Position numbers and translations under genes: made by a program
DNA from: Clavelina lepadiformis
Lineage: Eukaryota; Chordata; Ascidiacea; Aplousobranchia; Clavelinidae
Direction of reading: 5' to 3'
Length of the DNA: 64,000 bases
Assembly: GCF_947623445.1 (NCBI RefSeq)
Contig: NC_135240.1
Span: 27,590,001-27,654,000 of the forward strand
The notes under the pieces: model-generated
Told to the model about the DNA's origin: nothing
Databases searched by the model: none
Seen by the model: only the letters and a program-made list of their open reading frames with translations
In this document: positions 1-64,000 of the stretch, in pieces
Numbering within the stretch: position 1 is the first letter of the stretch
How the letters are laid out: the number at the start of each line of letters is the position of its first letter

Positions 1-3000
1 GCATATACTGTATTTTCAAAACACTATCTTTTCCTGTCCTTCATTGAAACCATTTTGATAGAAACTGCTGTTTCAATGTGTTTGCTGATCACGAACCTGA
101 CGTATGTGCCGAAGAATTGTAAAAATAATCTGCAGACGCGAGGTCTTTAAAAATTTTTAAAATGGGTCATTTAATAAATTTGATTTGTTCACTAATATTA
201 TAAGCCCCCGCCAAAGCCCCACGTGGCGCTACACTAAGCTTCGTTTCCCCATTAACTTTATACACTATCGCCCCATAGCGGTAAACGTTCAGATATGTAC
301 TGTACCATTTAATTGTACAGATGTTATACACATGTTCCTGCTCATCTAGTGTCAACGTCAAACCGGAATATTTCAAATTGTTCATGAAAATTAATAAACA
401 CAAAAACACGGATTATTTTAACTTCAGACGCACTTGTTGCGTTTCCAGACTTTTTAGTTTCAGGTATATTTATATATCATAGCTGCCTGTAACAATTTTA
501 TAGACATACAGTAGGTTATGATTTTGGTTAGTTCAATCTTAAAGACGACTTAAAAAATGCCGCCAGCCACCGAAACGACTTACTGACTAAAAGGTTGTTT
601 AACTTATAATGTAAAAAGTTTTTCTTCAACCTCCAGTCTACTGGTAAGATAGTAATAAGTGAACATTAACTTAGACGGGTCCTGTTAAGCATTGACTGCT
701 ATTTTCTGAGAAAGAATGAGCGCCAAAAGCCAATAAAATGGATTTCGCATTCACTTTTAGCATTTCAGTTCTATTTATTTGAAGCATATATAGGCTGTCG
801 GGATGTTATTGGAATGGTGTGAATAATGTATTGTTCCTGCTATGTACGGTCAACAATGGGAAGAAAAACTCACAAAAAGCTATTGTTCCTTCTGAGTTTT
901 GTTATTGAACAGGAAATTCTTGCGAATTGTTTCCCCAATGGGTCACGTATGGGCTTGGTTATATTTAATATTCGGCGAAATGTGACCTTGTATTGTTTTA
1001 TAGCTACTTTCACACACCCAGTATATCCGATTGTACGCAATGTGGCAACTCTAAATCTGGGCATTTTTGACATAATCTAAGAGCTTCGTGTCAAGTCAGT
1101 TCCAGTTGGAATACCGCGTGACGTCATATGTTAATATATTTGCAAATAAGAATAACTAAAGAACCAAAGTACCAAACAGATAACCGGAGCTCTGAATGTT
1201 GGTTTCGCAAGATTTGTTGGTATAGATGGTGCAATGCTTTTATAAATGCTCAAAAGACGACAGCAGCGAAACTTGGAATTATAAGATCATGTGATTAGAA
1301 AAATACTTTGGGACTTCCCCAAAAGTGTTAAAGATCACTTTAAAAACCGACCAAGTGTTCCTTGTATTGTTTTCAAGCTTGCTTATTTTATATTTGAATA
1401 TTTTATCAAAATCTGCGACATCGACATTTTTGAGTAATGTGGCTAATAGCTTGATACACACATTTGCCAGAAAAGAATTTGTTTTGGCGTTTGTACAAAC
1501 AATGTGAAGTAAGGAACGAAATGGACAAAATACTTTGGAGCAAGTTTGTGGCAGTCGTTTCAATTCTCTCTACTTTATTAGAAACATTTACAATTTTCGT
1601 TTTGTTCTTAATTCCAAACCATAAGTTCCTCCATGCAACTCCGACATACTATGCAACACATTGTCTTAACAAAGCTATAATGATCGAGTTTAGAAAATTC
1701 TTCTTTAAGCCAAAGATCCAACAAATGATGAAAATTTCTGAAATATTTTTAAGGTTGACAACATGTTTTTTTCAGTACTATTTCAATATTGCTATTTTAA
1801 GCCAAAAATTTCGCGTGAAAACTGAAACATTTTTTGTATTTTCGGTTTTTGTTTCGGTGAGATTGCGCGCTACGGCGTTTATGCAATCCGAAAATTATTA
1901 TCGGATGATGTCATGAGGACCTCAGTATAAAGTTTCCTCTGCAAGTTGATGTTTCACCCTTCTTCTTAGAGTTGTTTAGAGACCGCTTTTATTCTTTAGA
2001 TTTTCTGAATGGGTTTGCAAAGTTAATCTCAAACGCACCTTCAACGATACAGTAAAGTCGCCAACAAACCTAATCGTATATTTGCGCAAGGGTTAATCAC
2101 CAGGGGAATGTTCATTCAACCGCCATATTCGCCACTGTACACATTTCGCCGCCATATTCGCCGCCACAAAGATCAGGCGCGGCGGCGAATAATCTCTCGA
2201 CAACGTCGTTTGAGGAAGAACCATGACATAACTAACAACTGCAAAAAAATAAACCAAAACTATTTCAGTACCATAAAAAGTATAAGCTGTTAGGTATAAA
2301 CTACAACGGTAAGAAGTCGAAGTTATTAAACGGTATTAAACGATCGCATGGTCATATATGGAATCAATAAACTAAATATAAGAATATTTCTAGTTGTTAT
2401 CTAAATCTTATACGTGTTAGTTTTTTAATATTAACCACTAATTGCTTAGTTGTGACCTTCTATGCAACCCCTGCAAAATGTGTACGTCTACAACATGCAG
2501 CAGACGGAAAGTTAATGTAGTTATTTGTAGACTTTTGTCAGGTCTAATCTTGCGGTTAGTATTGTGCATAAACTTTATAAATTAATACATTTTATTATCA
2601 ATGGTCCGACATATTGATAATAGCAATGAGAAGAAAGAAATTTCTGACTGATGAGAACCTAGTTGCACACTAACTTTGCAGTGTGTCGAAATGTTCCCTC
2701 GACTTTTAAGTCAGAATTCCCCAGCAAAAACTTGTCAACTATCATGACGTGTAATAAATTGTTCAAATTTAAACAAATGTTTTAGCTCCCAGCTATTCAC
2801 CACACATCAAAGAAACCGCGCAGATATAACTCTAAAAGTTTAGGCTTTTTGAAATGCTCATGTCAAGTCAAATACCGTTCAGTTTAACATATAAAAAGTG
2901 ATGCCGGCTAATATATATATAGGCATATGTCGTTTATAACTTAACGTTTTAACAACCATATTTACCTACTTTTATTAGTTTTCGCAAGAGAGCAAATTTC

Positions 3001-4628
3001 AATTTCAAACATCGCAAACATTCCCTGACTCATTCATTATTTGACCTACGTTAATCTTGAATAATTATTACCGTGGACTGAAAGGTTACCTTGGAAAATT
3101 ACTCCGTTGCGCTACCAAGTGGTCACTTTACAGTGTAAATATAAAAGTCAGAATGAGCAGCAGCTACCTGCCCACTTTCAATCTTTACGACTGTTAAGAA
3201 GAAAAAGTGCGGTAACGGCGAAAGTAAAAAGTGAAATTAAAAAATTACTGAAATTGAAATTTAATTGATAAAATTGCTATTCTCTGTGTTACTAAACTAT
3301 TTTCGCCACAGAGCGGCGGAAATGATTTTATACGTTTAATTGTTGTTGTGTTGAACATTTTGCTTTTAATGTCACTGATGAAATCAATAAAGACACCTCC
3401 ACATAGAAAAATAATTAAAATTTTAGAAACACAATCGAGCACCTTTTTAGTTATGCATTTTGCAAATTATCTCAAAACCTCTGCGCGATCATAAAGTGCA
3501 AAACGTAGCTAATACAAAATTTATAAATAACTGATTCATACTAAATAACGCGAAGGGAAGCGATCGCATTTTTCAGCGTTACTTATGACAAAGATCTTTC
3601 CATGCCTACTAGAAGAATAAATGCAACAAAAGTAAAAAGGCTATAAAGGAACTTTCAAATCTTACGATTTTCAACGGACCCAAACAAAATAATTTTTGGT
3701 ATTCATGGATTACCGAATTTGCAAGGCTGATTATGTTAAAGACATAAACCACGAAATGAAAAATCGTTAAAAAGATTTATTGGCACAGTACACGACCAGC
3801 AAACATTTTACTCGAGATGTAATGACGATAAATCAATCATCTGTTAGATAGTTGGTACTAAGAGCCAGTCACCAACATTGCAAAATCGCAAAAAGTTGCT
3901 ACAGGTGGCGCAATGAAGCAATATTCCGCAAATCATTCACCTTTTCCTGCATCCTTTTCCTTTTACCTGCATCGAAACAATTCAAAGCACAATAAACCTT
4001 CTAACAAAACAATCATAGCGACAGTTAATCTTTCAATGAGTTTGCTCCAAGTGGGTGTTTCCCCGGCAAGCATACCCTACGGTTTCCTCCCTCACGGTCG
4101 CAATTGCGCTGTCATCAAATCGTGAAAACCATTGTCGTCAACCAACCAATAACTAGGTCGTTTTCCTTGAACAGTTGTTGCTCTTTCGAGCATAATGCCC
4201 ATTAACATCGCAACGCTGTACGTCATAACAGCGATTAGGAAATAAATTTATTGACTTTGACCAATTTCAAAACAACACACAGTGTTAAGTTTGCGAGTTC
4301 AACGGCCACGCATCGGGTAATTCCGGGTTTGCGCATCTCGCTGTTAACTTTCTTTAGTTAATTTCCTACTTGTTCGCACACTATGCTGGGTGGCTTCGTA
4401 CACTGAAGGACCGAGTCGACGCGTCTTACCAAGGTTAATTTTGCCACAACACAACGTAAATACTTCATTGTTAAGATGACGTCATCGACCCTCTCTCTTG
4501 AGGGCTGTAGGTCACTAGGTGAGGTTGCCAATGTAATTATATTCACACGAGAAGATTTTCATAGCAAAACTTTTTAAAGATCTTTTAAATGATGAAAACT
4601 TGACTTCAAAATCAATATCATTGATGTG

Positions 4629-4678
4629 TCAATCAATGTCAATGTCAATGTCAATGTCAATGTCAATGTCAATCAATC
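4629..4678. repeat. TCAATG microsatellite
   Basis: About six tandem copies of the hexamer TCAATG are flanked on both sides by TCAATCAA variants. It is a simple repeat with no gene nearby. Confidence 0.85.
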
Positions 4679-4984
4679 ATGCACCATTTAACATAACTAT
4701 AGGTTTCACGAATACATGCCATTGCAAGCCATCCAATCTGAAACAGGGTCACGGAAATAACTCGACATAAATAGTAATTTCCCACTTAGGCATACAAACC
4801 ATACTTCTTATAATATCATTCTTTTCGAAAATACTTTCATTTCTACAGTATCTCACAAGATTCAATCAATTTTACCTGCAACTTGACACGTGTTGCTGCA
4901 TCTGACAACTGGCAAGACCGTAAATTGGTCACGCAGCCCATTGTTAAAAATTGTCGCTTAGGTCAGGAGGATCAGTATGCAAAA

Positions 4985-5145
4985 ATGTTGATTTTAGCTG
5001 TTTAACGTTTTAATGAAGTTAGATTTCTAGATTAGAAGGTAGATTTAGGTTACTATGTTATTAAGTTTAGGTTAGATCGACAAGAAACTGTAAAAACATC
5101 TTTAAACGCACGATTTTTCCGGTGAAATAGCGGCTGCCTTAATTG
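4985..5145 (+). repeat. Interspersed repeat, copy 1
   Basis: This segment matches the reverse complement of 57455-57600. Shared stretches in order are AAGGTAGATTTAGGTTA, a run reading AGAAACTGT, then AACGCACGA, and GATAGCGGC or AATAGCGGC. It looks like a short non-coding mobile repeat of unknown family, present at two distant places in opposite orientation. I could not see clear terminal repeats. Confidence 0.6.
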
Positions 5146-5164
5146 TTTCGAAATTTTTTCGCAA

Positions 5165-5345
5165 GTTTATTATTATTTATTTATTCTATAATAATAATAA
5201 TAACTTAATATTTATATAGCGCTATATTTCGGTAATAAAAATAGTCTCTCAAAGGGGCTTAACAAATGCGGCATGGACACGTTCTAAGATAGTTCTAAGA
5301 GCATATTACCAACGAGATCAGTAAAAACAGCGCTAATAATAATTA
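5165..5345. repeat. Possible retroposon-derived repeat with trinucleotide tract
   Basis: An ATT/AAT-rich tract is followed by TTTATATAGCGCTATAT and, about 35 bases on, by CTCAAAGGGGCTTAACAA. Phrases of this kind (tatagcgc followed by caaagcgctta) are common in dispersed animal repeats. The assignment rests on recall of that phrase and no second copy is in this window. Confidence 0.3.
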
Positions 5346-6245
5346 ATTGGCTTGGATAAAAAGCTTAGGTTCCCCGAGTTGGCCTTCCTTTTTTGGTATT
5401 CCCCGAAGTTAACGTGATAAATGAAGCAAATATGTACGTACTATCTGTTTTCATTTACTTCCGTTGAATAACAAAATACTTGACCAAGACGCAAAGTAAA
5501 TATTGACACAGTTTTGCAATTTGGAAGCAACATCGTGACAGGTTCAGCGGAAATTGGGGCATTTTATTACAAAATGAAGACACTTGACAATGTGCACAGT
5601 ATAGAGGCCAGTGTGAAACGACTAAATGAAGTAGAAGATTATGTTAATTAAGTGGCTTAGTTTAAACGTAATTCAGAGAGAAAAGCAGCTGATTTAATTT
5701 CAACGCAACCGAATCAGAACCTTCTCTTTGGGTTAATATCAGCTATGCTTGCATAGTTACCGCAATTTATGAATGAAAGTATACACACACACTCATACAT
5801 CATATCATATCATATGATCACTTTTAACACTCTTAAATAATATTTTCATGAAAACTGGAAGAAACCATTCATTTTTTTAGGATTAGTCCCATTATGTGAG
5901 CTGCCAATCTAGGACAAGTTAAATGAGTGCTTTTAAGGACTTAAGGAAGCAATTAAGGATTTCGAATACGTACGATGATTATAGCTATGACGTAAGCATA
6001 CGCGTAACATGTTATCAGAACACCCCAGGTTGGGCCGTGTTCACAGGTAACCGCCATATTACAAACTTTGTCAAAACCAGGGCTGATATAAGGAAAATAA
6101 CCTGGGGGACAATTTAAACCTGATCCCGTTGTATGCTCTGCTTCTATGCTTCTACTATTACTTCCAAAACTTTTGTGCGTGTCAGAAAAATCTTTACCAC
6201 ACCGCGACAATACTTTCCATAGAGTAGAGTCAGTAGACTATAGAC

Positions 6246-6585
6246 CAGACGTGGGCAAACTGCGGCTCGCGAGCCACATGCGGCTCTTCGGCATGTTTTT
6301 TGTGGCTCTTCTAGTCGAATCGTAAAATTTCAATAAAATTGCAAAGACTACCAAGAGTACCGTTTATGAACGTTTCTCTCTTTTTCTTTTCCTTATTTAG
6401 GCCAGTATTGATGACAAGTTACTAATTATCCAAATTTAATGATATTTTTCGATTGAGGAATGCAGATATGGAACAATTAAACGACATAAATTATTTATGA
6501 CGTCATAAGTTCTTATGACTTGGCTTGTCAGTAAAAATTAAACAACCAAAGCGGCTCTCGGGTTCAAATAGTTTGCCCACCCCTG
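6246..6585. mobile_element. hAT-type miniature DNA transposon (MITE)
   Basis: The left end reads CAGACGTGGGCAAACT and the right end AGTTTGCCCACCCCTG, an inverted repeat of about 16 bp typical of hAT elements. A perfect 8-bp target duplication CTATAGAC lies at 6238-6245 and 6586-6593. At 340 bp it has no transposase and must have moved with a partner element in trans. Subterminal CGGCTC repeats are present at both ends. Confidence 0.92.
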
Positions 6586-6593
6586 CTATAGAC

Positions 6594-8652
6594 TATAGAG
6601 CATATACTGTAATATGCCACCTGTGGTTCTTGTGTTGCTTCAAACAACTTTGTTCTGAATAGTGTAATGACGTAAGAAATCACGTACGAGCCAGAGTCAG
6701 CTAGCAGAGCACGTTTCTGATCAGGCAAGGAGTGCTTGTCTACAATGTCTGTGAACTTCTGATCAAACAATTATGTAAAATTGTTAACACAATTATGACA
6801 TCACACGAGAGATTCGCAGTTTACCGGGAAATATACAGTAAGTTTGCAAGAAAAAGTGCTACAAGTTTCAATCTCAACAGCATATTCGCAGCAAATCCAT
6901 CCAATTATTAATAAGAATGATATTGAAGAGAATACAAGACATAAGATGAATAAACACGATAAGGGATTCCTCTGTTATATGGGGACTCCCCTGTTATAAA
7001 CGTTTTTAGCGAAGAATTACCAAGTCGCCAATCACTTGGCGGGGATTTACCCAGAAAAAAGTCACCGGAGCTTTGAAATAGCTACGTAATCAGCATCCAC
7101 CCATTGCGCTGACTTACGTTCACCGGCGCTGCAAAGTGAAACAAAGTGATTTTAGGTTAAACTGCCATTGTTCGTAAGCAGTTCGTTTATACACTAAGCG
7201 CTGTTGTTGCGTAGATTTTGTTGATAGATAGCGTGTCTTAGCTCAGCTGGTTAGTTCATTGTTCATATGCACGAAATATTGCAGTAAAACTTGCCAAAGT
7301 CTTTCTGTTGAGATTGCGATTAGGTGAATTCCATAGTAGCACTGGTTTTAATGTACCGATTCAACCAGGTATGTAAGTGTAAGTAGTGTGACAGAAGTAA
7401 CCTTCAAGAATTGCCGCATTTAAAGGCTGCAAGGTAATTAACATCGGCGTCATTATTCGTTGATCATGTGACAACTTACTCACATGATGTCGTTGTAAAA
7501 TGGCGACGGTGATTGCAACTTTTACGGAGACAGTCATGCATCAGTTTAGTATAATTTACAACTTAAATTGCGATAAATTTTACAGATTATGTTTCTGCTA
7601 TTTCACACGACCACCCGTCATTGCATCTGTAACGAATCTTTAATCTTTCTCTCGAAATCTTCTTCGAAGCCTGCTAGTAGTTGTAATTCGTAATTTAGCA
7701 TTTCACAGTCTTAAAACCGCATCAGAAAGCTGTTCCCGCTGGAGAATATTTCCAATGACAACGTTATAAAGCGGCCGTAAACGAAAATATTTCCCACTCG
7801 TGTGAAGGCAGTTCATTTAATGACTTAAGCAACTTCGATTTAGTAATCAAGCTAAATTGACTCAGAACGTTGCAACACCGCACAGACCTTTAGCTTTGCA
7901 AAGCGACTGAGCAACAGATTTCGCGTCACAGTCGACTAATTCGGTGTTGGTTGTTTTTAAAAGCAGCAAAAACACCGACCTTAGAAACGGAGAGACGTCA
8001 TAAAACTACTTGAGATGTGACAACATTTAATTAAGAACTACTGTGGTTGTGATTGAGATTCGTTGAACAACAGAAAGAAAGCGTAAAGTCAGCTCATATG
8101 CGATGGTTTCAATTTGGCCAAAATTGGTCAACTGGACTAATGTTAGGAATTGTGCTGCATCAGATGTACAACCCTTATGTACGGCGCCTTACGTCACCAC
8201 AAAATATCACGAGATATGCAACCGAGTTAGAGGTTTTATTCAGTTAGAATTTGGTTAAGGTTAAAAGTATTGAACAACAGGCTCCCCACGTCCAGACCAA
8301 CGCGTCGTTGTACTTTTTGTATGAACAATATTGAATGATGGCTATACAGTACTGACTGTATAGCGATTCGCCGTAACTCCGGAAAGTTCTAGAAACTTAT
8401 AACAGGTGTTTGGGTGACGTCAGCGAAGTGGTGAGCGAGACCTAATCGCTACAACTCTACCGAATCAATATGTTTACCATTCTATTGTACAATATGTCAT
8501 AATAGCGGTCAGTGCAATAAAGTTTGGAGTCAAATTACCAAGCCCTCTCCAGGGGAGACTTGTAGTCGGTTTACACCCACATTTTTCAGGCGTGGCCAAA
8601 CCACAAATGTTCATGTTACGGAATGCACCCTGGGTTGCAACATCATTTCATA
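6594..8652. other. Intergenic stretch without recognisable gene
   Basis: No exon chain is visible. At 7239-7250 there is a perfect match to a tRNA A box (TAGCTCAGCTGG), but no B box and no cloverleaf follow, so this is at most a decayed tRNA-derived relic. Confidence 0.45.
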
Positions 8653-8660
8653 CCGTACGA

Positions 8661-9002
8661 CAGGGGTCGGCAACCTTTTTGAGCCGCGGGCCAATTTGAT
8701 AAAATAAAATATACTGGCGGGCCGTAACTGCCGGGACAGCTTTTCTGAAACGCGAATATCTTACCCTTAAATCAGGGGTCGGCAACCTTTTGCTAGTCAC
8801 GGGCCAAATGTCGAGCGTACAACTCTTTGGCGGGCCGGAATTTTCATTAATACTATAATTGCTAAATGCTAACACTACAGTTTGAAACTCAATAAGACAC
8901 GGCGGGCCGTATTCTTGTGATAACTAATTAATATGTCTCGGGCCGGACGATTTCGCATGGCGGGCCGGATCCGGCCCGCGGGCCGTAGGTTGCCGACCCC
9001 TG
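8661..9002. mobile_element. hAT-type MITE, composite
   Basis: The ends are CAGGGGTCGGCAACCT and AGGTTGCCGACCCCTG, with a perfect 8-bp target duplication CCGTACGA at 8653-8660 and 9003-9010. The interior is rich in GGCGGGCC and GGCCCGCGGGCC motifs. A second left terminus, CAGGGGTCGGCAACCTTT, starts at 8773, so the copy contains one left end inside another with only a single right end. It encodes nothing. Confidence 0.93.
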
Positions 9003-9337
9003 CCGTACGAGGTTGTAACTGCGTTAAACGACGGCGGATAACTTTGAAATACGGGTCACACATAAAATTGCACTTTCACAGGAAGACCCGGATGGAAAAT
9101 GTTTGTGACGTAATAATCCCTCAATTGAGCGATGGACCCTGAGATGGCCGTGAATCGATAGGCCTCCACTTGAACCAGAGTTGGGAAAATAAACATAAAT
9201 TATAACTACGGTATAGCCTATGCAAGACAAATTCCGAATATGAATGCAAGAGTATATGTAGTTTAGCGCGTCCTACAAACTAATACGTGTGATTTGTTTA
9301 GGTTTTGTTTTGTTATTCCAAATATCATGTGGCCATT

Positions 9338-12148
9338 ATGTCTGATCTGTTGAACAAAGAACAATTTCATCAATACAAGAGTTCTCTTGGTAAACAACGT
9401 GGAGCAGTTGTATCATTATCACGTCACAAATATCATTTCATCGTTTGTCTCTTGTTTGCGATGCACGTGGGAAATAATTTAAATCTTCCACAAAGCAAGT
9501 CGTCAATCCATCGACTGAAAAACGTCGAATCTGATGGAAGAATTGTTTCAAACGCACGTGACCCACCTGGACAACATTCAATTTACATACCGCCAGGTAC
9601 GTCATCAAATGGCCTCTTTGTGATCATGTCATCACTTGCGGTGTTTCAAGTCAAATTGCTTTCACTTCACAGAAACAAATTGTATATTAGAAATTAACAT
9701 TTCAGCTCTTTCATAGTTTCACTAAACAATTTGTAAACACCTTACCTTAGTCCAGTGTCGAATTTAAATTAATCCAAAACAACTTTCTCATTTCCTGCCC
9801 TTCATGTGATACTTATCCACATACCAATTACTTCCAGGTGATATTTGCGCCGAAATTTACCGACTTTCAACTTTTGTGAGGTACCCAACTTCAGCCCAAG
9901 CAAATCCGTCCATGCTGGCGGCAGCAGGGTTCTACTTCACTGGGTACAAGGACAGAACTAAATGCTTCAGGTAAATCATTCGCGCCTTCTAGCGGTGGTT
10001 TAAAATGATTTTAATTAATATTGTTTGAGGTAGTTAGTAACGTAACAAAACTTTAAATTCGATTTTTCTCCTCAGTTGCGGTAGCACGGTGCAGGATTGG
10101 GAGAGCAGAGACGATCCTCGGAATCCAGGGTGGCATAAATCAGATTGTCTTCACGCAAGAGGATCTGATGGAACAAACATACCTCTGCGTGCGTATTTAA
10201 CTTAGAAGTTGCAGTTGGATTCGTTTCAGTTGTTTCAAGCAACATTTACCTCCTTTTAAGCATGACGTCACCGTCATCCATTCTAAATGAATTTTGTACA
10301 AATACTGCTAAAATGTAACTGCTACAATAATGCCACTTGCAAAGCAACTTTTTCAAATGCATTCCGCATTTACAGACGCGGGCAGATCTTCATTTCCCTT
10401 CGCGAACGATCCCAACAGGGCTGGACCATCGCATCAACAACATAGAAGTCACACAAATAATCCATCGACATCAAACACGTTTTCAAATACTCCGACCACC
10501 AGCCAGGTATGTTTGTTTGTTTTTGCTTATCAATCAATCAATCAAGAAACTGAACTATGCAATAACTTATGCTACAACTGGTAGAACGATTTTTATTATT
10601 GCTTAATGCTAACTAAATAACTGCACCATACACTCTGTTTGAGAAAGTTATCAAGATTACGTCATTACAGAGAGAAAGAAATACTCCGGAGGATTCTGAG
10701 GAAGAAAACTTGATGACGTTATTTTCCTGTTCTAATCCGGTGAATCCCCACATGAGAAGCGAGAGTGCGCGGATAAATACATTCCTTGATCATCTGAGTT
10801 CGTGGCCTGCCCACAGGATACGGACTTCGATACAACAGATTGTCAAGGCCGGTTTTTTCTATTTAGGTTGGTCATTTGTAGCTCATTTATGCTACGAAAT
10901 TCTTACAAAATGTTAATATTATATTACCTGAAATTTATCTTCACTTGTATTATATTATAACACTTATATTGACTTTTGCGAGTCTATGGCATCAGAACTA
11001 TGCAAAATTCGCAGTGGCAAATTCATGAAATTATCATGTAAGATATTTCTTTATTTCAGGTGATAGGGACCGAGTGAAATGCTGGTACTGCAACGGGGGA
11101 TTGCAGAACTGGGAGCGAGATGACGACGCGTGGAGGGAGCACGCCAAATGGTTTCCATTGTAAGTTCATCTTTTGTTTTCATGTTACACCTTGAACTTCA
11201 ATGTGGGCATTAATTGTAACCACCTCTATGAGGATCAAATTTAATAGCATGGGCGTTGATACAAAGGTAATGCTTTTAGCATGTAAGAGAACTTAAAACG
11301 TTGTTTCATCTTTTTTTCAGGTGTGAATTTGTGCTCCAGCGTAAAGGCCCAGAATATGTTCATAATATAGTTGCCTACTACCCTAACCTTAGAAGACCAA
11401 ATATACCTAACGCACCGTCATCTGTGCCCGGGTTACATAATAACACAAACATATTTAACAGGTTGGTTGCATGACCTCTTTGTGACCTCAGCAGATTCTT
11501 TTAACCGTTGCACAACCTATCAACTATGACATCATAGCTGAATTTTTGACGTAACAATGTATTTTCATTCTACAGCGCTGCTAACCGACGACAAAATACA
11601 GCTCCTCCGATATTCGACTTCCGTGAGGAGCAAGAGCGCGTGGATAGGATGGTTACGGAAGCGATGAACAACTTAGCTCAAGTGCAAACTGCAAGAGAAA
11701 TGGGATTTCAAGATGATTTCATAAAAAGAACTTTGACTATGTAGGTTTGCTTTCTATTTCGCGCCGTACAAGTCCAATAGTTAAAACTTTTCTTCAATTT
11801 GCTTTTTACGATTCCAGGCAATTCAACGAACATCGTCGTTTCTTTTCAAATTCCGAAGATCTTATAGGTGCACTTTTGTCGCTACCAGAACAACCTACTA
11901 CACCAACGACACCCAACCGTACCGAATTAGCTCCTAACAGCACCACAGAAGGTGCAACAGGTGACGCAAGGGAATTTAGACGACTCAAGGAAGAGAAACT
12001 ATGCAAGAAATGTCGGCAAGAAGAAGCCCGTGTGCTGTTGATACCTTGCGGACACCTCGTCTGTTGTGAGGGTTGTGCAAGGAATATAAAAACTTGCCCA
12101 GTTTGCAAGATTTCTGTTCGGGACACCCTCAGGACGTTTATGGCCTAA
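9338..12148 (+). CDS. Inhibitor of apoptosis protein: two BIR, UBA-like, RING
   Basis: This is a cIAP/XIAP-class protein of 522 aa, expected to bind caspases or signalling adaptors through its BIR domains and to act as an E3 ubiquitin ligase in the cytosol. Exons are 9338-9596, 9838-9970, 10076-10188, 10376-10506, 10671-10866, 11060-11159, 11321-11461, 11576-11740 and 11818-12148; all junctions are GT-AG and in phase. BIR1 lies in exons 2-3 and has odd zinc spacing. BIR2 (exons 5-7) is canonical: CX2C, 16 residues, H, 6 residues, C, with [12 protein letters not shown]. Exons 8-9 hold a UBA-like region with MGF, and the last 50 residues form a C3HC4 RING with [13 protein letters not shown]. 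The ATG at 9338 is the first in frame. The first 86 residues are unlike known IAPs and are the least certain part. A shorter paralogue follows 2.5 kb downstream. Confidence 0.9.
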
Positions 12149-12886
12149 ACCTGTTTTGCTTTTCACTCCCGAACGAGGAGGTCTTGCATTGCATGCGGAA
12201 CATATTTCACTGAGGAGCGGGGTGCTGCTTCTTAATCCAATTAGTGTCCTCCGAGATCGAGAGCTATAGTGTTATTACTAAGGTTTATCTTTTGGCAATG
12301 CACGTCAGCAATGGAAGTCAGTTTTTGTTTATTTATCTATACTCAAAATCTTAAACGTTGTTGCATAATTTTTACCTTTGCTGACTAATTTAATGAGTTT
12401 TGCTCTTTAGTGTATGCTGACCTAATTGTTTATTTCGAATATTTTCCAGTTGTGCGTTCCTTTTTCCCTTTTCTAATCCTTGCCGAATTTGGTGCATAAG
12501 CCGATGTTTTCGCAAGAGCCATTTTAAAAGAGAATTAAGCCAAAACTATTTCTTTTTTCATGGTGTTATGCTATAGCCAATCAGAGTAGGTCACTCGTTA
12601 AACGTCACATGTTGATGTGTCACAAAATGTTACCATTGTAACAAATAACAATCTGACAACAGTTTTACGTCACAGAGATATTTCCAACAAGAACACGTGG
12701 AAATTCGTAACACTCTAAGAGTCTAAGTGTTCTGAAAGCACTTCCCAATACCACGTGCATCTATTGTTTGAAGCGTAGCAAACTATTTACGCATTAGGAA
12801 TTAAATGTTTAAATGACATGACTAGCCAAATACAACTCTCTTAATGACTTGCACAATTTGTAATGTGGTATATCACTACAAATGCC

Positions 12887-12938
12887 CATTGTTCATTGTT
12901 CATTGTTCATTGTTCATTGTTGGATGTTCATTGTTCAG
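12887..12938. repeat. CATTGTT heptamer array
   Basis: Five CATTGTT units in a row, a short interruption, then one more. On the other strand each unit reads AACAATG, which matches the core bound by Sox-type HMG proteins. It may be only a simple repeat. Confidence 0.8.
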
Positions 12939-14254
12939 GCGAGTCGTTTCTTTTAATGTTCGTGGTTGCGAAAGTTGTTGTGAAGAAACCAGGTTAATCA
13001 CAAAAGCTTGCAAAGTCGAATAAGCCAACAGCCGCAGGCTCGTCTACTACGACACGACACACTGAAGTCGTCGTGTCACGCTTCACTAACTTTGGTACAG
13101 CAGTTTTGTTCGAGCTACTCTCTTGTTCAAATTACAGCATAGTGTTGAGTGAAACGATAAAGGTTGAGATTCTACCAGCTGAGCTATTAGTGTTCAATAT
13201 AATACAAGTGTTGTGGTCTTAATTAGATTTAAGTGACTACGGGTAACCTACCACTGGTTGGACTGTCAATGATGTATTGATTTTGCAGCGATAAGCGTAG
13301 TGTATGTACTACAGTATGTATAGGCTTGTAGCTTATAGAAAGCTGGGTCTGCTGCTAGATGCTGTCTGTAGCTGGGCGTAGAGGTGTTGAATAGTTGTCG
13401 GGTGTATAAATATTTAATTTACTGTTGAATCAATGTCATCAGAAAAGGAAACCAATTTCTCGCTTTTGTGCCTGTCGCTTGATTCGGCTGGTCATATAGT
13501 TATTAGAATTAGATGAACTTAGCTTAAAAATTTAGCCTAGAGTTGGTAAACAAGCCATTCACATTTTCACTAATGCAAAACCGAAACAACCTTATCTGAT
13601 TGTTTGGTTGCTTTGTTTATCGAAATGTTTAACGCAGGTACTACAGCATAGACGAACGCAGTACGCTGTTCTGCATAAATAAGTTGTTATCCGTCGTCTC
13701 TCTGTACAAATAGATAAACCATTAGTGCGTGGTTAACGAAGCGTATCGCGCGGTCTTCCTGAAAAAGCCGTTGACGTTAGATTGCTTCGACCGCTGACCT
13801 TCCAAACGAAGGGTGACTTCGGTCATCTGTTCTTGAAAACGATACAGCTGAGTGCCGAGATGTCATGTTAGCTTGCTTGTAATAAATTTTTAGCAGACGT
13901 TTCTTCAGCATCAGTGTTTTGCTATTAGTGTACTATACTCAACAGTATCATGCGTAGTTCTAAGACTTGTATAGAAAGAGATTGAATGTGGAATAGCTTT
14001 CAGTTTGATTGCAAACAATGTTAACTCAATCAACCAATCGGGCAGTTTCCTATCAACAACTTAATGAAACTATAAAAGAACGAAACTAAACTTAAAGTCG
14101 ACAGAAGGTTCTTTCAATTTAACTGTTAACAGAACAGAAAGTCAGTCAATTTCGACGAGAAAAAGTTTTAAAACCACTTAGGAAACTACAATGTTCCCTC
14201 ATCTTAGCAACAGAAGAAAACTGTTGCTCCCTTCAGTTCTGTTCAATGAAGAAA

Positions 14255-14283
14255 CCTATGTGTTACACACATAGGTGTAACAC
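14255..14283. repeat. Two overlapping short palindromes
   Basis: CCTATGTGT-TAC-ACACATAGG is followed in overlap by GTGTTACAC-ACATAG-GTGTAACAC. Each has 9-bp perfect arms, and the two hairpins share bases, so only one could form at a time. It lies about 370 bp upstream of the second IAP start. Confidence 0.75.
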
Positions 14284-14650
14284 AAACATAACAATGTAAG
14301 GTCGAAGCTTGCTTAAACGTACGTGTAAGCTATTGTGTATTTTTGTTACTGCTTGATTGCTAGCAGAGCATGTTTTCGCTGAAGTGATAAATCCCACATT
14401 GGAACCACCTTTTTATACCTTCTCAAAGCGATTCTAGCAGAGCTTGATTGATACCTAGCAGTACATTTGCTACGTACTAATTTTTAAACAGATTGTAGAA
14501 GAATGTAGCGCACAACTGAATAATCGATTTTTCGCATAAGTAAATGCAGAGTGCTGGTTTAGAAAGGACAATCCGTTGGATGGTGAAGAGAATTGGAGAG
14601 TTGTTGTTTCAAGAAAGGGAAGACTCGAAAGTGCTCCTAACAAATTAAAG

Positions 14651-16167
14651 ATGGCGAACATTCAAACTCGGTCTAGGAGGCCAAACCAATTGCGCGAGTC
14701 ACTCCGACGAACGGTGAGTGTTGTTGGTTTGCTGATTTTCTTTATGACCTGTCAATGCGTAGTATGACGTTATTTCCTGTTTGCTAATGTTTCGTTCTTT
14801 TCCTTTTGTTTACGTTACAGGGAGTTTCAATTAGATACGTTACGTCAGATCCGTACTACGAAAGCAGTCCCACGAACAGTAACAGTAACAATAACTGGAC
14901 AGTCATATTTCCATGTAGGAACCCAGCTAATTCTAGCATGAGTAACTCTTCGGATCGTATATTATCTTTTCGCGATGATAACTGGCCTTGGGATAGGATC
15001 AACGCTTCTCCGAGGACGCTTGCTGACTCTGGTCTTTATTACCTTGGTTAGTTGGAGTCGGAGCAGAACTCTCTGACCTATGCAAGGATGTTATTGAATA
15101 TGTTTTCTCAAGGTGATGGTGACAGAGTGAAGTGCTGGTACTGCGGTGGAGGGCTCCAGGGATGGGAGAGGAATGATGATCCTTGGAGGGAGCATGCCAA
15201 GTGGTATCCTTCGTGAGTAATCACGGACTTTTTATGAAAATATTGTGATATGATTTGATCGCAACTGTGCTCATCCTCTCAAGGTGTGAGTTCCTCCTTC
15301 AAAAGAAAGGTCCGGACTTTGTGACTGACATCGTCAATAGATTTCCAAATCTTCAACGACCTGATCTGAACCGGCGTGATCGCCAAGATCATCCAGCACC
15401 AAGCGTAGAATCTAGGTGAGGTGTTGGCAACTCTCAATGATTTAATTCACATGCAGCCTCATGAAGTAACGTCAAGTAGTTCCAAACGCTTCCTGAAGTA
15501 GTTTCTAATTCTTTTTGTCCACAAGTGTGTGCTACAGCAATTGGTTGTTTCATTTCAGTCCAAGACCAACTACCTCGTCATCAGTTGAAATTATAGACCC
15601 GTGGAATGAAAGAAGAAGATTAGATCGGAGAATTGAGCGTGAGATGACCTCGGAACGAGCGCTGATGGTCCGCCAGATGGGATTTTCTCTCGACGAGATA
15701 CGGACGGCTGTTCAAAGGTGGTTGAAGATGATTTTAACAATTAAGTCATTGTGTTAATGCAATAACTTAGCATATGCAGCCATTTCTCTATTCATATGTT
15801 CACGTGATCTCTTTACAGACAATTTGAAACGCGGGAAACCTTTCGGAACATGGAGGATATGATCGACGCCATTTTGAATCTTTCCGTCTCCGAAAGTGCT
15901 CCGACAACATCACGAACCGATCCTCCCAACCAACCAAGTCCTCTTCCTAGACAGAACGGTGTAGCGGAGCGTTTGAGCGAGGAAGCGCGCGAGGTTAGAC
16001 GCTTGGAAGAGTCAAAGTTGTGCAAAATGTGCCACAGTTGTGATGCCAACATGGTCTTCATTCCTTGCGGCCACCTGGCAACCTGCCTCACTTGTGGCGC
16101 CAACATGAGAACGTGTTGTGTCTGTGACGCGGTTGTTGAGGAAAGAGTCCGCTCCTATATTGTTTAA
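14651..16167 (+). CDS. Inhibitor of apoptosis protein: one BIR, UBA-like, RING
   Basis: This 342-aa paralogue of the upstream IAP gene keeps one BIR, the UBA-like region and the RING, and is a likely E3 ligase acting on apoptosis or immune signalling. Exons are 14651-14713, 14821-15046, 15113-15212, 15284-15415, 15559-15717 and 15819-16167, all in phase. The BIR spans exons 2-4, with [14 protein letters not shown] at its start and canonical zinc ligands in [12 protein letters not shown] and [18 protein letters not shown] marks the UBA-like segment. The RING reads [18 protein letters not shown] and ends six residues short of the stop, as usual for the family. The start at 14651 has a good context (AAGATGG), but the frame is open upstream and an extra 5' exon is possible. 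Intron positions after the BIR match the first gene, so the two arose by tandem duplication. Confidence 0.88.
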
Positions 16168-18760
16168 GCTATTTCTTACTGAAGGAAGCATATCTTATGT
16201 GGAGTCTCTAACGACAGTTTTTGATTAGCCTGGTCACTACTTGCCGTCTATTTCGATTATACTCGGTTCTTGTCGGTTTATTTCGTTTCTTGCTTAATAC
16301 GCAGCATGTTAAATTTTGCACAAACTCATCTGAGCACACTCATTTTAAAAAATACCTAAAAGATGCCAAAACTGTGCAAAAATATATGAAAAGTTCGTTT
16401 GGCTGCTACTGCTATAAAAATAGATCAAAACCACAGGGCTCTTGCTATGAATTTTTGTATTTGAAAAACAATCTATGCAAATTGTTTGCAAGCTTTTATT
16501 TTTCTAAGCATATGAAATTTTGAGATCCGGCTGGGTCATGATTAACAGTCTGCAATTACGAGGCTTGATTTTTGCTTAATGCTTACCTTGACATCGTCAT
16601 ATTATCAAATGTATTAAGAAGTGACCAGATTACAAGAATAAAGAACGCAACAAAGCAAAAAATCTCATACAGTACTGTATGCTAACCACTAAAGATCCGG
16701 CATTACAGATATATACAGATATTACAGATACTTTGGGTGTGAGTAAATAGCTAGCTATCATGCTAAGCATGTTCTTGTATTTCAAAAAAAATTGGGTTGG
16801 ACAGACTTATTAACGTTACCCATTCATAATATGTATTCCAAATGTTCAAAAATACTTTCATTACGTCATTGTTGTCAACTATACACCAGTTTTTCCTTGA
16901 ATGACGTCAGGTCCATGAGGAAGTTAGTACAGGGACTCATCTCAATGTGTATTGTCACAGCTTATGTGCAGTTTCGAGTGGTGGCTTTCTAGAGCTAATT
17001 TAGACTGATTGACTGCTTATTAATAATACGAGACTTAAATAGGAACGCCCTATACCCTGATGAAGCCACTATAATGATTTAAGCTTCATGGTGCAACCCC
17101 AGTTTGCGTTATGAAGCATAATTTTAATTTTATCCAATGCAAATAATTGAGCGTATGATGTAGCTACGGCATTTTACAGTGATCTCATTCCATTGACCAA
17201 AGTTCATCGTGATTGTTTGAGGAAATACTGTAGTAGCTGTTGCTTGCATTTTTTATTTGGAGTTTGTACTTCCTTACTATATCGTTCGTCTGTTAGTGTC
17301 AAAGTGTGATTAGCCCAACCCTTACGTTCGATTCTTAGCTTGTTTCAATGGATTGACCACCAATCTATATCAAGGCAACTTGGTCGGACTGACACACAAC
17401 AAACCTTCGTAACGATTTCAGTTGTTTCACAAAAATTGAATGACAGGGTGAACTTATTCTGTGGTCGTGGTTTTAAGGAGTTTTGATGTTAAAGTAGAAG
17501 GGTAAATACTTTGTCAAATATCGATCACCGTTATTGCACCTAGTCGTACCTGGTGTAGACGAAATCCGGGTGTTTGTGAGTTTACCAACGTTCATGTTTG
17601 TTTTAAAATCGCCAAAATCGCCCAGCAACGCAGTTTTGTTTCAAAAGAAGTAATCGTGGCAAGATTCGACGTGTGTTGATCCTATTGGTTAACGCCGCGT
17701 GCCAAGTGACGCTTGCCTATTGTGACTCAGACCACCAACAGTTTTTCCCTGGGGGATTCCCCTTCAAAAACCACCTCATGAAATCGTATGACGGTGTAGA
17801 AATATATCTGATGCAGTCCAACGTATTTTGACCATCACTTATTGAAATTTCGTTATATAGACATTTAGATATTATACTTTTGCAACTTTTCGGTCATATA
17901 TTTCGATCATGTGTTAACAAGAATATTTTTTGTTAATATGCAGCATCTTCTTTGCTTAACAAGCGGTAAAAGTTTTAATCGAAGGTTAATGACAGACAAT
18001 GAATATAATTAACACTACACAGACTTTTTTGTAGTTTGTAATGGGAAGAAATTATACGCAAAGTTCCTTAAACGATGCAAATGGAGTTCCGTTTTATAAT
18101 TTTAAATCAACTTCATCAAAACCGTCTTGACCTTGGTAAACCATCGAAACATACTTTCAAAGATTTTTGTGTGAGGAGACATAAATGGTTTTAAAACTTC
18201 AATATTATTAAACCTAAAACTTTTTCAATCTTATAATGCAAGGAAAGTTCATTGCTTTGCACAAGCAAGAAAAAACTGGGTCATATGTGTGGGGAAGTAC
18301 CTTTGATGCAAAAATCAAAATCAAACTTAAATTGTTTTTTTTTTCTGCTAACTGTTTGAATTTATGGGTAAAGCATTTATGTATCCTTTATTAAACATAC
18401 AATAATTACTTTATCTTAGGACAAGCTTGCTTTAGAATTACAATAGTTGCATAATAATGAACTCTATCACCTTAAGGCTTAAAAGTTTATTTGCGTGCTT
18501 ATGAATAAAAGTTTTTAAACAACTTTAATGAATTACAAAAGTATATGGATACTTATTAACACTAATAATATCATCATCATCAATTTAAAGTATATGAAAG
18601 TGTATCAAATGACGATAACAATAACAGTAGCTATTGCATGGCACATACACATATATACAAACACATCGCAATAAAATCAATAACACGATATTGATAGTGT
18701 AAAAAATTACCACTATTGCACATACAGACAGAGTTATGCAACGTTCTTAGCAAAACGTCT
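16168..18760. other. Intergenic stretch
   Basis: It begins with the 3' UTR of the second IAP gene; a poly(A) signal AATAAA occurs at 16637-16642. I see no further exon chain. Several open frames of 60-100 codons lack domains and splice context. Confidence 0.5.
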
Positions 18761-19200
18761 TTATTTGACCTTTTCATTCATCCAACGATGTCGCCAGATG
18801 TCGATCAGTTTAGGCCTCGACCTCGGATCCATTGAAAGCATCCAAGATATCAAATGTTTCGCCTCTCGACTTAACGATACCTACAAAAATAAACTTTAGA
18901 TCACAACCTTGCTGGTGTCATTTGTATATGTAAAAGTCGCTAGGTAGCGCTACAAAACTTATTATACTTTATTTATAAATATTTCCAAGCACAGAGTAGC
19001 TAATATTTAGGTCTACATGAGACTATCAGTTGAACTTCAATAATTACTTTGAAATTGAGCACGCCACGCGAAATTTCCCGCTGCGTTTTGAAAGGTATGC
19101 CTCCGCACAACATGCAATAAAGTTTATAGTCATCCTGCTTATTCCGTGTTCTTTGGCAATAATAATAATTCATCGACCATGCATGACGTTTCATTGTTGT
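18761..19200 (-). pseudogene. Partial Pim-like kinase copy A
   Basis: The last exon (18761-18880, 120 nt) is open with acceptor and stop in the same places as in the intact gene at 22341-25336, and encodes the kinase C-lobe motif [18 protein letters not shown]. The exon before it is recognisable only in its 3' half (about 19048-19150, CMLCGGIPF then [11 protein letters not shown], then donor GTAATT). Upstream of that the sequence no longer matches, and no exons for the catalytic loop or ATP site follow. Non-coding similarity resumes near 19711, where TTTGCCACGTATCTGCAC matches intron 2 of the intact gene at about 23731, so the middle exons seem to have been lost. It cannot make a kinase. Confidence 0.75.
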
Positions 19201-20520
19201 CTAAGATACGACGATAGCAACATTTTATTGTCGTCACTTCGCTAACATTTTCAGTATTTCACAGAGCACTTGACCGTTTGTTGTCATATTTTTAGGAGGT
19301 CGCTTTTTTCTTTTTCTGAATCCAAACTCACAGTTGATTACGTTCGCATTTAACTGCAAGTTATCTCGAAGAAAATGGTGAGATTTTAACCAACACTCAG
19401 TTGATTTTCAATCTTAGGAAGTAAACACTCAAATTTTCTATGACGTTGTAGAAAGTTGTTTTTGACGTCTAAGTGAATTTTGCATCAATTTAGTTAAGAT
19501 CATGCTCATGTCTATAGAGCACGTTTACAGCCAATTTAAAGCAATGCTTCATACTGAACATCATAAGCTTAAGTATTATTTAAAAAAAAATGGAACTGAT
19601 TTATTGTCAAACAATGAATTTAAAGAATAAATCATAGAAATATAATTTCTATCTTTAGACTTTAGAGCCATGGGCAGGATATAATGCATGCTTCTAAATT
19701 ATTCTGATCTTTGCCACGTATCTGCACTCGGTCGAACTTATAAACGGAATACTTTAAAACCTTTACGTCATAGACATGCTTACAAACCAGGCACGCGGAA
19801 CAATAAAGAACAATTAAAGCGCATTCGAGGTATTAACATGTTCTGTTAGCTTCTAAAATACAACGTTGCCACTGTCACGATTTGAGAAAAACACACTTTA
19901 TCATAAGAGCCAGGTTGGCATATTTGGGATTCGACCTAATTTCCAGGGCTGCCTTGCTGCCAATGGATCCGGTTTCAATCTTTGCTACACCTGTCTGGCG
20001 AACACTTAATTTATACAGTAGCTTTCCTGTTTTATAGCAACCAATTTTGCTTTACAAAGTTTGTCTGTCAAGTTCTTTATATCATATCCTTCCTTTTGCA
20101 ACATTGACCGACACAAGGAACGAAAAATGTGGTGTCAAACTTGCTATATCGAAATATATTGTATGTGCTTACAGACAATCAACAACGAGAATGATGTGGG
20201 AAAGCCCCATGCAAAGCTTAAAAAGTGCAGAATGATGACCGTTAGTGGTGCTGTTGTAACGAACGACTCCAAATCCTCTTTATGTCGTTACGTAACTCTC
20301 GTCATTCGTTTCTTGACGTCATCCGTTGTATCATCCTGGCTACAAAACGTAAATTAATTTTGCAACAGGGCTGCAATTACAGAAGCAAGTACAGATATTA
20401 TTATTTATTCTATATTTACAGGTTTATAAAACATGTTTCGGACAAAAACATTTGTCTTTCTTTGGAGAAAATAAAAGTGAATAAATTGCAGAATCAATTC
20501 TGTAATGAACCTATCTACAC

Positions 20521-20553
20521 AGGTCATAGGTCATAGGTCATCTACACAGGTCA
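20521..20553 (+). promoter_or_regulatory. Array of AGGTCA half-sites
   Basis: AGGTCA occurs at 20521, 20528 and 20535 with one-base spacing (two overlapping DR1 sites), and again at 20548. DR1 elements are bound by RXR heterodimers and HNF4-type nuclear receptors. The sequence is direct; function is not shown, and the array also looks like a short tandem repeat. Confidence 0.4.
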
Positions 20554-21759
20554 TAGAGATTCTGAAGAAAGGTTACAGCACAAAATATGACGTGACATTA
20601 AAGTCTTAGAGACAAGAATGACTCATCTTTGTGTGTAAAATTTAGCGGTGAATCTTTAAAACCTATTGTATGCTATTAAGTTGCGTCTTTAACCACCGCC
20701 CTTCATTTCATTTTTAACAATGTCGCTAAATCAGCAATCTTGTCATCATGACTCATCATCGTTGACAAGTGTTGACAGTGTTGACAGTGAAGTTGACAAC
20801 AGAGTTCATTAAATAAATGGTATTCCAGTGTTCATGAAGCACACCACTTGATTTAACCGGGAAGAGCAGATGCAAAACGAGGAGATTTTATTTTTAGCTC
20901 AAACCTGTGAAAAAATGGGTACAAGCAATAACTCACTATGTGGTGACACAACTATAGTGGAAAAATGATAAATTTAAAGCGTAAACATTAACCCACCTGA
21001 CATATACAGTATATAAAAGTGAAGTGTGCGTTTGTGAAACACTGGTAACTATAAAAAAAATTTTCCCTCAAACATGGCTTATTTAACAAACATGCCGAAG
21101 TTTTATAGACAACAAAACTACATGAATAGATAAAATAACAACTAAGTAAAATTTCACAAGTTCCTACAGTTTGTGTGGAAAAATAGAGTGTATACATCCA
21201 CTGCCCAATTTGTTTATGTTTTCTCTGAAAAAGGACGATTCTTTTTTCCGGTACCTAACAGCTTAAACTGAAAATAAACATCATTTGTTTTATGGGTGGC
21301 TAAATTGCAACCGTAAAACCTACTTACATAATAAAAATAATATAAATAAATAGACCTTTAACATGAAAACAATAAGTGTAAAAATATGGCCAAACTTCAC
21401 GAACGTTGCACATGTTTCAGCATTTCTCAGTTATTACATTTTGATTTATTGCTTTATGTGTTTAGTTTTTGCATCATAAGTTTAATTTGTTTGCACGGTT
21501 TGCGGTTTACATGCTTTGCTGTAACCTTCTTTTATATGGCTTGTCGCTTTTCTTATGTATATGTTGTTGTATTGCTTGTGTTTTTGGTCCCATTTTGTTT
21601 CTCGCGCCTATTATGCTGCAGCTTCTCTCGTCCTTGTTGATTACATTGAATTCTTGTCGTTTCCTCATCTAGACATTTAGCTTTGTCAGGTCAGTTCTGT
21701 TGGGAATGCTGGTAAAGAAATTTGAGGAATTTTTAAATAAATTGAAGATCACCTACTTG

Positions 21760-21945
21760 TGGGTATTTTTTACAATTACAAGCCGGTAGGTAGCGCTACA
21801 GAACTTGTACTATACAGTATTACAAACGACAAAGCACTTCGGCCCAAATCAGACTGTCAGTTGAACTTCAACATTCACTCTGAGCTTGAGTTTTAGCGTG
21901 AAATATCCCAACCGTATTGCACGGCCGGTCTGTGTCTTTCTTATT
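21760..21945 (-). pseudogene. Decayed Pim-like kinase fragment B
   Basis: The segment has the intron hallmark AAGCCGGTAGGTAGCGCTA found before the last exon in the other Pim copies, followed at the expected distance by an eroded version of the penultimate exon (near 21885-21930). No last exon is seen to its left. It is a relic of a third tandem copy and lies just downstream of the intact gene. Confidence 0.6.
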
Positions 21946-22340
21946 TATATTTTAGATGCAATCACTTGTGCAATCAATCATAATAACAAATAAATCAATA
22001 ATAGAAACCAATTTGTAAACTTGACAAACAATGAAAACATTTAAATACAAATTTCAAAACTTGTGGGATATAAACAAAATCGTCAAAAAATACAAACAAA
22101 GTAAATGCGACGTTTACTCGAACGCAAAAAGTCATGACAAATTTCATGTAAAATTACAAATGTTTCTATTATTGCGCAAGCAAATCAAAATGCTGGACAT
22201 GCAGTAAAATATAGAGCGGTACAAGCGTCATTTATCTGTAACTTTGTTTGGTTTTCTTTGCGAAATAACAGTATACAACACTTTTGCAATAACTTTGTGA
22301 CGTCATACAACTTCCTGCTTTTCTTCATTCCACTTTGTTC

Positions 22341-25336
22341 TCATTTGTTCGTGTCATTGAACCAAGGATGTCGCACGATGTCGATCAGGTTCGGCCTAGA
22401 ATCAGGGTCCATTGAAAGCATCCACGATATCAAATGCTTCACCTCTCGACTTAAAGATACCTGAAGAAGAAAGTTAAAACCACCATCTTGCTAGTTTATT
22501 TTCTATATTTATAAGCCGGCAGGTAGCGCTAGAAAGTTGTCCGCAAAATCAACAACAAAAACTGCAATCAACATCAAACTGAAAGTTGAACTCTAAACTC
22601 ACTTTGAACTTGAGCACGCCGCGCGAAATTTCCCGCTTTTTCCTGAATGGGATGTCTCCGCACAACATATCGTATAGGAGGACACCTAGCGACCATGTTG
22701 CCGAGGATCGAGCGTAGTAATAACCCTGCAAATGCAACAAGTTTGTTGAAATGAGGTTCTGAAATCTTCGACTGCTCTCACCACAGGGTGGTAGATCTCA
22801 AGCCTAACTCACCTCGTTGAACCACTCCGGGGGGTAAAATTCTGGGGTTCCAGAAAAGTCTTTGTAGGGTTCATCGCAAAGCAGAGTCCCACACCCGAAG
22901 TCGATCAACTTCGCCTCCTCAGTGTCGCGGTCTAGAACGATGTTTTCGTCTTTTACGTCGCGATGGACGACGCCGCATTCATGGATGTGGTGGATTGCCT
23001 TAACTATCTGTTTACGTCATAAAACACAAAAGTTATTGACGAAGAAAAAATCGCACGTTGATGGCCACGTCAGGCTAAAGTTTATTTCGCACTACATAGA
23101 GCATTGTTACGTATTGGACTGGATCAATTTTTCCGTTTGTTAAGCGAAATACGAGATAATTTTATCACGTCTTATTGTATATTAACTTCTAACGATTTGT
23201 TTAAAATAAACCAAATTTAGCTATTTAATATAAACATTCTTACCTGCTTAAAAATCATGCGACATTTCTGTTCCTCTATTTGACCAACCTCTCTGATGTA
23301 GTCAAACAAATCTACAGAATTTTTTGGTCTCTCCAAGATCATAACGAATGAGTTCTGGAAGTCAAACCACTCCAGTAACTTTACAACTCCATGGTGTCCA
23401 TTCACTCTTCAAAATATCAACAGGACATTCGTGATTTTGCCCACTCAGTAACATACAAGGTGCTGACGTTATAGACTATAACAAAGACTTTATTTTTTTG
23501 CCTTTCTTTGATGGATTTGATTACCAGCTTTTATTACTTGGTCAAGTTTTATGATGATTAATTCAAAACAAATCTCCCAATAAAAGTGTCACAACTTCGA
23601 ATATAAAGTGCAACAAAAATTAACAGTGAGATTGATTTACTCGCAAACAAATTAATCAAAATGTGTGAACTATAATGTATTTATCATGTCTCCTTTGTCG
23701 TAATACTTTGTCCAAATATCTTTGTCGTTTGCCACGTATCTGCACGCAGTCTAGCTTATAAATTGAACACTTAAAAACTTATTTCGTCATTATGAGTTCT
23801 AAAGAGACAGCACAGTGCAATAGAAAACAATAAAAACGTGTTCGAGTGAGTAATAGTTTTTCTTTGTTTCTTAAAAGCCTTCTAGTTTGACGTTGCTATA
23901 GTTTTAGGGTATAAAGATAGTTGGCAAAGATTGACTCACCTTAACATGAGGGCAATTTCTTGCGGAATTTTCCGCCCTTTAACCTTCTCCCATCGCTTCA
24001 CTTTTTCCCGCATGATCCGCTTGATTGCAACCGGTTGGTTGTCCGTCCTTCTAACCGCTTTGTACACCATTCCGCCGCCGCCTTGTCCAAGTACTCCAAG
24101 CACGTCATATAAATCGGCGAAATTCTTACTGCAAATATTATGTAAAAATCAGGTTAACAAAAAATATTGACGTGGATGATACGATTATCAAAAATGGCAG
24201 ATTGTATATTTTTACCTTTTTTTCGATTCGTTTCTAGAATTGAAATATTTTTCATCATGCTCGTGCTTCCTGCCTTTGACAATTATCGACTTCATTTTGC
24301 TCGTTGCCTCGGTCAAACCATGACCTTCACAGCTGGACAATTGCTTGTTGCAGTCATCATTTTTGTCGCTGCTTTCGGAGGTCAATCGATTCTGCTGTGA
24401 TCTTTGAATATCTTCGTGTAAACGGTTCGGTTTATAGGGAGAGGAAATCTTCCTCGCGTGTTCCTTTGTCTCTTGAAAATGTGACTTTTGACCCCCAGCT
24501 GTGCTCTTTTCATTTTCCCATCGAGATCTTAATTTCATGGAATGCTTCGATTTCTCGAAGTCAATTCGACATCCGGGAGCATCTTTGACCTCCTCGCGTT
24601 GACTCCTCGACTTGTTTGTCAAAGGAGTTTTGGAATGTTCGTCTAGTCGTTGGGTTGAAGGCATTTCCCTTTCATTGCTCGGCAAAATTCGATCATTTTT
24701 ACTCCGATATCTGCAAATCGGTCGGAATATGACCTGATTGGTTGGAGCGGTAATTCCGTCATGATTGTGGTCTATCGGCGATTCTACACCTGTAGATTCC
24801 TGCATTGGCTCTAACCTCTCGTTCTGAAGGAAGTTATAGGAAACTTGTGACGTATGATCGCTTCCACTTGGTGAAGATCCTGAACAATTCGAGATTATTG
24901 AAGAACGAGCAGTTTTGGATTGATTCGATTTTCCTCCCTGACAGCTGTCATGTAGGTTCGCGCGAGTTCGCCTTTCAACTTCGAGTGGTTTCGCATTATA
25001 TTTGCCGGCTTCGAACTGTTCATTTCCGGCGTAGATCGTATATTTATTCTCGATGCGAGTGGACAATGGAAAGCCCGCATGTCTGAGCACTGCGTACGAT
25101 GCTTGTATGCACGGTTTGCTGTTGATCTCCTTGCTCAAGCATGGAATCATTTTGTTTGAAGGAGGAGCTATTTGTAAACGAGAGACTCCGTGTAAATGGC
25201 TCGATGTTGGAGCAGGAGCAGTTGTACAGTACATTGCATATAAACACAGGAAAGCAAATCTGCAACGAAATAAAGATGCTACTTCGTTGTTTACCTTGAT
25301 GGCAAATGAAAAATGACAAAAACCTGAGCCGAACAT
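22341..25336 (-). CDS. Pim-like serine/threonine kinase with long N-terminal region
   Basis: This is a 636-aa kinase. Exons on the minus strand are 25336-24216, 24128-23940, 23406-23244, 23007-22813, 22725-22603 and 22460-22341, all GT-AG and in phase. Exon 1 gives about 373 residues rich in Ser, Lys and Arg with no domain I recognise. The catalytic domain follows: glycine loop [16 protein letters not shown] lysine, VILERP-like hinge (MILERP), HRDVKDEN catalytic loop, DFG, then [10 protein letters not shown] and [17 protein letters not shown]. This pattern, including PPEW and the CGDIPF segment, is diagnostic of the Pim family, whose members are constitutively active without activation-loop phosphorylation. 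All catalytic residues are present. The N-terminal leader is far longer than in vertebrate Pim1-3, and the chosen start (ATG at 25336) is the least certain point, since internal ATGs follow. Partial copies lie on both sides. Confidence 0.88.
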
Positions 25337-28060
25337 GATTTAATGGCGCTCCATTCCACTCCTACACTTGTTGCGACTGCGTGGTCTAAACCCGCAAAAT
25401 GCTGTCAGTTGTCTCATTCTTTCTCTCAAACGAGGTCGACGAAACGAAAGTACCAACCACCTTGAGCAACACTTTGATTAGACGTTCCCTCCGGGGGGGG
25501 AATATAAAAACTGGGATCCGCAAATGTTTGATTTACGTTGTTATTGGGGCCTTCATTAATTGGTGTAATCAGCCCGATTTTTATTCTTTAGCAAACAGTT
25601 CAGCAACAGCCACTATCATTCAGGTTCATCTCGGTTTAAAATGAGCTGAATCGTTACACAACGGAGGGTAAATTAATTATTTAAATAGTAACTTTACTAC
25701 GTGGCAATTACATACGTTGTCGTTATCTCGTGTAATTGCTTCGGTACCTTTCATTTACTCATTTCAGTTTAATGAATCTAATGAATTGATTTCAATCCAC
25801 GGATATAAATAACGATATAAATGTAAATATATCAAAATTTAAATAACCAATCGTCTAATTTTTTTTTAAAACCGATTTTTGTCGTCAAATTATTTCTATT
25901 CTCAATGAATCTATCTAATCCAAGTTTTCTAATCTAATCTAATCTATCTCAAGTTTTGTGTTTAACTTGCAGCGAGTTAATAAATTAATAATTAATGAAT
26001 ATTCAACACCAGTTTACTTTCCATTCAGAACTAAAATAATGTCTCGAAAAGTTTAAACGACCTAAAGATTCGGCACAAACTTCTCATCGCGTCTTTCACT
26101 GTTATTAGGTGTTTCCCTGATAACTAGTTGACCACGTATACTGTATAGCGTTAACTGTCCACTCGAATATGTCGTTAACTACATTGTGGCGTCATCATAC
26201 TACATTGTGGCGTCATCAACTTTCTAAAGTCTTTAACATCCATCTGTGACGACGTCGTTCGTATGTCGTCATATTAGAAAACGGTAGCTGCCTTTCGCTT
26301 TCTTCTTTTCCAATTTGTGCAACAAATAATCGTTCGCCGCCCGCCATTGCGTGCTATTTGCGGGATATCACGAAACCGCGAGAAATCGCTGATTGGAATA
26401 AATCGCTTTTATCGGAGCGATCGGTTTAAAAATAAATCTCTTATCGTGAAGTAGAGGAGTTGAAACAACGTAACAAACAAATGAAATTTCATCAACGATT
26501 TCATCAAGAAATTAAGCGCCTTACGTCTCGCCCGTTTTCAACTCATTGTAGTTTATATATCGACCTATATTAACTGAGTCACGTCGTTCGCATGGAGTCT
26601 TGTTGTGTTTGCTACCATCAGTTCGATGTGAGAAAATGGCTGCTGTAGATTACAAGCATCAAATCTTTTCAGCATTTACCCCGCCTGTTATGCGGGTGCA
26701 CTACCAATTAGAGAAGCCGATGTTTTAATTTATCTGGTGGCTCCCATGTAATATTAGGAAGTATCGGTCTCAGCACAATCGTAATTATAAAGATTAAAAT
26801 CAATGCAAAGCAGTCGTCGTTTTTATCAAAATCGAAGCCACATGGGATAAAACACTGGGTTAATCAATATAGTTTCGATTATTGAGATGTCTATGGAAGC
26901 AAAAACTGATTTTCCTGACAAGCCTGACTTTCTCAAATGTTCTTTCATTCTGTTCCCTGCTTAAACTGAGCTTTTGCTGAAGTTCTAACGAAATCTGAAC
27001 TGACAATCTGGCGCAGGATGTAAACACTCAACTTTCCATGACGTTGTGAAACGTTTTTTCAGACGTCTACGTCACAAAAGGGATGATTAAGGATATGTCC
27101 TTCCACCTCAGTTTATATCACGGTCATATTTATCTATTACGTTGTTAATATGCACGTACGTTCAAATGACACAATTGTCCAAACAAATTAATTAAGATAT
27201 CAGCGCATAATTTAAACCATCAATGGCTTTGTATCTACTGCACTGGTTATTTTATATTCCAGCTTGTTTATGTTAAATTGAGACCGAGTTACACTTATTT
27301 GCTTTTTCGTCCGAACAAAGGTCACGCGCGGTTGTTTCTTTCTCTCTATTACGTCAGAGTTGTCGTGTCCGACATTTTTTTCTCCTCACTGGTGATACTT
27401 TCACGTTTTAAAGTCGAATACGTTATGGTTGGATATTTGTTTACCGGCAAATCACGACATTAGATGATCTCAAATAACAGAAGGAAAAAAAATTGTCCTT
27501 GAAACCACCAATAACAGTGTAAATTTCATTAAGTAGGACATAGGTTATGATAGAGTTTTGTTGGTTTGCGATCGATGTTTGACAAACACTTTCCTTAAAG
27601 AGTGTCTGGATATTTGCAGGTGTGTTTCGTTCACCGTAAAAGAACGTAGAATCTCCATTGACAGTTTTTGCGCAAACCCTGGCACACAACATATAACCCC
27701 ACGCACAAACACGTAAATGATACGCTCCAAAAACATTGTGCATCTATCGTAGACGTATTTCCTATCTTTTCGTCTGTGTGTTTGTGATGTTTTTATGTTG
27801 GGTTTGGTGACCGTACTAATGATCAATCATTGTGATCAAATCTGTTTTTTATTCATTGACGTTTCAAGCCTTTAAAGATTGTTGAATTTTTAAACTCGTT
27901 TGCAGAGTTATTATGTCATTATTGTTCCCGCTATATTGGTTTGTATTTTGTTTTTCTCTCTCCCGCAAACAATGACGAAACATTAGCGTAACGAAGATCT
28001 TGCGCAAATATCCGATTTTTCTGCTTGAAGGCGTCATGTAGCGGTCTTCATATTAGTATC
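25337..28060. other. Intergenic region upstream of the Pim-like gene
   Basis: No exon chain is seen. It should hold the promoter of the minus-strand kinase gene. A (TAATC)n tract lies near 25930-25950. A segment at about 27018-27070 (GTAAACACTCAACTTTCC onward) resembles 19420-19475, showing that non-coding DNA was copied together with the kinase fragments. Confidence 0.5.
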
Positions 28061-28061
28061 T

Positions 28062-28150
28062 ACTTGCGCGATATCTAAAGTTTCTAAAACATAGCCGTGG
28101 ACGAAACAGCGAGAAACAGTGAATCAGAAAAAATCGGCTTCAAAAGTTTT
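28062..28150 (+). repeat. Left arm of diverged inverted repeat
   Basis: TTGCGCGATATCTAAA, GTGGACGAAACAGCGAGAA, AATCAG and GGCTTCAAA occur here in order, and in reverse complement at 30255-30345. The arms flank the LTR-element fossil at a distance of roughly 0.4 kb on the left and 0.3 kb on the right. Confidence 0.7.
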
Positions 28151-28557
28151 CATCATGGGATTTTGGAAAAGCAGCCACATCGCAGTGAGATCAAAATCAA
28201 ATAAAGTTGTCAAATTGTTTTCCTTTGTGTTGAATGCTGGTCTTAGTTGGAGGCAGATCAGTTTGTTTGTCACTAGCGCATTGAACGACGTCAGATAAGG
28301 GTAATTACCCGTTACGCCACAAAACAACCTTCGCTATCGAGTGAGTGCAGAGAAGGTGAGAAACAATATAATTGATTTATTTATTTGTTTTAAACAACTT
28401 GCTAAAATGTAACAGAAATTCGCGTTTAAGTTTGCCGTGTTGTTTGTGTCGTTGTTATCATTAAGCCAATACTTACTTCCACAAGAAACTTACGCAAAAT
28501 GAGTGAGATAATTAAAAAGCGTTTACACAAATTAAACTTTTTAGAATCTTGCGCAAA

Positions 28558-29280
28558 TTATAAACCGAAGGTAAGGAGAGGAATCTCGCCAAAATTTTTT
28601 ATCACGGGTTTTACTTCGGGAGCTGGAGTTTCTGCAGCTTCTTCAGCTGGAGCAGACTCAGCGGCCTGCTCTTCGGGAGCTGGAGTTTCAACAGCTTGTT
28701 CTGCTGGAGCGGACTCAGCGGCCTGCTCTTCGGGAGCTGGAGTTTCAGCAGCTTCTTCGGCTGGAGCAGACTCAGCGGCCTGCTCTTCGGGAGCTGGAGT
28801 TTCAACAGCTTGTTCTGCTGGAGCGGACTCAGCGGCCTGCTCTTCGGGAGCTGGAGTTTCAACAGCTTGTTCTGCTGGAGCGGACTTAGCGGCCTGCTCT
28901 TCGGGAGCGGGAGTTTCAGCAGCTTCTTCCGCACATATACGTTTTCGTACAGCGTAAGCCAACGAAGATATTGCTCTGTCGGCATCGAATCGAGTTCCAT
29001 TTAATACTCGATATTTGTTACTCTCCGTAGAACAAATGGGCTGCCTCGCTTCGGTACCTCTTCTCACCAACTCATCGTACTGCAAGTCGAAAAGCGACAA
29101 GTCTCTGCCTCGTACATCCCAGCTTAAATCTTCATCGAAGCAGTTAATTAGAAGATGCTTCTTTAAAGCAGGATTCGCTTCGATCGTCGTACAATAAGCG
29201 TCGAAGCGGTTGAAAAAGCTCAGGAAATCTTCGTTGGGCTCATATTTTGGTGGCGGAATAGCGAAATAGATGCTGGACAT
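28558..29280 (-). pseudogene. gag-like frame of the LTR fossil
   Basis: About 125 residues resemble a retrotransposon capsid-type gag region (PPKYEPNEDFLSFFNRFDAY at the start, then helices with LKKHLLINCF). They are followed by about five 19-residue Pro-Ala-Glu repeats of the type APEEQAAESAPAEQAVETP. The repeat block is alanine-, proline- and glutamate-rich and probably disordered. There is no zinc knuckle. It is treated as a fossil part of the element and not as a host gene. Confidence 0.65.
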
Positions 29281-29990
29281 CGTGAAACTTCCAAAAGTTT
29301 ATTGGAATAATTTCATTGACTGCGGGATCCTGGCGCGCTCGCCAATTGTAACCAAACTTTTTCTGACCAGGTAAGCTCCCCGCTTTAACGGCTAGTCAAT
29401 TAGCCGGACTCTCTTATTTTTACGAGTCTTTCTTAAATAAAAACAAACGTCTTCTCTTTATTAAAACCTCACATAGACTAACTCAACTCAACCAAAACAC
29501 AGAATTAATCTTGGCCACATAGCAAGAAAATAAGCGTGGGGCGTTAATTATCAAATAGGTCTACAGGGGTAGTGCGGTGACGCGGAACGAGAAACAAGCT
29601 AAAAAAAACCTGCACGTGTAAATAGTAAAGAAGTGCGACAGTGCGAGAGAAGTTATGAAAACTGACAAGTATACGCAAGTACACATAAATGAAGTAATGA
29701 ACAGCATCTATAAAAACGGCTGACACACACACATTGGACTAAATTACTGTATAAAATAATGCAGTAGAAAAACAGTGCACGCACACACCAAGGTAAAAAC
29801 TCCCTAACAGTTTACGGGGTAGTAAATATAAAACAAACACTAAGTAGTCATAAACAGCTTACACCGTAAACTAGTGCTTTACAAACCGGGTGTTACAACA
29901 TTAAAATGCAGTGCTTATAAAACAGGTGTGAAAAGATATTCTCGTGACAGAGGAATCTCGCCAAAATTTTTTCATCACGGGTTTTCCAGC
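28558..29990 (-). mobile_element. LTR retrotransposon fossil, probably Ty3/gypsy-like
   Basis: On the minus strand the order is LTR, primer-binding-like site, gag-like frame. The LTR (29348-29897, about 550 bp) has ends of the form TGTAACA and GGTTACA and an internal AATAAA. Directly inside it is ATTGGCGAGCGCGCCAGG, the position and style of a tRNA primer site. The gag-like frame follows (separate entry). No protease, reverse transcriptase or integrase is visible and no second complete LTR, so the element is incomplete. A block of about 36 bp is present both at the end of the gag-like frame (28577-28612) and outside the LTR (29949-29985), which suggests that internal sequence originally lay on both sides of this LTR. 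Ty3/gypsy is the likeliest family but is inferred only from the LTR and gag style. Confidence 0.7.
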
Positions 29991-30254
29991 GGTGCGAGGG
30001 TTGGTGTCTGAAGAATTGACTTTTGACCTTACTTTTGGATCGGTTGAGGTCATACTTTAGATAATTGATTTGTTTATGAATGAAAACTAATCAGTAACCA
30101 CAATCTACATGGTCATGGTGGAACACCGCAACATCAATAACAAACCAGTAACTAACCAAAAAGCTAAACATTATTGATGCTTAATATTATCTCTGCCTTG
30201 ATGCACAAACGGTAAACAAAGTCGATCGCCAAATTTCGCAACATTATGGCGAGT

Positions 30255-30345
30255 TGTTTGAAGCGGATTTCTACTGATTCGCGACTTCTCGCTGTTTCGT
30301 CCACAATCAAGGTTTAGATATCGCGCAATTAGAATGCGAGCGTCG
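30255..30345 (-). repeat. Right arm of diverged inverted repeat
   Basis: This is the reverse-complement partner of 28062-28150. Similarity fades outward in both directions, so the arms are about 90 bp. Whether they are a mobile element's ends or a local inverted duplication is open. Confidence 0.7.
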
Positions 30346-31123
30346 GCGCCAAAATTCGCTCCTAAAGCGATATGACTTAATCGCTGCTCAAACAAGGTGT
30401 CACTTGTTGGTTGGATCAGAAAAAAGCAACCCACGTTAAAACACGACCACAAACCATCATGGCCACATTTCAAGTTTGAAGTCGTCAGAAAGCTGAAGAG
30501 GAATTAATTTCTAGCATCGTGTTTAACTGGACAATGGTCAGTTATTAGCAAAAGAACGATTACAACTGGATTCATGGGGAAGGTTTTTACGGTATGTTGA
30601 GGTCGTTTAATAAGTTTTAAGCTTTCAACAACTATAATAGATCAAAAACTAACGGTGAAATTTTATGGATGGTTTTGTAAAAGCTAGATTAAAAAAATCC
30701 AAGTTTAAAATATAAGCGACATAAATCGGTCGCTTAAACCAACAAATTCTATCTGAGTGAAATTTATTGAGATTCTCAAACCTTTAAAAACAAAACTCAG
30801 CTTTTATCAAAATTCATCCAAATCTTTTCACCATTTACAATAATCCCGCATAAAAGTAGCGAACGCGTCACGAAGTGGATTTATGGTTGAAATAATTTGT
30901 TTGGTGATTTGAACATTTAAACATTTTGCAGAAACTGTTGGTGTTAGACCGCACAAATATGCAAGTAACAGCTGGCATTACATCGGCGTGGATGTCTTCC
31001 GCGTTATTGCTTCCATGATAACGGTATATGGATAAAATTTGTATTAAACAATTTTGTTTCCTCGCAGATTATCAAGTTTTCAATTAATTATTCAAAATTA
31101 ATTAAAAGTTCAAACATTTTGCA

Positions 31124-31546
31124 ATGCGCTCTTCAATGATTCCTGAGTCATCTTCTGCTCGTTCCGTCAATCGAATGGAGCGTTCCGTCGCCCTTAAAAG
31201 ACGACGTTCATCGGAATATTCAGATTTTCCTCTGGCAGTACAATTTATTAAAGATTATTTCGCCAACATGTCCAATGATCCGCAACATCCGCATGACTCT
31301 TCCTGGAATCAAGGTCCATTTGAGAGTTCCGTCGCCATTAAAAGAAGACGCTCATCGGAATACACAGAATTTTCTCATGCAGGACAATTTATTAAAGAAT
31401 ATTTCGTCAAGAAGTCCAAAGATTCGCAACATCCGCACGATTCGGCCTGGAATCAGGGTCCATTGAACGCATCCACGATATCAAATGTTTCATCTCGCGA
31501 CTCGAAGATACCTGCAAAAAGAATGTTAAAATCACCATCTTGCTAG
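31124..31546 (+). CDS. Hypothetical 140-aa frame with two 48-residue repeats, antisense to a Pim exon
   Basis: The frame starts with ATG and consists mainly of a 144-bp tandem repeat (31182-31325 and 31326-31469, plus the start of a third). Each unit encodes KRRRSSEY, then QFIKDYF or QFIKEYF, then QHPHDS and WNQGP. The right end of the frame runs antisense over the relic of a Pim last exon. Differences between the two copies fall often in third codon positions, and several amino-acid changes are conservative (S/T, D/E, L/I), which hints at selection on the protein. No domain, promoter or splice context is seen, and it may equally be an accident of the repeat length being a multiple of three. 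Confidence 0.3.
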   Translation: MRSSMIPESSSARSVNRMERSVALKRRRSSEYSDFPLAVQFIKDYFANMSNDPQHPHDSSWNQGPFESSVAIKRRRSSEYTEFSHAGQFIKEYFVKKSKDSQHPHDSAWNQGPLNASTISNVSSRDSKIPAKRMLKSPSC

Positions 31547-31995
31547 TATAGTTTGTGTAATTTCAAGCCGGCAGGTAGCGCTAGAAAGTCTTTTGCCAAT
31601 TCAAAAACAAAGAACTGTGTCCTGGGTATGACTTCAAACTGCATCCGGCGACAGGAGTTTCTTTGACACTAAACAGAGTTCTCCCTTATCTGTCGTTTCT
31701 CCCAGGTCACCCTTGGGCAAGGTATAGCGCCTGTAGGCCTCCCTGGGCTGGGAAACTGTCACTTTGTTGTTTTTGTGTTGTAACAATGTTGTGCATTGTA
31801 TTTGTTTGTCATGATTTCAATAAAATATTGTTAAAAAAAAGAATTGTGGTCTACATCAAACTCATCTTTAATATCACTTTGAACTTGAGCAGGCTGCGTG
31901 AAATTTCTTGCATTTTTTGAGGGGGATGTCCCCGGACAACATGTGGAAAAGATATCTAGCGGCCATGTTGCAGAGGATCGCGCGTAGTAATATCC
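31446..31995 (-). pseudogene. Decayed Pim-like kinase copy D
   Basis: Two exons are recognisable. The last exon (31511 down to about 31446) begins VSSSREMKHLISWMRSMD and then departs from the family. The penultimate exon (31995-31878) keeps [11 protein letters not shown] and then shifts frame within the region that should read [10 protein letters not shown]. The intron between them carries the shared AAGCCGGCAGGTAGCGCTA block and a retroposon insertion. No upstream exons are seen. It is a dead duplicate of the gene at 22341-25336. Confidence 0.8.
31620..31837 (+). mobile_element. Retroposon (SINE or LINE 3' end) with poly(A) tail
   Basis: The insert carries CAGGTCACCCTTGGGCAAGG and a GGCCTCCCTGGGCTGGG segment, ends with AATAAA and an A run, and is flanked by an 11-bp near-perfect duplication (AAAGAACTGTG at 31609-31619, AAAGAATTGTG at 31838-31848). 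This structure is that of a poly(A)-tailed retroposon. It sits in the intron of the decayed Pim copy. The family is not recognised. Confidence 0.7.
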
Positions 31996-32975
31996 CTGCA
32001 AATACAACAAATTTGTTAAAACTTGATATTTAATTTGGTTAATTAATTAATTATCAAACTACTTCAATCTTCTATGCTCGTGTTACGCCCGAATCTGCCC
32101 GTGTGTTTGAAGATTTCCACAGTTGCAAGTTATTTCAACCTGTAAAAACAAATGATTTCAGTTGTTGTTCTTGTACAATAAACATTATTGTAAGCTATGA
32201 CGTATTCATGTACGTCATAATAAGCAGAAAGTCCTTAAATTACGGTAAACCTCTTCAAAATAAATAAAAAGCAGTTTAGTGACGCAATACAAGAAAACTA
32301 ATACCCTTCGGTCAAAATTTTTAGCACCATGTTAAATTATTGTCTTACTTTTAAAGAAATATAAAACATTTTTATAATAATATTTTTGGACCCATTGATA
32401 TGATAAGTGATTGCCTGACAAGCTGAAGAGGACGTTGATGGGATTTTATTGTTACTGACACCGGAGAAATCGTTCGCATCGCATAAGAATCGTGATTAAG
32501 CTTTTCCGTTTTTTATCGCATTCAAAGTACTTTTAATGCAGCTTGTTTGCGCAAAAGAAAAAAAATAATTAAAAAAGTAACCGATTTATTTGCGATTTTC
32601 ACAAAAAAAAGCACATTTGAAACCATTTAAATTATCAAGAAATTATAAAAACAAACAACGAGAAACAACATGCACTTGTACAATAGAACGCCATGAAATA
32701 GTGGCAGCAAGAAAACAACAACATCTCGTGATGAACATCTTCAGTTCGTCACTATATGTATTGAAAGTCGAGAGGGTAAAGATCCTTGTGACGTAATAAT
32801 GATCATTATAGATGCTCGTCCTCCGACGCGTTAGACATGGTCGATGTTGCCGATATGACGGAAGACGTGGAAGCGTTTGAATCTGTTTTCACTGTGGTTA
32901 CAGAGAGTTTGTTATTTAAGAGATTGCTGGTTTGTTAGCAACAAGGAAAGACGAGTCTCACAGTTTTACTCTGCA

Positions 32976-33125
32976 ATGCAGATAGAATGCGACTTACCCA
33001 GATTTTGTCGTTTTGATCTTCGCTTCTCCGGTGGCGCTGTTGCACCTGGGATTACCGGCAATCCGGAAGGTGGCGTTAGAGACAAAGGCGACTGGCGACA
33101 TTCGAGGAGGAAATCTCGATCGTAA
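32976..33125 (+). CDS. Small hypothetical frame (49 aa)
   Basis: ATG at 32976 opens a 49-codon frame ending in a basic stretch (HSRRKSRS) with a stop at 33123-33125. The end also reads as a good donor (GATCGTAAGT), and AATAAA follows at about 33166. Upstream, ATG at about 32838 opens an acidic frame MVDVADMTEDVEAFES in another phase. Either could be a short exon of a plus-strand gene, but I cannot connect them. Confidence 0.2.
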   Translation: MQIECDLPRFCRFDLRFSGGAVAPGITGNPEGGVRDKGDWRHSRRKSRS

Positions 33126-33345
33126 GTGATACGGTGCGTGCCTGAAATTCAGCAAAATATGGCAAATAAATATTTTAAGATACATGTTACCAAAATGAAC
33201 CAGAAAAACGACATAAAAATGTTTCCTATTTTCAAGTTTACATGAAGTAATATACGTGTATTAAGGAAGAATGCGGATGTGTTTCACGTGTAAAACGGTA
33301 AATATGTTTATTTAATAAAAAGAAAGCTAGTCGGTGAATTAAATT

Positions 33346-34219
33346 TTAAATGAATTTACATAAAACGTGATTTGGAACGTTGTAATTTAAACACGGACCT
33401 CCCGGTGATAGGCCTGGACCGCCTGAACTGTTGACTCTACCAACTTGCTTCTTCGGATGTGAGTTGTCGTGTCTTTTGTTGGGAATCTTTACCGGTGCCG
33501 ATGATGTCCTTGCCAAGTTTTTGTGCTGGTTTCTGTGACATCGATGAGCTTCTAAAAGTCAAAATAAACTTACAATAACTTTGACTATGGAAGACAAAGC
33601 GATACTTCTATGCTGTAGGCTGATTGGCGTCCATGTCATTATATTACGTCAGCTACAACTTCGTTTGTTTATTTTGTGCAGATTTAAGTTAAGGGCTCTT
33701 CACTAATTACGGCGTACATGTACACGTCATGACTTGCAGCAATGTTTATTCTAGATCAGTTTTAGAAGAATACCAACTAAAACTATTCATTGTTCAAATA
33801 AGTTGCATGTACGGGGAAAGCTTAACGTAAATTTAGAGTTTCAGTCTTGACATAATAGAAAAACAAAAGTAAAATATTATTTCATCACTTCAGCTTTATA
33901 TTGACGAGTTTTCACTAAACAAAATAAATTTGCATCAAACCACTGTGTCTGTGGCTGGTCAAAACAAAGCCGACAAATGTTAACCCGGTTTACCTGTGCG
34001 CTTTGTTCTGGCTTGTTCGTCAACATGCTTTTCTTCGATGAACTTGGACCAACCCAGAAGTTGAAGCTGTTTCGACTTCCATGGATTAGGCGCCTCGTTC
34101 CGCTTGCACGCCAGTGACTTGGCGCTGGTCGTGGTTCTGACCAGGTTTTTGTCACTTTTTAGTGAGCCTGTGATCCCATCGCAATGATCGTCGGCTGTGA
34201 ACGCTATCACGGTTTTCAT
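33346..34219 (-). CDS. Hypothetical small basic protein, two exons (143 aa)
   Basis: Exon 1 (34219-33994) starts at ATG with context AAGATGA and ends at a consensus donor CAG|GTAAAC. Exon 2 (33551-33346) follows an acceptor after GACTTTTAG and stays open for 68 codons in the matching phase up to TAA. The protein is basic, without signal peptide, membrane segment or recognised domain. Notable segments are PWKSKQLQLLGWSKFI, which loosely recalls a PCNA-interacting (PIP) motif, and a C-terminal RVNSSGGPGLSPGGP. The PCNA idea is speculative. The joined open frame and good splice sites make a real gene likely; its function is unknown. Confidence 0.5.
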
Positions 34220-34712
34220 CTTCGTTAAATCTTTGTATTAGTTCCTCTAAAACTAATGAAGTGTAAGTCGTGGTGTTGCTGCTCGTTGTTTTATACTGGT
34301 CTTAAACAAACATAGGAAGTCCCGTGCAAAGCCACATGTTGTTCGCATAGAGGCAGTGAATATCTCCGACGAGACAACACGTTAAGTTTGAAGTGTTTTC
34401 CAACAACTCCATTCTCCTCATTAGCTCAATATTTTTCAATTCTATCCAACGATTCCAGTTTGCTTTCCCAGAACAAATAACTAGCACGGTTGCTTGTGTT
34501 GAACATAAGTAATAAAACTGAAACAAGTTTTTTGTTTGTTCAAATTTACTAAGTTATTATATTGATATTTCTTTTAACAACCTGGATATCAGCGTAGACG
34601 ACGACGTGCCAATTACGTCAAGGTTACGTCATATTCCATACGCATGTTAGTAGGTATTGCCACTCACCCTAGTCACGTGAAAACGCGTGTTATCCTATTC
34701 TAGAACAAACAA

Positions 34713-34853
34713 TTACATAATTGGTGAGAAGTCGACAGATGGGATGAAAACAGCCGAATCATCAGTTGTACACGTCGTGTTTACTTGTGGGGTCTTCTTA
34801 CTGGGACCAGAGTTCGAAAAATAACTCCTCGAAGCACCTTGGTGAGGCGACAT
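34713..34853 (-). CDS. Hypothetical short frame (46 aa)
   Basis: An ATG with context AAGATGT opens a 46-codon frame, MSPHQGASRSYFSNSGPS at its start and FIPSVDFSPIM at its end. The frame is open further upstream. It may be a terminal exon or a small gene; no domain is seen and nothing links it to its neighbours. Confidence 0.2.
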   Translation of the reverse strand: MSPHQGASRSYFSNSGPSKKTPQVNTTCTTDDSAVFIPSVDFSPIM

Positions 34854-35152
34854 CTTGGAAGATTTCGAATGTTCTTTCGAATATCGTAAAAGATCAATGT
34901 TATTAAAAACAGAAAAGTATCCAACCACGAAAAGTTACAACAATGTTGCAATGAGCAGCTTTGGTGGGGAAACGACCTGCGTGAATGATGTTGAGTGTTT
35001 CTCTTTAATTATGGATGTTGCTCAGAAGCACGTGAGAACGGTCTTAAAGTGTTTGTAATTTGAGTGGGCTACGTAGCAATTATCGCCGCCTGTTTAAGTC
35101 GTAATTACACGTCTGGGCCGGTAGCTATGTTCGTTTGGTAAATCGTGTTAAA

Positions 35153-36443
35153 TTAAAATGACTTTGTTCCCACGAGCTCTTCCGGAAGTGGCGGAAACAT
35201 AAAATCTGTTCTAAATTTACGGCAGATCATGACCGCTGTGAAAGTTGAGAGATGAGAATGTCCACTTTGAAGGGGAAGTGAGCCTTCTACGTTTGTGACA
35301 CTCTGAATTAGAACCTGCAAAAATTTAATTATTAGGCAGTGGTAAGAGAAAATATACTTCACATTACCTTTGAAGATTTAACCCCTTTAATTAAACGAAC
35401 AAAATCGTGCTTCAGTAGGTCAGCATTATTTCTCGCTTCAAGGTTGGATCTTTTTACGACTTTTTAAAACAAAACACAATCCACAACTTTTTTTCGTTGA
35501 TAAATCTTTCATTGAAAATGGAATTGGAAACAAAGGAACTGACGTGTTCAACTGATGACGTGAATGATAAGTGGGCCACGTGAAGTACTTGACGTAGAAA
35601 CCAAAATCGGATTAAGACACGTGTTCAGTTGAAACACTTGCATTTTATCAAAGTGCACGACTCAACTCATGCGTAAGCTCGCCAACGTTCAAGGTTAATT
35701 GCGCTTTTATCAACGAAACATCAACATCACATATTTAGGGGCAGCACGTTTTAATAAACCATGAAATCAGCTGTAACCGTCACTGCTGTAACCGTAAATG
35801 TTGATAGACCCAACGTGCGGTGGATTGAAAGCAAAAAAAGTTTTTAACATTTTCGATGAAACTCAAATAAGATGTTTAATGTGACTAATGATAACTGTAT
35901 AGACGGTATAAAGTGTGTGCTTTTTTGGGATGGCTTTAACCTCAAAATGTCCAAAGAATTTTGTTACTTCCTACGTCAGCAATTTCTCGTACAGACTTTA
36001 GACAAACACATGACACGTTTGTAGATGAACAACGTTCGTAAATTTAAAATCTACATAACCAATACGCTTAATATACAGAAGTTTACGGTTCATGAATAGG
36101 GGAATTACCGTTTACTGTCATGTCAAAATTAATTTATAAATATTGATGAGGTTTTATTAAAATCAGTCGCACACTTACCTCGTTTTAACAAACAACGTTA
36201 ATATTTATACCAATAAGCAAATGCTGGAATAGTTCATCATATTAAAGCTGAATCAACGCAAAGCAGCCTCCTGACGCCCATATAACAACTCCTAGATGGT
36301 TCCAGGTCAATTCAACCGAGGACGACCCAACCATCATCTGTAGGTTGCATAATCCGTGGATTACCGACAACCAGCCTAGATATCATAGATGACGTCAGCT
36401 CCAACGTAGTTACTTTGATAGAAACAATTTCCTGAACAAAAAA
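35153..36443 (-). CDS. 3' part of an unknown gene, three exons
   Basis: Three segments chain in phase on the minus strand: 36443-36365, 35459-35368 and 35314-35153, ending in TAA. The first follows a pyrimidine-rich acceptor (CTCTCTTCAG). The middle donor is AAG|GTAATG and the last acceptor TTTTTGCAG. The joined 110 residues read as a helical stretch (SSMISRLVV, then KRSNLEARNNADLLKHDF), then VMICRKFRTDFMFPPLPEE near the C terminus. I do not recognise the family and see no start codon, so more 5' exons probably lie to the right. The acceptor of the middle exon is weak. Confidence 0.35.
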
Positions 36444-39400
36444 CTGAAGAGAGTAACAGCTGTAACTGTTTTGTTCAAATCTTGATATTGCGGAATAAAC
36501 TTGGATGGAAAATGACATGTTAATGATCTGATTTAAGTCAAAGACATAAAATTAAAATTAAAAATCACTTCAGAGCATAGCCATAAGTTTTCTACAATTA
36601 TTTGCATGAGCGTGTTTCGTGGATTTACGACGCTTCAATAACGTGTTAACGTGACTTCATCAATCCACCGCTCAATGATTTCAAATCAATTCCACACAGT
36701 ACAAGTTAATGCTACAAAATTTAAATTCTGGTTTTATTTCATAAAAGAAAAACGCTTGGAGTTGAAAACAAGAAAATAGAAGTAACTGCAAGAACTTGAA
36801 CAACGAGGAAGCTGACAGGTTTAAAATTTTAATTTGCGTTCTGTGCATGGCAAGGATGGTTGCTTAAAAATAACAGCACTGTTGTCATGCTGATGCCAAA
36901 TGCAAATTATCATAATTAAACCTAGAACCGCACTGATTTGATAAACACATTTGCACCGAATATTATTTGGTAAAATCTACAAATTATAAAAGTCATCTGA
37001 TAAAAATAATGCGTGTTAAAAAAACAATCAACCTTTCAATTTACGTCACAATGAGATGAGTAAACAGCTATCGTAGCTCTGATTGTGACCTAAGGCAATG
37101 CAAAGGTGAATGAAACATGTAGACGGCGAGCAAAAATAGTAGCGAGATTAGTTTGCCGTGGCTTGACATATAATGACGACTTTACGGTCCTAAATTAGAC
37201 CTGGTCGTGTTAGTGCAAGTTAGTATAGTGTTGAGGTAATCTGCCTGGATTCCAATTAACAGGAAAGATCTTTTTTTCACTGGCAAGTAAACTTATTCCG
37301 AATGACTAAAAACGCTCTTAAAACCGTATCAGCCGTTGGGCGAAACTGCAGCTTATCTACTCACGGTTGCAGGGGTTTAAACTACGTGGAAAGTCCTCTC
37401 AATAACCTTTTCTTGTTACTCATCGCTGAAAGCAAAGTGCTGCGTTGTGCACAATCCGCTTTAATGCCTTTCGCTTGTTTTACAAGTGTCTATTTGGTCG
37501 AATTGCAACGGACAATCTCTGCGCTATATCGCATTTTGCTTAAGCGCCGGCAAGTACAGAAAATGAATTATTTAAGTTGTCAAGCTAAGACAATTTGTTC
37601 TGCATTGCTATGCCTGTCTATTGATCGAAAACATGTAATTGGATTGAGAGGGAAGCAAGTTTTGCCAGCTCCAACGTGGTGTTCAGTTTAGTTCTAGCAG
37701 AAAGTTTTGCGAATCTTCGGACTGTGCAGTTGTACACGCGTAAGATATACTCGGGAAACTAGACGGGTAAGTTTTTGTTTAAATATTTGCAAATAAATCG
37801 GCGAGAGTAATTGCATCGCCTCTGACTGTTAGCGTTAAAGGGCGACCTTTGGGGAGCAGCAAGCTCTGATGCTTCACACGCCGCAAGCGATGCGCAAACT
37901 CACGGCTGATGTATATACCCAGCTCAAAGATTAATTCTGAAAGCCCGGATGTTCTGCAGTAATCGTGTCTTAAAAAGTGCTGAAAGTTTATAAACGCACT
38001 GAAAAGGTGACACAACTTTCTATGACGTCCTTTGTAGTACAAGAATAGCGAGATACAAATTAAAGGTGAAGAATCAATTTGCCATTCACAGCACAATCAC
38101 AGCTGTCAGTCAATGAACAAGACAAGCTTGTATTAAATTTAATGTCATTCCCGTCAAGTATCAACACCATAGATTACGTTTAATGAATAACGCGCAGAAA
38201 TTATGAAAAGTTTATGCTAAAGTGCATAGGTTTTATCCGTAGAGGTATCTTACGCACAACATACAGCAAACGCTTAGACGGGTACTCAGGCTGGATAAAC
38301 TACGATGAAGCAAGATGCAGTTAAGGACTAGATATATAATTTATAGTAACAATTTGACAGTGAAAATTACGGTGTCGGAATCTTTGTCCTTAGACTCCTT
38401 GTTTGATCATTTTTAGCTGTTCCATGGTGTTGTCGGAATAGGGAACTGCTCACCGAGAACACCAATATGTAAACATACAGTCTATAACGAAACACAGGGG
38501 TCCACGAACGTGGAAACGCGCCATTTTATCATGCAGAGGAAGATGATTTGCATGAATTGTCCACTCGAAGCGTTGATTAGGTCGAGTGTTATCTGACAAA
38601 GATGAAACGATGACTTAGCATGTTATGAACATAAGCGGGTTAGTTACCACAATGCTCGGCGCACTGGTTCCACCACTGTTGCGTACGAGCGTCGGCGTCG
38701 AGATTGAATGCGCCTTCGGGCGAACCAGGGCGTCGAGCAAGTACCATCGTCGAATTGTTCTCCTGAATAAACTGCACATGGTTTTGGTTGCATTTTACGC
38801 GAACTGCTGACCGCAAGGTACAAGACCCAGCAAAGAATGTTCAGTGAAGCGAGACTCGCCGAACATGGCTGCCCGCTCTACCGTGACAAGACTTTTCATT
38901 TTAAATCGCGTTCAAGTTAGATTTCCAGCACACAAGGGAGTGCAAAGCGAGACGTTACTTGAGACGCTCTATTCGATTAATTAAAGCGCTTTTGGTGTAC
39001 AGGAATAGCTCAGGTATGGAAATGGTGACCCCACAGTAGTTTAAGGTTTCTCCTTCGTCGCTGATTGTTTAATTGCATTATCCATAAGGTTGGTAGATAT
39101 TTAATTTCATAGGAAAGTCAAATATTGTTCTTCCTACTTACCATCAACTTGACCAATTGACATGAATTGACTGTACCGCTTAATTGGTGCTTAATTGCTG
39201 CTGAAAAATAGTTACACGTGATTCTCACGAATTAAGTGGATAGTAAATTAAATTCTTGGTTATGTTGTACTGTAAAATACGACTACCACTTGTACCAAAC
39301 ACGTTGATCAGGTTTAGAAAATCGAGAAGAGAATTTGAAAATCATTGCGGTGCTTTCTGTCACAGATATTTTATCTACACTCAAGTAGAGGACCACACAT

Positions 39401-42400
39401 GACAGACGGTTGTACCACTGCCGCGTTCGAATAATCGAAGAACTTAAATTGATGACTGTGGGCACACTTGATGGATTTAAGCGCATTCTACTTTAGCGTG
39501 GCGTCCCGAAATTCGTCACACGCATGAGACGTCACTTGCAATCAAAGCTTCGGAATGATGTCATAATCGACGTAATTGAGAGGGCAGGTTGTGCAGGAGA
39601 AACCGAGAGAATTTTGTGCTGCAGTGCATTGACCGGAAAAAAATATTATAGGTTGAGGTTACTGATCAAACATCGGCCTTAGGCGATAGGTAGCTTTGAC
39701 ATTCACACACGCAGGTATGAGTGAGCTTAATTGGTTGTTACAACTCTGATAGATTGGCTCGTTCTTGTACTTTCATCACGCGATGGTCATTCTTCGAAAT
39801 GTTTATGCAATCTCGCTCATAAATCAACAGTCATTGCGGGGAGCGTCAATATTTCGAGAATTGGAAAGTCCTGAAATCTGCAGCTTTGTAAATTATCGTG
39901 CAATTTTTTCTTCGTTTTCGTGCGTATTTCGTTCTTGATTTCGAAACCAACCAACCTTAAAGAGGCTTGGCAGGGCAAAGAAGCGCTGTCAGTCAAGTTA
40001 AACGTCACAATGTAGAGGCGCTCCAGATCATAATAATATTCGAAAGAAATACCCGGCCGGAACATTCAGGAATATATCTGAGCAAGGAAGTCTGTAAAAG
40101 TCAATGCTTTGTTGCCGGATTATTTTAGAAAAAGTCGTGATATTTTATCATTGCATCGGTTGGAACGACGCATACCACTAAGTGCTCACTTACACGACCA
40201 GGAAATTGACAGCTTGGCAATTCGAAACGTCAGGTGCTGTAAGTCCAGTGTCGAATTAATCTAACACCTGGTTAGAAAAGGCGGTGTGAGCCACATGAGC
40301 AGAACGACCGCTATCAATTAAATTACAACTTGGTATTAATTCTGATAAGTATTCGTTACAAAGTCACTAATGTCGTCAGCATAGCACGATAAAAAGTCCC
40401 AAGACAAATTGTTTTTAAATTGAAGTTTTCGCGAATATGTTGAGGCCAATATCGACACGATTTGGTTTATAATAAACAAAAAGAACACAATATTGTTTTC
40501 CATAAAAGTTATCTGGTTTTTGGTCTGCGAGGAAGTTGAAATTAAACGATAAAACTGCGTGACGTGGATCCTAGAATCGGAACGTCACGGCAGAACAATG
40601 CTACGGAAGGACGGTCAGATAAATTGTGACGTGATAAATGGTGATGTAAAATTGTGTGTAATTGTGACGTCACATAAATTTATTACCGTCTTGCACCGAA
40701 CAAACAAACAAAAGAAACCCCTCAAAATGCTTCAGTACCGTCTCATTCTCGAGCTGCTGTTAGTTTTGTATCCATAGGAATACATCGGAGAATTAAACGC
40801 GCGAAAACGTTCACCAACAATTATTGCTGTTTCTAGTTACACGTAATTTGGTCCCAATTATATATGGGTCGGTGTTTCCCCGAAAAAAAGGTCTGCTGGA
40901 CGTCACTGGCGAGCTTGCGTCTTCCAGACGCCACATCACGTCACCGGATATCAATCATTTATGACGCCGCCAGAAAAGTGACAGAAGCGGTCTGTGACAT
41001 CACACCCGCTTTGTTTTGTTGTTAAAGAAGCGATAACTAGTTGATAAGTTGAGTGTTTTTTTCTTTCAAAGTTAACATTCGCACGATTTATCTTGGCATG
41101 TCGGAGTTGTAGCAGGAACACCGCCAAACGTCACAGGCGCCATCGGCTTACATCAATTTTATTTTATTACGTAAACAAACCACTGGTGAGAAAGTTGTGT
41201 AAGATTTTTGCAAACTTTATTGACTTGACAGTTAAACCTCAAAATAGATTCCGACGAATGCATTAGTGTTAAAAATACACACTTATGGAATATTTTCTAT
41301 ATCGTAAGATATACGCAGAATGATGTACCGGTATCTCCTGTATGTACATATATACGAGATCTTAGTAGTGAGAAATAAGACTCAGGTCGTATAATGTATG
41401 TATAAATATACAGTTTCAAAGGAAAACAATACGGTCAGTATAAACCATCAAAAATTGACCAAAACCGATGCTGTTAAATGTGAACATCGGCTTCGAGCAT
41501 CTCAGCATCTGCAGTTACTGCGTTGCTGCATTTTAATTCGGAAAGGTTTGTAAATATTTTCAATGACTCATATTCGCTAATGCGTGCAAGGAAAAGCGAG
41601 GTCTTGTTTTGACCCAGCTCTGTATAGTTGCGATGCAGCTGAGAACCAACATCATGTCTGACGTTTCGACACACGCTTGTTGCACTTAAGCAGCTCACAA
41701 GTGAAAGGGTTTGCCTTTGTAGGGCTTTGGTAGTAATTGTTACAAGGAAGTTATAGCTAAGGCAAGTTTTCAGCTAAATTCTGCTGCATTATCGATAAGA
41801 ATATTCGTGTAATATCCATTCAGCTCATTGAAGGAAGATCTAGAAAAAAGCGACGATAAAAATTAGCTCTAGAACCCCTCTTTAAGCCCTAAAATGTTTT
41901 CATTTAATGGAATTTGAACTTACTTTGAACTCACTACATGGATAATATATTAGGGTAAGCTGTCTAAAAGAAAACAGCTTTACATGTAGCCAGTATAGTG
42001 CACTTAACTTTATTACGTGGTGCACTTAACTTTATTACAACCCATCTACGTAATTTGGTCTTTCCCGCGCAAAGTTAAATAGAGATTGACGTCACGTCAC
42101 GTATGAGGTTGAATATTCAATCGCAGCGCAAAATGTTCGACTCCGTTCTAAATCAAATGAAGCTTTTTACTGACACTTTATGGCGTATTTGTGTTGTGCA
42201 ATTTTTAAGCGAAATCATTTAAGCACCGACAGACGCTTAATTAATGTAACAGCCGACGAGTCACCGTAAATTGCTTTCTACCTTTTAGCAAAGCTTGAGG
42301 TAGGCAGCGTTGGTATCTCGTAATGTTGATAAACTCGGATGATATTGATGACTTTCGGCGAGCAATTTCTCGCCGATTCCCGGGAGATTACGGTCTACTA

Positions 42401-42746
42401 TGTGAGTTTGATTTCATTCTTGATATTATTTCACTCCTGAAACTTTAAAATATAATCTTTCTTTAATTTTGGAACCAGCGTGAAAGAGGTTATAAACCCA
42501 GCTGCCAGTTTTTGTAAATGAAATGTCACTCGCATCAACCTCATCCACGTAGCAAAATATTTATTTTCACAAAATGAAACGGCGTAGATGCCATACAATG
42601 TCGGGGTCGAAATCTATTGGACTTCAGGGTTTAACTCGATCGATTTCCGATAGATTAAAAGGCAAGATACACAAGCTCACTTAAAAATTAATCTCGGCCA
42701 GATGTCTCGTGACAAAGAATAAAAGCTTAACTTGCCAGGTGGCATT
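36444..42746. other. Long stretch without recognised genes
   Basis: I find no chain of exons that I can defend. Isolated minus-strand frames that read somewhat like protein lie at 37779-38096 (ending LPKGRPLTLTVRGDAITL and a few more residues), 39283-39486 and 39817-40065, and a plus-strand ATG frame of 129 codons starts at 37302. None has a domain, and I cannot link them. A possible transposase relic at 38625-38810 is listed. A tandem duplication of about 25 bp (GTGCACTTAACTTTATTAC) is at 41998-42040. Confidence 0.4.
38625..38810 (+). pseudogene. Possible Harbinger-type transposase relic
   Basis: A 61-codon frame contains VEIECAFGRTRASSKYHRR followed by a hydrophobic VLVAFYANC. The C-terminal part of Harbinger-type (DDE_Tnp_4) transposases typically has an acidic residue before AFGRLKARWR and a later CCVLHN segment, so this could be a worn fragment. 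No ends or target duplication were found. The evidence is a single short motif. Confidence 0.25.
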
Positions 42747-42754
42747 CTATAGAG

Positions 42755-42938
42755 CAGCGGTTCCCAAACGTGTTTCAGCGCGACCCAAATCCGAGTTTAG
42801 TGAACATCTCGCAGCCCAAGCTTCAAACAGCGTATTTTAACAGGCAAAAATAACGATTGTATTGATGATATTTTGCAATAGCTAAGTTCGTTTGGGTGTT
42901 TCCTTGTTTGGGTCGCGACCCATACTTTGGGGACCCCT
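42755..42938. mobile_element. Short hAT-type MITE
   Basis: Left end CAGCGGTTCCCAAACG and right end ATACTTTGGGGACCCC form an imperfect hAT inverted repeat. The flanks are CTATAGAG and CTATAGTA, an imperfect 8-bp duplication, so the right border is uncertain by a few bases. The internal GGTCGCGACCC is typical of this group. It is older-looking than the other copies. Confidence 0.75.
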
Positions 42939-43652
42939 ATAGTATGGGGGAAGATGGGAGCAGCACTAACGCTATTGAAAGCCGAGATATTGCCAATGCG
43001 TACTTGGCCGTGTTGCGTGTAGGTACGTGATAAAGTTAAAAGTACCTTGTGGGAAATCAACGATGCTAGGAATGCACAAAGTGTAACCGCGTGTCAATCT
43101 GTGAGGTTTACTGTAATAAATTAAAACTTTTGCTTATACAACGTGGCAGAAATCCAAGCTAACTTCGTCTCATCATATAACACCGTGTAATAGACATGTA
43201 TTTATTAAAGACCCGGTTGGTTAATGGAAAGATGTGTAATCCAGTAAAACAGGTTTTAGCTACGTTCTGAGTAATACGCGGTACAGGTAAGTGAGGATAA
43301 GATCTTGTTAAACGCGGACCACGGTTTATCAAGAGTAGAGACATGCGTCGTTGTTACCTATGCTTTTAAGGATAGATCCTGCACAGCTTTTTGTCGTTGT
43401 ATTAATTTGAGGCAACGTTGTAATTTTGTACAATATGAACAATTGTTTCAGGATTAAGACAAATTCAAAAGTAAATCGTTTTCTTGTGCAAGAAGGTTTC
43501 GGAAATAATTTTTTGCGGGCAAATTCCTGAAAATCTATCCTTAATGCCAAACCAGCATTTTAGTGAAAAAACAACATGTGAACCGGTTCTGTGACGAAGA
43601 TCAATCTGAAACGCATCCAAGTTAAAACCTCCAGCCGTCATCCTGCCGGAAG

Positions 43653-46600
43653 ATGCCAATGAGAGCCGAGAAAATCACTCGCGATGATGATCGCTTGAAA
43701 CAGGACAAGAGCTCAAGCAAGTCACGTGGACAGAAAGCGTCCAATAAGATGGGGGGAGATATTCCAAAGAACGCGGTAAAGCATCGGAACTGGGACGTCA
43801 TGCTGACCCATCTTTGCACCATCGACAAAGCTTTAGACCAAACCAGAATTAAAGAAATGCGCGATAAGGCGACAAGACATAAACGCAGCGGAAACGAAGA
43901 CAATACTCAAGAAAAAAAGAAAAGCAACGATCGAAAATCGAAATCGCAAAAACATCGCGACCACCCCGACCGAAAAGAAGAGATTTCAGCACAAGTGGCC
44001 AATTCAAGATGTTTACATCTTCCGCACGGTGTCGTTCACAGTAAAGAGAGATCTCTAAAGACCTGCAGACTAAAGACGAATGCACGCGTCAGCAAACACC
44101 CAGACTTCGTCAAGATCATCAGGAATGGTTTTCATCATCACCCAGGACCCGAGGACTTGTTTCTATCTACAGACAGCGTCAATCACGTCACAGAGAAAAG
44201 TGACGTTCCCATGGCGACAAACTCTGTCGGTCTCCAAGGACACCATAAGTTGTCAAACGAGAAAAGAATTTTAGAAAACAAACACTTGCGAAATAGTGAG
44301 GGTGGAAGTTGTGAGAAGAACTCACGCTACAAGTCAGAAGGTTCCAAGCCGGAAAAAAACAGGAAGAAAATGAAACGATCAAAAGACCGAAGAAAAGCAG
44401 AAAACGACAAAGAAGAAAGCGCAAAAGTTAAATCGAGCAAACAGCGATCGAAGACTTCCATCTACGACAGCGAATACGAGGAAGAGATCCTGCGCAGTAA
44501 GGTGAGCATAATGAGCTTCGGTGATCCCGATGTCAGCAATGGCATTCAACAAGAAAGAAAAGATGATGATTGTGAGACCCGTGATACTTTGAGCGAAAAT
44601 AACTCGTTGAAAAACGAACATGCCAACGAAGATGGTTTTACCGAAAGCATGAAATCAAATCCATCAAAGCATATTTCCGATAAGGGGCAATTTACTTTAC
44701 TCAACGGTGTGCCCCAATTTTCTCAAACGACTGCCGATAACGTTCATGCAACGACACTTGACGCCAATGACATTTCCGAGGTTTCGCGTCATCCCAGCAA
44801 AAATAAAGACCGCACTTCGTCACAGAGCAAAGATTCGAAACCTCGCATCTCTACTTCTTCAGAATCAAGCAACTCTAATTCATCGCATTCAAAAGAGTCT
44901 GAGCTCGTGTTAACAGCAGTGGACGAACAAGTAAATTCGATGAAACACAGCGAGAATGATGATAGCGCGGTCACGTCGCGAACAGCCGACAAACCGCTTT
45001 CACCTTGTCGCGTTATTACGATCGATTTGGCAAGAGAGCAACATTTAGCTCCAGGTCATAAAAGCAAAAACGCGCAGTTGTCGATCGGCGGAGTAACAAA
45101 TCATAAGAACCAAGGCAGGGCAGCGCACGCAGGGAAATCGAGTTTGACCAATGATGGACGTGAAATGAAAGAGGAAAATCACCAGCGCAGGCATGTGAAG
45201 TCGAGAACTCGAACAAGAGACGGAAAGCAAGCAGACGACAGAGATCTGGTGAAAACAAATAGACAAGAAATGAAGCATCTGACGCGGTCGTCGCCGCCGC
45301 ATCGGTCAGCGTTTGAAAAAGATTTAGAAAGAGAAAAAGTTGATCGAAAGTCTGAAGGTTATTATTGCTCCGTTGGATCCCACAAAGAAATAAAATTGAA
45401 GAAGCAAAGAAGACAGAATAAGAAAAACTTATCTTCAGAGGACGAGCGCTCACAATCTCCTTCAAAATACAAAAGCAGTCATCACTCAAATCGACGCCCT
45501 TTGAACAAAACAAACGATTTGTCGAAGACGGACGCGATGCGACCGACAAGTGCTCGTTCCCGCGAAGTCAACAGACGTCATATCACCGACATGATTCCGG
45601 AGAGCGGCGAAGTGTGGCCAGAATCGCGCCGAACTGTTAAAACCGTTGTCGACTTCAACGAACATCCTTATCGAGCAACAAAATCAAGCAAACACCACTC
45701 GGAGAAAAACAAGAACAAGGTCATCGATGACGTACGAAGCGGTTCGCACTATGGGGACAGTAAACAGCATGAGAGGAAGGTTCCGATTTCAGAAAGCAAG
45801 ACAGTAAAGAAAGTGGAAGAACAGAGCGATGTTAGGCGACGAAATCGAATGGTTGAAACTTCCAACTGGCACACAATGGCTTATGGCGTCACTACAACAG
45901 TTCGAGCTGATAGACGCAGTCGCGATTATCCCAGGAACGGTTGCCACGAGCCTAGAAGCCGTCATCCGAATAGGAAGTCCGTGTCAACGGATTCCTCCTC
46001 ATCAACCTTTTCATCTTCCTCGACGTCGATCCACTCCTCCCAATCATCCTGTCAATCATCTTCAAAACGATCCTCTTCGGGTGGTCGCCATGACATCCAA
46101 TACAGTGGTCAAGGTAGGGCCCATGACCTAACACCGACGTCATCATGTGAAAGTAGTAGCTGGAATGACTCCAAGGGATTTAGCTCCAAGTCTAGAAACG
46201 TTGGCGCGAAGCCCATTCAACAGAGATCGGCGTCGACGTCATCAACTTTTCAAACGCGCGCAATCGATCGAAAGAAACAGAAGAATCCAAAGATGAGCGG
46301 AGAATTGGCAACGATAAAGAGACACGACAAGAAGCAGAGGGGGGAGGAAGATTATTCCTCAAACTCGCCTCAGGAAGAAATTTTCGAAGCTAAATTCCGG
46401 AATAGACATTCAAAACGCTCGAACGGGAGCGCACTGGCGGAGGAGGACAGCGGCCACTCCTTGTGGCAGCATCATAGACTTGTGCTGGTCTCACAAAAGC
46501 CACAAAAGTTGTCAAAAGACAAACCGACTTCACAGAAGGCGACACAGCTTAAGCAAATCAGCAAAAGGGCTTCCAACAGCGACAAAAGAAACCTCACGAT

Positions 46601-49600
46601 TCGGGATTTATATTCCTTACACAATGTCCTTTCCGACACACAAAATGGAACGGTAAGACAAGACCAATCTTCGTATAAATTTACCGTGCGATAAGGTCGT
46701 AGGTAAATAAAGTCAGGGTGTAATTGAAGCAAAGAATGTATCTCAGCGTTGTATAAATCCCGCTTTACCCTTATCGACAGGTCATATCTGGATACCGGCG
46801 AAACGATGGCTTGAGGGTTGCCATCAAACGCATATCAAAGGCTGGCACCAACCGCTGGGGCTGGCTCGGGGGAAAGGTCGTTCCACTTGAGTTATCTTTG
46901 CTGTGCCAAGTCAACGAGGTTTGTGGAAAAAATACTCAAATGTAGCGATCTGATAGCACGTAAAATACAGCGTAAATGGTCCTGAAACTGCTTGCCACAG
47001 CACTGCCGTAAGTTACAAGCTTGTAAATGAACATGTTGTTGCGGAACTGAACAATTTGCAAAACACTTTCAATTGTGATTGGAAAACATGCAACTTGTGT
47101 TATGCGTTGCTCAATTAAAAATGTGCCACATTCTTGAGCCGTCCTTGTAATTGTGATGTGAATTGGACAAATACCATCGCGAAGCTTTTTGATGAGAGGT
47201 TGTCTTGCGCAGGCGAGGTGTCGAGGAGTGGTTGAGATTGTGGAATGGCACGAAACGACGGAAGCTTTTCTGCTCATTATGGTCCGGCCTCATCCCGCCG
47301 TGGATTTGTACGACTACGTCAGCAAACATAAACGAATTAAAGAAACCCTGGCAAGGTACTGTCGTATTTTCATGAACATTTCAACTCGTTTATAAGTACA
47401 TTTCGTTAATTACGATTAAACTTAATTGCACTTATAATCGAGCCAGAAGAACCCAAACGTATTCCAAAAACCGCTTTTGTCGATCAGAACACTTGAACAT
47501 TTCAACAAGACTTGTTTTTCTTCGGCGAAAACTGTGTAGGATTAACGCTGGAATCGCTCAAATGTCAATTCATGTTCAATTCGTGTAGTGATTAATACTA
47601 AAGAGCAAAGCGCCGGGAAAACGTTAGGAGTGACGGCAAAATGTAAAATGCGATTTAAAATACCCGGTGGTCATTTTATCCAACTTATGCCTAAAAGCGT
47701 TTATAGTTTTATCAAATCTAAAATATAATTAGAAACAAGAAGAGACGAGTCACCTGTTATTACCACGCTGCAGAAATAAATCGTGCTGGACCATTACAAG
47801 CTACGGCAGGTGATCGTCTAAATTTGTGCGGCTGTAAGTCAAGTATAAATCTACCTCGCAGAAGAGACGGTTTATGCCGAACCTGTACCATGCTGCATGT
47901 TTCGTACGTTTGGTTGAAACGATCTCGATACGTTCATGTGGTGATGGATTTGATTAAAGCGTAAAATGTTATAAACAAGTTTGTCTTAAAACATTTTAAA
48001 ACCGGAGCTAGAGAATATGAATTGAACGATTTAACGGGGCAAGTTACCAATTTTTTTATTTAAGCACTGACAAAATTGTAGCCTGTCACTATGGGCTACG
48101 TCTCATTAGAGGCCTTATTATACGCGTCCCCTATAATACGACTTAAATTGGAGTAAAACACGTAATAACTGTTTTAAAGTGAGATCGTATCCTTCACAAA
48201 GAGCAAATTGTTTAAGGTATTTACCGTGTTATGACTGGTAATGGACAGGTTGAGCATCCACAAGTCCTGCTTGGCGAAAATATTAATTTTTACACCACTT
48301 GCAGGCACATTGTACGCCAACTTGTTACGTCATTACAGCACTGCATCAAAAGCGGTGTTCTGCATCGTGACGTGAAACTGGAGAACGTCCTCCTTAATCC
48401 GGAGACGATGGACATCACTCTGATCGACTTGGGATGCGGCGATTACGTTCGGAGCGGGCCTTACAACGGTAAGGCGGTGCAAAGCATCACAAGTGTGGCG
48501 GCCCACAAAGTTCATGGACACCAGTTTGGCGAATTCTAAATCGTTTTTCAGAATTTGCCGGAACTCCTGAGTATTACGCCCCGGAGTGGTTCCTGCATAA
48601 GCAGTACCACGGGGAGCAGATGACCGTCTGGAGCATCGGGGTTCTTCTCTATTCTCTCCTGTGTGGAGCACTTCCGTTTCGTTCATCGAAGGAAATTAGC
48701 GAAAAGTAAGTTAATGCTAAATGTTGGAGTTGTTAGCATATTCATTCAGTTTTGCAAGTTATTTCGCTGATAAAAATCATGTACCGTTGATCATAAAGCT
48801 TTATAATCTCGAATGAACTTTCAGTGTTTGCTTATTGATATTAGCCTGGTATTACTAATGATGTTTTAAAATGAACTTGTGACACATATTTTTGCATGAG
48901 TATGTTATTTCTGGTTAGACGAGTGGATTTACAAAGTTAAATGAGCGAAATACGACCACGAACACGATCTATTGAGAAAAAGGCGAATAATTCTACGTGT
49001 TTATGAGCAGCTAATATAACTCATTGCGGTCCGGTAAATGCCATGGGCTAAAGCAAGATATCATCGAAATAGACATACAAGAAACTTCTGATGACACGAT
49101 ACATGACTCTTACGAGTTATTTCTCGGCTCGCACTCTCAATATGCGCATAAGCAACAAGTAGTGTTATGAATACGCTAGTCAAATCTTTTACGACAACCA
49201 AGTAAGCATTTTCCGTAAACCGTAAAAAGCAATGATACTTGGTGTAAAACCTATAACATTTTACACCTTGTCGTGTCGTATTTTTACAACAGACCTATAA
49301 CTTGCAACATGACATTCGTGAGAAGCTTATGCCGTTAGCCTTTGCCCAGAACATGCAAGGAAGCCCTTCACGGCAAGCAAAGCGTTGCGGTGGATGTTTA
49401 TACGAGGGTCATGTCGCAACAGTCGCCGGTAACTAAGCTGCTGATGCCCAATCATATCTTTCAATAACAAATTGATGCTGTCGCCGAAGGCAAACCGAGT
49501 GTCTTGGCAAGCTCAACTTCCTCGTAGTTAAAATGATCCTAAAGGTGGCAATTACACAAATATACACGGCAACACACCTAATTTCCAGCAAAATTTATTT

Positions 49601-49891
49601 AAGTATTCAACAGCCCGCACCACTTCAAGTGAGCTATCAGGCAGTTACGGCGGGATAATTCGAATTAATTTGCATGTGATATCCAATGTGGTTGTTCCGC
49701 AAAACTGACTGACATTATTTTTTCTCTTGGGAAGGGAAGCGACCAAGTTTCCGAGTGACATTTCAAAGGGAGCGCGCGACCTAGTGGCCAACTTGCTTCA
49801 GAAGAACCCAAAGGAGCGAATTGGACTCAACTCGATTCTTTCTCATTTCTGGTTCGCAAAATCGGAGCGAACAAAAAATAACTCGACTTGA
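43653..49891 (+). CDS. Pim-like kinase with 1000-residue N-terminal leader
   Basis: The model has six exons: 43653-46652, 46781-46918, 47213-47355, 48305-48468, 48552-48705 and 49735-49891. All junctions are GT-AG and in phase, giving 1251 aa. Exon 1 encodes exactly 1000 residues, very rich in Lys, Arg, Ser, Asp and Glu, with poly-Ser tracts near residues 775-825, and appears disordered. The kinase domain starts at its last residues. The glycine loop reads LSDTQNGTV in place of [13 protein letters not shown] keeps the lysine, HRDVKLEN is intact, the magnesium motif is DLG in place of DFG, and GTPEYYAPEW and GVLLYSLLCGALPF follow. The Pim-type hinge region is kept (LIMVRPHPAVDLYDYV). Intron positions differ from those of the minus-strand gene at 22341-25336, so the two kinases separated long ago. 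Function is unknown; a weakened or altered ATP site is likely. Confidence 0.85.
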
Positions 49892-52800
49892 GTTCTGTAT
49901 TTCGTTTTCCTACGTATTTTATCACTAAGACTGTGATTTGAAATTGGCAGTTATTCAACAAACATTTCTTGGTTTGTTAAATCATAATCCTCAAAGTGGA
50001 TGATTTTATGAACTTGTTTTTCCATTCGCTAATCACAATAACTCTCTCTGCTCTTTGATTGAACCTGGATTCCTTACGCAAAGCTTCTTTAACGTGTCAT
50101 TTACATCACTGTTAAATGTATGAACCCAGATTAACAAGTGTCCCTTTTTCTTCACTTTTAAGTTGCACGAAAGACTTTTCGAGTACATTGCACAATTAAC
50201 ATATCCATTGATAAGATAATGTTGTATTAAGGTGATCAGTTCTTCTTAGACAAGATGGGAAAGTAAATGTTGCGGCCATACCTATATTAGTCAGTTGGTA
50301 AAGTCCGGAAACTTGGTAAATTGTCGTCGTTTGCTTGTTGTGGTTAAGTTGACCTTCCTTTTGCTCATTCCCTGTGAAACTTTAACTTCTTTCAGGTCTT
50401 TAAGTTGTGTCAAATTTCACGTGATTGCAAATAAAAGTGACCGTGAAGAAATAGGAATTTATGCTAAATGCGCCCTGGGGATAAAGGTCTTGGTGTTGTG
50501 ACCGATGATGTCTTGGTGTTTTACAACTTCATTGCATATGCGCGGTCATGCTAAATGGTGAATGATATCAACTTTAAAATAAGACTTGCGCTTTAGGCTA
50601 TAGCAACCTTGTTACAAGACTTTTAAGTTCTTAAACGCACGAAATTTATTGAAAACCGAGTATCCACAATTCTGTATCACTCGCAGTTGCTACATCATAC
50701 AGCTAGATACAGTAAAATTGGAAAATGGCGAGTGAAATCGTAGTATTTAGTGCTTGGTTTACCGACCGAAATGAAATTTTCTGTGAATCATCATCTCAAA
50801 AAGTTTAACTACATCCAACCAGATGCAGTTTAAAGCAAGAAACATTATAAATAGCGTTGAATAAACGCAAAACTAACCTTTTTAATCTCTAATCTGTTGT
50901 TTATCCATTAAATACGGACGCTAAAAGGAGTGGATTAAGGTTTAGTCCAAGCTGTATCTTAGCAACAACCGTTTTCAAGACGCCAATGTTACCAAATTAC
51001 GCAAATCTGCTGGTAAAATTAAGTATCTTGTATGTTGAAACCTGCAAGTTGACGGTTACTTTGCAGAACTGGAAAAATATTTCAATCCAATTGGACATTT
51101 CGGAAAATCTGAAGCTTACAATCGCAAGCTGTCACTTAATCTTTACGGTTTGTGATGTCTTCTGCTAAACAAACAACCCAGTGTAAAAATTTATCACAGG
51201 CTATAGATTATAGAATAACAAATGAAGTTGGTTAAAAAATGATATTTACCACCACCTAGCGATAATATTTTCGCTTTTGGAGCAGTCAAGTGTGGCGCTC
51301 GCATAAAGTACCAGGGTTAATTTACTGTCAATGAAATTTGTCAACTCGAAGCAAAGTTTGCTTTTGCTGCCATTAAGCTATAAATTATTGGACTAAGTAA
51401 CAAGTCATCAGCACTTGATTTCATTTACAGAAAATTCGGCAGCATTTGTCAGAGTGATGTGCGCAGAATACTCAACAAATTTAGGTCTGAGAATATTCAC
51501 GTACTAGGCCACTAGGTGTCAAAAACAGGCCGATAAAAGTTAAACAAACGAAGTATGTTAAAACAAGCACATTTCAAAGTAAGAAAGTAGAAAGGGCGCG
51601 AGGAACTACACGTTGTTCAAGAAATGATTAAAGTCGCGTCACACATTTCATTTTTGCAGGAATTTTGAATTGCAATAAAAGTATATTTCAACTCATTTTC
51701 AGATATCTAATGATCATCTTTGATGATTCAAGTAATTTCGGCACAATTTTATAAACTTTACATTCCAACTTGCAAGTCAGAAAGACACAATCTCACTAAC
51801 GTTATACGATCATGACCTCAATTTACTTAGCTGAGCAACTTGCGAATTACGCATGGAGTTGCAAAAACGTGAAAAGAGAGTTTAGTCACGTGACGTATGT
51901 GTGCGTGAGGGTTCTGGTTTATATCTCAATTTAAAAAGAAGCATCGGACCAAGCGCTACTTGCTATAAACAAGGCCTTAGATAAGAAATTCATTGTGTTG
52001 GCTGGAAGGGTTTATGCTCTGCAGGTTTTTAGCGCAAAAGTAACGACAATAATGGTTTAGTATCTACGGATGGAACATTTTGCTTTAAAATTACTTTGCG
52101 TTTTCATTTATCCGTGCGGCCTTCTTTAACTTACTTTGATTAGTACTTACTGGAGTGAGAACGTTCTGCTTTCCAGATATTATTATTGTTCCGTTTAACT
52201 TACATCAAGCGTTTGAAATAGAAGTTTTGTTGGCGTTCCCTTATTTTATTGAAGTCCATGCTGGGAAGGACACTCAGCTTTCACTAAGAGTCAGAGCATT
52301 CAGTTGTCATGCTTTCAATTGTCGTTATGCACCACAGGGGTGTTCGAGATAGTGTAAGGTCCTAAACATGTTAGTTTTCAATACAATATGAATCACTCGC
52401 GGTTATTTTGCAAAAATTTGGTGTTATTTCATAATGAAGCCATTTCACTCTGCCTAAGATATATTCAAGACAACTGAAACTTATTTCACAACAATGACCG
52501 CGTACATCGCTTTTTAAATTCTGCGTATAATGAATTCAATGATTCATGGCTATAGTATAGTAGTAGTAGTAAGCGATCATGAGAGAATTAATTCACTCGC
52601 TGATATGTGAGCAGGCAAACAACTAGATGACTCCCTTGGTAAGAGCAGTCATGAAAGAAACTATTACAATGAGTGATAGCTAGTATAATATGGAAGATCT
52701 CTTGGGAGGTGAAAAAACATTCTTTTGAAAAGCGAATCGGCAGACTTATAGCGGAGATACGGATTAGGCTGCAATTGCGTACACAGCCGCAGAAAATTGC

Positions 52801-53310
52801 TTTAAAAATCAGGCTTGTTCGGATATCAGTGCCAGCTAATCAAAGGTAATTTCCAAAGGGCGCGCTCAGAGAGTGCGATGGGAAACTCAACCGGAAAAAT
52901 TAAGTAAGCATTTGTCGGGTCCTATTATGGCAACTATAGGCAACGTGGTCTCAGCTGCCGATGACCTAATCATCAGACAAACCTGCCTACTTCTACAGGC
53001 GTAATGCAGACTCGTAACGTAAATAAGCCGCTAAAGCAACAGTCAGCCCTGTACGCAGTTACGATATTAGCAAAGAATGACGGTGTTGAAACATCGCTAC
53101 GGCAGTTGCTGTCTCACATAAGCTGGTACAAATTTCTTCCTATGTTGTAATAAACGAGCAGCAGCTGATAGTAGAAACATGTCAGCGCTTTCGTTATCAC
53201 TCGGCAAATTCCCGTCTGCCCAGTTTGTTTGATAAGTTTAGACTCGCTTACAGACCTGAACTGCTTTGAAAGTGAAATTGACGATTAAGGAGGGAGGCAG
53301 GTTGGCTTAA
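49892..53310. other. Intergenic stretch
   Basis: It starts with the 3' region of the upstream kinase gene; AATAAA at 50430-50435 is one candidate poly(A) signal. No other exon chain, RNA gene or clear repeat was recognised apart from a short (TAG)n run near 52558-52570. Confidence 0.5.
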
Positions 53311-53318
53311 CTCTATAG

Positions 53319-53627
53319 CAGGCATGTGCAACCTTTTTCACTGGAGGGCCAAATACAAAATTTTGAATGACAACGCGGGCCACATGATTTTTTCAGAAAA
53401 AATTAGTATCGTAAAACGACTTTCCTATGCAGTTTATGTAGTTAAGAAATAGATTTAATGCAGTCCACGACACACCTGTGCGACAATTTATTGAAAAACT
53501 GTGGCTAGTATGAAGTATGAAGATGGCTAGTATGAAGTTCTAACATTTTGCTGAGCACCACGCGGGCCGCACGGAACAACCTGGCGGGCCGCAGTGCGGC
53601 CCGCGGGCCACTGGTTGCACATGTCTG
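53319..53627. mobile_element. hAT-type MITE
   Basis: Left end CAGGCATGTGCAACC, right end GGTTGCACATGTCTG, with a perfect 8-bp target duplication CTCTATAG at 53311-53318 and 53628-53635. It is 309 bp long and non-coding, with GGCGGGCCGC-type repeats near its right end as in the copy at 8661-9002. It lies about 0.5 kb upstream of the ZCCHC24 start codon. Confidence 0.93.
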
Positions 53628-53970
53628 CTCTATAGCAACTCGCAAAGGGTTTCTTTACTACGCGGTAGGATTGACGTCGTGTAAGCCAGCTTGGTGGTCA
53701 GCTGTAAACATTATTAGATCCAGTCAGCAAAAACGTTTACAAATACTTAAAGATTTATTGCATAGATATCGTTGCAAGTTTAATCAAACAAATTTTGAAA
53801 TGTTTTAATCACTGCGAAATGGCAGCATCAGCTGGTAACAAAGGTAACAAGTTTAGATTTGAGCTCTGTGGTTGAGCCATGAGCAAAATGCTGATCAAAA
53901 CGTGGAGCAGCCAAGATATCCAACAATGCTAAAACACACAACGCAACACGTTCACTACGATGACGCAAAA

Positions 53971-54070
53971 TAGTACTGGCTAGTACTGCTAGTAGTACTA
54001 GTAGTAGTAGTAGTAGTAGTAGTAATAGTAGTACTGCTAGTAGTACAGGCTAGTACTGCTAGCTAGTACA
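53971..54070. repeat. TAG/CTA-rich microsatellite
   Basis: A run of TAG triplets is bordered on both sides by TAGTACTGGCTAGTACTGCTAG-like blocks, giving a partly palindromic tract that ends about 80 bp upstream of the ZCCHC24 ATG. It is therefore in the promoter or 5' UTR. Confidence 0.85.
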
Positions 54071-54147
54071 GGTATAATACTTGTTTTTCTAGGATTTAAA
54101 ACTAACGAAGGACATAGGAAATATATCAATGTAAATTAGATGTCGAT

Positions 54148-57660
<3,513 letters not shown>

Positions 57661-58999
57661 ACAACAGGCTATGTAACCTACATACGGTGAAATGGTCACT
57701 TTGATTTTGTAAAGTCCATTCATTCCCGTATAGTTGTTATATGCTGCAACGCCTGAAGCAGTGCAGATGAATGCATGAAATCATGTACAGTAGTCTACAG
57801 CCACGATCCTGTCCAGAACAGGTGCATGTAAATAGTGGCGTTCGGTTTAGTGTTGCCACCAATTTCTTCAAAGGGTTGTTTGAGGTTCTTTCCAAGCCTT
57901 GTATGTCTTACAATAAGTGCCACCTTCCCTTGTGTAGAATCCCATAGCCTATATATTTCTGGCAATTTAGCACAATCATCATTCATCTTAAATGTTGACC
58001 TTGAACTTATGCAGATTTGATACGAAAACTTTTAGCACATTACTTTAACTTGTATATAAAGGAAAGAATATTTTTATTCCGGAGACCAAGTACTTGATAT
58101 ATATCTTGTGCCTTGCATGAAACTTTCTGTTCTTGTTACACGTTGCACCACCAAAAACCATTACCTTAGCTTTGTTTGTGTGTGATTGTATATTTTGGCA
58201 AGCAATATATTTTGTATGTATAAGTTGATGATTATTACTGCACGTAACATTATTCATGTTTTTAATATTTGAATGAATGTTTATCTGGAAAGGATGAAGT
58301 CATATAATGATTTTACACGTTTTGGTTCATTACTTTCTTCTCAATACAAACGGAAAATCGTGTGTCGCGTTTTCAATTGTCTGAAATCGTTGTGATCGCT
58401 GAAGACTTTCTGTCAAAATATTACTGCTCTAGCGACATCAGTGGACAAGGCTTGCAAGTATAAGAAAACAGTCGCTCGTGTCTGATTCGATCGCTCCAGG
58501 CGAATTAACTTAAACAGCACTGGATGTTACAAGCTAATGAGAGCAACTTACAACCAATATCGCTTTTCTAAGGCATCAATGACAGCTTGTGTGAAAGTTT
58601 TAACTATAGTCTTTATCCGTCTACCACTGAATTCATCAGCAGCGGGTGCAATATGTACTTGCTCAGTGGTTCAGTTTATTGCAAAAAGTAACAAGTTCAA
58701 AAGCTGTTTATTTACTGTAGGAGATTAAGAAACTCTCGTGATTCTTTTAAACAGCCATTAGGCTAAGTCGTAGTGATTTATGTTGCTGTAATTTGCGATT
58801 AACTGCAGTACTCTAGCTGAAGTAGTTGAATGATTCTATGGCCGGATAAAATAAGACCATGGCTCATAAGTTTGCTTGATTTAAGTTGTTTACCGGCAGC
58901 GAAGCCAGAGCTAACTGAGTGCCTGGCAAACTATATGTAAGTTCAACCTTATAGTTAACAACAACGGTAATTTGTCTTAGTGCTTACAGAACAGCCCCG
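57661..58999. other. Intergenic stretch between ZCCHC24 and the PDZ-GRXCR gene
   Basis: No exon chain was recognised. The frame entering the downstream gene is open for some codons before its ATG, with a possible acceptor TTACAG at 58984-58989, so the mRNA leader may be spliced or trans-spliced here. Confidence 0.45.
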
Positions 59000-61900
59000 A
59001 TGGATTGTATAACAGTCGAAGTTCTAAGAAAGCCCAATGAGCCATGGGGAATACAGTTGTCAGGAGAAGCCCCTTGTAAAATCGACGACGTGAAGGTAAG
59101 TGAGGGTAAAACTCACTTTCAAACAGGGAGAGCTTGTATTTTGCCCATTCTGTGACAGTTCTGTAATTAATTATATTCGTCGTAATATTCTGCATACGAC
59201 GTCATCAATTTTACAAAAATCGGCATTGTTTTTCAAAGTCAGTTCCTTTTTTGAAAAATCGCGGTTACTTAAGCGGGGGAAAATGTGACGCTGTGCCATT
59301 GTGTTGATGATGTCACCGGTTATCCGACAAAACTGACGGTCACTGCCAACGCTTGAGAAGCATCACGAGAAATGGCGCAAAACGTTAACATATTTTTACC
59401 AAAATGTTTAGCAGCATCATAGGGATTATGGAACATACAGACCACGTCATAGCAGAAATATCAGATAAACAAGCAAACCGATGTGCTAAAGTATGACATT
59501 TTACAAAATTCAGATCAACAGCCCAGCAGAAGAGGCCGGCATACAGAAAGGCGACTGCATTTTCAGCGTGAACGGAGTCAACGCATACGACGCACCACAC
59601 GACAGCGTTGTGCAATTGATTGCCGAGAGTGGACGTGTTATAAGGTGCGACGCGTTTTCTACAACCTAGAAGTCTAACTTGAAATATACACACGTCGTAA
59701 ATATATTAACAGGTTCCTATTTTTCCAAAGGTTTAAAATGTTGCCTGCCTTGAGTGATGACGTCACGAAACCGGTTCATGTTCTGGAAGAAGGGACTTTC
59801 TGGACAAACGAAGACCCACAAGTTTTAAAGCAACAAGAGTAAATCAAGCTCAGAATTATCATTACAAAATATTGGCATTTTCATTGCAATTCACTGCTTC
59901 AAAATTTATAGCCTGCAGGCCCTCACAACTGCATTAGGTGGCGGTAGACTTAGACTCAATCATTTCTTAAAACTTTTCTTGTCCACCTTCAAGTACCGTA
60001 CAAAACTGGAACAATTTGTGCGTGCATCGCGGGCAAACCATTTGTGTCACCATGCGCGATTGCATAGGCTTTGTTTAGCTCTACTAGTTTAAACTTATCT
60101 TAACTTACCTACGCTAAAGTACGTAGCTTTCACTCTACCTAATTGCACTATCATCAAAGTAATGGAATGTAACTGACCTGCATGCCTTTGCAGAAGCCCG
60201 GCAAAATATAAAGACGAAGAAACTTTCGACCACACCGACTATGCGAGATTCTGCGAAATACTGGGGTACGTTGTTCCATCTGCAGTTTGCTTTCATCTTT
60301 CAACCATAACTCAGCAACATACTATCCGTTACAATGTCCTAAACATACTTATAACATAGCCTTAGCGCCTTAGCCTACAATAAATTATCCTACTTCTATC
60401 CACACCTGCAACTTGGTGCTAGACAAGTTGCAGCCTGTGACTGGAAATAGCCTCGTTTGAAATTTTTCGAAATTGATTACACTGAGCAGCATGTTTACGT
60501 CACAATGGTATTTTGTTAATGCATAATAGCCGGCGGGAAAAATTTAACCGCCATTATCACGCAGCCAAGACAGCAATCCTTTTGAAGTGGGAAAATTTGA
60601 AAGCCAAACGAGTCCAAAGAAAAGTGAAAAAACGAAAAAATCGAAACACAGCAAGAAGAAAAAGAAACCTGATAAAAGCGAAGTTGTCGAGCAGTCTATG
60701 TTTGTTATAACAAGAGAAGACCAAAAGGATTTTGATGAAAACTATTCATTAAATAGCACGTTCAAAGGTAGGTCTTCAAAGCGCGACGTTTGATGTCTAT
60801 TTCGTATGGGAAGATAATAGCCAGCAACTGAGCCAATTAGCATTTTTGTAATAGCTGAGTAGTTCAACTTTAAATGTAAGGTATATTGGCTTGTAACCAT
60901 GCGTTGTAGTTCACACTTATAACATTGAATTAACCCACTTCTGCCTTTGACAGGTGATAAAGCGTCTGTAGCTGGGGCGTTTACCGGTGACCATAACGTC
61001 ATTCTTGATCAGAAAGCCGACATTAGAGGCGTTAGAGCTCGCGTGGAGGCTGGAATTCAACATTTTAGTTTTGCTGACGAACAAGATAAGGTGTGTTGTT
61101 TTCAATTGTTTGTCTGGGATTGTACAATGATTTCAAACATTCTCTGTTCAAATTTGGTATCGAAAATGGGGAACTCCCATTCATTCTTTTATCGGTTGGG
61201 CTTTGTAAGCAGGCTATGAGTATACTATACAACAAAGACAGAATTGTGTTGCAGATAAACCCAGAAGACAGAGGGAAAATTATCGTCTACACAACCAGCT
61301 TGGGCGTGCATCGTGCGATTGCGCAGAATTGTGAACAAGTTCGAAAACTTCTCAAAGCATACCGCGTTAAATTTGAAGTGAGGGTCAAGTTGTTGCAGCC
61401 CTGAACGCAAAATCACGGAAAATTGTAAAATTATAAACGCAATGAGCTTTTTAGGATCGCGACGTATTCGAAAGCGCTGAACATAAAGAGGATCTTTACA
61501 AACGACTTGAGCTAGCGGAGGGGGCTCCATTTCCTGACATGCCTAGGGTGTATATCGATGGGGTTTACGTAGGGGTATGTGCTATAAGATTCTGCTGCAT
61601 GTTGAGGCAGTTATATACACAGATACTAATCAGTCAGTGTATTACTTGATATGTGCACTTTGTTGACATAGGGTGGCGACGATTTGCAAGCAATGAGCGA
61701 CTGCGGGGACCTCAGGATAAGACTCAAAGAGTTTCCAGTAATGATGTCATTCTGTCCAGTTCTTGTTATACTTATAAAGTGGCATGTTTTTTTGGTTACT
61801 TCAGGCTAATGAAACAATCACACTTCTTGCGTTGTAACCACAGAAATACAATCTTCGTTCGAAATGCCCAACTTGCGCCACCACCGGCCTGATTGTGTGT

Positions 61901-62008
61901 CACTCGTGCAAGGGCAAAGCATACAAGAAGAAGAACAGATTTGCTTCGCTAAAGTGTGGAACCTGTCGTCAGAAGGGAACCCTGAACTGTCCAGATTGTT
62001 TGCAGTGA
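59000..62008 (+). CDS. PDZ domain fused to a GRXCR-type glutaredoxin/cysteine-rich protein
   Basis: Ten exons give 406 aa: 59000-59095, 59514-59644, 59731-59838, 60194-60265, 60565-60767, 60954-61090, 61255-61377, 61455-61574, 61672-61737 and 61844-62008. Every junction is GT-AG and in phase. Residues 1-80 form a PDZ domain: ITVEVLRKPNEPWGIQLSG carries the WGIQL version of the carboxylate-binding loop, and SPAEEAGIQKGDCIFSVNG follows. A Lys/Ser-rich linker comes next. From about residue 210 the protein follows GRXCR1/GRXCR2: DIRGVRARVEAG, then IIVYTTSLGVHRAI, VRKLLKAYRVKFE, DVFESAEHK, PRVYIDGVYVGG and DLQAMSDCGDL. The C-terminal part has four CxxC pairs (CPTC, CHSC, CGTC, CPDC). Vertebrate GRXCR proteins act in sensory-hair-cell stereocilia and have no PDZ that I know of. 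The CxxC redox site of ordinary glutaredoxins is absent, so a structural role is likely. Confidence 0.88.
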
Positions 62009-62901
62009 TCATCAAAACTTCGTGTCTGGCAAACACTTATGTCGACGTTTTACTCAGCTGCCATCCCCATATTCCGTTGTGAAGTTGAGGTTAACACTTG
62101 TCATAGGCCTACGTTCGGTAACTCGTGTTTGGATTTGATGTATTTTTATTCAAAACTTACTTTATAGTTTGTACGAAAAATTCCAATATTGCTTATTGCT
62201 ATAAATGTATGCATCACTTTCATCGTTTTTATGCGCAGTTTTATTGTCTAAATATATCAAAGTCAGCTACAAAAATATCACGAAATGAAAAAAACTTTGT
62301 TTGTGACTAACGTTAAACTGGAAACGTTTTACTGGTAAACAAATTAAAACAATACAAACTACAGGCATTACATCTTAACACTATAAACTAAGTGCAAATC
62401 AAGGAAAGACACAGGAAAGTGACACTACATATAATTTATCTATCGCTTATTGGCGTGAATGATGTAAGGTATGTACTTTACATAAACATCACGTAAGAGG
62501 CATATATATAGCTCATATGATCGATTGAAAACATGCTTAAGTTCATTAATTACCATTTTTAATGCAACTGTAAGTAGTTTTAAGATTGGTAATTACAGTA
62601 TTACAATTATAATTAGTTTGAAACAGTCTTTTTGAACGGCAAAGTTTGAAATAAACTAAAACATTTCACTGCCACAGGTTAAAGTTTATCGTATTAATTT
62701 TTCCATTTATACAAAGCCAACATCATGTGCCAAAACTTTCATGACCAAGTTCATGCCTAGAAACCATTTGAAGCTCAAATTAACTTGTAACGAGCAAACC
62801 GAACCGCGTAAAGTTAGCTTTCACGCTGGAGGAAGTAACTGAATTTATTTTCCCTAGGGTGACGAGCCATGTCGATAGCCGTGACGCATGCAATGACGTC
62901 A
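62009..62901. other. Convergent 3' intergenic region
   Basis: The PDZ-GRXCR gene (plus) and the kinase gene (minus) end toward each other here. AATAAA at 62650-62655 is a candidate signal for the plus-strand gene. No other feature was seen. Confidence 0.5.
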
Positions 62902-64000
62902 TCAAAAGTTTTCGTCCCAGCCAAACTTTGCCTTGGCAATGATCTTCAAATCTTCTTCTATATTCACCTTGTCCTCCTCGACGTGGTCGAAGTGCTTCGT
63001 GTCCATCGGGTTTCTCACATCCGGTTTGAACGGGGCGTCGATCCTGCCGGCTCGGAGTCCCTGCCAATCGAATCCTTGGAACCATCTCTGCTTCCGGATG
63101 TCATTTACTCCTCCTTTCTGGTATCCGAGACGATCCCGCGGTTCCAGTCGACAGAGAGCTCGAACTAGTACCTGCGCAAAATACGGGATATTTATAAAGC
63201 GCCATCAGTAGATGCAGTGAAGCTTTAACTCCAATTTGGTGAAATCTAGGAAAAACGTCACCAAGTCACGTCAAAAGGCGTCACCTCCGCGCTTTTTCCA
63301 ACGCGTTTTGAAAACTTTACACCGTCGATGCCGCCAAGAATATTCTCGTAAACTGTCATGTCATCGCCGGCAAAAAATGGAGTCGTTCTTGTCAGCAGTT
63401 CGTAGATTAAGATCCCGAACGACCAATAATCAGCCGAAAAGTCGTGGCCTGGAGACAAGATGATGTTATTTTAAGTAAGATTTAAGTTTTTATAACAACA
63501 CTATGTACCTGTGTTGGTTAAAATCTCTGGAGGGAAGTATTCTGGAGTTCCGCAAAAGGTCCAAGTTTTGTATCCAAAGCGGACTCGTTTTGCAAAACCA
63601 AAATCAACCAGTTTTATGTATCCCCTTTGATACAAGAAAAAGTGTAAAGTAATGAACCGAACTGAGCAAACATCCAAACTGATTACATCTCTTATATTTT
63701 AACTGCTATTGGTCCACTGTTATTTTTCGTGGGAAATCAAGATACGAAAACTTTTTCCATCAAACCAAAATCAAATCTTGAATTGCATCGAAATCTTATA
63801 ACGCCAGTACTTGTGGTCAAGCATGAGATTTTCGGGCTTCATGTCTCGATAAACAATTCCTCGCAGATGCAAGTAGTCGAGCGCTTCGAGCACACAGGCA
63901 GCGCAAAATCTCGCGCTCGCGTCGTTGAGAGCTCCTTGTCTTTTGAGAACTCCATAAACCTCTCCGCCCAAGTAGGCATCCATCAGCATATAGACGTGAG
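62902..64000 (-). CDS. cGMP-dependent-type protein kinase, C-terminal part (cut by window edge)
   Basis: Minus-strand exons are 64000-63811 (continuing off the window), 63624-63509, 63448-63285 and 63171-62902, in phase and ending in TGA. About 246 residues are present. They include [13 protein letters not shown], the catalytic loop [16 protein letters not shown], the activation segment [23 protein letters not shown] and an AGC-kinase tail ending KFGWDENF. The [10 protein letters not shown] loop, GGIDGVKF segment and terminal GWD motif fit the PKG (PRKG/foraging) family and not PKA or PKC. Family members phosphorylate substrates on cGMP binding; the cyclic-nucleotide domains would lie beyond the right edge. 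The usual APE is PPE here. The first donor is a GTACTG used within CACAA|GTACTG, chosen because it restores [13 protein letters not shown]. Confidence 0.92.

What the first reader, a model, noticed from the sequence alone, without database searches (positions are those of the whole stretch)
59000..62008. PDZ domain and GRXCR module in one spliced protein
Ten exons join without a phase error to give PDZ, basic linker, GRXCR-type glutaredoxin fold and C-terminal CxxC cluster. Vertebrate GRXCR1/2, needed for stereocilia, are not known to me to carry a PDZ domain. A fusion would suggest that stand-alone GRXCR works together with a PDZ scaffold (harmonin and whirlin are the known stereocilia PDZ proteins) and could be an ancestral or tunicate-specific arrangement.
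Basis: partly seen in the sequence, partly recalled or inferred. Interest (0 to 1): 0.75.

Follow-up and report, generated by a model that had tools for sequence, protein, structure and literature searches.

The report
PDZ–GRXCR fusion gene in Clavelina
In what appears to be the genome of a sea squirt, the one relative we found of the vertebrate deafness genes GRXCR1/2 seems to carry an extra PDZ docking domain at its front end, which hints at what kind of partner this poorly understood protein works on, but RNA evidence is still needed to prove it is one protein.

Summary
Ten exons (59000-62008, +), all introns GT-AG, join to a 406-aa frame. Pfam finds PDZ (5.5e-12) and Glutaredoxin (1.3e-6); exon 10 alone scores 24.0 bits on GRXCR1-2_C, below the 26-bit cut-off. 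Chromosome lengths match Clavelina lepadiformis. The GRXCR half looks genuine: exons 7+8 total 243 nt, phase 0 to 0, like mouse Grxcr1 exon 2; a genome search found no second GRXCR-like locus. Its N-terminus (PDZ, Lys-rich linker) matches nothing in human GRXCR1 as recalled. The PDZ is nearest RGS12, not harmonin or whirlin. Two genes remain possible (AATAAA at 60379 in intron 4). Paper searches showed no PDZ-bearing GRXCR, but few papers were opened and other animals' proteins could not be searched. Best reading: one fusion protein, a new variant of a known family, about 0.7.

The parts
59000..59095 (+). exon 1: ATG, first PDZ strands with the binding-loop motif PWGIQLSG; ends phase 0
   Evidence: PDZ aa 8-77
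59514..59644 (+). exon 2: PDZ core; His61 aligns with a His of the RGS12 PDZ (start of helix alpha-B, recalled); ends phase 2
59731..59838 (+). exon 3: last PDZ strand (with Met79) and linker; ends phase 2 (read-through stops at once, 59840)
60194..60265 (+). exon 4: 72-nt phase 2-2 linker exon; can be included or skipped without shifting the frame; coding score not distinctive
60565..60767 (+). exon 5: Lys-rich linker; contains Met181 (60698), the last in-frame Met before the GRX fold
60954..61090 (+). exon 6: start of the GRXCR module (RGVRARVEAG), no Met; ends phase 0
   Evidence: comparison with recalled human GRXCR1
61255..61377 (+). exon 7: 123 nt, phase 0-0, first half of the glutaredoxin-like fold (IIVYTTSLGVHR...AQNC)
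61455..61574 (+). exon 8: 120 nt, phase 0-0, second half of the glutaredoxin-like fold (MPRVYIDGVYVG); exons 7+8 = 243 nt, as mouse Grxcr1 exon 2
61672..61737 (+). exon 9: GGDD motif and end of the glutaredoxin-like fold
61844..62008 (+). exon 10: eight-cysteine C-terminal domain and stop
60379..60384 (+). AATAAA in intron 4, about 20 nt after the read-through stop of exon 4 (60357-60359): possible end of a short PDZ-only transcript

Best explanation
It is a single 10-exon gene, most likely of Clavelina lepadiformis, whose protein joins an N-terminal PDZ domain, a lysine-rich linker and the animal GRXCR module (RGV motif, glutaredoxin-like fold, eight-cysteine C-terminal domain). Shown: the open spliced frame, the domains, and no second GRXCR-like locus in the searches made. 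Inferred: the PDZ, whose His61 predicts class I ligands (S/T-X-hydrophobic C-termini; rule recalled), brings the GRXCR module to membrane or cytoskeletal partners in actin-rich protrusions, for example the microvilli of the coronal sensory cells described in this species. There the module binds glutathione or acts on partner cysteines to weaken or remodel a complex, as proposed for zebrafish Grxcr1 on the harmonin-Sans pair. The fold keeps the MPRV and GGxDD stretches but has Ala in place of the first catalytic Cys (AQNC for CPYC), so classical dithiol chemistry is unlikely; a monothiol, glutathione-binding or purely binding role is likelier.
For: Frame and splice borders 9 of 9. PDZ 5.5e-12 and Glutaredoxin 1.3e-6 in the same frame. 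In-frame Mets are at 1, 79, 181, 319 and 338: exons 4, 6 and 7 have none, and 319 and 338 lie inside the fold, so a stand-alone GRXCR from these exons could start only at Met181, in a weak context (T at -3, T at +4). The 44 codons of exon 5 before Met181 are coding-like in the fusion frame: top 1.9% of random stop-free stretches, and 84 of 3000 dinucleotide shuffles are both stop-free and as high-scoring. Exon 4 is 72 nt, so exon 3 joins exon 5 in frame with or without it. Module orthology: 243 nt phase 0-0 as mouse exon 2; 31% identity over 192 residues to human GRXCR1 typed from recall. Partner biology: zebrafish Grxcr1 and harmonin-Sans, as told by citing papers (passages); C. lepadiformis coronal cells with cilia and microvilli (passage).
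Against: No RNA evidence was available. AATAAA at 60379 follows the read-through stop of exon 4 by about 20 nt. Exon 4 shows no coding signal. The stretch of exon 5 before Met181 is open in a second frame too. The ATG at 59000 has no strong context either (C at -3, G at +4) and follows an AG that could be a cis or trans-splice acceptor, so the true 5' end is unknown. GRXCR1-2_C stays below its cut-off, and in a six-frame genome search a chance-looking stretch on C6 outscored exon 10 (22.8 against 18.9 bits). The PDZ is not of harmonin or whirlin type, so the Usher link is by analogy. Purified mouse GRXCR1 showed no glutaredoxin activity. The Drosophila relative CG31559 was scored not detected in the fly hearing organ.
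Confidence: 0.7

Rival explanations
1. Two neighbouring genes, perhaps an operon-like pair as known in tunicates (recalled): a short PDZ protein ending in or after exon 3 or 4, and a stand-alone 226-aa GRXCR starting at Met181 in exon 5, possibly spliced to a leader at the exon 5 acceptor.
For: AATAAA at 60379 just behind the read-through stop of exon 4; exon 3 read-through stops at once, 59840; Met181 is the first ATG of exon 5 (by eye) and in frame; exon 4 without coding signal.
Against: Exons 3, 4 and 5 fit by phase, with or without exon 4; coding-like codons before Met181; weak start context of Met181; no match above chance in the window for the recalled vertebrate GRXCR1 N-terminus (best E 0.33).
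Confidence: 0.22
2. One gene with alternative products: a fusion transcript plus a PDZ-only form ending in intron 4 and/or a GRXCR-only form from Met181. This overlaps with the best explanation.
For: Possible poly(A) signal in intron 4 and internal Met181; mouse Grxcr1 has a frame-keeping skipped-exon isoform.
Against: No transcript data; a hexamer such as AATAAA is expected by chance in a few kilobases (inference).
Confidence: 0.2
3. The module is not GRXCR but another GRX-like family with a C-terminal cysteine cluster, such as plant GRX-like proteins (recalled).
For: GRXCR1-2_C below cut-off; central cysteine spacing X15 instead of X20.
Against: Same exon size and phases as mouse exon 2; upstream RGV motif shared with recalled human GRXCR1, 31% over 192 aa; no other GRXCR-like locus found in the genome.
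Confidence: 0.05

Closest known systems
Vertebrate GRXCR1 (DFNB25) and GRXCR2 (DFNB101)
   Same: Central glutaredoxin-like fold, C-terminal bipartite cysteine domain with the same C-X2-C-X7-C-X2-C spacing in each half, 243-nt phase 0-0 glutaredoxin exon block (one exon in mouse Grxcr1, two here).
   Different: N-terminal PDZ and Lys-rich linker in place of the vertebrate N-terminal region (the latter recalled); central cysteine spacing 15 instead of 20; 406 aa against 296 in mouse GRXCR1.
RGS12 PDZ domain (2kv8)
   Same: Closest solved PDZ over the whole domain (8.1e-11): LSGxAPC, SPA, GD.I..VN, shared His.
   Different: RGS12 also has PTB and RGS domains; a separate RGS12-like gene exists on chromosome 3, with its intron at another place in the PDZ by eye. 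With exon 2 alone RGS12 is no longer first.
Harmonin, whirlin, PDZD7 (stereocilia PDZ scaffolds)
   Same: PDZ proteins of the vertebrate cell type in which GRXCR1 acts; zebrafish Grxcr1 is reported to act on harmonin-Sans.
   Different: None of them among the 60 shown hits; no glutaredoxin module known to me in them.
Drosophila CG12206 and CG31559
   Same: Listed as GRXCR1 orthologue candidates (passages).
   Different: No PDZ known to me (recalled; sequences not examined).

Membership tests
GRXCR | Glutaredoxin-like domain | tested here: met
   PF00462 28.9 bits, cut-off 22.9
GRXCR | C-terminal GRXCR1/2 domain (PF23733) | tested here: inconclusive
   24.0 bits for exon 10 alone, 15.0 in the whole protein, cut-off 26; recalled human GRXCR1 gives 38.5
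GRXCR | Cysteine arrangement CX2CX7CX2CX20CX2CX7C (PMC6114524, passages) | tested here: inconclusive
   Spacing within both halves met exactly; central spacer 15 instead of 20
GRXCR | 243-bp phase 0-0 exon carrying most of the glutaredoxin domain (mouse Grxcr1, PMC8890737 section 19) | tested here: met
   Exons 7+8 = 123+120 nt, phase 0 at each border; one extra intron inside
GRXCR | Place in a tree of animal GRXCR proteins | not testable with these tools
   No animal protein collection is held
PDZ proteins | PDZ domain over Pfam cut-off | tested here: met
   46.3 bits, cut-off 23.2, aa 8-77
PDZ class I | His at the first position of helix alpha-B (rule recalled) | tested here: met
   His61 aligned with the RGS12 His; the helix position is recalled, no structure was made
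Active dithiol glutaredoxin | CPYC with nucleophilic N-terminal Cys | tested here: not met
   AQNC: Q273-N274-C275 face P-Y-C of E. coli Grx3, so Ala272 faces the first Cys; agrees with Pfam position 12 at C275 (model Cys positions recalled)
PDZ-GRXCR fusion | One transcript spanning exons 3 to 5 | not testable with these tools
   No RNA data held

The most novel reading that the evidence does not exclude
The PDZ-GRXCR fusion is real and shared by aplousobranch or all tunicates, and shows that the GRXCR module works on, or next to, the C-terminal tails bound by class I PDZ domains, so that stand-alone vertebrate GRXCR1/2 lost or never had the built-in docking domain and borrow it from a scaffold.
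Probability: 0.25. Interest if true: 0.7.

Novelty: new variant of a known kind. Interest (0 to 1): 0.5.

Why it matters
How GRXCR1/2 act in stereocilia is unsettled: zebrafish work proposes a redox action on harmonin-Sans, whereas purified mouse GRXCR1 showed no glutaredoxin activity (passages of PMC8333275). A natural fusion of GRXCR to a PDZ domain in a close invertebrate relative of vertebrates is a clue to the partner class, and it can be tested by finding what that PDZ binds. It would also give a candidate marker gene for the coronal mechanoreceptor cells of ascidians.

Tried and rejected
C6:16070570 (22.8 bits to GRXCR1-2_C) outscored the window's own exon 10 (18.9) and looked like a second GRXCR; its frames in the fetched stretches (motif and frame lists; tblastn with the window protein) show no glutaredoxin exon beside it, and the match holds stops, so I count it as chance. 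C2:21564535 and C5:10226709 (weak Glutaredoxin hits) read by eye as GST-like and SH3BGR-like frames. C2:15618437 is a CGFS monothiol glutaredoxin by its frame. Scans for relatives of the GRXCR half gave none in genome contigs (24 pattern matches, 0 confirmed) or viral contigs (4 and 0); these are prokaryote and virus collections, so this says nothing on novelty. A recalled Ciona spliced-leader 16-mer has no match in the window; uninformative, since the leader gene need not be here. A vertebrate-like GRXCR N-terminus: nothing above chance in the window.

Paper searches on novelty: GRXCR1 + PDZ, 44 papers, 25 listed, passages of 4 of them opened; glutaredoxin + PDZ + fusion + tunicate, 0; two of GRXCR1, harmonin, glutathionylation, 16; three of grxcr, invertebrate, PDZ domain, Ciona, 53, 20 listed, one of those holding grxcr; two of six terms on GRXCR and invertebrate groups, 3,903, 25 listed, none of those holding grxcr, so badly aimed; glutaredoxin domain + PDZ domain + domain architecture, 0; glutaredoxin domain-containing cysteine-rich + PDZ + fusion, 0. 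In all, 11 papers were opened, at passages only, except section 19 of PMC8890737, read whole. The zebrafish paper (Blanco-Sanchez 2018) and the first mouse Grxcr1 paper (Odeh 2010) are not held and are known here only through citing papers.

Full report
Origin. The window is G000:C1:27590001-27654000 of a 209.06-Mb assembly in 95 contigs. Contig lengths seen (C1 28.78, C2 26.53, C3 25.73, C4 25.07, C5 24.62, C6 20.77, C7 20.45 Mb) match Table 2 of the Clavelina lepadiformis genome note to within 0.01 Mb (28.79, 26.54, 25.74, 25.07, 24.62, 20.77, 20.45; PMC10884593, passages). I take the species as C. lepadiformis, an aplousobranch ascidian; no sequence was compared.

Observation. All 9 introns are GT-AG, and the joined frame is 1221 nt or 406 aa. 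Read-through of each intron meets a stop within it. Pfam: PDZ aa 8-77 (E 5.5e-12), Glutaredoxin aa 275-329 (1.3e-6), GRXCR1-2_C aa 360-404 (0.024 in the whole protein, 3.6e-5 and 24.0 bits for exon 10 alone, cut-off 26). A codon-usage score trained on 2799 codons from five long frames of this genome puts 7 of 10 exons in the top 1-6% of stop-free stretches drawn at random from window 1-57000; exons 4, 7 and 10 do not stand out. Exons 7 and 10 are coding by homology all the same, and the random stretches were not cleared of other genes, so the test has limited power.

Is the GRXCR half real GRXCR? [quoted passage not shown] Here exons 7 and 8 are 123 + 120 = 243 nt, phase 0 at all three borders. 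The C-terminal cysteines are C-X2-C-X7-C-X2-C-X15-C-X2-C-X7-C-X2-C, against CX2CX7CX2CX20CX2CX7C in mouse (PMC6114524, passages). A human GRXCR1 typed from recall aligns to aa 220-404 only, 31% over 192 residues (E 3e-30 in a one-sequence comparison), and its recalled exon borders fall at nearly the same places (one the same, YVG|GG against YLG|GA; one two residues away). That alignment is a lead, not a test. In the genome, the GRXCR half finds itself (4 matches) and one ordinary glutaredoxin. The recalled human protein finds this locus first, but narrowly (E 0.004 against 0.007 for a glutaredoxin). A family search with GRXCR1-2_C put a stretch on C6 (22.8 bits) above exon 10 (18.9), neither over the cut-off; I rejected the C6 stretch after reading its surroundings. 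PMC6114524 reports a single GRXCR relative in most non-vertebrate species, which fits.

Active site. In the E. coli Grx3 alignment, Q273-N274-C275 face P-Y-C of its active site, and the Pfam match starts at C275 on model position 12. The first catalytic Cys is therefore Ala272 (AQNC). The MPRV and GGGDD stretches shared with glutaredoxins are kept. Monothiol, glutathione-binding or non-enzymatic action is more likely than dithiol exchange (inference). Purified mouse GRXCR1 had no detectable activity, while zebrafish Grxcr1 is reported to need it (PMC8333275, passages).

The PDZ. The best solved relative is RGS12 (2kv8, E 8.1e-11), then PSD-95, NHE-RF3 and ARHGEF12; harmonin and whirlin are not among the 60 shown of 100. 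With exon 2 plus the last strand alone, PSD-95 and GRASP come first and RGS12 falls to 6.5e-5, so the RGS12 likeness rests mainly on the exon 1 part; harmonin and whirlin are again not among the 60 shown of 64. The best match in the genome outside the gene is at C3:22071839 (E 5.1e-4, 42%), followed by a PTB-like frame (by eye) and an RGS-domain exon 12 kb on (C3:22083644): an RGS12-like gene. Its intron seems to fall after LSGQ, whereas here the intron falls 9 residues further on by motif, so there is no sign of a recent copy (by eye). His61 predicts class I ligands (rule recalled).

One protein or two? In-frame Mets are at 1, 79, 181, 319 and 338. Met79 lies in the last PDZ strand, 319 and 338 inside the fold; exons 4, 6 and 7 have none. 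A stand-alone GRXCR from these exons would start at Met181 (60698, exon 5), in a weak context; the context of Met1 is not strong either (C at -3, G at +4). The informative joins are 59838/60194, 60265/60565 and 59838/60565; all are in phase. For one protein: the 44 codons of exon 5 before Met181 are coding-like in the fusion frame (top 1.9%; 84 of 3000 shuffles both open and as high), although a second frame of that stretch is open too. For two: AATAAA at 60379 lies about 20 nt after the read-through stop of exon 4, exon 4 lacks coding signal, and ascidians have trans-spliced operons (recalled). I put one protein at about 0.7, counting cases with additional short isoforms; the 0.2 given to the isoform rival overlaps with it.

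How it may work. Shown: domain order, active-site change, class I signature. Inferred: the PDZ docks on a C-terminal tail in actin-rich protrusions, and the GRXCR module then changes or masks the partner complex. The model is zebrafish Grxcr1, reported to weaken Ush1c-Ush1g (harmonin-Sans) binding (seen through PMC8333275, PMC8890737 and PMC12428828, passages); the mouse authors doubt that this holds in mouse. GRXCR1 was also among proteins co-purifying with MYO7A from chick, as was PDZD7, though its authors think some of these came along through actin (PMC5005036, passages). In C. lepadiformis the coronal cells of the oral tentacles have several cilia and microvilli (PMC10973136, passages), a plausible site. 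Expression there is untested, and a Drosophila relative was scored not detected in the fly hearing organ (PMC10898740, passages).

Novelty. The seven searches named under Tried and rejected showed no PDZ-bearing GRXCR, with the limits told there. The word PDZ does not occur in the held text of PMC6114524, which compared 55 non-vertebrate relatives from eight phyla; its supplementary figure was not seen. Other animal proteomes could not be searched, so the fusion may already sit unremarked in public annotation. I rate it a new variant of a known kind.

Noticed in passing
about 57030-57458 (+): Last two exons of a ZCCHC24-like gene, joined by eye (Zn_ribbon_3CxxC_2 7e-28, ZCCHC24_C 1.2e-21), end about 1.5 kb upstream of the PDZ exon.
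   Followed up: partly
about 62900-64000 (-): Exons of what looks by eye like an AGC-type protein kinase (DFGFAKR, FCGTPEY) on the opposite strand, tail to tail with the PDZ-GRXCR gene; its last exon alone gave no Pfam match.
   Followed up: partly
58970-59000 (+): A plausible splice acceptor (TTGTCTTAGTGCTTACAG) lies 10 nt before the ATG: either an upstream exon or a spliced-leader acceptor; the true 5' end is open.
   Followed up: no
G000:C8:5768088-5926845: Run of ten RGS-domain loci on both strands within 160 kb, which looks like a local expansion.
   Followed up: no
L050 (G000:C3:22067500-22077000): RGS12-like gene: PDZ exons, a PTB-like frame (by eye) and an RGS-domain exon 12 kb downstream.
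   Followed up: partly
G000:C2:15782886-15788928 and G000:C6:6111947-6112659: Two neighbouring glutaredoxin matches or gene copies at each place.
   Followed up: no
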